This document shows, piece after piece, positions 1 through 64,000 of a stretch of 64,000 bases of DNA. Position numbers and translations under genes: made by a program. Location: NCBI RefSeq assembly GCF_021018745.1, contig NZ_CP063845.1, positions 4,216,001 to 4,280,000 on the forward strand, in the 5' to 3' direction. Position 1 is the stretch's first letter. Each line of letters opens with the position of its first letter. Below the pieces are notes generated by a model, which did not search any database, was not told where the DNA came from, and saw only the letters and a program-made list of their open reading frames with translations. The stretch is from Gloeobacter morelensis MG652769 (GTDB lineage Bacteria > Cyanobacteriota > Cyanobacteriia > Gloeobacterales > Gloeobacteraceae).

Positions 1-155
1 TGACCGACGTGCAGACGCCAGCCGCGCTCAGGGACCAGATCCACCAGCAGCTTCAATAGACACAGTGAATCCTGACCGCCGGAGACCGCCACCAGCAAGC
101 CGCGGCCCGGCGGCAGCAGGCCAAGAACCGGACGCAGGCGACTCCCCAGTGACAA
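1..155 (-). CDS. tilS: tRNA(Ile)-lysidine synthase, N-terminal part (runs off window)
   Basis: Only the first ~51 codons are present; the gene continues beyond base 1. The reading frame contains the PP-loop ATP-binding signature SGGQDS about 27 residues in, after a short basic and hydrophobic lead, followed by a leucine-rich helix and a strand ending in HVGH, as in TilS. TilS adds lysine to C34 of tRNA-Ile(CAU). A TTG at 155-153 is the likely start, 5 bases after the thiS stop, so tilS probably follows thiS in one transcript. Other PP-loop enzymes cannot be excluded from so short a piece. Confidence 0.68.
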
Positions 156-159
156 GTCG

Positions 160-366
160 CTAACCGCCGCCCACCACCGTCACAATCTCGAAGCGATCGC
201 CGGGAGCGACGGTCGTTTTCTGCCAGTCCTGACGGTGCAGGATGTCGCCGTTGCGCTCGATGACCAGCAGCCGCGGTTCGAGGGCCAGTTGGGCGAGCAT
301 CGCGCTTATCGTTGTGCCGGGGGCGAACGTCCGCTGTTCACCGTTGACGCACACCGTTTCAACCAC
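160..366 (-). CDS. thiS: Sulfur carrier protein ThiS
   Basis: A 68-residue ubiquitin-like protein beginning with GTG and ending in the double-glycine tail (VVGGG) that is adenylated and thiocarboxylated. ThiS donates sulfur to the thiazole ring of thiamine. The beta-grasp pattern is visible: an N-terminal VNGEQ strand, a central [10 protein letters not shown] strand and the C-terminal GDRFEIV strand typical of ThiS. It lies directly downstream of thiE and overlaps its end by 8 bp, indicating translational coupling in a thiamine operon. Confidence 0.87.
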
Positions 367-1384
367 GGTTTAACCTCTCCAGAAACCAGGCGGTCGTGCG
401 GCCCGGATCTTCTGCTGCCATGATCGCACGCACCACCGCGACGCGCTCGGCTCCAGCGGCAATCACCGCCTCCAGATTGCTCCGGTCGATGCCGCCAATG
501 GCAAAACCCGGCCGCTCGCTATGTTCGCGGCAGTAGCGCACGTACGCCAGGCCCACGGGTGTGCGCCCCTCTTTGGTGGGAGTGGCGTAGACCGGACCGA
601 CGCCCAGGTAATCGGCCCCGCCTGCGACGGCTTGTTGCGCCTCGGCCGGAGCGTGGGTCGATTGGCCAATGAGCAAACGCGGTCCCATCAAGGCCCGCGC
701 CCGAGCGAGGGGCAGATCCTCCTGGCCGAGGTGCACCCCGTCGGCCCCGCAGGCCAGGGCCAGATCCACCCGGTCGTTGACGATCAACAGCGCCCCGTGG
801 CGCAGGGTGACATCCCGCAACCTTAAAGCAATATCGAGTACGTCGCGGGCGGGCGCTTCTTTTTCGCGCAGTTGCACCAGCGGCAACCCCGCAGCCAGGG
901 AGCGCTCCACGATCTCGACTAGATCGGGGTGCGGCGAGGTGACCAGATAGAGCCGGGCCGCCGCAAGCCGGGTGCGCAGATCGCTGCCGGTGGCGACACT
1001 CTCGAGGGTATAGACCCGGTAGCGCCATGCCTTGGCCGCCGCGGCCAGATCCGGCTCGGCGAGCTTGGCGTACTCTTCTAGGACGCGCAGGGCTTCTTGG
1101 ATGCGGGCAAAATTGACCCGCACCACATCCAGAGTGCTGCTGCGCACCCCTTCGTCGGGGTGATCCAGCCCGGTGCCCGGGTCGTGGGGCGTGTCGCGGG
1201 CGGCGCGCAGCCGGTCGGTGTGAAAGCGGCCCAGTTGCTGGCGCAAGGCTTTGCACTCGGCGAGGGATGCGCCCGGACCGCCGCCGAAGCGCAGCCATTC
1301 CTCCACAACCCGCACGCCTTCGCGGGCGCGATCGAGATTAGCATCGAGAATTTTCAGAACCGCTTGCTCTTCCACAACCGCCAT
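359..1384 (-). CDS. thiE: Thiamine-phosphate synthase with cyanobacterial N-terminal extension
   Basis: The protein is 341 residues from the ATG at 1384; an upstream in-frame GTG at 1438 is less likely. Residues ~1-130 form a helical extension (rich in RVVEEWLR and RVLEEYA type helices) seen on cyanobacterial ThiE proteins. Residues ~140-335 are the TIM-barrel synthase that joins HMP-PP and thiazole phosphate; QLREKEA, NDRVDLAL, GVHLGQEDL, GQSTHA, GVGPVYATPTK and IGGID are all present. It heads the thiE-thiS(-tilS) run. I looked for a TPP riboswitch in the ~200 bp upstream and did not find the conserved THI-box segments. Confidence 0.9.
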   Translation of the reverse strand: MAVVEEQAVLKILDANLDRAREGVRVVEEWLRFGGGPGASLAECKALRQQLGRFHTDRLRAARDTPHDPGTGLDHPDEGVRSSTLDVVRVNFARIQEALRVLEEYAKLAEPDLAAAAKAWRYRVYTLESVATGSDLRTRLAAARLYLVTSPHPDLVEIVERSLAAGLPLVQLREKEAPARDVLDIALRLRDVTLRHGALLIVNDRVDLALACGADGVHLGQEDLPLARARALMGPRLLIGQSTHAPAEAQQAVAGGADYLGVGPVYATPTKEGRTPVGLAYVRYCREHSERPGFAIGGIDRSNLEAVIAAGAERVAVVRAIMAAEDPGRTTAWFLERLNRG

Positions 1385-1584
1385 TGAAGCACCGCCGACG
1401 CTCCCTGCCCAGACCCGCCAAGAACGACTCTCCACCACCGCATTGCGGGGGGTGTCATTCTGTTGCTTTGCGCGGGGGAGAAAGCGCTAAATGTTGTGGA
1501 TCATACCCGCAATTCAGGGTTTTGCCATGTTAATGTGGTGTCGCCGATAAGCTTTTATCCAGGCCGAATTTTTGAGGAGTGACG

Positions 1585-3441
1585 ATGAAGTTCTCCGATA
1601 CCGTGGTGCGTCGCCTGATGGGCTGGACGCTTGCTCTGTCGCTTTTGGGAACAGCTTCAGCAAGTATTGTTCAAGCCCAGTCAGATCTGGAGCGCGATTT
1701 GAGCATGACCTACGTCGACGCAGTCAACGGCGATGACAGCACCGCCGATGGCAGCAAACAAAAACCGTTCAAAACGATCACCCGGGCTATCACTGCCTCG
1801 CCTCCCGGGGTGACTTTGCAGTTGGCCGAGGGCGAATACTCCGAGGCCACCGGCGAACAGTTTCCCATCCAACTGGCCATGCGCAACCTGGTGGGCAATG
1901 AAGCGACCAAAGGCCAGGGCATCAAAATCGTCGGCGGCGGCAAGCACGTCAGCCCCACCTTCGCAAGCCAGGATGCGACGATCGTCGTCGGCAAAGAGGT
2001 AACCATCCGCGGCGTGACGATCACCAACCCGCGCAATCGGGGCAAGGGCCTCTGGATCGAATCGGTCAGCCCCGTGATCGCCCACAATTCTTTTATCGGC
2101 AGCCTGCACGACGGCATCTTCATCACCGGTGCCAGCAGCGCCAAAGTGGCCGACAATTACTTCTCAGGCAACATCGCCGACGGATTGACCGCCGCGGACC
2201 AGTCCACGCCGGTCATTGAGAACAACATCTTCGAGAAGACGGGATTTGCCATCAACGTCACCGGCCGCTCCCGACCGCAGATCGTAGGCAATACCGTGCG
2301 CGACAATGTCGACGGCATCGTCATCGAAGGCCGGTCCTTCCCGAAGCTGCGAAACAACACGATCACCGGCAACCGCCGCAGCGGCGTGGTCGTCGTGCTG
2401 CTCGCCTCCGCCGATATGGGCACCGAGAGCGAAGCGGGCAATAACACCTTCGCCGCCAACGGCCGCGCCGATGTCAACAACGTCACCCGCCCTGCCCTAC
2501 CGCTGGTGGCGATGGGCAACAAGTGGGACAAACCGCGCCTCGAGGGACAGGTGACCGCCGAAGCGGAAATCATCGCCCTGGCCGCCCGCAACGTTGTCCC
2601 CAACGCCGGCTTCTGGGTGCTGGTCAGCAACACCAAACCGGCGCAACTGCGCGCCATCAAAGGGCTTGCGCTCAAGCCCAAATCCCATACCTACGAAGGC
2701 AAGCCCTACCAACAGGTAGGCACCTTCGGCTCCCAGGCGAGCGCCGATAAGCTGGTCGAGCAATTGAGCAAAAAAGGCTTTAACGCCATCGCTGTCCCGG
2801 CCGGCCAACCCACCGGCAGCAACCTGGCCACCACCAAACCCACCATCAGCCAGGCTCCCGCCAAACCGGCAATTGCACCGCAAGTCACCGCGAAGCCTGC
2901 CACCCCGGCGGTCGTCGCTGCCAAGGCGAGCCCAACAACCCCTCCTGAGACTCCCATCACGAAGACAGGCCCGCTCTCCCCTGGGGCACCCACCGTCAAA
3001 GCAAGCCCGGCTACTCCCGCAGCCCCCGTTGCCGCTCAGGTGAGCCCGGTTCCCCCTGCCGCGCCCAAAGCGAGCCCCGTCTCTCCTACGCCTGTGCCCT
3101 CTGCCACCGCTCCGGTAAGCCCGGTTTTACGGACACCCGTCGCTAAACCAGCCGCCGGTACCGCCGCCGCAACGGGGCCGAGTACCGCAACGCCGAGTGA
3201 AACCATAGCCGCCAAACCTGCCAGCGGTCCAGCCTACCGGGTATTGGTCACAGACAGCGGCAGCGCCGATCTCGATTTGCTCAAAGAGTTGGTGGCCAGG
3301 GTGATCCAGCAAACCTACGAGGGCAAGCCGGTGCTCCAGGTGGGCGTCTTCTCCTCCGAAGACAACGCCAACCGACTGGTGCAAACGCTCTCAGACAAAG
3401 GGTTTCGAGCCATTCTAGTCCCGGTGAACCAGCCCGGTTGA
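1585..3441 (+). CDS. Secreted parallel beta-helix protein with two SPOR-like repeats
   Basis: The start is the ATG at 1585, 5 bases after GAGGAG; a GTG at 1579 overlaps that ribosome site. A signal peptide (~residues 1-32, ending AQA/Q) is followed by a DUF1565/NosD-type right-handed beta-helix (~40-300) with the YVDAVNGDD opening and repeated asparagine-ladder turns such as NNTITGN. Residues ~340-390 and the last ~55 residues carry two related modules, each with YEGKP, QVG.F, and KGF.AI.VP, which look like SPOR peptidoglycan-binding units. They are joined by ~140 residues rich in Ala, Pro, Thr and Ser. The role is probably cell-surface or periplasmic polysaccharide binding; no lyase residues are identified. 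Confidence 0.75.
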   Translation: MKFSDTVVRRLMGWTLALSLLGTASASIVQAQSDLERDLSMTYVDAVNGDDSTADGSKQKPFKTITRAITASPPGVTLQLAEGEYSEATGEQFPIQLAMRNLVGNEATKGQGIKIVGGGKHVSPTFASQDATIVVGKEVTIRGVTITNPRNRGKGLWIESVSPVIAHNSFIGSLHDGIFITGASSAKVADNYFSGNIADGLTAADQSTPVIENNIFEKTGFAINVTGRSRPQIVGNTVRDNVDGIVIEGRSFPKLRNNTITGNRRSGVVVVLLASADMGTESEAGNNTFAANGRADVNNVTRPALPLVAMGNKWDKPRLEGQVTAEAEIIALAARNVVPNAGFWVLVSNTKPAQLRAIKGLALKPKSHTYEGKPYQQVGTFGSQASADKLVEQLSKKGFNAIAVPAGQPTGSNLATTKPTISQAPAKPAIAPQVTAKPATPAVVAAKASPTTPPETPITKTGPLSPGAPTVKASPATPAAPVAAQVSPVPPAAPKASPVSPTPVPSATAPVSPVLRTPVAKPAAGTAAATGPSTATPSETIAAKPASGPAYRVLVTDSGSADLDLLKELVARVIQQTYEGKPVLQVGVFSSEDNANRLVQTLSDKGFRAILVPVNQPG

Positions 3442-3453
3442 GCTGGTGCAGAC

Positions 3454-3491
3454 AAAGAGGGCGGGAAGCAGTCGTTCCTCCCGCCCTCTTT
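3454..3491. terminator. Bidirectional intrinsic terminator
   Basis: A perfect 13-bp inverted repeat (3454-3466 with 3479-3491) encloses a 12-base loop. The stem is GC-rich inside and flanked by AAA on the left and TTT on the right. It sits 13 bp after the beta-helix stop and just before the end of the convergent coiled-coil gene, so it can serve both strands. Confidence 0.8.
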
Positions 3492-3511
3492 GGGTATCGC
3501 CAGTGGCGCCG

Positions 3512-3808
3512 CTAGAGGCTGCGGCGCGCCATCAACTGGTCTTCGAGGGCCGCGATGCGGTTGTAGGCGGCGGTGAGTTGGGCTGTCAACCGCTGGATCT
3601 GGGCCTCGGGCGACAGCATCTTGCCATTTGCCGACGGCGGCCGTGAAGTCATCTCCTCTTCGGGGAGCACGTCTTTGATCGCGACCGGTCCGGGAGTACT
3701 GTTAGATTTCAAAGCAATGATCATTTGCTCTGGAAGCGTTTCTAGGGCGGCTTGCAGCTGCTCCAACTTGCCGTACAACCCATCTACCTTTTCTTGTAAA
3801 CTTTCCAT
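3512..3808 (-). CDS. Small coiled-coil protein, function unknown
   Basis: A 98-residue protein starting with ATG. Residues ~1-32 form a heptad-rich helix (LQEKVDGLYGKLEQLQAAL), a proline-rich centre follows, and residues ~65-95 form a second helix (IQRLTAQLTAAYNRIAALE). No catalytic motif or membrane segment is seen. Convergent with the beta-helix gene and sharing its terminator. The regular heptads and plausible start suggest a real gene; the function is not recognisable. Confidence 0.58.
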   Translation of the reverse strand: MESLQEKVDGLYGKLEQLQAALETLPEQMIIALKSNSTPGPVAIKDVLPEEEMTSRPPSANGKMLSPEAQIQRLTAQLTAAYNRIAALEDQLMARRSL

Positions 3809-3915
3809 GCTGGCCGAACCCGCAAAAGATACCTTATTTTAGAAAGCTTCGCCTCTATGGTCCCGCGATTTTTGGTTTGTTTTAAGCTTGTGGGCGGTGG
3901 GCATCGAAGGCAAAA

Positions 3916-3942
3916 AAGGCCGCTGGAGAGCGATTCGGCCTT
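3916..3942 (+). terminator. Terminator-like hairpin before tyrA
   Basis: AAGGCCG (3916-3922) pairs with CGGCCTT (3936-3942) around a 13-base loop, with an A-run before and ATTTTC after. It lies between the divergently placed coiled-coil gene and tyrA, so its purpose is unclear; it may be a leader hairpin. Confidence 0.35.
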
Positions 3943-4029
3943 ATTTTCTAAAGAAAACCCACAGCTTAGTCCGGGAATTTTCCAGAGAGAATCGCCCCGG
4001 GATTCCTATCAATTGTTGCTGGAGGGACC

Positions 4030-4863
4030 ATGAAAATCGGGATCGTCGGCCTGGGTCTGATCGGAGGGTCGCTCGCCCACGATTTGAGCCGACACCACGA
4101 GATCACAGGCGTCTCGCGCTCGAGCGCCACCGTCGCTGAGGCGCTGTCCCAGGGCCTCATCCGCCAGGGCGGCGAGTCCCTTGGATTGCTCAAAGGCTGT
4201 GAACTGGTCTTTGTGTGTACACCGATCGGTCTCACCCTGGAGACGATCCGCGCGCTGGCAGCGGTTTTGTCGCCCGAGACCGTACTGACCGACGTGGCCT
4301 CGGTCAAAGCCGCCATCGTCCCGACGGCGGCGGCGCTGTGGCCGAATTTTGTGGGCGGCCACCCGATGGCGGGTAGTGAAGCGCAGGGACTCTCGGCCGC
4401 CCGGGCGGGGCTATTTCGCGGACGGCCCTATGTGCTTACCCCGACGCCGCGCACCCCGGCCGCCGCCTGCACCACCCTCGAAGACCTGGTGGGGGAGTTG
4501 GGTGCCCGGTTGGTGCGCACCGACCCGGAAACCCACGACCGGGCGGTGGCGCGCATCAGTCATCTGCCGGTGTTTGTCGGTGCTGCTTTGCTGTTGAACC
4601 TCGCTGCGAGCGGCGATCCGACCGCATCGACTCTGGCGAGCAGCGGTTTTTTTGACACCACCCGGGTCGGCGGCGGCAACCCACAGTTGGGGACGGCGAT
4701 GGCCGAATGGAACCGTGCGGCATTGCTGGCGGAGTTGCGCTCCTACCGCGACCATCTGGGCCGGTTGGAGCAGGCGATCGATGCGGGTGACTGGCAAGCG
4801 GTGGAGCAACGGCTCGGCGAGTGCCGCAAGACCCGCCGCGAGGTCTTCGAGGACGGGATTTAA
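4030..4863 (+). CDS. tyrA: Prephenate/arogenate dehydrogenase
   Basis: A 277-residue enzyme of tyrosine biosynthesis, oxidising prephenate or arogenate with NAD(P). A Rossmann fold starts at residue 2 with GLGLIGGS; further TyrA signatures are CTPIG, TDVASVK, GGHPMAGSEAQG with the catalytic histidine, ISHLP, and the late FFDTTRVGGGNP. GGAGGG lies 3 bases before the ATG. Cyanobacterial TyrA proteins are usually arogenate-specific and NADP-dependent; this cannot be decided here. The IS982 element begins five bases after the stop codon, and the stop itself lies within the duplicated target. Confidence 0.9.
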   Translation: MKIGIVGLGLIGGSLAHDLSRHHEITGVSRSSATVAEALSQGLIRQGGESLGLLKGCELVFVCTPIGLTLETIRALAAVLSPETVLTDVASVKAAIVPTAAALWPNFVGGHPMAGSEAQGLSAARAGLFRGRPYVLTPTPRTPAAACTTLEDLVGELGARLVRTDPETHDRAVARISHLPVFVGAALLLNLAASGDPTASTLASSGFFDTTRVGGGNPQLGTAMAEWNRAALLAELRSYRDHLGRLEQAIDAGDWQAVEQRLGECRKTRREVFEDGI

Positions 4864-4867
4864 AATA

Positions 4868-5830
4868 ACGTCAGTTCGGGATAAGGAAAGGCGGTCCGCC
4901 TAGGCTGGGATTAGCACATCACAAGCCACGGACCGCTCGCTATGCCCAGTCTAGAAGCGCTCTTTTGCCATGTCGATGACTTCTGCCAACGCTTCGAACC
5001 GCTCTGGCAGCAACAATTGCTCGACGATGGCCTGCGACACAGGCGACGGCCACGCCGACTCTGCCTCAGCGAAATCCTGACGATTCTGATTGCTTTTCAC
5101 CAATCCGCCTACCGCCACTTCAAGGCCTTCTACACCGAAATGGTCTGCGCTTACTGGCGAAGCGCTTTTCCTGGACTGGTCAGCTACGCGCGCTTCGTCG
5201 AGTGGATGCCCTCTACCCTTATGCCGCTCAGTGCCTACCTGCGCCACTGTTTTGGCCCCTGCACCGGCATCAGTTTTATCGATTCGACTCCACTTGCCGT
5301 CTGCCATGTGCGCCGCGTCCACGCCCACAAAGTCTTTGTCGGTCTGGCCGCCTGGGGCAAAAGCTCGGTGGGCTGGTTTTACGGCTTCAAGCTGCACTTG
5401 GTGGTCAATGAGCGCGGCGAATTGCTGGCGATGAGCGTGACGGCTGGGAACACTGACGATCGCAAGCCTGTGCCTGAACTGCTCAAAGACTTGCACGGCA
5501 AAGTGTTTGGCGACCGCGGCTACATCAGCAGCAAGCTTGGCAGGCAATTGCGCGAGGAGCTGGGCATGGCGCTGATCACCAAGTTGCGGCGCAAGATGAC
5601 CAATCGGCTGATGGTGATGACGGACAAACTGCTGTTGCGCAAGCGCGGGATCATCGAAGCAATCAATGACCAGTTGAAGAACATTTCGCAGATAGAGCAC
5701 ACCCGCCATCGCAGCGAAGTGAATTTTTTGGTGAACCTGGTGTGTGGGTTGATTGCCTACTGCCACAAACCGAACAAGCCGTCGGTGGCGTCTGATGCCG
5801 ACCAGCTCAATGCTTAACCCGAACTGACGT
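4868..5830 (+). mobile_element. IS982-family insertion sequence, copy 1 (complete, 963 bp)
   Basis: The element has perfect 13-bp terminal inverted repeats (4868-4880, ACGTCAGTTCGGG, and 5818-5830). It is flanked by the 7-bp direct repeat TAAAATA at 4861-4867 and 5831-5837, a normal target duplication, so this copy arrived by simple transposition. It carries one intact transposase gene. Copy 2 at 62168-63130 is identical base for base as far as I can compare. It separates tyrA from hisH and ends 32 bp before hisH. Confidence 0.95.
4942..5817 (+). CDS. IS982-family transposase (copy 1)
   Basis: A 291-residue DDE transposase. Candidate catalytic residues are the Asp in FIDSTP, the Asp in FGDRGY and the Glu in [10 protein letters not shown], in the order expected for IS982. 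An N-terminal helical region ([14 protein letters not shown]) precedes the catalytic core. The frame is intact with no frameshift, and the protein is identical to that of the second copy, so the element may be active or recently so. Confidence 0.95.
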
Positions 5831-5862
5831 TAAAATAGAAACAATTTCTGGAGGACCCGGCG

Positions 5863-6522
5863 ATGGCGCGCACCCCGAACATTGCCCTGGTGGATTACGG
5901 CGTCGGTAACCTGCACTCGGCCCGCAAGGGCCTGGAGGCGATGGGAGCGCGGGTGACACTCAGCGGCCGGCCCCAGACCCTGACCGCCGCCGACGGCGTC
6001 GTGCTGCCGGGGGTGGGCTCCTTCGACACGGCGATTGCCCGGCTCAACGACCGGGGATTGGGAGAGACGATTATCCAACTGGTGCGCGCAGGACAGCCGA
6101 TGCTGGGCATCTGCCTGGGGCTGCAGGTGCTCTTTGAATCCTCTGAAGAAGGACGACTGCCGGGCCTGGGGGTGCTGCCCGGTCGGGTGCGCCGCTTCCG
6201 GAGCGAACCCGGCCTCACCATTCCCCACATGGGTTGGAACCAACTGCACTTTGACAATCCCGATTGCTCGCTGTGGCGGGATCTGGCGGAGGGCAGTTGG
6301 GTTTACTTTGTACATTCTTACTACGTAGAGCCTGCCCACACCGAAGACTGCGCCGCCTCCGCCGTGCATGGCAGCCAGCGCTTCACCGCCGCCGTGTGCC
6401 GGGACAATCTGATGGCGGTGCAATTTCACCCGGAAAAGTCGGCGGACACGGGACTGCACATCCTCAAGAACTTTGTCGAGCGGGCCGCTTCGCGCAGCGC
6501 CGCCGAAGTAGCGGCCCGCTGA
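5863..6522 (+). CDS. hisH: Imidazole glycerol phosphate synthase, glutaminase subunit
   Basis: A 219-residue class I glutamine amidotransferase that supplies ammonia to HisF in histidine synthesis. The triad is visible: Cys84 in GICLGLQ, and His189 and Glu191 in FHPEKS; the oxyanion-strand PGVGSF is at ~50. A GGAGGA site precedes the ATG. The IS982 copy ends 32 bp upstream, so any native promoter lay in tyrA or was displaced; expression may depend on readthrough or on the IS end. hisF is not next to it. Confidence 0.95.
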   Translation: MARTPNIALVDYGVGNLHSARKGLEAMGARVTLSGRPQTLTAADGVVLPGVGSFDTAIARLNDRGLGETIIQLVRAGQPMLGICLGLQVLFESSEEGRLPGLGVLPGRVRRFRSEPGLTIPHMGWNQLHFDNPDCSLWRDLAEGSWVYFVHSYYVEPAHTEDCAASAVHGSQRFTAAVCRDNLMAVQFHPEKSADTGLHILKNFVERAASRSAAEVAAR

Positions 6523-6523
6523 G

Positions 6524-6982
6524 CTACTCGCTCTCCAGCTTGAGGGTGGGCTCCGCCACCGCCCCGCCGATGTTTTTCAATTCGACAACGACGGCATCGG
6601 TGCTCTTCCAGCCCGCAGGCAGGACCACCTCGGCGCTCAAAGGCAGGGGGGCGGTGCGCTGAAAGGGTTTGAGCGCAAAATCTTTGGGGGCGTTGGCGAA
6701 GCGGCCGGCTTCACTGGTGGCAACCACCGGAAAGATCGACAGCGACAGCGGTGCGGCCCCCGGTCCCTCGACTACGACCTGCACCTTCTGGCCCGCCTGG
6801 CCCAGAAAGTGCACCCGCTCGTACTGGGTGGGCGGCAGTGTCAGGCGGCGCTCGCCGCCCGGTGCCATGGGCGTGCCGATGTTCTGGTTGCCGAGGGTGG
6901 CAGCCGGACCGTCGGCGCTGGACTGGCAGCCGGCCAGGACGGCGGCCGCCAGGGCGGCCGTTGCAAACCACTTACGAGGCAT
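6524..6982 (-). CDS. Predicted lipoprotein, function unknown
   Basis: From the ATG at 6982 the protein is 152 residues. It begins MPRKW, then a hydrophobic stretch and a lipobox LAGC at residues ~16-19, so it should be lipid-anchored. The rest is a beta-rich soluble domain with QYERVHFLGQAGQKVQVVVEG; I do not recognise the family. Its start overlaps the end of the upstream heme membrane protein by 11 bp, which implies co-translation and a shared role in membrane redox chemistry. It ends 2 bp from the hisH stop (convergent). Confidence 0.65.
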   Translation of the reverse strand: MPRKWFATAALAAAVLAGCQSSADGPAATLGNQNIGTPMAPGGERRLTLPPTQYERVHFLGQAGQKVQVVVEGPGAAPLSLSIFPVVATSEAGRFANAPKDFALKPFQRTAPLPLSAEVVLPAGWKSTDAVVVELKNIGGAVAEPTLKLESE

Positions 6983-7580
6983 CGATGTGCTCCTTGCGCG
7001 CAAGGCGTTTGGGCCGGGGCCGGATCCGCAGCAAAAGCACAACCGCTGCGGCCAGGAGCGTCAGCACTTTGAGCGGCCAGCCCGACGCCCCCAACCACAC
7101 AGCGTGCGCCAGCGCCAGCCCGGCCACCGGAAAGATCAGCCGATGCAGCGTCCGCCACTGCCGCCCCAACCGCCGGATCCAGCCGTTGGTGCTGGTGAGC
7201 GCCAGCGGCAGCATCAGGCCGAGGGCGGCAACGCCAAGCCAGGCGCCCAACCGTTCCTCGCCACCCAAAAAATCGAGGGCCTCCCAGTGCCCACCCAGCA
7301 CATGCTCAAAGGTCAAGTAGGTATGGGCAGCGGCGAAGCCCAGGGCCGAAAGCCCCAGCCCGCGCCGCCAGGAAAGCAACAACTGCCGACCGAGGGCCGG
7401 GGCGCTAAGCACCAGCCCCAGGCAGGCGAGGGAAGCATAACCGTAGTACTCGCCCAGGCGCTGGCCCTGCAGATGGCCTCTGAACAAAATGAGCGTGACC
7501 GTCTCCAGCAGAGCGGCGACGATGTAGGCGGCCACCAGCACGGCGAGGGTGGTGAGCCAGGGAGTGTTGGCGCGGACCAT
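6972..7580 (-). CDS. Ferric-reductase-like multi-span membrane protein
   Basis: A 202-residue integral membrane protein with about six hydrophobic segments. Histidines lie in helices in the pattern of the ferric-reductase/YedZ (MsrQ) b-type heme superfamily: AAHTYLTFEHV, RTLHRLIFP and LAHAVW. It probably carries heme and moves electrons across the membrane. It sits between heme oxygenase (27 bp upstream) and a lipoprotein it overlaps, so a three-gene minus-strand run is likely. The exact partner is not identifiable. Confidence 0.65.
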   Translation of the reverse strand: MVRANTPWLTTLAVLVAAYIVAALLETVTLILFRGHLQGQRLGEYYGYASLACLGLVLSAPALGRQLLLSWRRGLGLSALGFAAAHTYLTFEHVLGGHWEALDFLGGEERLGAWLGVAALGLMLPLALTSTNGWIRRLGRQWRTLHRLIFPVAGLALAHAVWLGASGWPLKVLTLLAAAVVLLLRIRPRPKRLARKEHIDAS

Positions 7581-7607
7581 GCTTCCAGTGTATTGGGCGA
7601 GAGTACC

Positions 7608-8324
7608 CTACTCGGAGGCGGTGACCACCTCGCGGCTCTGGCGGGAACGCCGCCGGGTCAGCGAGTTGAAGACCATCTGGCCGATGGCGCGAATCAGGCT
7701 GCCTTCGAGTTCTTCGAACAGGCGCATGTTGTAGCGGAACGCCTCGATCGCTTCCTCGGTGATCCGGCCGGCCAGCGGCCCATCGACCGGCAAGGTGTCG
7801 AGGGCCGCCCGGTATCCGGCTTTGAAGACACGGGCATCGGCAATCGCCTCAAAATCATAGAACGCGGTGCCGGTGCCGTTGCCCAGTCCCATCGCCCGCT
7901 GGGCGATTTCTTTGAGCACCTGGCCGCCGGACAGATCGCCCAGATAGCGGGTGTAGGAATGGGAGACCAGCAGAGCGGGCTCGGTGCGCGCCACGGTGCG
8001 GATGCGCTCGACGTAGCGCTCGGCCGCCGCCGAGGGACGCACCTGATCGGCCCAGCCGGGACCGTAGTAATAGCGCAAATCCGTCTCGATCGATGCGCGC
8101 CGATACAGTTCGGGGTAATAAAGCCCCCGCAGGACCGGATGATCGCGGTGCGCCTCCAGAGCATCCTCCAATGCGCCGTAGATAAAGTAGAAGTTGGCCA
8201 TCAACTGACGGTAGGAGCTGCGCTCGACCGTACCCTTCAAAAAACACTTCACAAAACCGACATTCTCTGCCATCGTGTGGGCCTGGCGCGTGCCCTCACG
8301 CAGCATGACGGACAATGGCTCCAT
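7608..8324 (-). CDS. ho1: Heme oxygenase
   Basis: A 238-residue soluble enzyme that opens heme to biliverdin IXalpha, the precursor of phycobilins, using ferredoxin in cyanobacteria. The proximal heme ligand is His16 in RQAHTMAEN, and the distal-helix signature GDLSGGQ is at ~129-135. GGGAGA precedes the ATG. The last ~25 residues are a basic tail. It is the first gene of the minus-strand run with the heme membrane protein and lipoprotein. Length and motifs match HO-1 of cyanobacteria. Confidence 0.95.
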   Translation of the reverse strand: MEPLSVMLREGTRQAHTMAENVGFVKCFLKGTVERSSYRQLMANFYFIYGALEDALEAHRDHPVLRGLYYPELYRRASIETDLRYYYGPGWADQVRPSAAAERYVERIRTVARTEPALLVSHSYTRYLGDLSGGQVLKEIAQRAMGLGNGTGTAFYDFEAIADARVFKAGYRAALDTLPVDGPLAGRITEEAIEAFRYNMRLFEELEGSLIRAIGQMVFNSLTRRRSRQSREVVTASE

Positions 8325-8548
8325 TCTGTTCTCCCTAAACTCCCTATGAATTGTGCCTTACCCTCCCGGCGGGAGCACAAGGGCAGCCCGGTGAAGGCCA
8401 TTAAGAATTCTGAAGCGATTGCCCGCACCCCGGCAACTCCCAGCGCCTGCAGTGCTACGACGGCCGCGAAGCGTCGTAGAACACGGCTGTACAGGAGTGC
8501 ATATCGCCCGAGTTGCCGATAGCAAAAGTCGAATCCGACCTTGATCTT

Positions 8549-8563
8549 GTTGTTATCAACAAC
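8549..8563. promoter_or_regulatory. Palindrome upstream of the cyAbrB gene
   Basis: GTTGTT (8549-8554) and AACAAC (8558-8563) are perfect inverted arms around ATC, 48 bp before the cyAbrB ATG. The surrounding stretch is unusually AT-rich for this window and contains TACTCT-like promoter bases just downstream. It could be an operator, possibly for autoregulation. Nothing else was found in the 287 bp between ho1 and this gene. Confidence 0.35.
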
Positions 8564-8611
8564 CAAAATACTCTAGAATCAGCAGATAGATTCATTTCCA
8601 CAGGAGTTGTC

Positions 8612-8995
8612 ATGGGGGCAGTCGCAGGCAAGGAGTTGCTGCAGCTTATCAAACAGAATCCCGGACGGAGTGCCAAGCAGCTTGCTGAAATGGCCGGCTA
8701 TACTACCACCACCAAGACCGGTCAGCAGCGCGTCAAGATGCTCGCCTTTCAAAACGCGGTGCTCCAGGCCAACAACATCAACCTCAGACCCGTCGAAGAA
8801 GAAGAGACCAACGGTGTGCGCGGCGGGCGCAAGGCGACTTATCGCATCCAGGTTCAACAGAACGGCAACCTGCTTATCGGTGCTGCCTATACCCGTCAAA
8901 TGGGTCTTACACCCGGCACGACGTTCGAGATTCAAATCGGCCGCAAACACATCAAGCTGGTCCAGGTCGATACCGATGGGTCGCCGATCGAGTAG
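8612..8995 (+). CDS. cyAbrB-type transcriptional regulator
   Basis: From the ATG at 8612 (AGGAG six bases upstream) the protein has 127 residues; the longer frame from 8513 lacks a ribosome site. The N-terminal half has AKQLAEMAGY and TKTGQQRVKMLAFQNAVLQA, typical of the cyanobacterial AbrB-like family; the C-terminal half (~75-120) holds the short AbrB-type beta domain with YTRQMGLTPGTTFEIQIG. These proteins regulate carbon and nitrogen genes and are restricted to cyanobacteria. It is followed by map and infA. Confidence 0.85.
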   Translation: MGAVAGKELLQLIKQNPGRSAKQLAEMAGYTTTTKTGQQRVKMLAFQNAVLQANNINLRPVEEEETNGVRGGRKATYRIQVQQNGNLLIGAAYTRQMGLTPGTTFEIQIGRKHIKLVQVDTDGSPIE

Positions 8996-9121
8996 CTGGG
9001 GAGTGGCTGCCGCCGCCAAGCGCTCTGCCGGAGCAGGTGGGTGCGGGCAGCGGCTAGGTGCGAAGTTCTGCAATAATATTAATGATAGCGATGCTGTGTT
9101 TACAGTCGATGAAGGAAAGCC

Positions 9122-9889
9122 ATGGCCCTGCTTGAGATCAAGTCCACCCGCGAGATCGCCAAGATGCGCGAAGCTGGCCGGATTGTGGCAACGGTTCTCA
9201 AAGAAATCATGGCCCTGGCCGAACCGGGCATGACCACCGGCGATCTCGACACCCACGCCGAGCGCCGCTGCGCCGATTTTGGCGTCATCCCCGCCTTCAA
9301 GGGTTACCACGGTTTTCCCGCCTGCATCTGCACGTCGATCAACCACGAGGTCGTCCACGGCATTCCGAGCGCCAAGCGTCGGCTCAAACCCGGCGATGTC
9401 CTCAAAGTCGACTTCGGGGCCATCTACGACGGCTGGCACGGTGATTCGTGCGTGACCATCGGCCTTGAGCCGCTGGCCGAGGAGGCCCGCACATTGATCC
9501 GGGTAGCTGAGGAGGCCCTCCTCAAGGGCATCCGCGAGGTGCGCCAGGGCGTACATCTGCAGCAGATCTCCGGGGCCATCCAGGACTACGTCGAAGGCTA
9601 CGGCTTCTCGGTGGTTCGCCAGTACGTCGGCCACGGCGTCGGGCGCAACCTGCACGAGGAGCCCCAGGTGCCCAACTTTCGCACCCGGGAGATTCCCGAT
9701 CCCAAGCTCAAGTCGGGTATGACCCTGGCCATCGAACCGATGGTCAACCTCGGCCACCATGCCACGCGCACGCTGGCCGATCGCTGGACGGTGGTCACCC
9801 TCGACAATTCGCTCTCAGCCCAGTTCGAACATACAGTTCTGGTCACCCGAGACGGCTACGAGATTCTTACCGACCGTTCGAAGGTCTGA
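9122..9889 (+). CDS. map: Methionine aminopeptidase
   Basis: A 255-residue type I enzyme removing the N-terminal methionine of new proteins. The five metal ligands are recognisable: Asp in [14 protein letters not shown] (two), His in [12 protein letters not shown], Glu in AIEPM and Glu in [10 protein letters not shown] short ribosome site (GAAGGA) precedes the ATG. infA follows after 20 bp, giving a map-infA pair as in many bacteria. Confidence 0.95.
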
Positions 9890-9909
9890 CCTTTATTCAG
9901 GAGTTGTCC

Positions 9910-10131
9910 TTGGCAAAGCAAGACGTCATTGAGATGGAAGGAACCGTTGTCGAGTCGCTCCCCAACGCCATGTTTCGGGTCGAACTCGACAACAGTTTCA
10001 ACATCCTCGCCCACATCTCCGGCAAAATCCGCCGCAACTATATCAAGATCCTGCCCGGCGACCGCGTCAAAGTCGAATTGACCCCCTACGATCTCACCAA
10101 GGGGCGCATCACCTACCGCCTGCGCAAGTAG
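9910..10131 (+). CDS. infA: Translation initiation factor IF-1, TTG start
   Basis: A 73-residue S1-fold protein, one of the most conserved translation factors: [21 protein letters not shown] and [12 protein letters not shown] are all standard. The start is placed at TTG 9910, six bases after AGGAG, giving MAKQDVIE, the usual N-terminus; the upstream in-frame TTG at 9904 is too close to the ribosome site. Cotranscribed with map. The gene ends 16 bp from the convergent ppc gene. Confidence 0.95.
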
Positions 10132-10147
10132 GCGGCCCCCGGCCCGC

Positions 10148-12967
10148 TCAGCCGGTGTTGCGCATACCGGCGGCGATGCCGTTGATGGTCAACAGCGCTC
10201 CCCGCAACAGCTCGTTGCGCGAATAGGATCGAGGCTGGCGGTTTTCGTAGCGCAGGTATTTGAGCAAAGTAGCCTGCAAATAGCCCAGCGGTGCAATCGT
10301 GGCGTTGCGAAGCGCGATGGAACGCTGCAGGGGGGGGTTATCTTCGAGCAACTGCCGGTGCTCGGTGATGGCGAGCACGCACTCGTGGGTGCGCTCCAGC
10401 TCAGCAGTAATCAGCGCGAAGATGCACTCGCCGGTGTACTTGTGCTCTTTTGGCAGCAGTTCCTGGACATAATTGGCAGCGACTTGCAGGTCGACTTTGG
10501 CCAGGGTCATTTCGACTTTGGAGATCAGCGTGCGAAAAAACGGCCACTGCCGGTACATCGAGCGCAATTCGGCCAGATTGCGCTCGCAGTTGCAGCGGAT
10601 AAACCCATCCAGGGCGGTGCCCAGACCGTACCAGGCCTGCAGCAAAAAGCGGCTCTGGGTCCAGGAGAACACCCACGGAATCGCCCGCAGACTGGCAAGA
10701 TCCCGGCGGCCTTCGCGCCGGGACGGCCGGGAGCTGATTTGCAGTTGGGAAATTTCGTCGATGGGAGTGACGTGGCAGAAAAAGTCGATGAAACCTTCTT
10801 GCTCGTAGACCAGTTGCCGGTAGGTGCGCCGGGCTACATCCGACAACTCCTGCAGCCGCAGTTCCCAGTTGCGGCTGCCGGGCGGGCTGGTGGGCAGCAC
10901 GCTCGCCTGGATGACCGCCGCGGTCACCGTCTCGATATTGAAGGCGGCCAGTTCGGAGAGCGAATACTTCGAAGCGAGCACTTCGCCCTGCTCGGTGATC
11001 TTGATGCGGCCGCTCACGGTGCCGTCGGGCTGGGCGAGGATGGCCTGGTAGGAGGGGCCGCCGCCGCGGCCGACGGTGCCACCGCGGCCGTGGAAGATGC
11101 GCAGCTGCACACCGTGGCGGCGGGCTACCTGCTGGATGTGCTGCTGGGCTAGAAAAATTTCCCAGCTGCTCGAGAGAAAACCCGAATCTTTGTTCGAGTC
11201 GGAGTAGCCCAGCATCACCTCCTGCAGATTCTGGTGGCAGGTGAGATAGCAGCGGTACAAAGGCAGCGAGAACAGCTGCTCCAGGACGTGCGGAGCGTTG
11301 CGCAGGTCTTCGACCGTCTCGAAGAGCGGCACCACCATCAGCGTGCCGGTGCCGGTGGCCGGGTCGAACAATCCTGCCTCTTCGGCGAGGAGGAGCACCT
11401 CCAGGAGATCGCTCGCCTGCTTGCTCATCGAGATGATGTAGGTGTGGCAAATTTCGGAGCCGAATTCTTTTTGCAGCCTGCGGATCATCCGAAAAGTCTG
11501 GATGGTCTCCTCGGTGCGGGCCGAGAAGGGCAATTCCGCCGGGATGAGCGGTCTGAGGGTCTGCAGTTCGCGCACCAGCCACTCCAGGCGCGCCTGCTCA
11601 TCGAGTTCGGAGTAGGGGGTGGCCATCAGGCGCAGCTTGGCGCTCACCTCCGTGAGGGTATCCTCGTGGCGGGTGCTGTCCTGGCGTACATCGAGACCGG
11701 CCAGATGAAAGCCGAACACCTCCACTTGATCGATGAGTGTCTCCAGGAGCCGGCAACCGATCCCGGTGGTGCGCAGGCACTGCCTGAGCAGGTGCAGTTC
11801 CGCCAACAGTTCGTGGGCGTGGCGGTAATAGTGCAGCCACCCCGGCTCGTCGGGCTGGCTGAGGCGCTGGGGACCGTGCACCTCCAGCCAGGCGTTGCGC
11901 TCGCAGGTGTGCTCCAGCCGCTCGAGAATATAGGACAGCTTCAGCCTGTAAGGTTCCTGCAGATAGACCACCGAATAGCGTTCGTAGACCTCGCCCAGGT
12001 CGCGCTGGTCCTGCTCCAGGGCCAGCAGCAGATCTTGAGGCGGGTTGCCCTCGGCGAGGCTGAGCAAGTCGCGCAGGCGCTCGACGCTCTTGATGTACTT
12101 GGCGAGCACCCGGCCGCGGTGGTGGCAGGCGGTCCTCCAGGTGGTGAGGGCGGTCACCGAGGGGTTGCCGTCGCGGTCGGCGCCTACCCACGAGCCAAAG
12201 CGGCAGAAGGTGCCCAGCGAACGGGTGAGCGACGGATGGAACATGTCGAGGCAGCGAATCAGTTCGCTGCGCACCCGCGGCATCGCCTCGAAGAGCACCT
12301 CCTCGAAGTAGTGGACCGTGTGGGCCACCTCGTCGAGCACGGTCGGGCGCACCTGGTGCAACTCGTCGGTGCGCCACCAGACGCGGATCTCCTCCAGCAG
12401 GGCCGTGTGTACCTGCTGCTGCTGCCATTCGCTGAGGGCGTTGTCGAGATCGTCGAGCAGATGCACGATCCGGCGGTGCTTGGTGCGGATCGTGCGGCGG
12501 ACGATCTCGGTAGGATGGGCGGTAAACACCAGGCGCACATCGAGTTGTTGCAGGACGCGCTCGATCTCGGGGGTGGAGACGCCGAGGCTTTTCATCTCGT
12601 CAAACAGCCAGCAAAAGGAGCCCGGCTGGGCGGTATCGGCGCTGAAACTGGCCTGCAGCCGCAGCCGCTTGCGCTCGTGGTGCTGCTCGACGATATTGAT
12701 GAGCTGGAAATAGATCGAAAAGGCCCGGATGGCGAGCACCGATTTTTCGAGGGAAAGTGCGCGGATGAGCGCCAGGCCTTCGCCGCCGCGATCTTGGTGG
12801 GAGGCCCACAGCCGATCGAGCAGTTCCACCAGATCGCCCCCGCCTTCTTGGGCAGCCACCTGCCGCAAAAGTTGCTCTACCAGTTCGATGTTGTCGCGCA
12901 GCGACTGGTGGGAGAGTGCCGAGGGAGAACCGGCGGCAGCAAGGTCGATCGGAGTATCCCAGTTCAC
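10148..12967 (-). CDS. ppc: Phosphoenolpyruvate carboxylase
   Basis: A 939-residue enzyme making oxaloacetate from PEP and bicarbonate, the main anaplerotic step. The catalytic histidine lies in FTAHPTEIVRRT (~residue 150), the glycine-rich loop is HGRGGTVGRGGGP (~620), and GYSDSNKDSG holds the active-site lysine region. The C-terminus ends GMRNTG as expected. The start is GTG at 12967, with AGAGG seven bases upstream. Complete and unbroken. A long antisense frame across it is a shadow of its codon usage. Confidence 0.97.
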   Translation of the reverse strand: MNWDTPIDLAAAGSPSALSHQSLRDNIELVEQLLRQVAAQEGGGDLVELLDRLWASHQDRGGEGLALIRALSLEKSVLAIRAFSIYFQLINIVEQHHERKRLRLQASFSADTAQPGSFCWLFDEMKSLGVSTPEIERVLQQLDVRLVFTAHPTEIVRRTIRTKHRRIVHLLDDLDNALSEWQQQQVHTALLEEIRVWWRTDELHQVRPTVLDEVAHTVHYFEEVLFEAMPRVRSELIRCLDMFHPSLTRSLGTFCRFGSWVGADRDGNPSVTALTTWRTACHHRGRVLAKYIKSVERLRDLLSLAEGNPPQDLLLALEQDQRDLGEVYERYSVVYLQEPYRLKLSYILERLEHTCERNAWLEVHGPQRLSQPDEPGWLHYYRHAHELLAELHLLRQCLRTTGIGCRLLETLIDQVEVFGFHLAGLDVRQDSTRHEDTLTEVSAKLRLMATPYSELDEQARLEWLVRELQTLRPLIPAELPFSARTEETIQTFRMIRRLQKEFGSEICHTYIISMSKQASDLLEVLLLAEEAGLFDPATGTGTLMVVPLFETVEDLRNAPHVLEQLFSLPLYRCYLTCHQNLQEVMLGYSDSNKDSGFLSSSWEIFLAQQHIQQVARRHGVQLRIFHGRGGTVGRGGGPSYQAILAQPDGTVSGRIKITEQGEVLASKYSLSELAAFNIETVTAAVIQASVLPTSPPGSRNWELRLQELSDVARRTYRQLVYEQEGFIDFFCHVTPIDEISQLQISSRPSRREGRRDLASLRAIPWVFSWTQSRFLLQAWYGLGTALDGFIRCNCERNLAELRSMYRQWPFFRTLISKVEMTLAKVDLQVAANYVQELLPKEHKYTGECIFALITAELERTHECVLAITEHRQLLEDNPPLQRSIALRNATIAPLGYLQATLLKYLRYENRQPRSYSRNELLRGALLTINGIAAGMRNTG

Positions 12968-13048
12968 GTCTTGGCCTCTTGCGAATGTACTGCCATTCTA
13001 TGAACCAGCGCAGCCCGGGGCGATTGGCTATAGAAATTCTTCTGATGA

Positions 13049-13084
13049 TACAAAGAAACCGGGCCTGGACCCGGTTTCTTTGTA
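13049..13084 (-). terminator. Intrinsic terminator of the porin gene
   Basis: A perfect 15-bp inverted repeat (13049-13063 with 13070-13084) has a 6-base loop. In the minus direction the porin gene ends 16 bp before it and the stem finishes in a short T-rich end. It also separates porin from ppc, which starts 82 bp further on. Confidence 0.8.
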
Positions 13085-13099
13085 TTGATGACAAACAGC

Positions 13100-14938
13100 T
13101 TAGAACTCGAAGGTGGCCCGGACGTTACCCACCGTCAGACCATTCTGGTTGACGTTGTTGGGGTTGATCACAAAGAGCACCTCCGGGGTGAGCGACAGCC
13201 GGTCGGAGACCCGGAAGCGGTAGGCGACCGCGACGTTGCCCTCGGTGCCGGTGCGGTTGAAGGGTAGGCCGCTCACCACGCCGGTGATCGGGTTGACGCT
13301 GCCTTCGAACACGTTCTGCGCACCGCGCGGATCGTCGGACGGGTTGCTGCCCTCAGTCGGGAAGGCAATCACGCCGTTGTTGGAGATCTGGATGGGCTGC
13401 AGGTAGGCCACCTGCAGCGCGTTGCCGCGGCCGAACAGATCGGGGAAGGCGAGACCGGCCATCCAGGTGTTGGAATCGAGCGAACCGCCGACGTTCACGC
13501 CGTTCGCACCGCCGTTGGCGTAGCCGAAGAAGTTGGAGTTGGCGAAGGTGTAGCGGCCGAAGATGGCGACCTGGGGCAGAATGTCCCAATCGACGTGGGC
13601 GTTGAAGATGTTGTGGCCGACGTTGCTGACGTTGCCTGCGTCGTAGCGCAGCCGAGCGTCGCCGCCGCCCGAACCGGAGGCGTCACCGAAGATAAAGCCG
13701 GTGCTGCCGCCCGCCGAGGAGACGTTGACGTAGCTGTAGCCGATACCAATGTCGATGGACGGGGTGGGCTGGAAGCCGATCTCAGCCGCAATCTGGGTGC
13801 TGCCGCCAAAGAGGCCCGAACCACCGAAGGGTACGTTGCCTGCCTCATCGGCGATGCCGCCGGCCGAACCGCCGTCGCGCGCCGCGTAGAAGACGCGCAG
13901 GGCGAACTGGCGGCTGAAGCGCAGGTCGAGGTGGGCACCGGGGTGGGAGCTTTCTTGAATCTGAATGAGCAGCGGGTCTTTTCTGAAGTTGCGGAAGGAG
14001 AACTGCTGGCCTTCGTTCTGGGTGAACTTGTTGCGGCCGAGCAGGTCGATGTTCTCGATGCGCGGGCCGAAGCGGATGCGCAGGTTGTTGGTGCCGCCGA
14101 ACAGCGAAAGCGGAAAGTCGTAGTAGACCTTGTCGAAATCGACCGGAGCGCGGCCGTCAAGCGGACCGCCGGTCGATTCGGCGTAGTCGATACGGCCGAC
14201 GCGGCCCTGACGGGAAGTAAAGGGGGTCGATTCGCCGGCGCGGCCGTTGAGGCGGACGCGCAACTGGTCACCCCGGGTAATCAGCGAGTTGGCCCGGATG
14301 TTGAGGCGGGTACGGGCGATGAAGTTGGCGTTGGCCTGGCCGCCGAACCCCTGGGAGTTGCCGGCGCCATCGACGTAGTTGTAGTTGACGTCGCCGCCCT
14401 GGATGGCCGCGGACATGATCACTTCGGCGTCGAGTTTGGCGGTCGTCGAGAAGAGCTTCGATTCGATTTCTTTGGTTTTTGCTTCGAGGGCGTCTACGCG
14501 ACCGCGCAGTGCGGCCAGTTCGTTGCGGAACTCTTCCTGCAGCCGCTGCAGCGTGGCCAGGTCTTCTTTGGTGGCCAGGTTGGCGGTGGAAGCGGTGATC
14601 AGTTCATTGATCTTTTCAAGGCAGGCGTTCAGACCGGCGGCAAATTCGTAGCGGGTCAGCGGCCGGTTGCCCCGGTAGGTCTTGTCGGGGTAGCCCTCCA
14701 GGCAACCGTAGCGCTCGACGACGCTCTTGAGCGCCTGGAACGCCCAGGAATTGGGATCGACGTCGGTCAGCTCAGAGACCGAGTTGACCTGGGCAGTGGT
14801 GCCCCTTGGCCCGAACAGCGATGGGCTACTCAGATCGTTGACGCTCGTCGTCGGCATCTCGGCAACAGCCGGCTGCGCGACCACAGCAAGAAGGCCCAGC
14901 GCGCCGGCCAGCCCCAAGCTTACGTAAGCATGTCGCAT
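13100..14938 (-). CDS. SLH-domain carbohydrate/iron-type outer-membrane porin
   Basis: A 612-residue outer-membrane protein. A signal peptide occupies ~1-27 (ends AVA/E). An SLH domain follows (~55-110) with DVDPNSWAFQALKSVVERYGC and RYEFAAGLNACLEKI, then a coiled coil (~120-150) and an OprB-like beta-barrel to the final aromatic residue FEF, the sorting signal. GAGGAG lies before the ATG at 14938; the GTG at 14947 is too close. This is the typical cyanobacterial porin architecture, anchoring outer membrane to peptidoglycan. Codon bias suggests high expression, and it has its own strong terminator. Confidence 0.92.
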   Translation of the reverse strand: MRHAYVSLGLAGALGLLAVVAQPAVAEMPTTSVNDLSSPSLFGPRGTTAQVNSVSELTDVDPNSWAFQALKSVVERYGCLEGYPDKTYRGNRPLTRYEFAAGLNACLEKINELITASTANLATKEDLATLQRLQEEFRNELAALRGRVDALEAKTKEIESKLFSTTAKLDAEVIMSAAIQGGDVNYNYVDGAGNSQGFGGQANANFIARTRLNIRANSLITRGDQLRVRLNGRAGESTPFTSRQGRVGRIDYAESTGGPLDGRAPVDFDKVYYDFPLSLFGGTNNLRIRFGPRIENIDLLGRNKFTQNEGQQFSFRNFRKDPLLIQIQESSHPGAHLDLRFSRQFALRVFYAARDGGSAGGIADEAGNVPFGGSGLFGGSTQIAAEIGFQPTPSIDIGIGYSYVNVSSAGGSTGFIFGDASGSGGGDARLRYDAGNVSNVGHNIFNAHVDWDILPQVAIFGRYTFANSNFFGYANGGANGVNVGGSLDSNTWMAGLAFPDLFGRGNALQVAYLQPIQISNNGVIAFPTEGSNPSDDPRGAQNVFEGSVNPITGVVSGLPFNRTGTEGNVAVAYRFRVSDRLSLTPEVLFVINPNNVNQNGLTVGNVRATFEF

Positions 14939-15017
14939 TGTTAACACTCCTCAACCAATCAGCGCACACGTGGTCCAGAATCATAATCGCATACGATTTC
15001 GCGCCGGGCACAGTTTT

Positions 15018-15905
15018 TTAATGGCGCCGTTGCACAATAAATTCGGCAAGGGCGGTCAGCGGTCGGGCCGATTCGCCAAAATCCGCCAATTCTGCCACCG
15101 CCTGCTCCCGCAACTGCTCGGCACGTTCAAGCGCCCCGTCGTAGCCCAGCAGGCTCGGGTAGGTTGCCTTGCGGTCGCGCAGATCCTTGCCGGCGGTCTT
15201 GCCCAGTTCGGCCTGGGTGGCGCTGATGTCGAGCAAATCGTCGCGGATTTGAAAAGCCAGTCCGATGCAGCGGCTGTAGCGGGTCAACCGCTCGACGACC
15301 CCGCCGTCGGCGCCGGCCAGAATGGCGCCGGAGACCACCGAGACTTCGAGCAAGGCCCCGGTCTTGTGGGTATGAATGTATTCGAGGGTTTCGAGGGCAA
15401 TGGTCCGGCCTTCCGATTCGAGATCGACCACCTGGCCCCCGACCAGGCCGGCGCCGCTCGCTGCTTTACCCAGTCGGCCGAGCACCTCGACGATGCGCTC
15501 GGGGGTGGCCCCCACGGTTTTTTCGGCAATCAATTGAAAGGCGTAGGCAAGCAGGGCATCCCCCGCCAGGATGGCCATGTCCTCGCCGTAGACTTTGTGG
15601 TTGGTGAGCTTGCCCCGGCGGTAGTCGTCGTCGTCCATGGCGGGCAGGTCGTCGTGAATGAGCGACATGGTGTGCACCATCTCCAGGGCACAGGCGGTGG
15701 GCAGCGCCAGCTCCGCGCTGCCGCCGCACATCCGACAACTGGTTAGACACAGAATCGGCCGCAGGCGCTTGCCTCCCGCCAAAAGCGAATAGCGCATCGC
15801 TTCGTAGAGCTTGTCCGGGTACTGCTGGGGCAGATAGCGATCGAGGGCGGCTTCCACCTGCGAGCGGCACTGGCGTAGGTAAGCGTCGAGGTCGAACTGT
15901 GACAT
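15018..15905 (-). CDS. crtE: Geranylgeranyl diphosphate synthase
   Basis: A 295-residue trans-prenyltransferase. The first aspartate-rich motif DDLPAMDDD is at 85-93 and the second, RDDLLDISA, near 225; GGKRLRP at 44-50 binds IPP. It makes GGPP for carotenoids, chlorophyll phytyl chains and quinones. The aromatic/His pattern before the first motif (MVHTMSLIH) matches GGPP rather than octaprenyl synthases. It lies downstream of the GH3 gene on the minus strand, 36 bp away. Confidence 0.92.
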
Positions 15906-15941
15906 GGGTTGCGGTTTGCTGCACAGAAATTGTACCGGACC

Positions 15942-17477
15942 CTAGCTCTCCAGGCGCTCCAGCGCCGCCGCGTGGCTGGCGGGGCTGTTGTTGAAGGCGT
16001 TGAGCACCGTCGAGAGGTGCTCAAACTCTTGCCCAAGGTAGGGATTGGTGTAGCTCACCAGGATCGTGCGCTCCCCCGGCAGGCTGCGCAAGAAGTGCTC
16101 CGCGGCCGGGTGCACCCCGGCCGTTCCCCGGTAGGCGCGCACCGGTGTAAGCACCTGCACCAGCGTGCGCTCGTGGGCAGCGGCGCGCCCGCTCAAAAAC
16201 GCCAGGTACTCCTCACCCGCGGCTGCCTCCAGCCAGTGGGTCTCGTAGTGCGGCCCCAGTTCGCGGCGATCGAGAATGGGCGAAGCGGCTGCGACCGCGC
16301 CGTCCAGGCAGCGGTCGACCACCAGAATATTGAGGGTCGGCTTCAGACAGGGAACGGGCAACAGCCCGGCCCGGTCGCGCTCGACGGTCACGGCCGCCTT
16401 GGCGATCATCTGCTCCAGGGCCTGGCCGGAGCGCTGCTCGATGGCGAGGGGCGAAGCGGACGGAGGCGCCAGGCGCGCCTTGGCGGCGAGCACCCGCTCC
16501 ACCGAAGCGTAGAGCCGCTCTTCGCTGAGCAATCCCCGTCGCACCGCCGAGACGATGAGATCGACTGTGTCGGGCACGCTCTCAGGCATCATGATCACGT
16601 CCGCGCCCGCCTGCAGGGCACGCACCGCCGGAGCGGGCCAGCTGGCGATCGCCCCCATGTTGAGGGCGTCGGTGACGATGATGCCCGTATAGCCCCACCC
16701 TTCGCGGACGATCTCAGTGAGGATCCGCCGCGAGAGCGTGGCGGGCCACTCAGGATCGAGGGCGGGGACGCGCAGGTGGGCGCTCATCAGGCTGTCGGCC
16801 CCCGCCGCCAGGACCGCCCGAAAGGGCAGCCAGTCCTCCGCTTCGAGCCTGGCGCGCTCGCGTCCGAGCACCGGCAGCGCCAGGTGCGAATCGACCTCGA
16901 CATCGCCGTGGCCAGGAAAATGTTTGATAGCCGAGAGCACCCCGCCGTCGCGCAATCCGGCGGCAAAGGCCACCCCCAGGCGGGCCACCTCGCGTGGGTT
17001 TTCGCCGAAGGAGCGCAGACCAATCACCGGGTTGCGGGGATTGCTCATCACATCAAGGCAGGGGGCGAGCACCCAGTTGATGCCCACCAAGCGCGCCTCC
17101 CGGGCGGTGATCGCCCCGCAGTGGTAGGCGTAGTCGGCTTCAGCCGCCGCCCCCAGGGCGCGGGCCACCGGCAGCACCGTGGCGCCGCGGATGTGCTGGC
17201 CGCAGCCGGCCTCCAGATCGGCGGCGACCAGGAGCGGCAGGGCCGCCTGCTGCTGTAGCGCCTGAATTTTGAGGAACGTGTCGCCCAGGCTGCCGCCGTA
17301 GACGAGCACACCACCGACGCCGTGGGTGACTATCGCTGCTTCGAGGCGGGCTGCGTCCAGTTCCCACTGTGGATAGAGCCGCTGGTGATCTAGCAAAAAC
17401 CCGGAGATGCGCGGCACCAGCAACTGACCGATGGCTTCTTTTAAGTTCAGTTGTGCGGCGCGCGGTAAATTAGCCAT
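15942..17477 (-). CDS. Glycoside hydrolase family 3, NagZ-like beta-N-acetylhexosaminidase
   Basis: From the ATG at 17477 the protein has 511 residues. The GH3 N-domain runs ~10-340, with KHFPGHGD carrying the Lys-His pair characteristic of NagZ-type hexosaminidases and TDALNMGA containing the nucleophile aspartate. A C-terminal domain (~350-510) with TILVSYTNPYLGQ is extra to classic NagZ but usual in cyanobacterial and Bacillus NagZ-like enzymes. The likely role is recycling of peptidoglycan GlcNAc-anhMurNAc. No signal peptide is obvious. Divergent from the histidine kinase. Confidence 0.85.
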   Translation of the reverse strand: MANLPRAAQLNLKEAIGQLLVPRISGFLLDHQRLYPQWELDAARLEAAIVTHGVGGVLVYGGSLGDTFLKIQALQQQAALPLLVAADLEAGCGQHIRGATVLPVARALGAAAEADYAYHCGAITAREARLVGINWVLAPCLDVMSNPRNPVIGLRSFGENPREVARLGVAFAAGLRDGGVLSAIKHFPGHGDVEVDSHLALPVLGRERARLEAEDWLPFRAVLAAGADSLMSAHLRVPALDPEWPATLSRRILTEIVREGWGYTGIIVTDALNMGAIASWPAPAVRALQAGADVIMMPESVPDTVDLIVSAVRRGLLSEERLYASVERVLAAKARLAPPSASPLAIEQRSGQALEQMIAKAAVTVERDRAGLLPVPCLKPTLNILVVDRCLDGAVAAASPILDRRELGPHYETHWLEAAAGEEYLAFLSGRAAAHERTLVQVLTPVRAYRGTAGVHPAAEHFLRSLPGERTILVSYTNPYLGQEFEHLSTVLNAFNNSPASHAAALERLES

Positions 17478-17570
17478 TCCGACCTGCAACCCATCGACGG
17501 CTCATCGATTGTGTCCCAAGGGGAGCGTTGCCACAATAGGGACGGAAGGCACGCGAGGAGAGAAGGTGCC

Positions 17571-18668
17571 GTGTGGCCCTGGCTGGCTGTGGGTATGGCC
17601 TTGGGAGTACTGCTGGGCGCTCTGGGCGCCTGGCTCGCTTTGCGCGGGCCGATCGCAGTCTATCGCGCTCTGCTGGAAGCTGCCCCCATCGCCTACGTTC
17701 TGCTCGATAGCCAAAACCGGCTCATCGCCGCCAGCTCCCTGGCCGGTCGCTACCTGGAATTGCCGGCTATCGGTCTACCCCTGGTCGAACTGGACGCCAC
17801 CTTGATGGGCCTGGTGCTGCAGGCGCGCCGGGGCATGCAGGTACAGCAGCGCAACGTCGGCCTCAAAACCGTCCGCGGCGACTGGACGGTGGGTGCGCTG
17901 GCGGTGCCGCTGCCGGGTCTGCGGGTGGGCCTCTACATTGACGATCAAAGTGCAGTGGCCCAACTCCTTCAGCAGCGCGACCGCTGGGTGGGAGATGCCG
18001 CCCACGAACTGAAGACCCCACTCACCTCCATCCGGCTGGTGGCCGAGATGGTCCTGCCGCGGGTGGGGCCGGATCAGCAGCGCTGGATCGAGCGGCTACT
18101 GGGCGAAGTGCAGCGCCTCAATTTGTTGGTGCAGGATCTGCTCGAATTCAGCCGCTGGCAGGCGGGCCGCACCCAGTTGAATCTCAAAGAAGGGGTCGAT
18201 CTGGTGCAACTTGTCGCGCAGACCTGGGCCACCCTGGAGCCGCTCGCCGAGCACCGCCAGGTGCGCCTGGAGATCGACAGCCCTGCGAGTGTGAGCATCT
18301 GTGCCGATGAAGAACGCCTCTACCGGGCTTTGCTCAATCTGCTCGACAACGCCGTGCGCTACAGTCCTAAGGGCGAAGCGTTCTGGGTGCGCCTGCGCTC
18401 GCGGCCCGATTGGGTGACCATCGAAATCATCGACAGTGGCCCCGGTTTTCCGCGCCAGGATCTCGACCGGGTGTTCGAGCGCTTTTACCGCGCCGATCCG
18501 GCCCGCGCCCGCCAGACCGGCGGTACCGGTCTGGGACTGGCCATCGTCCGCCAGATTGTCGAAGCGCACCAGGGCATGGTCAAAGCCGACAACCACCCCG
18601 AGACCGGCGGTGCCTGGCTGAGCGTGCGGCTGCCGGTGCTGCCGGTGCGCACCGCCACCGCCCGCTGA
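17571..18668 (+). CDS. Membrane sensor histidine kinase (PhoR/SphS type)
   Basis: The preferred start is GTG 17571, preceded by a GAGGAGAGAAGG tract; a longer frame from 17511 has no ribosome site. The 365-residue protein has one hydrophobic anchor (~5-28), a PAS-like region (~35-120) beginning LLEAAPIAYVLLD, a dimerisation helix with HELKTPLTSIR, and an ATPase domain with NLLDNAVRYS, IIDSGPGF and GGTGLGLAI. It resembles phosphate-sensing SphS/PhoR. No cognate regulator gene is adjacent, so the partner is unknown. Confidence 0.87.
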   Translation: MWPWLAVGMALGVLLGALGAWLALRGPIAVYRALLEAAPIAYVLLDSQNRLIAASSLAGRYLELPAIGLPLVELDATLMGLVLQARRGMQVQQRNVGLKTVRGDWTVGALAVPLPGLRVGLYIDDQSAVAQLLQQRDRWVGDAAHELKTPLTSIRLVAEMVLPRVGPDQQRWIERLLGEVQRLNLLVQDLLEFSRWQAGRTQLNLKEGVDLVQLVAQTWATLEPLAEHRQVRLEIDSPASVSICADEERLYRALLNLLDNAVRYSPKGEAFWVRLRSRPDWVTIEIIDSGPGFPRQDLDRVFERFYRADPARARQTGGTGLGLAIVRQIVEAHQGMVKADNHPETGGAWLSVRLPVLPVRTATAR

Positions 18669-18776
18669 AACTATCTGCCTTGGGGCGTAGGCGATGTTCG
18701 ACTGATTTGAAGAGCTGCCGGGTAGGGTGGCCCACCTAAATTGAAGCGAAAGCCAAATTTACCTGAAAGGACGCCC

Positions 18777-19163
18777 ATGGATGGTTCTTACAGCGCCGAG
18801 AGCAATGTCCACGACCAGATGCAGCAGTGCATCGATTTGTGCCTGAAGGCCCACGACCTCTGCCTGGCTTCGGCGATGCGCCGCATCGAACTCGGAGGCG
18901 AGACAGCCGGTCTGGTGCCGGTGCGCCTGCTACTCGACTGCGCGGAACTCTGTCAGACCCACGCCAATCTGATGAGCCGCCGCTCTGAGTACCACGGCCG
19001 CCTGAGCCCCATTTGTGCTGCCGTTTGCGAGCAAGTGGCGACCTACAACGAGATAGCGGGCGGCGACCCGCAGTTCCAGGCCTGCGCCGAGGCCTGCCGC
19101 CGGGCGGGGGAGTCGTGCCAGAAGATGACCTATGCCGATTCGTCCCTGGGCGCCACCGTCTAA
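18777..19163 (+). CDS. Four-helix-bundle cysteine-rich (copper-binding type) protein
   Basis: A 128-residue protein from the ATG at 18777. It has repeated cysteine pairs spaced along helices: QQCIDLCLKAHDLC, LLLDCAELCQTHA, ICAAVCEQVA, and ACAEACRRAGESC. This is the pattern of DUF326/Csp-like four-helix bundles, which bind Cu(I) through inward-facing cysteines. No signal peptide is visible, so it would act in the cytosol. It precedes an SDR gene by 24 bp on the same strand; the pair may respond to stress. Confidence 0.78.
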   Translation: MDGSYSAESNVHDQMQQCIDLCLKAHDLCLASAMRRIELGGETAGLVPVRLLLDCAELCQTHANLMSRRSEYHGRLSPICAAVCEQVATYNEIAGGDPQFQACAEACRRAGESCQKMTYADSSLGATV

Positions 19164-19187
19164 ATCTAATTTACTGAGGTTGTCTTC

Positions 19188-20037
<850 letters not shown>

Positions 20038-20048
<11 letters not shown>

Positions 20049-21609
20049 GGCCGTACTCGATCCCTTCGGTGACCGCCCGGCAACTGGCCTCAATAATGTT
20101 GGCCGACACACCGATGGTCGTCCAGCGGCCGAGCCCGTCGCTCGATTCGACTAGGACCCGGGTGCGGGCGGAAGTGCCGCAGGCGCTATCCAGGATGCGC
20201 ACTTTGTAGTCGACCAGATGCATACCCGCCACCTGCGGATAGCAGCCGACCAGTGCCTTGCGCAGAGCGGCATCAAGGGCAGAAACCGGCCCGTTGCCGT
20301 CGGCGGCGGTGTGCTGGAGCGCTTCGCCGACGCGCACGCGCACGGTGGCTTCCGAACGCACCGAACCGTCCGGGAAAGTCTGGCAGGCGGTATAGAGCCC
20401 TTCAAGAGAAAATAAGGGTTGGCGGATCTCTAGGCATTCGCGCACCAGCAACTCGAAACTGGCTTCGGCCGCCTCGAACTGGTAACCCTCAGATTCCAGC
20501 AGCTTGATCTGCTGAAGGATGCGTCCCACCGCCGGGTCGTGACGGTCAAAATTGAAGCCCATCTCGGTGAGCTTGGTGAGTACGTTACTGAGGCCCGCTT
20601 GGTCGGAGATGACGATGCGGCGACGGTTGCCGACGCTCTCAGGCACGATGTGCTCGTAGGTCTGGGGGTTGCGCTGCACGGCGCTCACATGAATGCCCCC
20701 CTTGTGGGCAAAAGCGCTCGCCCCGACGTAGGCGGCATGGTCATTGGGAGCGAGATTCGCCACTTCGCTCACGAAATGGGAGACTTCGGTCAGCCTTGCC
20801 AATTGCTCCGGGGCAATGAGCGCGTAGTCCATCTTGAGCTGCAAATTGGGGATAAGCGCGCAGAGGTTGGCGTTGCCGCAGCGCTCGCCGTAACCGTTGA
20901 TGGTACCGTGCACCATGCGCACTCCCGCTTCGACGGCCGCCAGGGAGTTGGCCACAGCGGTTTCTGAATCGTTGTGGGTGTGGATGCCGAGGTGCACTTC
21001 GAGGCCTTGATCCCGGCAGTAATCGCGGACCGCCTCCACACTCACACGGATCTGCTGGGGCAGCATGCCGCCGTTGGTATCGCACAGCACCACCCATTGC
21101 GCTCCGGCCAGGGCGGCGGCGCGCAGGGCGGCCAGGGCGTATTCAGGATTTTTGTAGTAGCCGTCGAACCAGTGTTCGCAGTCGAAGATCACGCGTCGAT
21201 CCTGGGTGCGAAAGAAGCTGACGGTATCTTCGATCATGGCCAAATTTTCTTCGAGACTGGTACGCAGACTCTCGTGCACGTGCAGATCCCAGCACTTGCC
21301 GAAGGTGGTGATCCACTCGGTTTTGGCGGCGAGAATTTTTAGCAACCCGGCATCTTCCGACGCGCGCACCTTCGCTCGCCGGGTCGAGCAAAAAGGAACC
21401 ACCGCACTGTGCTTGAAGCGGGTGCTTTGCAGCCGCTCGAAAAACTGATCGTCTTTGGGATTGGCCCCCGGCCAACCGCCTTCGATAAAAGGCACCCCCA
21501 GTTCGTCGAGCTTATGGGCGATGCGCAATTTGTCCTCGACCGAGAGGCTCATCCCCTCGCGCTGAGCGCCATCGCGCAATGTCGTGTCGTACAGATAGAT
21601 GCGTTCCAC
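20038..21609 (-). CDS. cimA: (R)-citramalate synthase
   Basis: A 523-residue member of the isopropylmalate/homocitrate synthase family. YLYDTTLRDGAQREG opens the TIM barrel, GIHTHNDSETAVANS and HGTINGYGERCGN are metal and substrate motifs, and a C-terminal regulatory domain (~390-515) contains VDYKVRIL. These features match the CimA/LeuA2 branch that condenses pyruvate with acetyl-CoA for isoleucine synthesis. The start is GTG 21609 with no strong ribosome site. Overlaps the SDR end. Confidence 0.88.
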
Positions 21610-21784
21610 TGGCGCAGTCCGGCGGTGCGGGACTTCAGTATAGGTGCTCCCCAGTATCCTACGTTACGATTATTCCTTTTCAAGGCAGATGCGATCCCGC
21701 CAGAACTTGCTGCCGGCTTGCTAGGGTTTCGGCTTTGCAGGGGGTGAGATACAGTTATCTCTGTCGGTGGATGCTCTGCACTCT

Positions 21785-23053
21785 ATGCCCTTCACACCCG
21801 GAGCCCCGGTTCAAGATCGCTACTTGCTCGAACGCCAGTTGGGCTCGACGGGAGCCCGGCAAACCTGGCTGGTTCAAAACTCGGCTACCGGTCAAGCGCT
21901 GACGCTCAAAGCCCTCTATTTCGGTACCGGGATGGACTGGCAGAACCTGACGCTGTTTGAGCGCGAAGCCCAGACCCTCAAAAATCTCGACCACCCGCGC
22001 ATCCCGCGCTACCACGAATTCTTTCAGTGGCAGCAACCGGAGGGGGATTACTTCTGTCTGGTTCAAGATTATATTCCTGGCGTGTCTCTAGCCGAGCAGG
22101 TACACAGCGGCAAGCGCTGGAGCGAGGCGCAAATCGAGCAGGCCGCCCTCGAAATTCTGCACACCCTGGATTATCTGCACAGCCTGGCTCCGCCGGTCAT
22201 CCACCGCGACATCAAACCGAGCAACGTGATCTGCCGCGAGGACGGGCGTCTGTATCTGGTGGATTTCGGTTCGGTCCAGGCGGAGCAGGTGAGCGGACGA
22301 ACGGTAACCGTGGTGGGTACCTACGGCTATATGGCACCCGAACAATTCGGCGGACGGGCGGTGCCGGGCTCCGATCTTTACAGTCTGGGAGCAACGCTTG
22401 TTCATTTGGCCACGGGGATGAACCCCGCCGATCTTGTCGATGGCGGTTTCCACATCCGGATCCCCGAGCAGCTGCCTTTGAGCCCCGGCCTGCGGCACTG
22501 GGTGGAAAAACTTGTCGATTCCGATCTGGAGCGGCGCTTCAAAAACGCCTGCGAAGCGATCTCGGGTCTGCGGTGCAAAGATTCGCTCGCGCATCCCTGC
22601 GAGACCACCTACCAGGGCCGGATCGCCCTTCGCCCCGGCCGGAAGAGGTTCTGCGTCGAAGTGGCCGCCCGCGAACCCGCCTTCGAGGACATCCTCACCG
22701 GTTGTGCCTGCTTTATTTTGTTTGTGATCGCCGCTGCTTCGACCCACACCTTCAAAACGCTCGAACCCGGTGGTGGCCTGACCGTATGGATATTTATGGT
22801 GCTGTTGACCGTCGGATTTTGGGGGGTACTGGTGTTCACAGCGGGCAACACACTGCTTCGACTGATGTGCTGCACGTGTCTTGAAGTGGATCGTGAGCTT
22901 TTTACCCTCAGCCATTGGATTCTGGGAAAACGCATCTACAACAAATCCGGGAGGGTCATGGCTTTGTTGGGCAAGCAGCGTTTGAGCTTCGATCTGACAA
23001 CGGCTGAGCACCACTTGATCCTGGCGCACGTTCAGCGCTGGCTGAACCGATAG
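21785..23053 (+). CDS. Membrane-anchored Ser/Thr protein kinase
   Basis: About 422 residues from the ATG at 21785 (a GTG at 21767 is an alternative; neither has a clear ribosome site). The kinase domain (~10-265) keeps the beta3 lysine (TLKAL), HRDIKPSN, DFGSVQ and APEQF, but the glycine loop is degenerate (LGSTGARQTWLV). Two transmembrane helices follow at ~305-325 and ~335-355, then a C-terminal cytoplasmic tail ending HLILAHVQRWL. The substrate is unknown. It is divergent from cimA. Confidence 0.88.
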   Translation: MPFTPGAPVQDRYLLERQLGSTGARQTWLVQNSATGQALTLKALYFGTGMDWQNLTLFEREAQTLKNLDHPRIPRYHEFFQWQQPEGDYFCLVQDYIPGVSLAEQVHSGKRWSEAQIEQAALEILHTLDYLHSLAPPVIHRDIKPSNVICREDGRLYLVDFGSVQAEQVSGRTVTVVGTYGYMAPEQFGGRAVPGSDLYSLGATLVHLATGMNPADLVDGGFHIRIPEQLPLSPGLRHWVEKLVDSDLERRFKNACEAISGLRCKDSLAHPCETTYQGRIALRPGRKRFCVEVAAREPAFEDILTGCACFILFVIAAASTHTFKTLEPGGGLTVWIFMVLLTVGFWGVLVFTAGNTLLRLMCCTCLEVDRELFTLSHWILGKRIYNKSGRVMALLGKQRLSFDLTTAEHHLILAHVQRWLNR

Positions 23054-23256
23054 TGCTCGGCAACACCTGAGGGGGTCGGCGGGGTCTATCGCTGCCTGGC
23101 GGTTGGTGTGGCACGGGGGTCTTTGGGTTATTGCTGTGCACGGAAGTCTGTGGGTGCGAGAGGTTGGTAAAATCGCTCGTCACTGAGCGGTGCAAGCACA
23201 TCGAGATTGAGAATCAACAGGGTCATCGCACACCTGCCAACTGAATCACCGCACTT

Positions 23257-23889
23257 TTATCGTCTATCGGTCGGCTCCGCAAAGCTCTCCATCAGCTTGC
23301 GGCTCGTCAGATTCTGCCTTTCGCGCTCGTGGGCAGCCGACTGTACGGTGAGCACATAAGAAATCAGTAAACCTCCGAAGGCAGCAGGCCAGAGGTTTTC
23401 AACAACGTTGCTGCGCAGATAAGTTTCAGAGACACTCAGTGGAACAAATAATAGTCCAGCTGCGGTGCTCACAAAAGCAGGCACACTGACCGTCAGAGCG
23501 TTCAATGGAGCGCCAAGGAGTCTCAGGACCAGTACCAGAGCGCCGTTGGCTGCGGCGACGGTGGTCGCGACCCGCAGACTCGCCGCCGTGGAATACAAAG
23601 GAGCGATCGAGGAAGCCCAGGGAAAAACGAGGCAAAAAACATACAACAGCAATGTGCAGGCCAACCAGATGACCAGGAATGCCCCGCCCGGTGAGTTCTG
23701 GCGCAGCGGACCGAACCAGCCGAACGCCCAGATCAAAAACAACAGTGGAACAAAGAAAATGCTGTGAAAGATCAGCAGGGTCAAGAAGTCCGTATCTTGA
23801 GGCCAGATCGACCAGTGACGGGCAGGCGGCATTAGGAGCACTGCTACTGCCAGTACGAACGCAGCTTTTTGTAGAGAGGACATCTGCAT
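23257..23889 (-). CDS. Multi-span membrane protein, unknown function
   Basis: From ATG 23889 (or 23883) the protein has ~210 residues with about five hydrophobic helices, including LLIFHSIFFVPLLFLIWAFGW and a late LWPAAFGGLLISYVLTV. The frame extends further upstream without a convincing start. A polar tail of ~25 residues ends the protein. No family is recognised and there is no operon partner; the 200 bp on its 3' side to the kinase holds only a 17-bp match to the dispersed repeat described at 24.1 kb. Confidence 0.58.
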   Translation of the reverse strand: MQMSSLQKAAFVLAVAVLLMPPARHWSIWPQDTDFLTLLIFHSIFFVPLLFLIWAFGWFGPLRQNSPGGAFLVIWLACTLLLYVFCLVFPWASSIAPLYSTAASLRVATTVAAANGALVLVLRLLGAPLNALTVSVPAFVSTAAGLLFVPLSVSETYLRSNVVENLWPAAFGGLLISYVLTVQSAAHERERQNLTSRKLMESFAEPTDRR

Positions 23890-24035
23890 GCAGACTGCTG
23901 TTGCAGGTTTAACTCTACAGTATTCGGATTCGCAAAAATTGAGGCAAAGAAATTCCTCTGCCGTCGGCTGTTGCTTGGTTTTCAATTGCCTCGCATCCGA
24001 ATATACCTGCAGCCCAGCGACAGGCAAGCCTTTGT

Positions 24036-24223
24036 GCCGCAGTCGACACGCATCGTGCAGGCCCTAGAAGCGTAAACCCAGCCCACCCGCAGATTCTCGT
24101 GCTTCTCCGTGCCGCTCAGTCCGGGGGGTGTTGGGGGGCTGGCAGCCCCGCGAGGCGGGGAGGAGCAGAGCGCGAAAGGGGAACGCGAAGCGGGTTCCGC
24201 CTCTCGCACCCACAGAACCGCGC
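24036..24223 (+). repeat. Dispersed intergenic repeat, copy A (~190 bp)
   Basis: This stretch resembles 51007-51196 over its whole length in the same orientation. Shared blocks include TGTGCCGCAGTCGACACGCA at the left end, GAGCCCACCC-like bases, TCAGTCCGGGGGGTGT, then a GC-rich segment and GCCGCCTCTCGC/CCACAGA-like bases at the right. Internal self-complementary stretches (GAACGCGAAGCGGGTTC) suggest folding. It lies between two minus-strand genes and has no convincing coding frame. Confidence 0.62.
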
Positions 24224-24249
24224 GCCCAGCAAAAATCCACAAACCCCCA

Positions 24250-25389
24250 TTAGTTGTTGCCAATCGTCAAATCTTCGAGCAACTGCGGATTGGCCGTACC
24301 TGCCGGAATGGCGACCGTGGTGCGCGTCTGGGGCTGGGACATTGAACCGCCCAAAAACGAACCGAGCAGACCGCCCAGCAAGCCACCCCATAACCCTCCC
24401 CACCGCCGATCCACCGAGCGGCCCAAAAGCGAGCCGCCCACCCCGCCGGCGACGCCGCCGATCATCATGCCGGTGCCCTGGTTTCCACCGGAGCGGGTGG
24501 TCTGCGAAGGATAGACCTGGGAGACCGCCCGAATTGTGTACTGGCGGTCGTTGACGTAGAGTTCGCGCAGCGTCAGGCGCGCGCCGCTCGGCGTGGGTTC
24601 GACCGTGCCGCGCACCTGGCTGCCGCCGGGGATCATCAGCTCGCCGTCATCGCTGAGGATGTCCTGCAGCACCACCGCCTGGATGGGTACGGGCGATTCG
24701 CCCTCGACGAGCACCTCGCGCTCCAGCAATACCGGGATCGGGCTACCGGCGCGCAGCACGCTCACACCGGTGCGAAAGGGTCGCTCGCTGTCGGAAGGCC
24801 CGCCGCCGGTGGCCGGGTCGGCCACCGCCTGGCCGGGGTAGAGCGGCTCACCCAAGACCGGTAAATTGCCCTTGCCCGCGGGCGGATCGATCGGATCTCC
24901 CAGCACCGGGATACCGCCCGGCTCCTCGGAGGTGGGTTTGGAAGCGGCGATGAGCTTGCCCGGTTTTTTGCCTGCTGGGGCAGCGACCGAGGCGAGGCGG
25001 ATTTTTTCGAGCATCTCGGGGTCACCCGAGCGCTGCAGTTGGGTGGCCGCACTCGGGGCGATCGAACCTTCGAGCGGCGTCGGGCTGCCCAGCAGATAGG
25101 CGCGCAAGGTGACGGTTTTGATGGCGGGGTCGGCGCCTTCGAGCAAACTCGCCAGTTGGATCAAGGCGAGCTTCAGTTCGTCGCGGTTAGGAAAAATTTG
25201 CTCAGATTGGATGTTGAGCTTGGCCTTGTCGCGCTTGAGCGTAAATTGAGAGCCGACCAGACCCGAGCCGGACACGGTCTGCTCGAGCTGCTGCACCGAC
25301 GCCGCGAGCAAAGGCGCACCCTGGCAAGCCAACAGCACCATGCTCAACGCTACAGCAACACCGCCTCGCCGGATCTTGCTGACACCCAT
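24250..25389 (-). CDS. Exported protein with glycine-zipper C-terminus, unknown
   Basis: From the ATG at 25389 the protein has 379 residues, starting MGVSKIRRG and a hydrophobic signal (~10-30) that contains LLACQG, so it may be a lipoprotein. A middle part has PVLGDP/PVLGEP repeats. Residues ~240-320 (PGGSQVRGTVEP, ARLTLRELYVNDRQYTI) recall the TrbI/VirB10-type periplasmic beta domain. Near the end there is a glycine zipper (MMIGGVAGGVGGSLLG and a WGGLLGGLLGSFLGG repeat). The function is unknown; no secretion system genes are nearby. Confidence 0.62.
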   Translation of the reverse strand: MGVSKIRRGGVAVALSMVLLACQGAPLLAASVQQLEQTVSGSGLVGSQFTLKRDKAKLNIQSEQIFPNRDELKLALIQLASLLEGADPAIKTVTLRAYLLGSPTPLEGSIAPSAATQLQRSGDPEMLEKIRLASVAAPAGKKPGKLIAASKPTSEEPGGIPVLGDPIDPPAGKGNLPVLGEPLYPGQAVADPATGGGPSDSERPFRTGVSVLRAGSPIPVLLEREVLVEGESPVPIQAVVLQDILSDDGELMIPGGSQVRGTVEPTPSGARLTLRELYVNDRQYTIRAVSQVYPSQTTRSGGNQGTGMMIGGVAGGVGGSLLGRSVDRRWGGLWGGLLGGLLGSFLGGSMSQPQTRTTVAIPAGTANPQLLEDLTIGNN

Positions 25390-25473
25390 CGCCCGCCTCG
25401 CCTGCAAATGGTTCGTAATTTTTATTGTAGACTCGCGCCCGCCGGGCGGGTTCCAGCGGGCGGACAGCAAGCC

Positions 25474-26178
25474 TCAGCGCACCGGGTCGCGCCCGAGGTG
25501 ATTGCGGTTGATTTGATCGGGCCGCAAAATGCCGTACTCCAGGGCGCGGCGCACACACAGCGTCCGGGTGCGGCGCAGTTGGCCGTCCTCGACACCGGGC
25601 TCCGAAAGAATCTTCGCCATCAGTGATTTGACATGGGAAGCGACCGTCGAGGGGGCCACCACCAGTTTCTGGGCAATCTCGCCGTTTTCGAGGCCAAGGG
25701 CCATATAGCGCAGCACGATGCGCTCGCGGGGCGTGAGCTTGGGCACATCGAGCTTGAGGGGGCGGCCGACGCCCTGGGCGGCCTGGCGGATCGCCTCGAT
25801 GCGCTCCTGGGGTGTGGCGGTCTTGAGCAGATAGTCGTAGACGACCCGGGGCTTGCAGTCGACGAAGGGCTGAGCGGCCACCAGTCCGGAGCGATCCTGG
25901 TGACCGGTCATGATGATGAGCCGGGTGGGCCAGCCGCCCGCCCGGATGGCCCGGCCGATCGCCAGTCCCCCCAGGTACTCCGCCGATTCACCGGCGGCGC
26001 GGGGCAGTTCGAGGTCGACCAGGGCGACCTGGGGCTGGTGATCGCGGATCACCACGAGGGCTTCTGCGATCGTCTGGGCCTGGGCCACCAGGCGGATGTC
26101 GGGGCAATTGCCCAGATAGGCGGCTGCACCGAGCAGCACATCCGGGTGATCATCGACAACGACAACGCGGATGGACAT
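25474..26178 (-). CDS. LuxR/NarL-type response regulator
   Basis: A 234-residue regulator. The receiver domain (~1-125) has the acidic pair in VVDDHP and the phosphoacceptor Asp in ALVDLELP (~55); the conserved Lys lies in LLKTAT. The HTH_LuxR domain (~150-210) has LTPRERIVLRYMALGLENGEIAQ and VAPSTVASHVKSLM. It has a ~12-residue insertion in the receiver around GESAEYLGG. No kinase is adjacent. It is followed on the minus strand by the glycine-zipper gene. Confidence 0.92.
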   Translation of the reverse strand: MSIRVVVVDDHPDVLLGAAAYLGNCPDIRLVAQAQTIAEALVVIRDHQPQVALVDLELPRAAGESAEYLGGLAIGRAIRAGGWPTRLIIMTGHQDRSGLVAAQPFVDCKPRVVYDYLLKTATPQERIEAIRQAAQGVGRPLKLDVPKLTPRERIVLRYMALGLENGEIAQKLVVAPSTVASHVKSLMAKILSEPGVEDGQLRRTRTLCVRRALEYGILRPDQINRNHLGRDPVR

Positions 26179-26227
26179 CGTATCACCGAACGCAATTGTT
26201 TGCGCCTATGTTAGCAGGCGCACCATG

Positions 26228-26896
26228 TCATCCTACGCCTGGGGGATGCGCGGTGCCGAAGGCTCTATCCCCAGCGTCGCCGAGACCCGGCACGATAAAT
26301 CCGCGCTCGTCGAGCCGCTCGTCGATCATGGCGGTGTAGATGGCGAGGCTCGGGTAGCTTAGCCCCAAACGCTGCAGCGCCGGGGGCGCACAGATCACCG
26401 AAATGATCCGCACCAGGGCCGGGTCGGCGCCGCGCTCGACGAGCTTGGCGACGACGGCAGTGGCAGTGCCGCCGGTGGCAAGCATCGGTTCGAGTACCAG
26501 CACCCGCGTCTCGGGGGCGAAGTGGGGCGGCAAACGATCGAGGTAGCAGGCGGCTTCGAGGGTCCGCTCGTCGCGGGCGTAGCCCAGGTGGTAGACCGAG
26601 GCGGCCGGCAACAGCGGCAGCACCCCGTCGAGCAACGCGAGCCCGGCGCGCAACACCGGCACGATCGCCACCGGTACACTGCTATCGATGACGCGGGCGG
26701 CGGTGATCACATCGAGGGGTGTTTTCACACCGACTTCGAGCACCGGCAGCCAGTCGCGCACGCATTCGTAGGTGAGCCAGCGGCCCAGATCGGCCACTGC
26801 GGCGCGAAAGACCGGAGTGGGTGTGGCCTCGCTGCGGCAGACGGCCAGCAGATTGGTCACGAACGGATGGGGTGGAACGTGGATTTTGAGGGCCAT
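26228..26896 (-). CDS. upp: Uracil phosphoribosyltransferase
   Basis: A 222-residue salvage enzyme joining uracil and PRPP to UMP. The PRPP loop is LEPMLATGGTA, the N-terminal part has HPFVTNLLAVCR, and the uracil-binding end has FIVPGLGDAGDRAFGT. Length fits the family (208-220). It ends 49 bp before the response-regulator start and is preceded by a small conserved gene 9 bp upstream, with which it is probably cotranscribed. Confidence 0.9.
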   Translation of the reverse strand: MALKIHVPPHPFVTNLLAVCRSEATPTPVFRAAVADLGRWLTYECVRDWLPVLEVGVKTPLDVITAARVIDSSVPVAIVPVLRAGLALLDGVLPLLPAASVYHLGYARDERTLEAACYLDRLPPHFAPETRVLVLEPMLATGGTATAVVAKLVERGADPALVRIISVICAPPALQRLGLSYPSLAIYTAMIDERLDERGFIVPGLGDAGDRAFGTAHPPGVG

Positions 26897-26905
26897 CGGT
26901 GATCT

Positions 26906-27220
26906 TCAGGCGACCGAGTCGCCCTGGGCTTCGCCGCTCAGTTGAGCGCGCAACAGCGCCAGCGAAGGAAAGGTGAAATGGTTTTCCTCGACGTACTGGG
27001 CGCTAAATAGGCCCTTAAAACCCCAAAAATATCGCTCCTGGATGCGCTCGGAGCGATGGACAACCACGATAGCCGGCGGTTGGATGCGGTTGGCTTCGAT
27101 AAAGCGCCGGGCGGCGGTCACCGATTTTTCTTCGCAGCATTCGAGCCCGAACCGGGGAACTAGATCGAGAATCCGCTTGCCCTCCAGGCGGCGGGGATTC
27201 ACGCGCTTGCGTCTGGCCAA
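26906..27220 (-). CDS. Small conserved basic protein, unknown
   Basis: A 104-residue protein starting at TTG 27220, with AGGAG seven bases upstream. It is basic at the N-terminus (ARRKRVNPRR) and has an alpha/beta pattern (RFIEANRIQPPAIVVVHRSERIQERYFWGFKGLF). No motif is recognised. It lies upstream of upp with a 9-bp gap. Confidence 0.6.
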   Translation of the reverse strand: MARRKRVNPRRLEGKRILDLVPRFGLECCEEKSVTAARRFIEANRIQPPAIVVVHRSERIQERYFWGFKGLFSAQYVEENHFTFPSLALLRAQLSGEAQGDSVA

Positions 27221-27305
27221 GCTTTGATCTCCTGAATGGGTAGACAGGTCGGGGAGGAAAGCAGGTATGAGTATAGCGGTTGAGGCCCGGCAAACAAAGC
27301 GGACT

Positions 27306-27734
27306 TTACAATCCGAAAGTGAGCGGCCGGACCAAATAAAACGTCCCCACCCCGGCGGCGGCAGCCACCAGCAGGGTCAGCATCCAAAACAACCAGCCCG
27401 GTCCTTCCGGCGATGCAGATTTTTCTGCAGCGAACTGCGGGGTCGGGGGGCCTTCTGCCTCATGGGCAGGCTCGGTCCATTTGGTGAACATCCGGGGCCG
27501 GGCGGCAGCGGCGCGATGGGAAGCGGATTCGGCGACCAGCGGCGCGGCGGGAAGCGGCGCTTCTGAAAGTTTCAGACTCAACCGGCGCACCTGCAACTCG
27601 AGGGCCTGGTTCTGGCGTTCGAGGCGCTCATTGCGGCTAAGTAGCTCGTCGAGGGTCTGCTCGACTTCGTCGAGGCGGGCGCAGAGGCGGCGAAAAACAG
27701 CCACCGGGACAACGGAAGACTTTTTTCGAAACAT
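27306..27734 (-). CDS. Coiled-coil protein with C-terminal membrane anchor
   Basis: A 142-residue protein. Residues ~15-58 are a heptad coiled coil (ARLDEVEQTLDELLSRNERL). A low-complexity Ala/Pro/Glu linker follows, and a transmembrane helix lies at ~115-137 (WLFWMLTLLVAAAAGVGTFY), close to the end, so it is likely a tail-anchored protein. The function is unknown. It lies between holA and the upp group on the same strand. Confidence 0.62.
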   Translation of the reverse strand: MFRKKSSVVPVAVFRRLCARLDEVEQTLDELLSRNERLERQNQALELQVRRLSLKLSEAPLPAAPLVAESASHRAAAARPRMFTKWTEPAHEAEGPPTPQFAAEKSASPEGPGWLFWMLTLLVAAAAGVGTFYLVRPLTFGL

Positions 27735-27812
27735 GGGGCAGAGGGATGGGACTGCGCCCTCATCATAATGGGGGAGTTGCCGCCGGGAGTTTCAATCCCC
27801 CCTGTTTGGGGG

Positions 27813-28778
27813 CTAGCGCAGGGCATTCACGATGTGCAGCACCGCCGATTCGAGGGCGGCGCGCTCGGGGCGACCGCTCTTGAGTGCCACCTCCAGTCCG
27901 AGCAAAATCGGCAGGACCCGTCCGAGGCGCAGGGCGGAGGTGCGCTCCACTTCTTTTTGCAAATAATAGACCCGCCCCGGATTGGCGATCTCGGCGGCGG
28001 CGGCGATCGCCTGGGTGTCGCGCTCGCCCGCTTCGATGAGAACCCGCACCCACAACCAGGTCCGAAACTGGTTGACCAGCACCGCCTGGATGCGCAGGGC
28101 CGGTTCGTTGCGCCGCAACAGTTCGTCGAGCACGCGCAGGGCGGTGGCGGCTTCTCCGGCCAGCAAAGCGGCGGCCAATTGAAAACTGGTGTGGGCGGTG
28201 GTGGCCACCAGTGCACCCACCGCCTCGGCGTCGACGGAGCGGCCCTGGGCGAAAAGGGCGAGCTTCTCCAGTTCGTTGTCGAGGCGACGCGTGTCGTTGC
28301 CGACCGCCTCGGTGAGTAGTTGCAAAGCCGGGGCGCTCAGGGTGACTTTGCGCTCCTGGGCCATCTGCTGCACCTGGGCTTTGAGCTTCGCCTCCTGCCA
28401 GGGAGGGATGAGCGAAAATTCGCGCACCTCGCCCACTTTGGCCACGAGCTTGGTCGATTTGAGGCGGCCGTCGGGCTTGCTCTGCAACGTAAACAGCAGA
28501 TGGCCGTTGGGATGCAGGTGCGGCAAGGTGCGGGCCAGTTCGGCCAACTCCCCCTCGGGGCAGTGGCTGAAGATTCTCGCCTCTTCGACCCACACCAGGC
28601 GCCCGCCGCTGCCAAACGGAGCACTTGCTGCCTGGTTGAGCGCATCGATGAGCGCGTCGCCGGCGTAGCGCCCGAAGTTGAACGCCTCCCAGGCCGGATC
28701 GACCACGGCGGCACGCAGTTGCTCGACGGCCTGCCCACGGCGGTAGGCATCCTCCCCCCAGTAGAGGTGCACCGGCAT
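27813..28778 (-). CDS. holA: DNA polymerase III delta subunit
   Basis: A 321-residue clamp-loader subunit of the AAA+ family without a functional Walker motif. It starts MPVHLYWGEDAYRR, the typical delta N-terminus; WVEEARIF, LPPW-like and VGNDTRRLDNELEKLALF mark domains I-II, and the helical collar (~200-320) has QAVLVNQFRTWLWV. The length matches HolA. It starts 6 bp after the ctpA stop, so the two genes are probably cotranscribed. Confidence 0.88.
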   Translation of the reverse strand: MPVHLYWGEDAYRRGQAVEQLRAAVVDPAWEAFNFGRYAGDALIDALNQAASAPFGSGGRLVWVEEARIFSHCPEGELAELARTLPHLHPNGHLLFTLQSKPDGRLKSTKLVAKVGEVREFSLIPPWQEAKLKAQVQQMAQERKVTLSAPALQLLTEAVGNDTRRLDNELEKLALFAQGRSVDAEAVGALVATTAHTSFQLAAALLAGEAATALRVLDELLRRNEPALRIQAVLVNQFRTWLWVRVLIEAGERDTQAIAAAAEIANPGRVYYLQKEVERTSALRLGRVLPILLGLEVALKSGRPERAALESAVLHIVNALR

Positions 28779-28783
28779 GGCGG

Positions 28784-30046
28784 TTACTGGCTGGAAGCCA
28801 GCGCGCGGGAGAGCACCTTTGCCCCGGCCTGGTACTGGCTGTCGGCGTCGGTGGCCAGCTGCTCCAGCGAGAAGCTCTTGGGCAGTTCTACCTTCACATC
28901 GGGCTCGATGCCTTGTTTATGGATGTCCCGCCGCGACGGGGTCTGGTAGCGGGCGATCGAAACCGCCAGACCCGAGCCGTCCTTGAGGGGGTGAATGGCC
29001 TGGATGAGCCCTTTGCCGAAGGATTTGGTGCCCACCAGTTGGGCGCGGCGGTTATCCTGCAGAGCGCCGGCCAGAATTTCGCTTGCCGAGGCACTGCCGC
29101 CGTCGATGAGCACCACCAAAGGTTGGGCGGTGAGTGGAGCGCGTTGGGCGCGGGCCTGGTCGCGCTCGCCCTGGCGGTTGACGGTATAGACGACGGTCTG
29201 ACCTGGCGTCAGCCAGTAACGGGCGATTTCGACCCCTGCTTCTAATAGACCGCCGGGGTTGCTGCGCAGATCGAGAATGTAGCCTGCCACGCCCTGAGCT
29301 TCGAACTTCTCGATCGCCTGGCGGACCTGTTGGGCGGCGTTGCCGTTGAACTGGGAGAGGCGGATATAGCCGATGGGTCGGCCGTCGAGGCGCTTCAGTT
29401 GGCTGGCGACCGGGTTGACCTGGATGGTCTCGCGGGTGAGGGTAATATCAAAGGTGCGATCGCCGCGGCGCAAGCCGACATTCACCTGGGAGCCGATTCT
29501 GCCGCGCAGCCGGTCGGCCACGTCGTCGAGGGCCTGACCTTTGGTCGGTTGGCCGTCAATTTCGACGATCAAATCGCGGGCTTTGACGCCGCCTCGAAAG
29601 GCGGGCGACCCTTCGACGGCGGCAATGACGACGGGTAGTTCGCTCTCGGTGTCGAGGGTAATCTGCAGACCCACCCCGGAGAGTTCACCGCTGGTGGTCG
29701 TCTGCAGGCTCTTAAACTGCTTGGGATTCAAAAAGCGGGTGTACGGATCGTCGAGGGTCTTGAGCATCGAGGCAATTTGCTCGTAGACTTGCTCGGTGGT
29801 CTCGGCGGGTTTTTCGAGATAGGCCTGGCGCACACTCCACCAGTCCTGGCCGTTGAATTTGGAATCGACGTACTCGTTGTTGATGTAAGCCCAGGTCTCG
29901 GTGAGAACCTCTTTGGAGGCGGGACCGGCGGTGCTGGAGAGCACCTCGGCCGAGCAACCGACAAGCGCGGCGCTTGCGAGTGCCGCTGCCGCCCAGACGG
30001 CGTGCCGCCGCAACCGGACGGGCCTTGCATCGTTCGGTTTGTCCAA
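28784..30046 (-). CDS. ctpA: Carboxyl-terminal processing protease (S41)
   Basis: About 420 residues. A TTG at 30046 sits five bases after GGAGG and is the likely start; a GTG at 30058 is the alternative. The N-terminus has a hydrophobic signal with a lipobox-like LVGC (~residue 31), suggesting a lipid anchor. A PDZ domain (~105-190, SGVGLQI) is followed by the S41 protease domain with Ser in GGSASASEIL and Lys in GTKSFGKG. Cyanobacterial relatives process the D1 protein or act as general periplasmic proteases. holA follows at 6 bp. Confidence 0.92.
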   Translation of the reverse strand: MDKPNDARPVRLRRHAVWAAAALASAALVGCSAEVLSSTAGPASKEVLTETWAYINNEYVDSKFNGQDWWSVRQAYLEKPAETTEQVYEQIASMLKTLDDPYTRFLNPKQFKSLQTTTSGELSGVGLQITLDTESELPVVIAAVEGSPAFRGGVKARDLIVEIDGQPTKGQALDDVADRLRGRIGSQVNVGLRRGDRTFDITLTRETIQVNPVASQLKRLDGRPIGYIRLSQFNGNAAQQVRQAIEKFEAQGVAGYILDLRSNPGGLLEAGVEIARYWLTPGQTVVYTVNRQGERDQARAQRAPLTAQPLVVLIDGGSASASEILAGALQDNRRAQLVGTKSFGKGLIQAIHPLKDGSGLAVSIARYQTPSRRDIHKQGIEPDVKVELPKSFSLEQLATDADSQYQAGAKVLSRALASSQ

Positions 30047-30103
30047 GTTGGCCTCCACTGGTACCCCTCAAACCATCTTAATGCGCAGGGGCCGGGGTGC
30101 CAG

Positions 30104-30493
30104 CTAGCCCGCCTGGAGGCTGCGGCGGCGCTGGGCGGCAAAGGCGCGCACCGCTTCGAGATGCTCGCCGATACGGCGGCATAACTCGGGCGCCTCGGCA
30201 AATCCGCCGCTGCAGCACCCGCTTTCGAGGCGGCGGGCCAAAAACAAAATCGCCGGTGCGCCGACGCTGGCGCTGGCGCCGCTCAACTGGTGGGCCTGCT
30301 GCTGCAGCGCCAGGCAATCGCCTCGGGCCACCGCCAGACAGGCCTGTTGCAGTCGTTCCTCGGCATCCCTGATGAACGTTTGCAGCAATTCAAGCTCAAA
30401 GGCCGGATCGTCCTCGCAGAGCTTCTGCAGGTGTTCAAGCTCGACGACACCGGTGAGCTTTTCTGGGGGCTGAAAGGACATCATCTTATGCAT
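30104..30493 (-). CDS. Histidine phosphotransfer (Hpt) domain protein
   Basis: About 129 residues from ATG 30493; ATGs at 30484 and 30481 are also possible. It is a single Hpt four-helix domain with the phosphorylatable His in AHQLSGASASVGA (~70) and a preceding FIRDAEERLQQ helix. It would relay phosphate between a hybrid kinase and a response regulator; neither is adjacent. It lies 45 bp upstream of the ctpA start on the same strand. Confidence 0.77.
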   Translation of the reverse strand: MHKMMSFQPPEKLTGVVELEHLQKLCEDDPAFELELLQTFIRDAEERLQQACLAVARGDCLALQQQAHQLSGASASVGAPAILFLARRLESGCCSGGFAEAPELCRRIGEHLEAVRAFAAQRRRSLQAG

Positions 30494-30564
30494 GTGCCTA
30501 CAAGTGGATAGAAGCGGGGCCAATCCCCATCGTTTTGGAATCAGGCATTAAATATAGCGCTTTT

Positions 30565-31674
30565 TCAAGAAAGGGTGATCAGATTGTCGCGGTGCACAGC
30601 CGTAGGCGGTTGTCCTTCAATACCCAAAAGCGCGGCAATCTCACCGCTTTTGCGGCCGCGGATTTTTTCGAGTTCTTCGCTGGAGTAATTCACCAGCCCC
30701 CGGGCAAATTCGAGGCCCTGCCCGTCGATGAGCCGCACCAGCGCTCCCGTCTCAAAGTGGCCTTCCACAGCACTCACCCCGGCCGGCAGCAGCGATTTAC
30801 CCCCTTCGCGCACCGCCAGGACCGCCCCCTCGTCGAGGTGGAGTGCCCCGGCGGGTACCAGACCGTAGCCGATCCAGCGCTTGCGCAGCGACAGACGCCC
30901 CCCGGGCCGCGTCAGGACAAATCGGGTGCCGATTGCTTCACCCGCCAGGATGCGCTCGATATTTTGCGGGGTGCTGCCCTCGGTAATCACGGTGGTCACC
31001 CCGGCGCTCGCGGCGATGCGCGCCGCCGCCAGTTTGCTCGCCATGCCGCCGCTGCCCCAGAGGCTGCGCCCGCGGGCCGAGTGCAGCAGTTCTTCAGAAA
31101 TCTCGGTCACCTCGGACAAAAGCCGTGCCTGCGGATCGAGGCGCGGGTTGGCTGAGTAGAGCCCGGCCACGTCGGTGAGCAGCACCAGCCACTGCGCCTC
31201 GACCAGCCCCGCCACCAGCGCCGAGAGGGCGTCGTTGTCCCCGAAGCGCAACTCGTCGGTGGCTACTGTGTCGTTTTCGTTGACGATGGGCAACGCACCC
31301 AGGCGCCACAATTCGCTCAATGTCTCGCGGGCGTTGAGGTAGCGGGCGCGGTCCATCAGATCCTGGCGGGTGAGCAATACCTGGGCCACCGGCTGGCCGA
31401 GGGCTCCGAAGAGGCGATCGTACATGCTCATCAGCAACCCCTGCCCGACGGCGGCGGCGGCCTGCTTGCCCGCCACGGTGGCGGGGCGCTCCTTGAGGCC
31501 GAGCCGTGCGCAGCCGACCCCCACCGCCCCAGAGCTAACCAGGATGATCCGGTGGCCCGCGCGCCGCAGCCGCGTGAGCGTCTCGGCAAGTCCCCCGAGG
31601 GTGGCCAGGCGCAAATCCCCCGTGCTCGGGTCGCTCAGACTCGATGTGCCGATTTTGACCACCAGCGCGACCAT
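30565..31674 (-). CDS. proB: Glutamate 5-kinase
   Basis: A 369-residue first enzyme of proline synthesis. The amino-acid kinase domain (~1-255) has [34 protein letters not shown] and GTGGM-type [13 protein letters not shown]. The C-terminal PUA domain (~275-360) has [10 protein letters not shown] and [10 protein letters not shown], the usual two-domain form inhibited by proline. ATG start. A small conserved gene precedes it by 11 bp, suggesting an operon. Confidence 0.95.
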
Positions 31675-31685
31675 GCCGCTTTCCT

Positions 31686-32021
31686 CTACACCGCCTGCAA
31701 AAATCCCTGAATGTCCTCGCGCAACTGGTTCAAGTCCACTTCGACCGACAGGCGCACCTGGCTGGTCTTGAGGGTGACCAGCACCCGGGCGGCAAAGGGC
31801 GAGGGCCAGAGGTTGGGGTTACAGAAGACCTCCAGAAACACTTCACCGCTGTAGCGGTACTCGGTGGGCGGCCGGGGTGTCTTTTTGCCGGTTTGGGCTG
31901 AGGCGGCGCGCAGATGTTCAAGCAGCGTCTGCATCTCGGCATCCAGGGAGCGCACGGCGGCTGTGGGCAGCGCAACGGCGACGCTGCCGCCGGAAAAATT
32001 GAGGGTGAGACTCGGGATCAT
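31686..32021 (-). CDS. Small conserved protein, unknown
   Basis: A 111-residue protein with an N-terminal beta pattern ([15 protein letters not shown]), a helical centre and a C-terminal beta-alpha unit ending LREDIQGFL. No catalytic motif is seen. It is divergent from hemL (107 bp) and lies 11 bp upstream of proB. Probably a cyanobacteria-specific protein; the function is unknown. Confidence 0.58.
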
Positions 32022-32128
32022 CGTCGCAATGGGGTGGGCGAGTGCATTGTACGCTTTGCCGGGGGCCGGGTGCGGTAGGTTAATCTAGTTGAGCCAAATC
32101 GTGTGTCTAGTAAAGTAGCGGGAGAACG

Positions 32129-33427
32129 ATGGTCACCAGCGCTTTTCAAACTGCCCAGTCCCACCGGCTCTTTGCCGAGGCCCAGCAGCTGATGCCCGGC
32201 GGGGTCAACTCCCCCGTGCGCGCCTTTAAATCCGTGGGCTCCGAGCCTGTCTTCATCGAACGGGCCGAGGGCGCCTACCTGTGGGACGTCGACGGCAACC
32301 GCTACATCGAGTACATCAACACCTGGGGACCGTCGATCGTCGGACACTCCCACCCAGAGGTGATTTCAGCTCTGCGCGAAGCGTTGCCCAAAGGCACCAG
32401 CTACGGCGCGCCGACCCGCCTCGAAAACCAGATGGCCCGCAGGGTGATCGACGCCATCCCCGCCGTCGAGATGGTGCGCTTCGTCAACTCCGGCACCGAA
32501 GCGACGATGTCGGCTCTGCGCCTGGCGCGCGCCTTCACCGGCCGCGAGAAGATTATTAAGTTTGAAGGCTGCTACCACGGCCACGCCGATATGCTGCTGG
32601 TCCAGGCGGGTTCGGGGGTGGCCACCCTCGGATTGCCCGACTCGCCCGGCGTGCCCAAATCGACCACCGCCGCCACCCTCACCGCTCCCTACAACGACCT
32701 GGCCGCCGTCGAAGCGCTCTTTAAGCAGTACCCAAGCGATGTCGCAGGGCTCATCCTCGAACCGGTGGTGGGCAATGCCGGCTGCCTGGTGCCCGAAATC
32801 GGCTTTCTCGAAGGGCTGCGCGATCTCACCCGCGCCCATGGGACAGTGCTGATTTTCGACGAGGTGATGACCGGCTTTCGGCTCTCTTACGGCGGCGCCC
32901 AGGCCCGCTATGGCATCGAACCGGATCTCACCTGTCTGGGCAAGATTATCGGCGGCGGACTGCCGGTGGGCGCCTACGCCGGTCGCCGCGCAATCATGGA
33001 GATGGTCGCCCCGGCCGGTCCGATGTACCAGGCCGGTACCCTGAGCGGCAACCCCCTCGCGATGACCGCCGGGATCAAGACCCTCGAGATTCTCCAGCGC
33101 CCCGGCACCTACGAGCGGCTCGAAGAGCTCTCGGCGCGCCTGGCGGACGGTCTTTTGGCCGCTGCCCGCGAAGCGGGGCACGCCGCTACCGGTAACCGGG
33201 TGGGGGCGATGTTCACTTTGTTCTTCACCGAGGGGCCAGTGCGCAACTTCGGCGAGGCCAAGCGCTCGGACTTACAAAAATTTGCCCGCTTCCACCGGGG
33301 CATGCTGGAGCGCGGCGTCTACCTGGCTCCCTCGCAGTTCGAAGCGGGGTTCATGTCCCTCGCCCACACCGAGGAGGACATCGACTACACCGTCGCCGCC
33401 GCCCGCACCGTCCTCGCTGCGCTCTAG
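32129..33427 (+). CDS. hemL: Glutamate-1-semialdehyde 2,1-aminomutase
   Basis: A 432-residue PLP enzyme that makes 5-aminolevulinate, the last step of the C5 pathway feeding heme, chlorophyll and bilins. The N-terminus has [16 protein letters not shown], the PLP aspartate is in FDEVMTGFR, and the Schiff-base lysine is in [19 protein letters not shown] precedes the ATG. Divergent from the proB group, and upstream of lspA on the same strand. Confidence 0.97.
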
Positions 33428-33481
33428 CGCGTTTTGCGGTTAGGCTGATGATAATTTTCTGACCCGCAGGAGCGGCACCTC

Positions 33482-34003
33482 GTGAGCGCGAAAAATCCCT
33501 GGTTCTGGCTGGTGGCCACCGCAGCTGTCGCCCTCGACCGGCTTACCAAGGTCTGGGCGGTCGCCCAGCTAGCGCCGGGGGAGAGCATTGCTCTGTGGCC
33601 GGGGGTCTTTCACCTGACGCTGGTCAAAAACAGCGGCGCCGCCTTCAGCCTGTTTGCCGGCGGCAGCGACTGGCTCAAGTGGATCTCGCTGTTGGTGAGC
33701 GTCGGCCTGTGCATCTACGCGCTGGTCGGTCCGTACCTGGGCTCCTGGGAACAGATGGGCTTTGGTCTGCTGTTGGGCGGGGCGGTCGGCAACGGTTTCG
33801 ATCGCTTCGCCTTTGGCGAGGTCACCGATTTTCTGGACTTTAGGCTTATTCAGTTTCCGGTCTTCAACGGCGCCGACATCGCCATCAACCTGGGACTGGC
33901 CTGTCTGCTCATCGGCACGCTGCGTTCCGAAAGTCGCACCCCAGCCCCCGCGCGCCCGGCCGCCAAGCAGATCCGCGAACCCACCGACACCACCGGAGGG
34001 TAA
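33482..34003 (+). CDS. lspA: Lipoprotein signal peptidase (signal peptidase II)
   Basis: A 173-residue membrane aspartyl protease with four hydrophobic helices. The catalytic aspartates are in GNGFDRF and FNGADIAINLG; LVKNSGAAFSLF is the other family signature. The start is GTG 33482 after AGGAG. A proline-rich cytoplasmic tail ends the protein. The rluD start follows its stop by 4 bp. Confidence 0.93.
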   Translation: MSAKNPWFWLVATAAVALDRLTKVWAVAQLAPGESIALWPGVFHLTLVKNSGAAFSLFAGGSDWLKWISLLVSVGLCIYALVGPYLGSWEQMGFGLLLGGAVGNGFDRFAFGEVTDFLDFRLIQFPVFNGADIAINLGLACLLIGTLRSESRTPAPARPAAKQIREPTDTTGG

Positions 34004-34007
34004 ACCC

Positions 34008-34940
34008 GTGTCCGCCGCCGATGCGCCCTGGCTGACGCTCGCCGTGCAGCCGGACCAGCCGGCGATGCGCCTCGATCGCTGGCTGGCCGAGCAGGTGGCG
34101 GACCTTTCGCGCGCCCGCATCCAGGCGCTCATCGACCAGGGATTGGTGCTGCTCAACAACCGGCCCTGCCGCCCCCGCGACCTGGTGCACCCCGGCGACG
34201 CGGTGGCCCTCACGATCCCCGAGCCCGAGCCGCTCGCCGTCGAAGCACGGCCCATCGCCCTCGCTGTCGTCTACGAGGACGAAGAACTCATCGTCATCGA
34301 CAAGCCCAGGGGCCTGGTCGTCCACCCGGCCCCCGGCCACAGCGACGACACGCTGGTCAACGCCCTGCTCGCCCACTGCCGGAATCTCTCGGGGATCAAC
34401 GGCGTGCTGCGCCCCGGCATCGTCCACCGCCTGGATAAGGACACCACCGGCCTGCTGGTGGTCGCCAAGACCGACCGCGCCCATCAGCACCTGCAGGCCC
34501 AGATCCAGGCGAAGACCGCCCGGCGCGACTACCTGGCCGTCGTCGCCGGCGCTCCCGCCGAGACCACCGGCACGATCGACGCGCCCATCGGCCGCCACCC
34601 GGTCCACCGCCAGAAGATGGCCATCCACCCCAAAGGCCGCCCGGCGCAAACCCACTGGCGCGTGCTGGAGCGCCTGGGCAACTTCACGCTGGTCCAATTC
34701 AGCCTGCAGACCGGCCGCACCCACCAGATCCGCGTCCACTGCCTGCACAAAGGCTGGCCCATCGCGGGCGATCCGCTCTACGGCTCGGTCAAAGTGCCGG
34801 TGACCCTGAACGGCCAGGCGCTGCACGCTTTTCGCCTGGATTTCGATCACCCGCTGACCGGCGAACGGCTCACCTTCGAGTCCCCGATGCCCGCCGAGAT
34901 GGTCAAACTGCTCGACGCGCTGCGCAGGCGCACGCCCTGA
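34008..34940 (+). CDS. rluD: 23S rRNA pseudouridine synthase, RluD family
   Basis: A 310-residue protein from GTG 34008, seven bases after GGAGGG; the open frame extends upstream into lspA but that part is not coding. An S4 RNA-binding domain (~20-80, RLDRWLAEQV and SRARIQALIDQG) precedes the catalytic domain with Asp in HRLDKDTTGLLV and the late QTGRTHQIRVH. It is translationally close to lspA. The exact target site (RluD versus RluC type) cannot be decided. Confidence 0.92.
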   Translation: MSAADAPWLTLAVQPDQPAMRLDRWLAEQVADLSRARIQALIDQGLVLLNNRPCRPRDLVHPGDAVALTIPEPEPLAVEARPIALAVVYEDEELIVIDKPRGLVVHPAPGHSDDTLVNALLAHCRNLSGINGVLRPGIVHRLDKDTTGLLVVAKTDRAHQHLQAQIQAKTARRDYLAVVAGAPAETTGTIDAPIGRHPVHRQKMAIHPKGRPAQTHWRVLERLGNFTLVQFSLQTGRTHQIRVHCLHKGWPIAGDPLYGSVKVPVTLNGQALHAFRLDFDHPLTGERLTFESPMPAEMVKLLDALRRRTP

Positions 34941-34944
34941 CGAT

Positions 34945-35778
34945 TCAACCGCCGAAGCGAGCGCGGACCAAAACGTCGGGCAGATAGGGCGATTCCACTG
35001 CGAGCGCTTCACCGACTTTAAAAAAGATCGTCGCAAGGCCCACACCGACAATCGACAGCCAGCCGCGCGGATTGGCCCGGCGGCCGGGGGCGCTCCAGTA
35101 TTCCCGATGCGCCTCCAGGTGTTTGAGCATCGCATCGTTGAAGGCTGTGCCGTTGCGCTCCAGCAGGGCTACCAACAGCTGCACCTCGCTGGTGCGCACC
35201 TGCAGCGCCTGGGGGTCAAACTGGGTTTCTTGCAGCGCTGAGCGCAGCGCCAACTGCGCCCGGCGCGCCTGCATCGGTTGGCGCAGGGAAAAGGCGCGCA
35301 GCGCATCAATTGTCAGATACGCATACTCGGGAGCCCCCGTGCTCGACTGGCGCAGCAACTCGTTGGGTATTTCAAGCAGCGTCTCAAGCTGGATATCCCG
35401 GCGAGCCGCCACCGCCAGACAAAACCCCTCGATCCAGTGGCGAGCGTGGGTGAAAGCGGTCGGACCGGTGGTGTACAGGCAGACATCGTTGCTCGCCGTA
35501 TACAGTTGCGCGTCCCGTTGCCCTGCAGGCGCCTGCGCCAGCCTCAAAGTGTCGGTCATCGCGAGCGCCGCCCGGTCGATCGCCTGGAACAGCTCGCGGT
35601 CGTTGTTGTCGAGTACCGCCAGGCAGCCCGCCAGCCCGAGAGCGGCGCCGTAGATCTGCTCCAGGCTGTTTTGCTGTTGACGTTGGAGCGTTTCGAGCGC
35701 AGCGGCGTACTGCTGTTTGTACTGCTCGTACAACGCCTGCAGGCTGTCCAGGTGGGCGGCGTGGTGAGGAAAATGCAT
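34945..35778 (-). CDS. Imm49-like immunity protein
   Basis: A 277-residue all-helical protein from ATG 35778. The C-terminal pattern, a Trp-containing segment, a run of small hydrophobics and then VESPYLPDVLV, is what I recognise from Imm49 family immunity proteins of polymorphic-toxin systems. The middle has AFTHARHWIEGFCLAVAARRD and a late HLEAHREYW helix. It has no signal peptide, so it acts in the cytosol. It is divergent from an exported DNA/RNA nuclease (178 bp between starts). The assignment is by motif memory, not search. Confidence 0.58.
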   Translation of the reverse strand: MHFPHHAAHLDSLQALYEQYKQQYAAALETLQRQQQNSLEQIYGAALGLAGCLAVLDNNDRELFQAIDRAALAMTDTLRLAQAPAGQRDAQLYTASNDVCLYTTGPTAFTHARHWIEGFCLAVAARRDIQLETLLEIPNELLRQSSTGAPEYAYLTIDALRAFSLRQPMQARRAQLALRSALQETQFDPQALQVRTSEVQLLVALLERNGTAFNDAMLKHLEAHREYWSAPGRRANPRGWLSIVGVGLATIFFKVGEALAVESPYLPDVLVRARFGG

Positions 35779-35956
35779 ACAAACCAGCCTAAACGCCCAG
35801 GCAGCTCCTGGCAACTTGTTTCGATTTACGCCCGTCGGCTTGCCCCTAGACGATTCTGGTTAAGGGCGCAGTAGGAATGGGTAAAGATTGCGCCATTGAC
35901 ATCCCATCGAATCCAACTTTATGGTCATGTAGACTTTTACAAGTGGTTTTTGCTCT

Positions 35957-36790
35957 ATGTTTCGCAACATTTTTTCGAAGCGCACAGGCATCGTCGGCGC
36001 AGTGCTCTCGGCGCTGCTTTTGTTGACTCCTAAAACTTCAAACGCCCAAACATCGAGTGTGCATCTCACCCTTGGTAATCCGAGTGGTGCCGTGACAAGT
36101 ACCAGCTATCCGTATAACTATCTGCTGATCAAATCGCAGTATGCCCTTTCCTACAGCGATTACGACAAAATTCCCAACTGGGTGAGCTGGCAGCTCAACA
36201 GCAGCTGGTTGGGCAGTGCTTCGCGCCAGAACGATTTTCGGCCCGATTCGGCTTTGCCCAGCGGCTGGTACCGGGTGGCGAGCGACGATTACACCAACAG
36301 CGGCTACGACCGGGGGCATATGACCCCTTCGGCCGACCGCACCAGTTCGACGCAGAACAACTCCGCCACTTTTTTGATGACCAACATCCTGCCTCAGGCA
36401 CCGGACAACAACCAGGGACCATGGGCGGAGCTTGAAGAGTATTGCCGCGAACTGGTCAATCAGGGCAAGGAGCTTTATATCATCGCCGGAGGCGACGACA
36501 ACGACAACTACTTCCAGAGCAACTACTCCGGGCAGTACATCTCGGTTCCTTCCTACGTCTGGAAGGTAATCGTCGTGCTCGATTATCCAGGCCAAGGCGT
36601 GGGCGGCGTAAATACAAACACGCGGGTAATCGCAGTCGAGATGCCGAATGTGCAGGGAATTCGCGACGACGACTGGCGCTGGTATCGCGTGAGTGTCGAT
36701 CACATCGAGTACTACACCGGTTACAACTTGCTGTCGAACGTGTCGACGAGTATCCAGGATGTCATCGAAGCCCAGGTAGACGCTGGATAG
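35957..36790 (+). CDS. Exported DNA/RNA non-specific endonuclease (NucA family)
   Basis: A 277-residue protein with a signal peptide (~1-31, ending SNA/Q). The catalytic DRGHMTPSADR (~118-128) contains the general-base histidine, and NILPQAPDNNQGPWAELE supplies the metal-binding asparagine; together they define the beta-beta-alpha-metal NucA/Serratia nuclease fold. It should be secreted or periplasmic and degrade both DNA and RNA, as Anabaena NucA does. It is flanked by an Imm49-like gene and an Imm49-like remnant. Confidence 0.9.
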   Translation: MFRNIFSKRTGIVGAVLSALLLLTPKTSNAQTSSVHLTLGNPSGAVTSTSYPYNYLLIKSQYALSYSDYDKIPNWVSWQLNSSWLGSASRQNDFRPDSALPSGWYRVASDDYTNSGYDRGHMTPSADRTSSTQNNSATFLMTNILPQAPDNNQGPWAELEEYCRELVNQGKELYIIAGGDDNDNYFQSNYSGQYISVPSYVWKVIVVLDYPGQGVGGVNTNTRVIAVEMPNVQGIRDDDWRWYRVSVDHIEYYTGYNLLSNVSTSIQDVIEAQVDAG

Positions 36791-36849
36791 CTTTACTGAG
36801 CGTTTTTTTTCACTCCATCCTCGAAAGTGTGCAAGGTGCAGCAGGTCTC

Positions 36850-36887
36850 GCTCGCCATCGAAAACTATTTGATTGATGATGGCGAGC
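36850..36887. repeat. Inverted repeat downstream of the nuclease
   Basis: GCTCGCCATC (36850-36859) pairs with GATGGCGAGC (36878-36887) around an 18-base AT-rich loop, 60 bp after the nuclease stop. No T-run follows, so it is at best a weak terminator or mRNA-stabilising hairpin. Confidence 0.4.
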
Positions 36888-36921
36888 AGGTTCACATCCA
36901 TACACTAGACCGCTTGGATGC

Positions 36922-37140
36922 TTAAACAGCGCACTTTCCCTGAACAATCGCCAGTGGCAAGTAATCCGATTCGACCTGGACAGCCATTCCCTGCTCGTAG
37001 GCTAGACTTGCCAACGCCAACAAGTCATAAGCTAGAAAATGTAACGCAATCCGGTCCTGACGCAGTTGGCGCTCAGCCCCGCTCACCCCGGCAATCCGGA
37101 CGAGCGCCGCGACCAGCAGTTTCGGGCGGGCGATCCCGCC
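36922..37140 (-). pseudogene. Imm49-like C-terminal remnant after speA
   Basis: The minus strand is open for 72 codons directly after, and in the same frame as, the speA stop. Its translation ends with LLALASLAYEQGMAVQVESD then YLPLAIVQG, matching the C-terminal Imm49 signature (AY..G......SDYLP..LV) and resembling the end of the protein at 34945-35778. There is no start codon with a ribosome site and no N-terminal half, so it looks like a decayed fragment cut off where speA ends. Confidence 0.45.
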
Positions 37141-37143
37141 ACC

Positions 37144-39081
<1,938 letters not shown>

Positions 39082-39320
39082 TCTGGTCCCTCTCGGCCCG
39101 CAAACAAACCCAAAGCATACCCATTATTGTTTATCGGTGGATTAAGTGCGCGGTCGCAGCTGCCCGGGGGCCGGCCCGATCGCCATCGATCCCCAGCCGG
39201 GCCGTTCTGTTGGTGCCAGTGAGGTCGTCTGCGACGGCCTCCGCCTGCTCGAAAAGCAGGCAAGCTCACCCGAGCAGCGCAAGACGTCTTGGGCCGGTAA
39301 GAGTAGCAGAGCCGTTGGGG

Positions 39321-39326
39321 TATACT
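39321..39326 (+). promoter_or_regulatory. Candidate -10 box for ilvH
   Basis: TATACT lies 24 bp before the ilvH GTG in otherwise GC-rich sequence. No good -35 hexamer is spaced at 16-18 bp, so an activator may be needed. A 7-bp hairpin (39243-39249 with 39255-39261) lies further upstream in the 268-bp gap after speA; nothing else is seen there. Confidence 0.35.
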
Positions 39327-39349
39327 GATGGGCGGTTTGAGAGCGCAGT

Positions 39350-39877
39350 GTGAAACATACCCTGTCGGTACTGGTGGAAGATGAGGCCGGCGCCCTGACG
39401 CGCATCGCCGGCATGTTCGCCCGGCGCGGCTTCAATATCGAGAGTCTGGCGGTCGGCTCTGCGGAGCAGTCGGGCACCACGCGCATCACGATGGTGGTGG
39501 CGGGGGACGAGCAGGCGGTCGAGCAGATTAGCAAGCAACTGCACAAGCTCATCAACGTGCTGCGCGTGCAGAACATCACGACCATTCCCTGCGTCGAGCG
39601 CGAACTGATGCTCATCAAAGTCAACGCCACCACCACTACCCGCAGCGAAATTATCGAACTGGCCACGGTCTTTCGGGCGCGCATCGTCGATGTCGCGGAG
39701 GAATCGGTCACTGTCGAAGTGACCGGCGATCCGGGCAAGATGGTCGCGATAATCCAGATGCTCACCCGCTTCGGCATCAAAGAAATTGCCCGCACCGGCA
39801 AGATTTCTTTGACGCGCGAGTCGGGGGTGAACACCGAATTTTTGCGCACCCAGCCGCCTGCGGCGACGCGGGTCTGA
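39350..39877 (+). CDS. ilvH: Acetolactate synthase regulatory subunit
   Basis: A 175-residue small subunit with an N-terminal ACT domain (~2-75; [21 protein letters not shown] and [11 protein letters not shown]) and the C-terminal domain (~85-160; [21 protein letters not shown]). It confers valine feedback on IlvB in branched-chain amino-acid synthesis. The start is GTG 39350. Its stop overlaps the next ATG by one base (TGATG), so the FAD oxidoreductase is translationally coupled. ilvB is not nearby. Confidence 0.94.
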
Positions 39878-41340
39878 TGACAGAAAAGCACGTCGTCGTC
39901 ATTGGCGCGGGTCCCGCCGGACTGACCGCCGCCTACGAACTGAGCCGCCTCGGGGTAGGAGCGACCATCCTCGAGCGCAGTGTCCACGTAGGTGGGATCA
40001 GCCGCACCGCGAGCTACAAAGGCTTTCGCTTCGACATCGGCGGCCATCGCTTTTTCTCCAAATCCCAAGAAATCGAAGATCTCTGGAGCGAGGTGCTCGG
40101 AGCGCGCCTGCTCGATCGCGGCCGGCTTTCGCGCATTTTTTACCGCAACCGCTTTTTTGACTATCCGATTCGGCCGCTCAACGCGCTGGTTAACCTCGGT
40201 CCGGCGACCGCCGCTCTGTGCGTGGCGAGCTATCTCAAAGCACGGGTGTTGCCGCCGCGGGAGGTGCGCTCCTTTGAAGATTGGACGGTGCGCTCCTTCG
40301 GGCGGACCCTGTACGAGATTTTTTTTAAGACCTATACCGAAAAAGTCTGGGGAATGCCCTGCTCGGAGATTTCTGCTGACTGGGCGGCCCAGCGCATCAA
40401 GGGGCTTTCGATGGCCTCGCTGCTCCGCTCGATGCTCTTGCCCAAACCGAAAGGGCGCGGTGCGGTGATCAAGACCCTCATCGACCGCTTTCGCTATCCC
40501 GGCTGCGGTCCGGGGGAGATGTGGGAAACGGTCGCCCGGCTTGTGACCGGGCGCGGCCATCGGTTGGTTTTTGACGCGCAAGTCGAGCGCATCGAGAGGG
40601 GAAGTACAGGGCTATCGCGCGTCTGGACGGCGGACGGGCGCGCTTACGCAGGCAGCGATTTTCTTTCGACCATGCCGCTGCGCGAACTGGTGGAGGCCCT
40701 TGACCCGCCTGCCCCGAGCGCGGTGCAAACCGCCGCCCGCGCCCTGGGCTACCGCGATTTTTTGACCGTAGCGCTCATCGTCGATCAGACCCTGGTCTTT
40801 CCGGACAACTGGATCTACATCCACGACCCCACCGTCAAAATGGGCCGCATCCAGAACTTTAAGAACTGGAGCCCCGAGATGGTACCCGATACGCGCTACA
40901 CCTGCCTGGGGCTCGAGTACTTCTGCTTCGAAGGCGACGGTCTCTGGAGCGCCCCAGACAGCGAACTGGTTGCCCTGGGCTGTGCGGAACTGGCCAAACT
41001 GGGCCTGGTGGACCCGGCAAAAGTGGTGGACGGCACCGTCGTGCGCCAGGCCAAAGCCTACCCGGTCTACGACGATCACTACCGCGAGAACGTCGAAGCG
41101 ATCCGCGCCTTTTTGGAACGCGAAGCGCCCAATGTGCAGCTGATCGGCCGCAACGGCATGCACCGCTACAACAACCAGGATCACGCGATGATGACGGGCC
41201 TGCTCGCCGCGCGCAACATCGCGGCGGGCGGACAGTACAACCTCTGGGCCGTCAACGCCGATGCCCAGTATCAAGAAGAAATTCGCGAAGGGGAACTCGA
41301 CGGCGGCGGTCGCCTGGTGCCCGAGCGGCTGAAAACCTGA
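39877..41340 (+). CDS. FAD/NAD(P)-dependent amine-oxidase-like oxidoreductase
   Basis: A 487-residue flavoprotein. The dinucleotide motif GAGPAGLTAAYELSRLG is at ~10-26, followed by ILERSVHVGGISRT and FDIGGHRFFS; the C-terminal FAD motif region has NGMHRYNNQDHAMMTGLLAA. It resembles the protoporphyrinogen-oxidase/UDP-galactopyranose-mutase-like group used in surface glycan or lipid metabolism. The YTEKVWGMPCSEIS stretch is typical of this subgroup. The substrate is unknown. Coupled to ilvH by a one-base overlap, though no metabolic link is apparent. Confidence 0.8.
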   Translation: MTEKHVVVIGAGPAGLTAAYELSRLGVGATILERSVHVGGISRTASYKGFRFDIGGHRFFSKSQEIEDLWSEVLGARLLDRGRLSRIFYRNRFFDYPIRPLNALVNLGPATAALCVASYLKARVLPPREVRSFEDWTVRSFGRTLYEIFFKTYTEKVWGMPCSEISADWAAQRIKGLSMASLLRSMLLPKPKGRGAVIKTLIDRFRYPGCGPGEMWETVARLVTGRGHRLVFDAQVERIERGSTGLSRVWTADGRAYAGSDFLSTMPLRELVEALDPPAPSAVQTAARALGYRDFLTVALIVDQTLVFPDNWIYIHDPTVKMGRIQNFKNWSPEMVPDTRYTCLGLEYFCFEGDGLWSAPDSELVALGCAELAKLGLVDPAKVVDGTVVRQAKAYPVYDDHYRENVEAIRAFLEREAPNVQLIGRNGMHRYNNQDHAMMTGLLAARNIAAGGQYNLWAVNADAQYQEEIREGELDGGGRLVPERLKT

Positions 41341-41408
41341 CGATGCGCCCCTTGAGGCGCTATGCTACAGCTATACTACAGAACTCGGCCGAGCCAAGGA
41401 GCATACCG

Positions 41409-41744
41409 ATGCATACACTCCCACGCACTTCGACCACCGAAATGGAAGTAACCAGTATCCGCCTGGAGCGCGAACTCAAAGAAAAGCTCAAACAATTCTC
41501 AGGCGATCAAGGTTATCAGGCGTTGGTGCGGGAGATCCTCTGGAACTACGTGCGCGAAAAATCCGGCGAGTACAAAGTCCTGGTCGGCCGCGGCGAGATC
41601 CGCTCGACTTTCACAGCCACCGCCCACCAGGAGCAGCGCTGCGCCCTGAGCGGTAGCCCGATCCGCCCCAACGAGCCGATCCTGCTGGGCCTCACCACCC
41701 AGGGCAACCTGGTGCCGATCAAGGCCGAGAGCCTCACCGATTGA
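41409..41744 (+). CDS. Small ribbon-helix-helix-like conserved protein
   Basis: From ATG 41409, eight bases after AAGGAG, the protein has 111 residues. Residues ~12-45 (EVTSIRLERELKEKLKQF and QALVREILWNYV) look like a ribbon-helix-helix DNA-binding unit. The second half (CALSGSPIRPNEPILLGLTTQGNLVPI) is a short beta domain. Probably a cyanobacterial regulator; targets unknown. It lies just upstream of gdhA on the same strand but a separate control region lies between. Confidence 0.62.
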   Translation: MHTLPRTSTTEMEVTSIRLERELKEKLKQFSGDQGYQALVREILWNYVREKSGEYKVLVGRGEIRSTFTATAHQEQRCALSGSPIRPNEPILLGLTTQGNLVPIKAESLTD

Positions 41745-41777
41745 AGACCGGCTCTCCCCTGGCCGAGGCTCGAAACT

Positions 41778-41791
41778 GTAGCAATAGCTAC
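41778..41791. promoter_or_regulatory. NtcA-type box 1 upstream of gdhA
   Basis: GTAGCAATAGCTAC matches the NtcA consensus GTA-N8-TAC exactly. It lies 96 bp before the gdhA ATG. NtcA is the CRP-family nitrogen regulator of cyanobacteria. A TA-N3-T promoter element at the usual 20-24 bp downstream is not evident. Confidence 0.5.
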
Positions 41792-41838
41792 CAATGTTAC
41801 GTTCTCTGACGCTCGCTTGGGCCGGAGATCGATGTTTT

Positions 41839-41854
41839 TGTAACATTGGATACA
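41839..41854. promoter_or_regulatory. NtcA-type box 2 upstream of gdhA
   Basis: TGTAACATTGGATACA matches the extended consensus TGTA-N8-TACA exactly and ends 32 bp before the gdhA ATG. Its left part (GTAACATTGG) is also a perfect inverted copy of CCAATGTTAC at 41791-41800. Its closeness to the start suggests repression or a promoter overlapping it. Confidence 0.57.
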
Positions 41855-41886
41855 GCTGTTTGAACCTATTTCTCAAGGGGAGACGC

Positions 41887-43170
41887 ATGGTTACCCGCTT
41901 CAACGACTCACCCAGTCCGGCTTATATTTGTCCGAACGACATGGCCTGCTCGAATCTCGACCGCGCCGCCCAGATTCTGCACCTCGATCCGGGGGTGGTC
42001 GAGGTGCTGGGTACGCCGCACCGGGTGCTCACCGTGTCGGTGCCGGTGCGCATGGACAACGGCCAGATTCGGGTCTTCGCAGGCCACCGCGTGCAGCACT
42101 GCAACGTGTTGGGGCCTTACAAAGGCGGCATGCGCTATCACCCGGACGTGACGCTCAGGGAAGTGTCGACCCTGGCGATGCTGATGACCTGGAAGTGTGC
42201 GCTGATGGGCATTCCTTACGGCGGGGCCAAAGGCGGCATCGCCATCAATCCGACCACTCTCTCGGTGGGCGAACTGGAGCGGCTCACCCGCCGCTTTACC
42301 AGCGAACTGGTGCGCGACATCGGCCCGCAAATCGACATCCCGGCTCCGGATGTGGGCACCGGACCGCGGGAGATGGCCTGGATGATGGACACCTATTCGA
42401 TGAGCGTCGGGCACGCCTCGCCGGGGGTGGTGACCGGCAAGCCCCTCAGTATCGGTGGCTCCAAGGGCCGCGATGCGGCCACCGGCCGGGGTGTCGTCAT
42501 CGCCACGCGCGAGGCGCTCACCACCGCCGGGATGGCGCTGTCCGGCGCTACTGTCGCCATTCAAGGTTTCGGCAAAGTGGGCAAAGCAGCGGCCCTGATC
42601 TTCCAGGAGCAAGGGGCGCGGGTGATTGCGCTCTCCGACGGTTCGGGGGGCATCTACAACCCCGACGGCCTCGACATCGAGCAGGCCGCCGATTTTGTGC
42701 GCGACGGCAGCCGGCTTGCGCAGTATCCGTTTCCAGGGGCCAAGCCGATCGCCAATCCCGAATTGTTGACGCTGCCGTGCGACGTGCTGGTCCCCGCCGC
42801 CCTCGAAAACCAGATCACCGAGGCGAACGCCGCCCAGGTGCGCGCCCACATCGTCGTCGAAGCGGCCAACGCCCCCACGACGATGGAGGCCGACCGCATC
42901 CTGGAGGAGCGCGGTGTGACGGTATTGCCGGATATTCTCGCCAACGCCGGGGGCGTGGTGGTGAGCTATCTCGAATGGGTGCAGGGGTTGTCGTATCTTT
43001 TTTGGGACGAGGACAAGGTCAACTTTGAGCTGGAGAAGTTGATGGTGGGCGCCTACGCGCGCGTGCTGCAACAGGCCACCCAGTTCCGATTGCCCCTCAG
43101 GCCCGCCGCCTACACCCTCGCCGTCGGGCGGGTGGTGGAGGCGTTCAACCACCGCGGCCTCTACCCATAA
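41887..43170 (+). CDS. gdhA: Glutamate dehydrogenase
   Basis: A 427-residue Glu/Leu/Phe/Val dehydrogenase from ATG 41887 after AAGGGGAG; an in-frame extension to 41794 lacks a start signal. Substrate-domain motifs are GPYKGGMRYHP, the catalytic lysine in PYGGAKGGI and PAPDVGTG; the Rossmann motif is GFGKVG (~223). It interconverts 2-oxoglutarate plus ammonium and glutamate. Two NtcA-type boxes upstream suggest nitrogen control. Amination versus deamination direction cannot be told. Confidence 0.92.
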   Translation: MVTRFNDSPSPAYICPNDMACSNLDRAAQILHLDPGVVEVLGTPHRVLTVSVPVRMDNGQIRVFAGHRVQHCNVLGPYKGGMRYHPDVTLREVSTLAMLMTWKCALMGIPYGGAKGGIAINPTTLSVGELERLTRRFTSELVRDIGPQIDIPAPDVGTGPREMAWMMDTYSMSVGHASPGVVTGKPLSIGGSKGRDAATGRGVVIATREALTTAGMALSGATVAIQGFGKVGKAAALIFQEQGARVIALSDGSGGIYNPDGLDIEQAADFVRDGSRLAQYPFPGAKPIANPELLTLPCDVLVPAALENQITEANAAQVRAHIVVEAANAPTTMEADRILEERGVTVLPDILANAGGVVVSYLEWVQGLSYLFWDEDKVNFELEKLMVGAYARVLQQATQFRLPLRPAAYTLAVGRVVEAFNHRGLYP

Positions 43171-43230
43171 CGGCCGTTGCCCTGCGGGGGGTGCCCTTTC
43201 TGCTAAAGTTGGAAGGGCAAAATCGCGGGG

Positions 43231-43701
43231 ATGCGGGTGGTTTCGGTATTGGGGCTGGACGTGGGCAGCAAGCGCATCGGTGTAGCCGGCTGCGATCCCA
43301 CCGGCCTGATTGCCAGCGGTCTTGAGACCATCGTGCGCTCCAACCTGGGCGCGGACCTCGACGCGATTCGCCATTGGATCGAGCGCCGCCGCGCCCAGGC
43401 CGTGGTCATCGGTCTGCCGCGCAATATGAACGGTTCCCTGGGCCCCCAGGCTCACCGCATCCAGCACTTCGGCCAGCAACTGGCCCGGGTGATCGATGTG
43501 CCGATCGATTATGTCGACGAGCGCCTATCGACCGTGCAGGCCGGACGGGCGCTCCAGTCGGTTTCCGCCACCCGGCGCAAAGCCCTTATCGATCAGCAGG
43601 CCGCCGCGATCATCCTTCAGCAGTGGCTCGACATCCGCCGCTGCCAACACCGTCCTACGCAGGAATCCTTAGATGAGCGACACATTGACACTGAAAGATG
43701 A
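43231..43701 (+). CDS. ruvX: RuvX/YqgF putative pre-16S rRNA nuclease
   Basis: A 156-residue RNase H-like fold protein. GLDVGSKRIGVAGCD carries the first catalytic Asp, VIGLPRNMNGSLG and VDERLSTVQA follow, and KALIDQQAAAIILQQWLD ends the core. The family is essential and acts in 16S rRNA 5' maturation or Holliday-junction cleavage. Its end overlaps the next gene by 29 bp, making a ruvX-DUF3727-mltG operon. Confidence 0.92.
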   Translation: MRVVSVLGLDVGSKRIGVAGCDPTGLIASGLETIVRSNLGADLDAIRHWIERRRAQAVVIGLPRNMNGSLGPQAHRIQHFGQQLARVIDVPIDYVDERLSTVQAGRALQSVSATRRKALIDQQAAAIILQQWLDIRRCQHRPTQESLDERHIDTER

Positions 43702-44224
43702 AGCCGGCCGCACGCTGGCCTGCGAGCTGGTGACCGAACTGGAGATAGACGGTTCCCAGTACGGGCTGGTCGTGCCCCAGGCGACGCCGGTGCGGCTGAT
43801 GGCCTGGGAGGCCGCGGAGGGCGACGACGACACCGAAGAAGAGGACGCGCTTCTAGCCGATCTCGACGACGAGGAGATCGAACGGGTGTTCCAGACAGCC
43901 CGGGCGGTGCTGGCCGAGCAAGATCTCAAGCTCGTCGATTCAGCCTATTTGCTGATTGTCGAAGGGGACATCCCCAACGCCGAGGAGGCCGAGGTCTATT
44001 CGATCGCCGATGACGAGGACGGCGAGGAGATGGAAGAAGAAGAGTACCAGCTGCTTGAAGAATTTTTCTTCGAAGACCGCCGCTACGGCATCTTTACGCC
44101 CCTCGATCCGGTGATGCTCTTTGTCGAATTGCCCGAGGGCGGCGAGCCGCGGGTGCTCGAGCCCGAGGAGACCGCGCGCTTGATGCCCAACTTCGAGGAG
44201 GCCCTGCTCGATTTGGCCGAGTAG
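43673..44224 (+). CDS. Acidic DUF3727/DUF1292-type protein
   Basis: A 183-residue, strongly acidic protein (runs such as DDDTEEED and EEMEEEEYQLLEEFFFEDR). The N-terminal half has the short beta unit LTLKDEAGRTLACELV seen in DUF1292, repeated in the C-terminal half as DRRYGIFTPLDPVMLFVEL, the plan of the cyanobacterial/plant DUF3727 proteins. The function is unknown. It is placed between ruvX (29-bp overlap) and mltG (immediately adjacent). Confidence 0.72.
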   Translation: MSDTLTLKDEAGRTLACELVTELEIDGSQYGLVVPQATPVRLMAWEAAEGDDDTEEEDALLADLDDEEIERVFQTARAVLAEQDLKLVDSAYLLIVEGDIPNAEEAEVYSIADDEDGEEMEEEEYQLLEEFFFEDRRYGIFTPLDPVMLFVELPEGGEPRVLEPEETARLMPNFEEALLDLAE

Positions 44225-45262
44225 ATGGGACGCCGGGGCACCTGGTGGTGGGTACTGCTGGTGCTGGTGGTCTTGGCGCTTGGGGTCGGTGGGTTTTGGG
44301 TGAATTCGCCGCCGCCCATCACCAAAGCTATGCGCGTCGTGCTGCCCACCGGCAGCGGCAGTCTGCGTATCGGCCAGATTCTGGCTGAGGCTGGGGCGAT
44401 CCGCTCCGCCTGGGCCTGGCTGGCACTGGTCTGGGTGCGCGGCTGGCAAAACGACCTCAAAGCCGGCACCTACGAAATTCTCCCGGGCCGCTCGCTGATA
44501 GCGGTGGCCGATCAGGTGCGCCGCGGCGAGACGCTGCGCTTTCGCTATCAGATCATCGAAGGCTGGAACCTAGATCAGATGGCCCGCTACTTCGAGCAGT
44601 TGGGCTACTTTCGCGCCCAGGAATTTCTCTCCCTCACCAGCGGACCCGGCATGATCCGCCCCACCTGGCTGCCCGCGGGTCTCGACCGGCTGGAAGGCTT
44701 TTTGTTTCCGAGTACCTACGAGCTTCCCGCCGAAACCCTGGGAGCGCGCGCCGCCGTAAGCCAGATGCTTTCGACCTTCGAGAAGACCGCCCTACCGCTG
44801 TGGCGGGCTCAAGCCAAACCGGCCCGGCCGCTCAAAGACTGGGTGGCGCTTGCGAGCCTGGTCGAAAAAGAAGCGGCCGTGGGTGAGGAGCGCGCCACGA
44901 TCGCCGGGGTCTTCGCCAACCGCCTGCGCCTCGGCATGCCCCTCGCCTCCGACCCGACCGTCGAGTACGCCTTCGGCATCCGCCAGACCGCCGACACCCC
45001 CCTCACCTACGCCCAGGTGCGCCAGCCCTCGCCCTACAACACCTATATCAACCCCGGCTTGCCCCCGACGCCCATCGCTTCGCCGGGGCTGGCAAGCCTC
45101 GAAGCCGCCCTGGCCCCGGCGGCCACGCCGTATCTGTATTTCGTCGCCCGCTACGACGGCACCCACGTCTTCAGCCGCACCGAGGCCGAGCACGAGCAGG
45201 CCAAGCGCCAGATCCGCGCCGAGCGGCGGGCGGGGACCGGATCCGACCCCCAGCCCCGGTAG
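44225..45262 (+). CDS. mltG: Endolytic murein transglycosylase
   Basis: A 345-residue membrane-anchored enzyme; one N-terminal helix (~6-26). A LysM-like region is followed by the YceG domain with the catalytic Glu in LASLVEKEAAV (~218) and later NTYINPGLPPTPIASPG, the family hallmark. It cleaves nascent glycan strands to set chain length. The ATG follows the previous stop directly, so translation is coupled. The ruvX-mltG order is common in bacteria. Confidence 0.93.
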   Translation: MGRRGTWWWVLLVLVVLALGVGGFWVNSPPPITKAMRVVLPTGSGSLRIGQILAEAGAIRSAWAWLALVWVRGWQNDLKAGTYEILPGRSLIAVADQVRRGETLRFRYQIIEGWNLDQMARYFEQLGYFRAQEFLSLTSGPGMIRPTWLPAGLDRLEGFLFPSTYELPAETLGARAAVSQMLSTFEKTALPLWRAQAKPARPLKDWVALASLVEKEAAVGEERATIAGVFANRLRLGMPLASDPTVEYAFGIRQTADTPLTYAQVRQPSPYNTYINPGLPPTPIASPGLASLEAALAPAATPYLYFVARYDGTHVFSRTEAEHEQAKRQIRAERRAGTGSDPQPR

Positions 45263-45293
45263 CTGGTAAACTCGGAGAAGCCCGAAGCGCGCC

Positions 45294-45833
45294 ATGCCTG
45301 GAAAAAACCTGCTCAAACCCGATTTGATTGTGGCCGGTCCCGTGTCGGATTTGAGTTTCGCCTGGCTCAAGCAGCGCGACATCGCCGGGCTGATTCTCGA
45401 CCTTGACGACACCCTGCTGGCCCTGGGCGAGCAGATGGTCAACACCCGGGTTGTGGAGTGGGTGGCGCGCGCCCGCCTCGAATTTCGTCTTTATATTGTC
45501 AGCAACAATCCCAACCGAAACTTCATCGAACCGATCGCCCTGTCGCTATCGCTGCCTTTTATCAACCGGGCGGCGAAGCCTTCGCGCCGCGCCCTGCGCC
45601 GCGTGCTGCAGGAGATGCAGCTGCCGCCCGAGCGCGTGGCGATCGTGGGCGATCGGTTGCTCACCGACGTGCTGGCCGGCAACCGCCTGGGACTGGTGAC
45701 GGTTCTGGTCGAGCCGCCGGGACCGAGCCGGGCCTTGCGCGGCAGCTGGCTGCGGGCGGTGGAGCGCAGTTTTTCTTCCCGGATGTGGTGGTGGCCCGCC
45801 CGGGGGATCCCTCCCGGGGCAGATCTTAAATAA
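45294..45833 (+). CDS. YqeG-family HAD phosphatase
   Basis: A 179-residue HAD-superfamily protein with ILDLDDTLL as motif I (~33-41), IVSNNP as motif II, a lysine in NRAAKPSRRAL and VGDRLLTDVLAGNRLG as motif IV. This is the YqeG/phosphatidylglycerophosphate-phosphatase-like (GEP4/PTPMT-like) subgroup, so a PGP phosphatase role is possible. It ends the mltG operon 31 bp after it. Confidence 0.86.
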   Translation: MPGKNLLKPDLIVAGPVSDLSFAWLKQRDIAGLILDLDDTLLALGEQMVNTRVVEWVARARLEFRLYIVSNNPNRNFIEPIALSLSLPFINRAAKPSRRALRRVLQEMQLPPERVAIVGDRLLTDVLAGNRLGLVTVLVEPPGPSRALRGSWLRAVERSFSSRMWWWPARGIPPGADLK

Positions 45834-45941
45834 AACTAAGAACAGTCCCGTTACCGGACATTCAGCCGTAGCATCGAAATGCTATAGAGATGGGGCTTCA
45901 CTATATCGCCCTAAACGATAAATCCTTGCTAAATTTTTGGG

Positions 45942-45977
45942 ACCAGGTTATCTCCGAGCGAGGCAACCTGGTTTTTT
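45942..45977 (+). terminator. Intrinsic terminator
   Basis: ACCAGGTT (45942-45949) pairs with AACCTGGT (45965-45972), followed by a run of T. It stands ~110 bp after the YqeG-type gene and 18 bp before the next start, so it ends the mltG operon or a short RNA lying between. Confidence 0.75.
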
Positions 45978-45995
45978 AATGGCTATTGTGGACTC

Positions 45996-46586
45996 ATGAA
46001 ACAGCCGCCCAAACGTCGCCCCGAGCGCAAGCGCCCCATGCCGATGCGCCGCTTCGAGGAAGCCGCCGAGACCCTCGACGAAGAAGAAAAAAAGACGCGC
46101 AAGCCCCTCAAGGACGACCCGCTTGCAGACGCCGAGGTGCCGCGCTATTTGCGGCGCGACACCCAAAATACCGGCGCTCTGGTGCGCATCTCACTGGTGG
46201 CGACGGGACTGTTGACCGTGGCGATCGTGGCGGTGGCTTTTTTGACCCGGCCGGAGCCCAACCCGGAGGTGCCAGCCGGGCTCAAGCTCGACCGCGGCCT
46301 GGGGGTACTCGCTTCGCCCCGCGGTTACACCGCCGTCCTTTACCCGCCGGGGACAGCGGGGGCCAAAAAACTGGTGAGCCTGCAAGACGGCCAGAGCGGC
46401 GATGAAAAAGACGGCTTTGTCTGGTTCAAGGACTTGCCTTCGCGCGCCGTGCCGGCGGGCAACTATGTGCTCGACATTTCTGCCCCCGGCTACAAGAACC
46501 GCCGCCTGCCGGTCGTGGTACAGGCGGGCAAACCCGCCCGGGTAGGTTATAACACCAACACGGCGCTTGAGAAGGCGGGCGGTTAG
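45996..46586 (+). CDS. Single-span membrane protein with PEGA-like domain
   Basis: A 196-residue protein. The first ~65 residues are highly charged and basic (KQPPKRRPERKR), followed by a transmembrane helix (~66-88) and an extracytoplasmic beta domain ending VPAGNYVLDISAPGYKNRR, like PEGA repeats that bind surface layers. The function is unknown. thrB starts directly after its stop, implying coupling. Confidence 0.62.
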   Translation: MKQPPKRRPERKRPMPMRRFEEAAETLDEEEKKTRKPLKDDPLADAEVPRYLRRDTQNTGALVRISLVATGLLTVAIVAVAFLTRPEPNPEVPAGLKLDRGLGVLASPRGYTAVLYPPGTAGAKKLVSLQDGQSGDEKDGFVWFKDLPSRAVPAGNYVLDISAPGYKNRRLPVVVQAGKPARVGYNTNTALEKAGG

Positions 46587-47495
46587 TTGAAGCGGGTGCG
46601 CGTGCGGGTGCCGGCCACCTCCGCCAACCTTGGGCCGGGCTTCGACTGTCTGGGGGTGGCCCTGGATCTGGCCAACGAGTTTGATTTTTGCGAAGCCGAC
46701 CGCTTCGAGTGTGCCGTCTACAGCGCCGTCTCGCCCGAGGACGCCCGGCAGGTGGCAACCGACGAGCGCAATCTGGCCTGGCGGGCGTTTACCCATCTGT
46801 TCGAGTACCTGGGCAAAACCCCGCCTGCCGTGGCGCTTACCGTGACGATGCACGTCCCCCTCGGGCGCGGGCTGGGCAGCTCAGCCACGGCGATCGTGGG
46901 CGGCATCGCCGCCGCCAACCGCTGGCTGGGTTCGCCCCTTTCCACCCCCGAATGGCTGCTTTTGGCAAGCCGCCTGGAAGGGCACCCCGACAACGTCGTA
47001 CCCGCCGCTTTGGGTGGTTGTCAGTTGTCAATTTTGGGCGAAACGCTGCTCACCTGTGCCCTCGATTGGCACCCGCAGATCGCTCTGGTGCTCGCGGTGC
47101 CGGATTTTGCCCTGGCCACCAGCAAAGCCCGCGCCGCCTTGCCCAAGACCATCCCCCATACCGACGCCGTTTTTAATGCCGCCCACCTGGCTCTTTTGGT
47201 GCGCGCCCTGGCCACCGGAGACGGCCATTGGCTTGCCGAAGCGCTTCAAGACCGGCTCCACCAGCCCTACCGCGCCGGGCTGATTCCCAGTTGGGAGGAG
47301 GTACGCGCCGCTGCTCTGGAAGCGGGTGCCTGGGGGGTGGTGATCAGCGGCGCCGGACCGAGCGTGCTTGCCCTCGTCCATCACGATCGCGCCGAAGCCG
47401 TCCGGCAGGCCATAGCATCGGCGTGGGCAAGCGCCCGTTTGTACCGCCCGGGGCTGGATCCGACCGGCTGCCGCGTCGAAGTCGAAGCGGATTGA
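46587..47495 (+). CDS. thrB: Homoserine kinase
   Basis: A 302-residue GHMP kinase. PATSANLGPGFDCLG (~10-24), the ATP loop PLGRGLGSSATAIVGG (~90-105) and the late SGAGPSVLAL are characteristic. It phosphorylates homoserine for threonine synthesis. The start is TTG 46587 directly after the previous stop, or GTG 46596; the choice is not settled by a ribosome site. Confidence 0.94.
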   Translation: MKRVRVRVPATSANLGPGFDCLGVALDLANEFDFCEADRFECAVYSAVSPEDARQVATDERNLAWRAFTHLFEYLGKTPPAVALTVTMHVPLGRGLGSSATAIVGGIAAANRWLGSPLSTPEWLLLASRLEGHPDNVVPAALGGCQLSILGETLLTCALDWHPQIALVLAVPDFALATSKARAALPKTIPHTDAVFNAAHLALLVRALATGDGHWLAEALQDRLHQPYRAGLIPSWEEVRAAALEAGAWGVVISGAGPSVLALVHHDRAEAVRQAIASAWASARLYRPGLDPTGCRVEVEAD

Positions 47496-47548
47496 ACCAC
47501 CGATTATGATCGGACCAACCAACGCGCGTGCAAAAAGGCACCCGGGCG

Positions 47549-48184
47549 ATGCAGACACCAACATTTGTGCAGGATGACTGGATGCGGGCCAGTTGGGAGA
47601 GCTTCCTGGCTCTGGCGGACAATCCGGCGCTTGCCCACGCCAAGATGTACTATTGCTGCGGCTGGATGCGCATCGAAATGTCTCCCGTTGGACCGGCCCA
47701 CGCCGAAGATAACAACCTTATCGCCCAGGTTGTAGGCATCTTTGCCTTTTCGCAGGAGATACGCCTCAAAGGCTATGTCAACCTGACTTTGCGCAAGACG
47801 GGGCTCCAGGAGGCGCAGCCGGATTTGGCGTACTATCTGGAGAACCAGTCGCCGCGCCCCGCACGCACCAACAACCCCGTCGATCTAGAACAAATCGCAG
47901 CACCGGCCCTGGCCATCGAAATATCCGCCACGACGCTAGGAGACGATACGGGGAAGAAGCGCGAACTTTACGCCCAGTTAGGAGTTGGGGAGTACTGGGT
48001 AGTGAATGCCGAAAACACCCAGGTGATTCTGTTCGGCCCGATTCCTGGTGTCAACAGTCTGGAGCCAATTGCGGCGTCGCGGGTGTTGCCGGGGTTGACG
48101 GCGGCGAGGCTTTGCGAAGCGCTGCGGCTCGGGCAAAGCGAGGGGGATGCGGCGGCAATCCAATACGTGCTCGACCTGGAATAA
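47549..48184 (+). CDS. Uma2-family (DUF820) putative endonuclease
   Basis: About 211 residues from ATG 47549. The PD-(D/E)XK-like core is visible: an Asp in QPDLAYYL, Glu in LAIEISATT and Lys in DTGKKRELYAQLGVGEYWVV. This family is greatly expanded in cyanobacteria and often sits in mobile or accessory regions; its physiological role is unknown. It opens the accessory island that runs to 51.2 kb. Confidence 0.82.
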   Translation: MQTPTFVQDDWMRASWESFLALADNPALAHAKMYYCCGWMRIEMSPVGPAHAEDNNLIAQVVGIFAFSQEIRLKGYVNLTLRKTGLQEAQPDLAYYLENQSPRPARTNNPVDLEQIAAPALAIEISATTLGDDTGKKRELYAQLGVGEYWVVNAENTQVILFGPIPGVNSLEPIAASRVLPGLTAARLCEALRLGQSEGDAAAIQYVLDLE

Positions 48185-48248
48185 AGGCTAACGGCGCGCC
48201 GGCATAAAGCCCGGATGGGTGCGAGCATTTTTCGAAGCGGAAACACTT

Positions 48249-48467
48249 TTACCCAGTTAGTGCGTCCAGTTTATCGAGTAATTTTAAGCCTGATTCTGGG
48301 TTTCCAATCGCTGCCATTGCCTTGAATCGGGTATAAGCATCGAATTCTGCCAGAGCGATCGTAGAAAGCTCTTCAATCAGCTTATTGACGCTAATCCCCC
48401 TGGTTTGAGCCAGTTCCTTCAATCGCTCGTGTTTGTCGTCCGGTAACCGAATCGTGAGCGTTGCCAT
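48249..48467 (-). CDS. Ribbon-helix-helix antitoxin-like protein
   Basis: A 72-residue protein beginning TLTIRLPDDKHERLKELA and ISVNKLIEEL, a CopG/Arc-like DNA-binding motif; the C-terminal ~30 residues would bind a toxin. It lies 6 bp downstream of a PIN-domain gene that now carries a stop codon, so it is likely the antitoxin of that pair, with toxin-first order. Confidence 0.72.
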   Translation of the reverse strand: MATLTIRLPDDKHERLKELAQTRGISVNKLIEELSTIALAEFDAYTRFKAMAAIGNPESGLKLLDKLDALTG

Positions 48468-48473
48468 TTCTGT

Positions 48474-48896
48474 TTACCTCCTAATCATCTCTTCTGGTTT
48501 TAAGATAGACAAATCTGGAAATAGCAACTCAGCGTTTTGAAAGTCTCTGGCATTATTTGTAGCAATCATTTGGGCATTGCCGGCTACCGCAAGTTCGATT
48601 AAATGATTGTCAGCCTCGTCTTTTAGATTGGGTCGCCATAGATAGTAAATAAAAATCCATTTACTCGCACTCATAAATGCATGCATTAAAGTCAGTATTT
48701 CATTCTGGCTCAAAGGGCATTGGGCAAGAATATACGGTCACCCAACAATGGATTCATACTCACAAAACAATGCATTTCCCATTAAAGGCTGATATTCCCC
48801 CTGAAGACAACGCCGAACGAGTTCTCGGCTGGGTCCAGCCGAGCCGATGAGGGCGCTGATAAAGACGCTAGTATCAACGACGATTTTGGTCAGCAT
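48474..48896 (-). pseudogene. PIN-domain toxin with in-frame TGA
   Basis: Read from ATG 48896, the frame encodes a PIN nuclease of ~140 residues: VVDTSVFISAL with the first Asp, a Glu in FCEYESIVG, DEADNHLIELA and IATNNARDF with further acids. A TGA at 48740-48738 interrupts it at about residue 53, and the same frame continues without any shift (PYILAQCPLSQNEIL). A single CGA-to-TGA change would explain this. Without readthrough the toxin is dead, while the antitoxin frame is intact. Confidence 0.72.
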
Positions 48897-49159
48897 GTCG
48901 TCCCATGACAGCATATATGCAATCATGAAGATTGGCCATTTTCTCCCGGCGGGTCTGCTGCAAAACTTATGAGTTAACCGGTTTTCCAGCTGAGGGCCTG
49001 CAGTTGGCGGTCGTCTTGGGCGAACTGGCCTTGCTTGAGCTACTGATGCGGACGAGGTTGGAAGCTTCGGCATAGCCCAGGCATACACGAGTCAGCCTTG
49101 CTCACACTTTGAGGCTGCCTGTCAGTTCAGGCTTTTGACCTCTTGACGAGCTCAATCTC

Positions 49160-49361
49160 GCTGGACTGAACCCCTAAGGTGAGACAATCTTTTCAGCTCT
49201 GTCAAGTGTGATGGATCACGGAGATGCATATCATGTCTAAGTCCCATCGTTCCTTCACCACTGACTTTAAATTACAGGTTGTCCGAGAAGTCGAGGCCGG
49301 TGCCCAGCTCCCGCGCGCTGCGCACCCGCCCTGTACGAATGCGCTCATCCAATTGAATTAA
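49160..49361 (+). mobile_element. IS3-family left-end remnant
   Basis: A terminal-repeat-like stretch (GGACTGAACCCCTAAGGTGA, ~49163) is followed by ATG 49233 and the N-terminus of an IS3-type OrfA (RSFTTDFKLQVVREVEAG). Homology stops near 49318 and the frame ends at TAA 49361, so helix-turn-helix and DDE parts are missing. An inactive fragment. Confidence 0.55.
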
Positions 49362-49394
49362 TCGCTCGAACTGCCGAAAAGAAGGCTCACTCAT
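49305..49394 (-). pseudogene. Regulator N-terminal remnant (WYL/HTH type)
   Basis: Minus-strand ATG 49394 opens MSEPSFRQFERLIQLDERIR then TGRVRSAREL, which resembles the first helix-turn-helix of WYL-domain transcription regulators. The similarity ends at the junction with the IS3 fragment and a stop follows soon after. Only ~30 residues survive. 49395-49599 next to it holds nothing I can support. Confidence 0.4.
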
Positions 49395-49599
49395 CAGCGC
49401 GAAGATAATAGTAAATCAAGTCCAAGCCGATACGATGGCTTGTCAGATTGTGAGCGGTCGCATACCCAATTTGTGGAGCTACTGCCTGCCGACACTACTG
49501 GAACCACAGTGCTCAAACCGATTGAAAACTGCGCAGGGGAGCAAGCGCGGTCGATGGCGCAGTCGGTGCATGGCACCTGCAAAACATCCGAAGAACCGA

Positions 49600-50001
49600 T
49601 CATTTTCCGCGGCTCACCCTCGCTCGGTAGGCTTTCACCATCTGTACCGTCACGTCTTCTGGATAGCAAAACGGGCTGTACCCGCCGGCGCGGTGGTAAG
49701 CACTCCTTCGCCCACACCGGCTGCCGTTGCGTGCGCTGCTGTACGGACACGGGCAGTTTCCGGGGTAGCTCGTTGTCGATTCTTCGATGAGTGTATTTTT
49801 AATTTGCTCGTCGGTCAGGGCGCGAGCCTCTGTTGCGATCAAAATCGGCAGCACAACGAGTCCGAGCAACAAAGCCCCGCGCAGAGCAGCAAATAGACGC
49901 CGCCACAGCAGAGATTCAATCGCATTATCTGATCTCCTTAGAGCACTCTTGCAGCAAACTACAGCTGTGCCAATACCTGAACAATCTGAACCTAGTGCCA
50001 T
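49600..50001 (-). CDS. Small exported cysteine-rich protein
   Basis: A hydrophobic segment (LRGALLLGLVVLPILIATEARA) acts as a signal peptide, followed by ~75 residues with the dense motif YPGNCPCPYSSARNG, RCGRRSAYHRAGGYSP and CYPEDVT. I have seen this Cys/Gly/Tyr motif in small secreted bacterial proteins but cannot name a function. The start is uncertain: ATG 50001 is in frame but leaves a long lead; an AAGGAG site nearer the signal peptide has no in-frame ATG, which may indicate a small mutation. Confidence 0.55.
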   Translation of the reverse strand: MALGSDCSGIGTAVVCCKSALRRSDNAIESLLWRRLFAALRGALLLGLVVLPILIATEARALTDEQIKNTLIEESTTSYPGNCPCPYSSARNGSRCGRRSAYHRAGGYSPFCYPEDVTVQMVKAYRARVSRGK

Positions 50002-50327
50002 GGGCAACAACTCCGGGGAAGAAAGACGGTACCTGACCCTTTTCGGGCCTGCGGCAGAGTATCTCCCATATACAGGGGAGACGCGCACTGGTTTTGCAAA
50101 TCTTCATATTTGCAATTTTCGAGTCCGTTTCGGGTCGAAAAATCTGCATAAAACTTCAAAACTAAAGCTAATATCCAGCTCAGATGCCTTAAACTCTGGA
50201 ATCTGTTTGTAAATCTAATTCAAAGCTCGAGCGATGTCATAGCTTCTGTATCTGTCGGGCTTGAGCTACCGAGAACCGTTTTGCAGCCTAGTCTAATCAA
50301 GCAAGCTTTCGAATGGCAAAGGGGATA
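50002..50327. other. Gap without recognised gene
   Basis: About 325 bp of lower-GC sequence between the exported small protein and the DUF4258-type pseudogene. I see no conserved frame, RNA or repeat. It has the look of decayed or intergenic DNA. Confidence 0.4.
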
Positions 50328-50639
50328 ATGCAACGCGTTCTACTGGCGCAAGCAATATCTGAGCGACGGGTGCGCCTTACCCGGCATAGCATCCGCGAAG
50401 CCACCAATGATCTATTATCACGGCAGGATATCTTCGACTCTGTCCTGGACGGTGGAGAGATCATCGAGGAATATCCCCATGCTTTTCCGCTGCCTGCTTG
50501 CTTGGAGTTGGGATTCACCGCTCTGGGAGAACCTGTCCATTCTGTCTAGGGCTACGATGAGGGCAAGCGGGCCGCAGTACTGGTCACCGACCTGACCCCG
50601 ATCGATAGACCGACTGGAGGTCTAGAAAATGACGCTTGA
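50328..50639 (+). pseudogene. DUF4258-like (toxin-type) gene with in-frame TAG
   Basis: From ATG 50328 (AAGGGG just upstream; ATG 50313 is alternative) the frame gives RLTRHSIREA, GGEIIEEYPHAFPLP and ELGFTALGEPVHSV, the DUF4258 plan of RelE-like small proteins. A TAG at 50547-50549 then interrupts, and the same frame continues GYDEGKRAAVLVTDLTP to a TGA at 50637. TGG-to-TAG is the simplest cause, since Trp or similar is expected there. The 3' end overlaps the next small gene by 11 bp. Confidence 0.62.
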
Positions 50640-50790
50640 GCAGTTGCAACAATGGGCGCAATCACAAATCGACAACACCGCCCGACCGGAAGTTCGTCCC
50701 GATATCGCCGTCAGCATTCTGCAGCTTATCGATGAACTCGAAGAACTCAAAGAGCAGCAGCAGGCCAGTCAGATCAAGGACAAGGGCTAG
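50629..50790 (+). CDS. 53-residue helical protein, probable partner of the DUF4258 gene
   Basis: ATG 50629 lies eight bases after GGAGG. The protein starts MTLEQLQQWAQSQID and has a strong C-terminal coiled coil (ILQLIDELEELKEQQQA), ending in a lysine-rich tail. Overlap with the upstream gene and small size suggest an antitoxin or accessory partner. No DNA-binding motif is visible. Confidence 0.52.
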   Translation: MTLEQLQQWAQSQIDNTARPEVRPDIAVSILQLIDELEELKEQQQASQIKDKG

Positions 50791-50819
50791 AACTCGAGGC
50801 AGTCTGTTCCGGCCAGGTA

Positions 50820-50946
50820 TCAACGGTGCCGGACCGTCTACCTCGACATAAACAATGCCCTGGAGTTTGGTGCATTCCATGCCGGGAGCTACGAAATGCA
50901 CTCCCTGCCCGGCGGCGATGAGCGCCAGACACTCCTGTCGCGCTCT
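50820..50946 (-). pseudogene. LysR-type regulator C-terminal remnant
   Basis: The minus strand reads ECLALIAAGQGVHFVAPGME then CTKLQGIVYVEVDGPAP, which fits the conserved end of LysR effector domains (LVAAGLGVALVPES...GVVYRPL...P). A stop lies just upstream at 50949-50947 and the rest of the gene is absent. A ~40-codon relic. Confidence 0.42.
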
Positions 50947-51006
50947 TTACAGGGTCACCAGCGAAGCTCCAGCACCATTTTCAGATGCAGTTGCCTACCC
51001 AATAGC

Positions 51007-51196
51007 TGTGCCGCAGTCGACACGCAAAGCGTGCACGCACTGGGAGTACAAGCCGAGCCCACCCACCGAGTCTCCGGCCTACCGCGCCATTCAGTCCGGG
51101 GGGTGTCGGGGGGTGGCACCCCTCGACGCGGGGAGGGGGAGAGCGCGAGAGGGGCACCCGAAGGGGGTGCCGCCTCTCGCTCCACAGACTCGCGTG
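51007..51196 (+). repeat. Dispersed intergenic repeat, copy B (~190 bp)
   Basis: Same family and orientation as 24036-24223: identical TGTGCCGCAGTCGACACGCA at the left, TCAGTCCGGGGGGTGT in the middle, and GCCGCCTCTCGC near the right end, with diverged sequence between. Inverted stretches (GGCACCC..GAAGGGGGTGCC) near 51153-51171 could form a hairpin. It lies upstream of recR's 3' end, in the decayed island. Confidence 0.62.
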
Positions 51197-51201
51197 CATA
51201 A

Positions 51202-51222
51202 CCAGGTGCCAGGTGCCAGGTG
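51202..51222. repeat. Short tandem repeat (7 bp x 3)
   Basis: Three exact copies of CCAGGTG in a row, followed by a partial fourth (TCAGGG). Located just after dispersed repeat copy B and 70 bp before the recR stop. Confidence 0.6.
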
Positions 51223-51292
51223 TCAGGGTAAAAACCGTTGTCCACTCAGGTTGCTAGCCTGCCTGCCGTTGTCTATCCCACTGCAAACCGCT

Positions 51293-51886
51293 CTAGATCT
51301 CGCGGCGGCCTTCGAGGGCGCGCGCCAGGGTCATCTCGTCGGCATATTCGAGATCGCCCCCCACCGGCAGGCCGAAGGCAATACGCGTCACGCGCGGTCC
51401 GAGCACTTTGACGTACTTGCTCAAATACATGGTCGTCATCTCCCCTTCGGTGCTCGGGTTGATGGCGAGGATCACCTCTTTGACCGTATCGGTCCCGACG
51501 CGCTGGAGCAGTTCTTTGATGCGCAACTGCTCGGGGCCGATGCCTTCCATGGGATTGATGAGACCGCCCAGCACGTGGTAATGCCCCTTGAACTCGCGGG
51601 TGCGCTCGATGGCGACCAAGTCGCGCGGCTCGGCCACCACGCAAATCATCTCGCCCTGGCGGCCGGGCTGGCGGCAGAGGTCGCAAGGGTCTTCGGCAGA
51701 AAGATTAAAACAGCGGCTGCACACGCCGATTTGCTCCGTCGCTTCGACAAGGGCCTGGGCCAGTTGTAATGCCTCGGACTTGGGGCGGCGCAAAAGATGA
51801 AATGCCAGGCGCTGGGCCGTCTTGGGGCCGATGCCCGGCAGGCGCTGCAAGTGTTCGATGAGTCGAGCCAGGGGCCGGGTGTACAT
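51293..51886 (-). CDS. recR: Recombination mediator RecR
   Basis: A 197-residue RecFOR component. An N-terminal helix-hairpin-helix ([20 protein letters not shown], ~13-32), a four-cysteine zinc finger ([16 protein letters not shown]), a TOPRIM domain with [12 protein letters not shown] and the Walker-B-like C-terminal end [16 protein letters not shown] are all in order. It helps load RecA at gaps. ybaB lies 68 bp upstream on the same strand, the usual ybaB-recR pairing. Confidence 0.94.
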
Positions 51887-51954
51887 GGGCTATCCCGGGT
51901 ATGAAGTAACCGGTGCCGCTTCTGGGCGGCGCCGACCAAGAAAAGCGTGGCTGG

Positions 51955-52290
51955 CTAGAAGCCGAGACCTGGGGGAAACTCCATGCCGCCGGTCAATTCC
52001 TGCATCTTCGCCTTCATCGTCTCGGCGGACTTGGTGTAAGCGTCTTTGTAGGCGGTCAGCAGCAGGTCTTCGACGACTTCTTTGCTCTCCGAGAGCAGCT
52101 GCGGGTCGATGGTGACGCTGGTCGGTTCCTGGTTGCCGCTTAAAGTCACCTTGACCAGACCACCGCCGGCCACACCCTCGATCGAAAGTGCAGCCAGTTC
52201 GTCCTGGAGCTTGGCGCTGCCTTCTTGGATCTGCTTGACGCGCTTGAGCGCTTCCTGGAACTGGCCCATCGGACCAAAGCCTTTGCTCAT
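51955..52290 (-). CDS. YbaB/EbfC nucleoid-associated protein
   Basis: A 111-residue dimeric DNA-binding protein: an N-terminal helix (FQEALKRVKQIQEGSAKLQDEL), the beta core (GLVKVTLSGNQEPTSVTIDP) and C-terminal helix (VEDLLLTAYKDAYTKSAE) match YbaB/EbfC. The length fits. It probably acts in chromosome compaction or recombination and precedes recR. Confidence 0.9.
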   Translation of the reverse strand: MSKGFGPMGQFQEALKRVKQIQEGSAKLQDELAALSIEGVAGGGLVKVTLSGNQEPTSVTIDPQLLSESKEVVEDLLLTAYKDAYTKSAETMKAKMQELTGGMEFPPGLGF

Positions 52291-52356
52291 ATGGATCGTT
52301 CTCCTGGAGGCTGTTTTATTGTAATCAATTTGGACGGTTGTCCAGGGAGCCGCCCC

Positions 52357-52872
52357 TCAGCGCGAACCGGTCATCCGGGCGCGGTAGTCGCGACAGAGAT
52401 TGCCCACCAGCGACTGGCAAATGCCGGCGTTCATGGTGCTCACCGCCGCCTGGGCGGCCGATTGGACCACCGGCTGCGGGAGCATGCCCAAAAAGCCCGG
52501 CAGCGCAATGCGAATGCCGAAATTGGCCTCCCAGAAGACCACGACACTATCTGCCGCTGGATCGAGACGAAACAAGCCGGCAAAATCGGCCTCGTAGCCC
52601 GGCTCCGGCAGGGGAACCGAGTACAAACGGTAGAGGCGTTCGTCCTCCTCGACCACCCGCAGGGCCATGCGCGGAGCCACCCGAAAACCGAGAGCTCCCA
52701 ACTCGGGCAGTTGCAGGCGGTAGGCGCCCGCGGCAACCTCCACCTTGAGGGGCCGAAAACCGACCGGGATCCAGTGATCCGGCTTGCGCAGATAGCTCAC
52801 CAGCGGCGGCAGGTCCGTCTGCAGGCGCACATCTCCGCGCTGGCTGTCTTTAAGGGAAAGCGATGTCGACAT
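52357..52872 (-). CDS. DUF1997 family protein
   Basis: A 171-residue protein from ATG 52872; the frame upstream of it is antisense to the binding-protein gene and not coding. It is a beta-rich fold with LVSYLRKPDHWIPVGFRPLKVE and VFWEANFGIRIALPGF, typical of the DUF1997 (SRPBCC-like) proteins of cyanobacteria and plastids. The function is unknown. It is closely divergent from the binding-protein gene. Confidence 0.75.
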   Translation of the reverse strand: MSTSLSLKDSQRGDVRLQTDLPPLVSYLRKPDHWIPVGFRPLKVEVAAGAYRLQLPELGALGFRVAPRMALRVVEEDERLYRLYSVPLPEPGYEADFAGLFRLDPAADSVVVFWEANFGIRIALPGFLGMLPQPVVQSAAQAAVSTMNAGICQSLVGNLCRDYRARMTGSR

Positions 52873-52930
52873 GCGTTTGATTGTACGCTTGGGAACAACA
52901 AAGGCCAGGCATTCAACTTTGAAAACACCG

Positions 52931-54013
52931 ATGCGCTTGCGCGCCACTCTCTGGGCAATGGTTACTTTGCTGACGGTTGGCGCCCTTGGTGTCCGGGCAG
53001 AATCGACAAATTCCCCTGCTACGGCGGGACAAACATCCGTGCCACCCCCCGTGACCGGTGTGCCCCTGATCGATTCGCCCTCGGTGCTGCAGTGGCCTGC
53101 CGATAACCCACCGAGCCTGGCAACCCTGGCCGAACCAACCGCCAACCGGAGCTTCGACTTCCACGCCAGCATCGATCGCTGCGATATGGTGCTGGTCAGT
53201 TCGGGCAACTACCACATGGCGCTGCGCGAGTTGTGGTTCGATGTGTATCTCAAAAAGTACGTGCCCGGCCTCAAAAACTGGTACTACACCACCAGCCCGC
53301 CGTTGGCCCCGGCGCTGATTCAAAGCGGATATTTAAGCGTCGATAATCTAGCGGCACGCTGTCGGCCGCAAGTGGTCGTGGGTCCGGCCTCCGAGATCGA
53401 TGCGTTGGCCGCCCTGGGTGCTGCCGAAGGCCCGCGGTTGCCCCTCCATACAAGCCGCGGCAACGTCATCCTGGTCAAAAAAGGCAATCCCAAAGCGATT
53501 CGCACCGTCTGGGATCTAGGTAGGGCGGATATCCGGGTGGTCACCCCCAACCCCAAGACTGAGCAGGGCACCTTCGCCAACTACAGCGGCAGCATCTACG
53601 ATATCGCCGCGGGCGACCCCGCACCGCCCAAAGGGGCAAACGCCAGACAACTCTATAACGCCATCTTCAACAACGGCGAAATCAAGAACAAATGGCTCTC
53701 CGGCAGCCGCATCCACCATCGCGAGATACCCTGGTCCATTGCCCACGGTCAGGCGGATGCCGGGGTGATTTTCTACCATCTGGCTTTCTATCTGGCCCAA
53801 TCGTTCCCGGAGCTGTTCGAGATTGTTCCTTTAGGTGGCACGGTCGACAAACCCCAGCCCCTGCCGGGCAATCGGACCGCTACCCTTTATGCCACGCGGG
53901 TCGGCGGCGATTGGAATGCCGTGCAGTTGAACGCGAGAGAGAAGCTGATCGAGGCGTTCAGTTCGGAGGATTTCACTCAGATTCTCCAAAAATACGGCCT
54001 GCGCAGGCCCTAG
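52931..54013 (+). CDS. Periplasmic substrate-binding protein (PBP type 2-like)
   Basis: From ATG 52931 the protein has 360 residues with a signal peptide (~1-24). A ~40-residue Pro/Ser linker precedes a ModA/sulfate-binding-like fold; recognisable parts are VVGPASEIDAL, GNVILVKKGNPKAIRTVWDL, a TPNPKTEQGTFANYSG segment and ADAGVIFYHLAFYL. It probably binds an oxyanion or similar ligand, but no permease or ATPase gene is adjacent, so it may be a solitary sensor. Confidence 0.72.
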   Translation: MRLRATLWAMVTLLTVGALGVRAESTNSPATAGQTSVPPPVTGVPLIDSPSVLQWPADNPPSLATLAEPTANRSFDFHASIDRCDMVLVSSGNYHMALRELWFDVYLKKYVPGLKNWYYTTSPPLAPALIQSGYLSVDNLAARCRPQVVVGPASEIDALAALGAAEGPRLPLHTSRGNVILVKKGNPKAIRTVWDLGRADIRVVTPNPKTEQGTFANYSGSIYDIAAGDPAPPKGANARQLYNAIFNNGEIKNKWLSGSRIHHREIPWSIAHGQADAGVIFYHLAFYLAQSFPELFEIVPLGGTVDKPQPLPGNRTATLYATRVGGDWNAVQLNAREKLIEAFSSEDFTQILQKYGLRRP

Positions 54014-54086
54014 CCTGCATCCGATTGCCACACCTGCAGCCCCGGCCTAAGATGCGGGAGGACTATGCCCCGCGCCAGAGTGACCC

Positions 54087-54560
54087 ATGACTACCATCCT
54101 CCGCATCGAGCGCAGTGCTGTCGATCGATTGGAGCTGAGCACCGTCGGCACCCACATAGAGCAGCTGGCGGGGGACCCGCTCGCCAACGCCCGCCAGATC
54201 CGCTTTGAGATTGACTATCCGCTCGCTGAGGCCGATCCGCGCGAATTGCCGGAGGTGCAGGAGGTGCGGCTATTTTTTATCCGCCTCGATGCGCGCTACC
54301 CGTGGCTTCCGTATCTGCTCGACTGGCGCTCCGGCGAATTGACACGCTTTGCAGCGATGCTCGTACCCCACCAGTTCAGCGCTAAGGACGGCATCACCTT
54401 TGCCCCCGAAGCAATGGAAATCTTTGTGATGCACAAAATTTTCGTGATGGCCGATTGGCTGACCAGCAAAGGAATCGCCAACCGCTCGGAGCTGCGCTAT
54501 CTGGCCCAGGCCCTGGGTTACGACATCGACGCCGAATTTTTTGAGTTGCTCACCCTCTAA
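54087..54560 (+). CDS. CRR6-like NDH-1 assembly protein (DUF1817)
   Basis: A 157-residue protein with the cyanobacterial/plastid CRR6 plan: an N-terminal LELSTVGTHIEQL unit, IRFEIDYPLAEADPRELPEV, RYPWLPYLLDW and HQFSAKDGITFAPEAMEIFVM. CRR6 is required for maturation of NdhI during assembly of the NDH-1 hydrophilic arm. ndhH lies ~6 kb away in the same window. The match is from memory of the family. Confidence 0.65.
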   Translation: MTTILRIERSAVDRLELSTVGTHIEQLAGDPLANARQIRFEIDYPLAEADPRELPEVQEVRLFFIRLDARYPWLPYLLDWRSGELTRFAAMLVPHQFSAKDGITFAPEAMEIFVMHKIFVMADWLTSKGIANRSELRYLAQALGYDIDAEFFELLTL

Positions 54561-54610
54561 GGCGAAGCGCCCATCGGGCTTAAGAAGCGCATGCTACGAT
54601 TTGCGCAAAA

Positions 54611-56428
54611 ATGCGCGTGGGTGCCGATGTGTTCGTTCTAGATGCTACTGCCCAACAGACTACTGCCGCGCCGAGCGAGCGGGCGCGTTTTCGCCGCACC
54701 AAGATTGTCGCCACCATCGGTCCCGCTGTCGACGACCCGCAGGCTCTGCGCCGGCTCATCCAGGCCGGGGCGACGACCCTCAGACTCAATTTTTCCCACG
54801 GCACCCACGAGGAGCACCGCCGCCGCATCGGCCTCATCCGCCAGATTTCCTTTGAACTCAACCAGCCGGTGGCCATCCTGCAGGATCTGCAAGGCCCCAA
54901 GATCCGGTTGGGCAAATTTGCCGACGGACCGATCGTCCTCAAGCACGGCGACCCGTTTATTCTGACCAGCCACGACGTGCCCGCCAACCAGCACATCAGT
55001 CCGATCACCTACTCGCGGCTTATCCAGGAAGTGCCCAGCGGCGCCACGATCTTGCTCGACGACGGGCGGGTGGAACTGGTGGTCGAGCGGGTGGACCTCG
55101 AAGCCCAATACCTGCACTGCCGGACGGTGGGGGGGGGCAAGCTCTCCAACAGCAAAGGCGTCAACTTTCCCGGCGTCACCCTCTCGGTGCCGGCGATGAC
55201 CGAAAAGGACCGCGAGGATTTGCTCTTTGGCCTCAACCAGGGCGTCGATTGGGTGGCCCTCAGTTTTGTGCGCACCCCGAGCGATTTGCTCGAACTGAAG
55301 GAACTGATTGCCCAAGCGGGCAAGCGGGTACCGGTCATCGCCAAGATCGAAAAATTCGAGGCTTTCGAGAATCTCGACGCGGTGATCGCCGCCTGCGACG
55401 GGCTGATGGTGGCCCGTGGCGATCTGGGCGTCGAGATGCCCGCCGAGGAGGTGCCCTTGCTCCAAAAGCGGCTGATTGCCTCGGCCAACCGGGCCGGCAA
55501 ACCGGTGATCACCGCCACCCAGATGCTCGATTCGATGGTGAGCAACAGCCGCCCGACCCGCGCCGAAGTTTCCGATGTGGCCAACGCCATCCTGGACGGC
55601 ACCGACGCGGTGATGCTCTCCAACGAGACCGCCGTGGGCGAGCACCCGATCTTGGCGGTCGAGACAATGGCGCGCATCGCCGATCGCATCGAGCGCTCGA
55701 TGCCCCAGCGCACCTGGGTAGATACGGGCCGCTCGATCCCGAACGCCATCTCCCAGGCGGTGGGCAGCGTTGCCCAGCAGTTGGGCGCCCAGGCGATTCT
55801 CACCCTCACCAAATCCGGCGCCACCGCCCGCAACGTCAGCAAGTACCGGCCGAAGGTGCCGATTATCGCGATTACCCCGAGCGTGTCGGTGGCGCGCGAA
55901 CTGCAGATGGTCTGGGGGGTCTACCCGCTGATGGTCCTGGATCTGCCTTCGACCCGCCAGACCTTTCAAGCGGCGATCAGCGCCGCCCAGGACGAGAACC
56001 TCGTCCTCGAAGGCGACCTGGTGGTGATGACCGCCGGCACCATCCAGGGGCTCTCCGGTTCGACGGATCTCATCAAAGTCGAGGTAGTGACAGCGATTCT
56101 CGGCCGGGGGTTGGGCCTGGGCCAGAATGCTGTGAGCGGACGCGCCCGCGTCGTGCGCCACAGCGACGAAGCAGCGGCCTTGAGTCCCGGGGACATCCTG
56201 ATTGCCCCGCGCACCGACGCCAACTTTATCGAAGCGATCAAGCTCGCGGGCGGCATCGTCACCGAAGAAGGCGGCCTTACCTCCCACGCGGCGATTATCG
56301 GGCTGCGCCTCGGCCTGCCGGTGTTGCTCGGGGTCAAAGATTGCACCACCCGCATCCCGGACGGGGTGGTACTCACCCTCGACCCGCAAAAAGGGGTCAT
56401 CTTCTCCGGGGCGGCCTCCGCCGTCTAG
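54611..56428 (+). CDS. pyk: Pyruvate kinase with C-terminal PEP-utiliser domain
   Basis: A 605-residue enzyme. RTKIVATIGPAVDDP opens the barrel, NFSHGTHEEH follows, the catalytic lysine region is VIAKIEKFEAFEN, and MVARGDLGVEMP and TATQMLDSM are classic. Residues ~370-485 form the regulatory domain. The last ~100 residues add a phosphohistidine swivel domain (EGGLTSHAAIIGLRLG), as in many cyanobacterial and Bacillus enzymes. The ATG is preceded by little ribosome site. A glutaredoxin-like gene begins 6 bp after the stop. Confidence 0.96.
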   Translation: MRVGADVFVLDATAQQTTAAPSERARFRRTKIVATIGPAVDDPQALRRLIQAGATTLRLNFSHGTHEEHRRRIGLIRQISFELNQPVAILQDLQGPKIRLGKFADGPIVLKHGDPFILTSHDVPANQHISPITYSRLIQEVPSGATILLDDGRVELVVERVDLEAQYLHCRTVGGGKLSNSKGVNFPGVTLSVPAMTEKDREDLLFGLNQGVDWVALSFVRTPSDLLELKELIAQAGKRVPVIAKIEKFEAFENLDAVIAACDGLMVARGDLGVEMPAEEVPLLQKRLIASANRAGKPVITATQMLDSMVSNSRPTRAEVSDVANAILDGTDAVMLSNETAVGEHPILAVETMARIADRIERSMPQRTWVDTGRSIPNAISQAVGSVAQQLGAQAILTLTKSGATARNVSKYRPKVPIIAITPSVSVARELQMVWGVYPLMVLDLPSTRQTFQAAISAAQDENLVLEGDLVVMTAGTIQGLSGSTDLIKVEVVTAILGRGLGLGQNAVSGRARVVRHSDEAAALSPGDILIAPRTDANFIEAIKLAGGIVTEEGGLTSHAAIIGLRLGLPVLLGVKDCTTRIPDGVVLTLDPQKGVIFSGAASAV

Positions 56429-56433
56429 CGCCT

Positions 56434-56691
56434 GTGCAGAGAACCGTCGTCTTCTACTCCAAGCCCGGCTGCTGTCTGTGCGACGCACTGGAAGCCACCT
56501 TGCGCCGGGTGCAGCCGGATTTGGGCTTTGCGCTCGAGAAGCGCGACATCCTCATCCATCCCGAATGGTTCGCCGACTTTCAGTACACCATCCCGGTGCT
56601 GGAGGTGAACGGCCGCACCCTGACAGGCATCTCCCATCGCAGCACGGCCGCCCAGCTGGCGGCCGTGCTGGAGCGGGCTTTTGTCGCCTGA
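56434..56691 (+). CDS. Glutaredoxin-like protein (DUF836)
   Basis: An 85-residue thioredoxin-fold protein from GTG 56434. VVFYSKPGCCLCDALE contains a CxxC-like CCLC site, followed by KRDILIHPEWFADFQYTIPV with the cis-proline and a C-terminal helix. This is the small glutaredoxin-like family common in cyanobacteria. It lies 6 bp after pyk and is probably coexpressed. It is easy to miss because the open frame extends far upstream inside pyk. Confidence 0.78.
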   Translation: MQRTVVFYSKPGCCLCDALEATLRRVQPDLGFALEKRDILIHPEWFADFQYTIPVLEVNGRTLTGISHRSTAAQLAAVLERAFVA

Positions 56692-56752
56692 GAATGCTTG
56701 CCAGCGATGCTTGAGATATGCAAAAAGTAGGGTATTCCCCGCCGGTTTTGTG

Positions 56753-57274
56753 ATGAAACGCTGGTTCCTTACAGCTTTGCTGGTTGCGACCGTGGCCCTG
56801 CCGGTCCGGGCGGACATCCGCTCGGAGTTGGTGCAGACGCTGACCCAGGCCCGTGAGGTGCTCGCAACCAAACCGGGCTACGCCCAGTACCTGCAGGAGG
56901 CAGGACGGGTCACCTCGGCCCTCGACCGGGTGATCTACAGCCGCACGCCGGTTCCGGCGAATGCCCTTGCGGCCGTCAAGTTTGTCAACAAGCAGATGCG
57001 CGCCCTCGAAGAGGCCTGGGCACTGCGCTACCGCATCGGCCTTAAAAATCTGGACGCTCCCGATGTGGTCGGCTTTGCCGCCACGAGTCTACCGCGGGTG
57101 CGCAAAGCCTTTGCAGCGGTCGATCCGAAGTTGCGCATCGACGATTATGTGGTCGGACGCGGCCGGCAGGACAACGCCGAAGAGTACGTCACCTTCGCCT
57201 ACGACCAGCTTGTCCAGACAGGCTTCGAAGCGATCGCCAAAAACCTCGACACGGCCCTTGCCCGCATCAAGTAG
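56753..57274 (+). CDS. Exported helical protein, unknown
   Basis: From ATG 56753 the protein has 173 residues, starting MKRWFLTALLVATVALPVRA as a signal peptide. The mature part is predicted to be helical, with ALAAVKFVNKQMRALEEAW and FVKEYVTFAYDQL-like segments. No family is recognised. It lies 60 bp upstream of murE on the same strand. Confidence 0.6.
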   Translation: MKRWFLTALLVATVALPVRADIRSELVQTLTQAREVLATKPGYAQYLQEAGRVTSALDRVIYSRTPVPANALAAVKFVNKQMRALEEAWALRYRIGLKNLDAPDVVGFAATSLPRVRKAFAAVDPKLRIDDYVVGRGRQDNAEEYVTFAYDQLVQTGFEAIAKNLDTALARIK

Positions 57275-57332
57275 CGAACCGGACAAAAGCTGCTACTCTA
57301 AATTCGACCTCCAGGGTACGAAGACATCTGCC

Positions 57333-58793
57333 ATGCGACTGCACGAACTGCTTGCCCGCACCGGGCTGGATACCCGCAACCTTCCCGACATCGACATCGC
57401 CGGTCTGAGCACCGATTCGCGCCAGGTGCAGCCGGGGGATCTGTTTATCGGTCTTCCGGGTACGCGGGTGGACGGCAGCGAATTCTGGCCGCAGGCGGTG
57501 GCCGGGGGAGCGGCGGGGCTGGTGATTTCTGAGAACGCCCGGGGGGTGGAGGCGGCGGTGCCGGTGATCCGGGTGCCGGACGTGGTGGGCACCTGCGCCC
57601 GGCTCGCGTCTGCCTACTACGACTTTCCGGCCCGCAAACTGACCCTTGCCGGGGTGACCGGCACCAACGGTAAAACGACTACGACCCATTTAATTGAGCA
57701 TCTATTAAAGGCCCAGGCGCCCACGGGTCTGGTGGGCACGCTCTACAGCCGCTGGCCGGGGCAGAGCCAGGAGGCCCGGCACACGACGCCCTTTGCCCTT
57801 GAGATCCAGAAGTTGCTTGCCCGGATGGTGGAGGCGGGCTGCAAATACGGGGTGATGGAGGTCAGTTCCCACGCCCTCGCCCAGCAGCGGGTGGCGGGTT
57901 GCCGCTTCGAGGCGGCGGTCTTCACCAACCTCACCCAGGACCACCTTGACTTTCACCCGGACATGGAAAGTTACTTCCAGGCGAAGGCGACCCTATTTAG
58001 CCCCGAGTACCGCGTCGGGCGGGCGGTGATCAACGCCGACGACCCGTGGGGCGTGCGCCTTGCCGCCGCCAACGACCAGGTGTGGACCTACAGTTTCCAG
58101 CCCAATGCGGATATTTATCCAGAAGCTGCCGTGTTCACCCCAGAGGGCATCCGCGGTACCCTCGTCACCCCGGTGGGCCATGCTGCCTTTACCAGCCCCC
58201 TGGTAGGTCAGTTCAATCTGGCCAATCTGCTGGCGGCGGTCGGGGCCACCCTGGCTTTGGGAATTGACCTGCAAGTGGTCGCGGCGGGGCTATCGGGCTT
58301 TGGCGGCGTACCCGGCCGCATGGAGCGGGTGAGTACCCCGGACGACGACATCGCCGTCATCGTTGATTACGCCCACACCCCCGACGGACTGCGCAAGTTG
58401 CTGGAAGCCACCCGGCCTTTTGTGGACGGGCGGCTGATCTGCGTATTCGGCTGCGGCGGCGATCGCGACCGCACCAAGCGCCCCCAGATGGGCCGCATCG
58501 CCGCCGAGTTGTCGGATTTGCCGGTGGTCACCTCCGACAATCCCCGCACCGAGAACCCGGAAGCGATCCTGGACGACATCCTGGCGGGCATCCCGGCGGG
58601 GGTATCGCCGACTGTGGAAGTGGACCGCCGCCGGGCAATCTTCCAGGCACTGCTCGAAGCGAAGGCGGGCGACTGTGTGGTGATCGCGGGCAAGGGCCAC
58701 GAGGATTATCAGATCCTGGGCACGAGCAAAATCCACTTCGACGACCGCAAGCAAGCCCGCGAAGCGCTCTCCAAGCGCCGCAGCCGGGGTTGA
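57333..58793 (+). CDS. murE: UDP-N-acetylmuramoyl-tripeptide synthetase MurE
   Basis: From ATG 57333 the protein has 486 residues; the frame before it is not coding. The P-loop is GVTGTNGKTTTTHLIEHLL (~112-130), VMEVSSHALAQQRV and TNLTQDHLDFH follow, and DNPRTENPEAI carries the Arg that selects meso-diaminopimelate. GGDRDRTKRPQMG and AGKGHEDYQ complete the set. It adds mDAP to the peptidoglycan stem peptide. Confidence 0.96.
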   Translation: MRLHELLARTGLDTRNLPDIDIAGLSTDSRQVQPGDLFIGLPGTRVDGSEFWPQAVAGGAAGLVISENARGVEAAVPVIRVPDVVGTCARLASAYYDFPARKLTLAGVTGTNGKTTTTHLIEHLLKAQAPTGLVGTLYSRWPGQSQEARHTTPFALEIQKLLARMVEAGCKYGVMEVSSHALAQQRVAGCRFEAAVFTNLTQDHLDFHPDMESYFQAKATLFSPEYRVGRAVINADDPWGVRLAAANDQVWTYSFQPNADIYPEAAVFTPEGIRGTLVTPVGHAAFTSPLVGQFNLANLLAAVGATLALGIDLQVVAAGLSGFGGVPGRMERVSTPDDDIAVIVDYAHTPDGLRKLLEATRPFVDGRLICVFGCGGDRDRTKRPQMGRIAAELSDLPVVTSDNPRTENPEAILDDILAGIPAGVSPTVEVDRRRAIFQALLEAKAGDCVVIAGKGHEDYQILGTSKIHFDDRKQAREALSKRRSRG

Positions 58794-58906
58794 AAGTTGA
58801 ATCGCAGCCAAGCGCTTGAGCTGGCTTTGTCAGCCCCAGGAAGTGCGCAGCGAGTCTGCAATGCACCAGCAAAAGGCGACGCTAAGCTGCTTGAACTAAT
58901 CGGGGC

Positions 58907-59065
58907 CTAGAGAGTGTCCAGGTGGGCTGTAGCCGTGGGCGGACGATATTCCTGCTCCAAAATGGACATCACAATGTAGGGCCGGTTGTCGGGGCTTTGC
59001 TCCTGTGCTAGGACGAAATCGAGGTCGGCTTCGGTGGTGGGACGAAGGCTGAGGGTCTTCTCCAT
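58907..59065 (-). pseudogene. GNAT acetyltransferase N-terminal remnant
   Basis: From ATG 59065 the frame reads LSLRPTTEADLDFVLAQEQS and PDNRPYI, the start of a GNAT acetyltransferase, then changes character and stops after 52 residues. The acetyl-CoA-binding part is missing. It is divergent from midA, and its decay leaves ~110 bp of featureless sequence toward murE. Confidence 0.52.
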
Positions 59066-59104
59066 CGGCTGGGGTTTCGTAAGGGTTCGGGGTTCATTGT
59101 AGAC

Positions 59105-60292
59105 ATGCAAGCATTCGCAGACGATTCCAATGCGCAGCTGCGCGCGCTCATCGCACGGCGGGTCGCAGCCAGCCCGGGCGGGCGGCTGAATTTTGCCGAA
59201 TTTATGGAACTGGCGCTCTACCATCCCGAACTCGGCTACTATGCCACGCACCCGGGGCGCATCGGCGGGCGGGGCGATTACATCACAGCGGCACACCTGG
59301 GAAGCGACTTCGGCGAACTGTTGGCCGTTCAGGCCGCCCAGCTGTGGCAGCATCTGGGAAAGCCCGAGCGTTTTGACTTCGTGGAGATGGGGGCGGGACA
59401 GGGGCTATTTGCCGCCGATTTTTTGCGCCACGCCCACGCAAACCTGCCGGATTTTGCCACTGCCCTCAACTACCGGATTGTCGAGCGCTCCGTAGTGCAG
59501 ATCGCCGAGCAGCGCCGGGTGCTTGCCGGTCTGGCCGTGCACTGGTGCGATTTGGAGCAAATTGCCCCCGACTCGGTGGCAGGCTGTTTTTTTGCCAACG
59601 AGCTGGTGGATGCCCTGCCGGTGCATCAGTTCGTCGTTCATCGGGGGGAATTGCTCGAGATTTATGTCGCCCTCGAAGGGGAGCGCGATTTTGTCGAGGT
59701 GGCGGCGGCCCCTTCCACCCCTCGCCTCCGAGCTTTTCTCGATCGCTGCGGCATATCGACAGCGTCACTGGGCGGGGGTTACCGCAGCGAGGTGAATCTG
59801 GCGGCCCTCGACTGGATCGAGGCGGTGGCCCGGCGGCTGGCACGCGGCTATGTGATTACCGTCGATTACGGCTACACCGCCTGCCAGTACTACGCTCCCC
59901 AGCGCCAGGGCGGCACGCTCGCCTGCTACCATCGCCACCGGGTCCACGACAATCCGTACCTGCACATCGGCAACCAGGACATCACCGCCCACGTCAACTT
60001 CACCGCCCTCGAAACCCACGGTACCGCCTGCGGTCTTCAAACTCTGGGTTTTACCCGCCAGAGCTTCTTTTTGCTCGCTCTGGGCCTTGGGGAGCGGCTC
60101 GCGGCCTTGGGCGCCTCCGGGGCCATCGCGAATTACGCCCAACTCAACGAAGCCTTGCGGCGGCGCGAGGCGCTGCGCACCCTGATCGAGCCCAGCAGTA
60201 TGGGCGATTTCGGCGTGCTGATCCAGGGCAAAAATACCGGTCTGGATCTGCCGCTCGCGGGTCTTTCGCTGCCCGCTCAAACTCTGTCTTAG
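59105..60292 (+). CDS. MidA/NDUFAF7-family protein arginine methyltransferase
   Basis: A 395-residue class I SAM methyltransferase. MELALYHPELGYYA and GRGDYITAA are the family N-terminus, FVEMGAGQGLFAADFLRH is the SAM motif, FFANELVDALPVHQF and ITVDYGYTACQYY follow. NDUFAF7, the mitochondrial member, dimethylates an arginine of the 49-kDa complex I subunit during assembly. Here the gene is 60 bp before ndhH, which encodes the homologue of that subunit. Length is typical. Confidence 0.87.
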   Translation: MQAFADDSNAQLRALIARRVAASPGGRLNFAEFMELALYHPELGYYATHPGRIGGRGDYITAAHLGSDFGELLAVQAAQLWQHLGKPERFDFVEMGAGQGLFAADFLRHAHANLPDFATALNYRIVERSVVQIAEQRRVLAGLAVHWCDLEQIAPDSVAGCFFANELVDALPVHQFVVHRGELLEIYVALEGERDFVEVAAAPSTPRLRAFLDRCGISTASLGGGYRSEVNLAALDWIEAVARRLARGYVITVDYGYTACQYYAPQRQGGTLACYHRHRVHDNPYLHIGNQDITAHVNFTALETHGTACGLQTLGFTRQSFFLLALGLGERLAALGASGAIANYAQLNEALRRREALRTLIEPSSMGDFGVLIQGKNTGLDLPLAGLSLPAQTLS

Positions 60293-60295
60293 GGT

Positions 60296-60318
60296 GTATT
60301 CCACGGCCTGGGGAATAC
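60296..60318. promoter_or_regulatory. Inverted repeat between the methyltransferase gene and ndhH
   Basis: GTATTCC (60296-60302) and GGAATAC (60312-60318) form a perfect 7-bp inverted repeat separated by 9 bp, 35 bp before the ndhH ATG. It could be an operator or a leader hairpin. No nearby T-run makes it a terminator. Confidence 0.33.
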
Positions 60319-60352
60319 GACTAGTCTTGTGGGTACTTCGAGACCCCGCCCG

Positions 60353-61537
60353 ATGGTCAGTATTGAAACCCGCGCCGACCAGATGGTCCTCAATTTAGGA
60401 CCGCACCACCCTTCCACCCACGGCGTACTACGGCTTATCGTCACCCTCGACGGCGAAAATGTCGTCGACTGTCGGCCGGTGCTGGGTTACTTGCACCGCG
60501 GCATGGAAAAAATCGGCGAGAACCGCACGATCATTCAGTATTTGCCCTACTGTTCGCGCTGGGATTATGCGGCGGCGATGATGAACGAGGCGCCTGTGGT
60601 CAACGCCCCGGAGGCGATGGCCGGGGTGAAGGTACCGCGCCGAGCAAGTTACATCCGTGTGATCATGCTCGAGCTGTCGCGCATTGCTAACCATCTGCTG
60701 TGGGTGGGGCCGTTCTTGCTCGATATGGGGGCGCAGTCGCCATTTTTCTATATCTTGCGCGAGCGCGAATTGATTCTCGACCTGTTCGAGGCGGCCACGG
60801 GGCTGCGCATGGTGGGCAACAATTATTTTCGCGTCGGTGGGGTAACGGTGGATTTGCCCTACGGCTGGGTAGACAAGGCCCGTGACCTTTGCGACGTGAT
60901 ACCCGGCAAGATCGACGAGTACGAACGGCTAATCACCAACAACCCGATCTTCCGCCGCCGCATCGAAAACTTGGGCTACATCAGCCGCGAAGATGCAATC
61001 AACTGGGGACTGTCCGGGCCGATGCTGCGCGCCTCGGGCGTCAAGTGGGATCTGCGCAAGGTCGATCACTACGAAATTTACGACGAACTGGACTGGGATA
61101 TTGCCTGGGACACCGGTGGCGACTGTCTGGCGCGCTACGTCGTGCGCATCCAGGAGATGCGCGAGTCGGTCAAAATTATCCGTCAGGCCCTCGATCAGTT
61201 GCCCGGTGGCCCTTACGAGCAGCTGGAGGCGCGCCGTCTTGCCGAGGGACCGAAGTCGGAGTGGAACAGTTTCGACTACCAGTTCATCGGCAAAAAGTCT
61301 TCGCCGACGTTCAAAATTCCTACGGGCGAATATTATGCCCGCTCGGAAGAAGCGAAGGGCGAATTGGGCATCTACGTCGTCGGCCGCGACGACACGACGC
61401 CCTGGCGCTGGAAGATCCGCACGCCGGATTTTGCCAACCTGGCCATCTTGCCGATGATTTTGCAGGGCACGAAGGTCGCAGATTTGGTCGTGGTGCTCGG
61501 TTCGATCGACATCATCATGGGCTCGGTCGACCGCTGA
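60353..61537 (+). CDS. ndhH: NAD(P)H-quinone oxidoreductase subunit H
   Basis: A 394-residue subunit of cyanobacterial NDH-1, homologue of the 49-kDa/NuoD subunit that lines the quinone site. ATG 60353 gives [20 protein letters not shown], the usual N-terminus; an extension to 60329 is not needed. [30 protein letters not shown] and the C-terminal [12 protein letters not shown] are conserved. It is the last gene before a strong terminator, and is preceded by the NDUFAF7-type gene. Confidence 0.97.
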
Positions 61538-61564
61538 ACCGGACAAGAGGTATCGGGTGGATGC

Positions 61565-61595
61565 AGGGGTGCGCTTCGTCGCACCCCTTTTTTTT
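61565..61595 (+). terminator. Intrinsic terminator of ndhH
   Basis: AGGGGTGCG (61565-61573) pairs with CGCACCCCT (61580-61588) with a 6-base loop and is followed by seven T. It lies 28 bp after the ndhH stop. The next 165 bp to the truncated gene hold nothing I can assign. Confidence 0.87.
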
Positions 61596-61762
61596 GAGAT
61601 GGCCTATCGCAACAAAATCTGCAACACGGGTTTACTGAAGTGGACCCGGTTCTTTGGACAACTCGATAAGCTGTGCCTGTGTCCCCTACCTCGGCAATCC
61701 CAAGGCGCAGAGCATAAAACAAACCTGCACTCTTGCCAGGGAAGCGGGCTGTAGGGTTGATG

Positions 61763-62167
61763 TTATTGGGCGCTTTTTAAGGCTTTCTCGATCGCCGGCA
61801 GGTACAACCTGTAGCCTTCCGTTTCGTCGCTGAGCCGTCCCTGACTGCGCAACCGCAACAAGACCTCCCGACCGCGCAGAAGGGTGCGCCTTCCCAGCTT
61901 CCACGCCCCCGCCCGCCGCTGGGCCATGGCGAGGTTATAGAGCGCGTGGGCGTAAGCCTGGCCGTGGAGTGAAGACCCGGTCAACCCCCAGACACGCCCA
62001 CACAGAGCGGCGGCTTGCCCGGACAACCGCAAACTCTCGGCCGCCTGAGCGCGGGTGGCAGCCAACTCCGCCTGCGCTTCCAATACCGAGGCGAGCCTGT
62101 TGAGGTGTTCGACGTTGGCACTGTCAATCTCACCAAGGCGGCGCAAGATCTCAGAAGCATAAACCAA
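61763..62167 (-). pseudogene. C-terminal part of an IS-truncated helical repeat gene
   Basis: The open frame enters from the IS982 end and runs 134 residues to a stop at 61763. Its content (LNRLASVLEAQAELAATRAQ and HALYNLAMAQRRAGAWKLG) suggests tetratricopeptide-like helices. The only available start is a TTG right at the IS border (62167), with no ribosome site, so the N-terminal half was lost. No matching N-terminal half is seen on the far side of the IS. Confidence 0.55.
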
Positions 62168-63130
62168 ACGTCAGTTCGGGATAAGGAAAGGCGGTCCGCC
62201 TAGGCTGGGATTAGCACATCACAAGCCACGGACCGCTCGCTATGCCCAGTCTAGAAGCGCTCTTTTGCCATGTCGATGACTTCTGCCAACGCTTCGAACC
62301 GCTCTGGCAGCAACAATTGCTCGACGATGGCCTGCGACACAGGCGACGGCCACGCCGACTCTGCCTCAGCGAAATCCTGACGATTCTGATTGCTTTTCAC
62401 CAATCCGCCTACCGCCACTTCAAGGCCTTCTACACCGAAATGGTCTGCGCTTACTGGCGAAGCGCTTTTCCTGGACTGGTCAGCTACGCGCGCTTCGTCG
62501 AGTGGATGCCCTCTACCCTTATGCCGCTCAGTGCCTACCTGCGCCACTGTTTTGGCCCCTGCACCGGCATCAGTTTTATCGATTCGACTCCACTTGCCGT
62601 CTGCCATGTGCGCCGCGTCCACGCCCACAAAGTCTTTGTCGGTCTGGCCGCCTGGGGCAAAAGCTCGGTGGGCTGGTTTTACGGCTTCAAGCTGCACTTG
62701 GTGGTCAATGAGCGCGGCGAATTGCTGGCGATGAGCGTGACGGCTGGGAACACTGACGATCGCAAGCCTGTGCCTGAACTGCTCAAAGACTTGCACGGCA
62801 AAGTGTTTGGCGACCGCGGCTACATCAGCAGCAAGCTTGGCAGGCAATTGCGCGAGGAGCTGGGCATGGCGCTGATCACCAAGTTGCGGCGCAAGATGAC
62901 CAATCGGCTGATGGTGATGACGGACAAACTGCTGTTGCGCAAGCGCGGGATCATCGAAGCAATCAATGACCAGTTGAAGAACATTTCGCAGATAGAGCAC
63001 ACCCGCCATCGCAGCGAAGTGAATTTTTTGGTGAACCTGGTGTGTGGGTTGATTGCCTACTGCCACAAACCGAACAAGCCGTCGGTGGCGTCTGATGCCG
63101 ACCAGCTCAATGCTTAACCCGAACTGACGT
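62168..63130 (+). mobile_element. IS982-family insertion sequence, copy 2 (complete)
   Basis: The same 963 bp as copy 1, offset by exactly 57,300 bases and apparently identical, with intact 13-bp terminal repeats (62168-62180 and 63118-63130). The flanks differ: AAACCAA on the left and TAAGTAA on the right, so there is no target duplication. It sits between a truncated helical-repeat gene and a truncated membrane gene. Confidence 0.95.
62242..63117 (+). CDS. IS982-family transposase (copy 2)
   Basis: A 291-residue protein identical to the transposase at 4942-5817, with the same Asp, Asp, Glu catalytic candidates in FIDSTP, FGDRGY and GIIEAIND. Intact and presumably functional. Because both copies are in the same orientation, recombination between them would delete the intervening 57 kb of mostly essential genes. 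Confidence 0.95.
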
Positions 63131-63167
63131 TAAGTAAGATGCACCCAGCTGGCAGTGCTGCCTACCG

Positions 63168-63371
63168 CTAGATTCGGTGGCAGGGCCTTGGCCGCCTTCG
63201 TTGCCTGTGAAATGGCGCCGTCGGTACCTTGAACCGAACCACCATAGGGGTTGGCACCTTCGGGAAATTTTCCAACTTCCTCGCCTGGAGGAAAGCCGAC
63301 AGCCACACCAACCCGACAAAGATAACCCCCAGAAAAACCCCGGCCACCGCCAAAACCGCCCGTTCATACAT
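63168..63371 (-). CDS. Short membrane protein, probably truncated
   Basis: From ATG 63371 the protein has 67 residues with one hydrophobic helix near the N-terminus (VLAVAGVFLGVIFVGLVW). After about residue 45 the frame becomes arginine-rich, while another frame reads plausible sequence (QGTDGAISQATKAAKALPP) up to the IS border. This looks like the 5' part of a gene with a frameshift, cut by the IS. Family unknown. Confidence 0.35.
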   Translation of the reverse strand: MYERAVLAVAGVFLGVIFVGLVWLSAFLQARKLENFPKVPTPMVVRFKVPTAPFHRQRRRPRPCHRI

Positions 63372-63647
63372 TAAGTCTGGAAAAATCCCATAAATTCTAG
63401 AGGCCGACTGGCGGCCATGGATTAAGGGCGGGTGATGCTTTTGTCGATGATTCCGTGTTTGTTGCGCAGCAGCTTTGCCACCGGGGGCTGGCGAAGTCTT
63501 CCTTTGAGAATGCCACGCAGCCCCAGCAAAAACCCTCCCATGAATCGGCACCCTGAGGAGAGAATGCTGCCGTGGGAGGGCTCTTTCAGGCTAAGGGCAA
63601 AATTTTGCCGCAGGGCGACTTTTAAAGCTTCTCAATAGAAATTGAGA
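63372..63647. other. Intergenic stretch with imperfect hairpin
   Basis: CCCTCCCA (63533-63540) pairs with TGGGAGGG (63573-63580), and inside it CGGCA (63546-63550) pairs with TGCCG (63568-63572), giving a two-part hairpin. A 39-codon minus-strand frame (63541-63422, FLLGLRGILKGRLRQPPVAK) crosses it but has no clear ribosome site. No firm gene is seen. Confidence 0.35.
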
Positions 63648-63875
63648 TCACTCCTCATCGTCGGCGGCGGTGTCGTCGTCGTCGTAGAGTTGCTCGTCGT
63701 CGTCGACGAGATCGTCAAAATCTTCGTCCTCGGCGAGGGCTTCTTCATCGACCACATTGCGCGATTGCAGCTTGCCGCTGCGCCGCAGCCATTCGAGGAT
63801 GCTCTCGCGCTGGGTGGAGGGAAGGACCGCGGCCTTCTGGTGGCGGGGTTCTTCGCGTAACTGAGGGTGACGCAT
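63648..63875 (-). CDS. Small acidic DUF3134-like protein
   Basis: From ATG 63875 the protein has 75 residues. The N-terminal half has LREEPRHQKAAVLP and SILEWLRRSGKL, the plan of cyanobacterial DUF3134 proteins; the C-terminal ~30 residues are almost entirely Asp and Glu. The function is unknown. Confidence 0.67.
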   Translation of the reverse strand: MRHPQLREEPRHQKAAVLPSTQRESILEWLRRSGKLQSRNVVDEEALAEDEDFDDLVDDDEQLYDDDDTAADDEE

Positions 63876-63919
63876 GGGACGGTCCGGCAATTGGGCTTTT
63901 TGATGTTAGCGCATCGGAC

Positions 63920-64000
63920 TTAAAGTCCCAACCGCTCCAGCACCGGCCGGGTCGAAACGATGTGCCGCCCGAGGCCGAGCTGCTCGGGGGAGAGGCCCAG
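63920..64000 (-). CDS. C-terminal end of an unidentified gene (runs off window)
   Basis: The minus strand is open from the window edge to a TAA at 63922-63920 and reads LSPEQLGLGRHIVSTRPVLE then RLGL. The codon use resembles the real genes here. Only 26 residues are available, too few to name a family. Confidence 0.5.
   Translation of the reverse strand: MGLSPEQLGLGRHIVSTRPVLERLGL

Follow-up and report, generated by a model that had tools for sequence, protein, structure and literature searches.

Imm49 (PF15575) is an immunity family of polymorphic toxin systems, where it pairs with the toxin domains Tox-REase-1 and Tox-REase-6; Imm49/Tox-REase-6 systems are listed for Actinobacteria and cyanobacteria, Tox-REase-6 being the type marked for cyanobacteria, with the published signature E, D, ExK, Q, Y (Zhang et al. 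2012, PMC3482391). Immunity genes are also described as orphans without an adjacent cognate toxin, or in polyimmunity arrays (PMC3482391; for T6SS orphans, e.g., PMC12247911). A further nuclease–inhibitor system, NucA–NuiA of Anabaena (PF01223 and PF07924), is a distinct one, Imm49 and NuiA being separate Pfam families.

We analysed a 64,000-nt stretch of DNA (the window) from a 5.10-Mb genome, G000, whose close congeners in our set are G001, G002 and G003. Within it, an Imm49 gene and the gene for a NucA-type nuclease are divergent, with 178 bp between them, and an Imm49 fragment follows the nuclease:

34945..35778, minus strand: Imm49 gene, 277 aa (PF15575 match)
34957..35855, no strand assigned: stretch (Imm49 body and promoter side) absent from the same site in G002 (rluD–nuclease gap alignment)
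35957..36790, plus strand: secreted NucA-type DNA/RNA non-specific nuclease, 277 aa (PF01223, PDB 1zm8, Sec-type signal, DRGH motif)
36922..37038, minus strand: Imm49 3'-terminal scrap (38 codons and stop) at a rearrangement junction (Imm49 profile, nucleotide match)
37036..37143, no strand assigned: conserved speA 3' flank, forming the upstream half of a "broken frame" (identity to the G001 and G002 flanks)
37144..39081, minus strand: speA-like gene on the far side of the junction (orthologue positions), which we take from sequence knowledge to encode arginine decarboxylase

As in the described Imm49/Tox-REase-6 systems, the window gene belongs to the Imm49 family, and its genus has toxin tails with E, D, ExK, Q and Y directly upstream of Imm49, fitting the published cyanobacterial arrangement; unlike in those systems, the window copy is alone, without an adjacent toxin or cassette, and is divergent from a housekeeping-type nuclease. 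It resembles orphan immunity genes in having no cognate toxin adjacent and in having paralogues in toxin loci elsewhere in G000, and differs from them in being single and outside any polyimmunity array, with a protective role that is only putative. We favor, at a probability of about 85%, a reading in which this Imm49 is a maintained orphan directed against Tox-REase-6-type toxins, the nuclease is an incidental neighbor and the fragment is junction debris. This corrects a tempting call of guilt by adjacency and names the probable real partner of Imm49, a REase-type polymorphic toxin.

The Imm49 gene and the nuclease

The product of 34945-35778 matches PF15575 with E 6.6e-52 and 176.7 bits, far more than the 30.1 bits set as the curated threshold, and covers 10-217 of the 217 profile positions; the minus-strand fragment matches positions 185-216 (E 1.4e-9, 38.4 bits), so that both frames are Imm49 as the preliminary description had proposed. 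The full-length protein is predicted to be all-helical (pLDDT 82.6, pTM 0.86) and has the conserved hydrophobics and C-terminal P trait of the family, P267 being invariant in the Imm49 alignment. A Foldseek search of this model against the PDB gave no significant match, returning mostly helical-repeat look-alikes. When the PDB was searched by sequence, with the Imm49 protein or with the profiles of Imm49 and of the toxin tail (described below), no meaningful relative emerged, the matches being weak and mostly to unrelated or designed proteins. Scanning the Imm49 and nuclease products against NCBIfam and PADLOC yielded nothing useful, and the viral contigs scanned for Imm49 contained no relatives.

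At the same site in G001 lies an orthologue 95% identical to the window gene, whereas toxin-linked Imm49 proteins are 86% identical between G000 and G001. The next-closest homologue, a G003 copy of 57% identity, belongs to a toxin operon. The window gene is under purifying selection, with dN/dS of 0.33 for G000–G001 and of 0.13-0.16 against G003, where dS is saturated. In the Imm49 tree it groups with the G001 orthologue, the G003 copy termed Imm49a and a third G003 copy (support 99/99), separately from the toxin-linked clade (98/98); G000 has one further full-length Imm49, at 2,688 kb. Another stand-alone Imm49, about 36% identical to the window gene, occurs in G003 at 4,214 kb (L018 7797-8663) near a LysR-type regulator, with neither tail nor nuclease nearby, and is thus a second orphan.

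The other part of the preliminary description to hold up is the secreted nuclease: the 35957-36790 product matches PF01223 (E 4.8e-61), its best solved relative is Anabaena NucA (PDB 1zm8, E 2.9e-90), its DRGH motif is intact, and a Sec-type leader can be read from the sequence. Orthologues are 99% (G001) and 94% (G002) identical. It is a stand-alone, putatively exported protein without toxin trafficking domains. The NucA/NuiA analogy drawn earlier was also apt, the window nuclease being a close NucA relative; unlike Anabaena NucA, however, it has no NuiA beside it. The sole NuiA of G000 (184266-184643) adjoins a second NucA, the two genes being convergent and about 80 bp apart (pair at 183438-184643), and NuiA adjoins a NucA also in G001, G002, G006, G007, G014 and G046. 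The known inhibitor that keeps linkage to NucA in this lineage is thus NuiA, not Imm49. The second NucA of G000 (L020 7064-8686, about 183,060-184,690) has 376 codons, an N-terminal extension and a leader resembling that of lipoproteins (SVVLGSC); the convergent NuiA gene is directly downstream.

Distribution of Imm49, nucleases and toxin tails

The NucA-type nuclease family was found in 22 of 59 relatives, and Imm49 in three (G000, G001 and G003; one marginal match, of E 0.0065, was left out), all from the window's genus. A separate phylum sample yielded Imm49 in one of 386 genomes, the window's own; within the sampled cyanobacteria Imm49 is thus confined to this genus (that one genome plus two more species), and it was absent from every other NucA-bearing cyanobacterium examined. 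Among the 59 relatives the nuclease and Imm49 are adjacent in G000 and G001 only, Imm49 being present in G003 with no nuclease adjoining. No NucA-profile match lay near Imm49 loci outside the genus (within flanks that were often only 1.5 kb), and the literature searched contained no paper linking Imm49 to a nuclease of the NucA type. The window pair also departs from the order typical of polymorphic toxins, namely, toxin and then co-directional immunity gene. The nuclease and Imm49 thus show no conserved proximity in other phyla and neither conserved proximity nor co-occurrence among relatives; lack of such proximity in related genomes is an outcome that the preliminary description had itself named as telling against its proposal of a nuclease with its own immunity gene.

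Imm49 instead tracks a REase-type toxin tail, which occurs among the 59 relatives in exactly the three genomes with reliable Imm49. G003 has a co-directional array of a 300-aa protein ending in the tail, Imm49b and Imm49a, with no nuclease nearby; its last gene, Imm49a, is the copy 57% identical to the window gene. In G001 an ORF of 1,007 codons carries the tail, and behind it come Imm49, a free-standing tail cassette of 147 aa and a further Imm49. G000 has an ORF of 942 codons, then Imm49 and a tail cassette, and transposase-like ORFs lie between and after these. With Imm49 tracking the tail in three genomes, and NucA present in 22, we judge the nuclease not to be the partner of Imm49. The toxin loci lie at L019 5211-12035 (G000, 2,685-2,692 kb) and L016 3832-9139 (G001). 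The transposase-like ORFs cut that of G000, where a second Imm49 seems to survive only as a remnant; between G000 and G001, toxin and Imm49 have a dS of 0.32-0.34, roughly three times the value for hemL, proB and rluD.

The tail alignment was used as query against the genome collection, and plasmids were searched with Imm49. The tail scan brought three further loci, from Blastocatellia (L088), Deinococcales (L089) and Acidimicrobiia (L090); Imm49 directly follows the tail in the first two, and in the third, where the toxin has an eCIS core domain, the adjacent Imm49 is convergent to the tail. The plasmid search found, in Pseudoalteromonas (L093), an RHS protein that bears this tail and has Imm49 as the next gene. 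The tail was upstream of Imm49 at six actinobacterial sites, while many actinobacterial Imm49 loci had neither tail nor NucA within the short flanks examined. The tail–Imm49 neighborhood thus extends to four further phyla outside the window's genus. In the Acidimicrobiia toxin (L090 606-6279) the eCIS core domain stands at the start and the Tox-REase-6-like tail at the end, with tail-tube-like genes near, and the convergent gene encodes Imm49 fused to zinc-ribbon domains.

Across the five phyla the tail alignment conserves GE, FDQ, (V/I)EAK, QG and Y, that is, E, D, ExK, Q and Y, matching the published Tox-REase-6 signature (PMC3482391), and we type the tail as Tox-REase-6 on this basis; Pfam had no model matching it. 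The tail model (pLDDT 84.4) has the order helix, strands, helix, and Foldseek against the PDB placed SwaI at the top (E 0.067) with HincII repeatedly below, none of these matches being significant. Judged from motif, secondary-structure order and literature, the tail likely has the REase fold.

G002 shows the nuclease without Imm49. There the orthologous nuclease directly follows rluD, and the distance from the rluD stop to the conserved DNA upstream of the nuclease is 31 bp, vs. 915 bp in the window; neither toxin tail nor Imm49 was found anywhere in the assembly (94% complete). Within these 31 bp, 12 of 15 bases agree in register with the final codons of Imm49, a level reached by 67 of 20,000 shuffles. 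G002 is nearer to G000 than G001 is, as judged from the upstream block (96.9% vs. 95.6% and 96.4%) as well as from speA sites (51 vs. 16 and 7). With such a match in the gap and G002 closest to G000, loss of Imm49 is the simpler history, and G002 probably lost the gene by deletion. Its nuclease is intact and constrained (dN/dS about 0.1). Nuclease dS between G000 and G002 (L049) is 0.25, two to three times the 0.07-0.12 of the flanking genes hemL and proB; local exchange at the site is thus possible, and the raised value suggests local recombination or replacement at the G002 nuclease, which could complicate the history of the locus.

Readings of the nuclease–Imm49 arrangement

On the reading we favor, Imm49 most likely inhibits, by direct binding, the REase-type (ExK) domain at the C-terminus of a polymorphic toxin, and the stand-alone chromosomal copy, which may be expressed and protective, would most likely shield the cell from toxins delivered by kin or related strains; the nuclease would stand beside it through chance gene order, and its status as an incidental neighbor is supported by the genome comparisons. 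A point against this is that two genomes, G000 and G001, share the arrangement, so that it is not a one-genome accident. The same adjacency speaks for the alternative that the nuclease acts as a toxin or harms its own cell, with the divergent Imm49 as its dedicated inhibitor taking the place of NuiA, as do the lack of an adjoining NuiA (unlike at the second NucA), the purifying selection on both genes and the fact that the partners of Imm49 are in general nucleases (PMC3482391). Nonetheless we consider this alternative very unlikely: G002 keeps an intact, constrained nuclease at the same site without Imm49, the other NucA-bearing cyanobacteria examined have no Imm49, Imm49 follows a different toxin across genomes, the two genes are divergent rather than ordered as toxin and immunity gene in one operon, the nuclease stands alone without trafficking domains, and the NuiA in the genome could act on both NucA enzymes. 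Synteny, co-occurrence and cross-phylum neighbors all led us to reject the pairing. Similarly improbable in our estimate is that Imm49 was recruited in G000 and G001 to a new target, the adjacent NucA-type (His-Me-finger) nuclease, replacing the missing NuiA; if true, the target of an immunity protein would have shifted from nucleases of the REase fold to one of the NucA fold.

It is also unlikely, if somewhat less so, that the orphan Imm49 is a functionless relic persisting beside the nuclease by chance. Such a fate would suit a gene that adjoins no cognate toxin, has been lost in G002 and has sister copies in G000 broken by transposases and rearrangements, but the gene is intact and full-length in two species, its dN/dS is low (with the saturated dS against G003 noted above), and it is better conserved between G000 and G001 than toxin-linked Imm49 is. 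The orphan reading makes the window Imm49 a known kind of gene, whose testable partner is located elsewhere in the genome. The four related species form a small set for the study of cross-protection by orphan immunity genes, offering intact pairs, tail cassettes, orphans and one natural loss.

The fragment at the speA junction

The broken frame at 36922-37140 had been described as a decaying duplicate of the neighboring Imm49. An Imm49 C-terminus is indeed present, yet the frame is a chimera, in which only about 36925-37038 (about 113 bp) derives from Imm49 and the upstream half (about 37036-37140) is speA flank. In nucleotide comparison, window DNA agrees with the G001 nuclease flank as far as about 36895. 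The stretch of about 36925-37038 is 79-81% identical to the 3' ends of toxin-linked Imm49 genes (G000, 2,688 kb; G001, 235-237 kb), with 89% amino acid identity over 38 residues, and does not match the adjacent 34945-35778 gene; descent from that gene by duplication is therefore rejected, the fragment belonging with the toxin-linked clade. From about 37036 onward the DNA is the speA 3' flank, with identity of 94.7% to G001 and 91.7% to G002, neither of which has Imm49 at this flank. In G001 and G003 the speA orthologue itself lies far from the nuclease gene; in G002 the two are on separate contigs. Given these split matches and the displaced speA, we interpret 36922-37038 as a scrap of a toxin-linked-type Imm49, which would have been left as debris where the nuclease region was joined to speA. 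In both G001 and G002 the DNA immediately downstream of the nuclease contains transposase-like ORFs, and for this reason the site looks prone to rearrangement.
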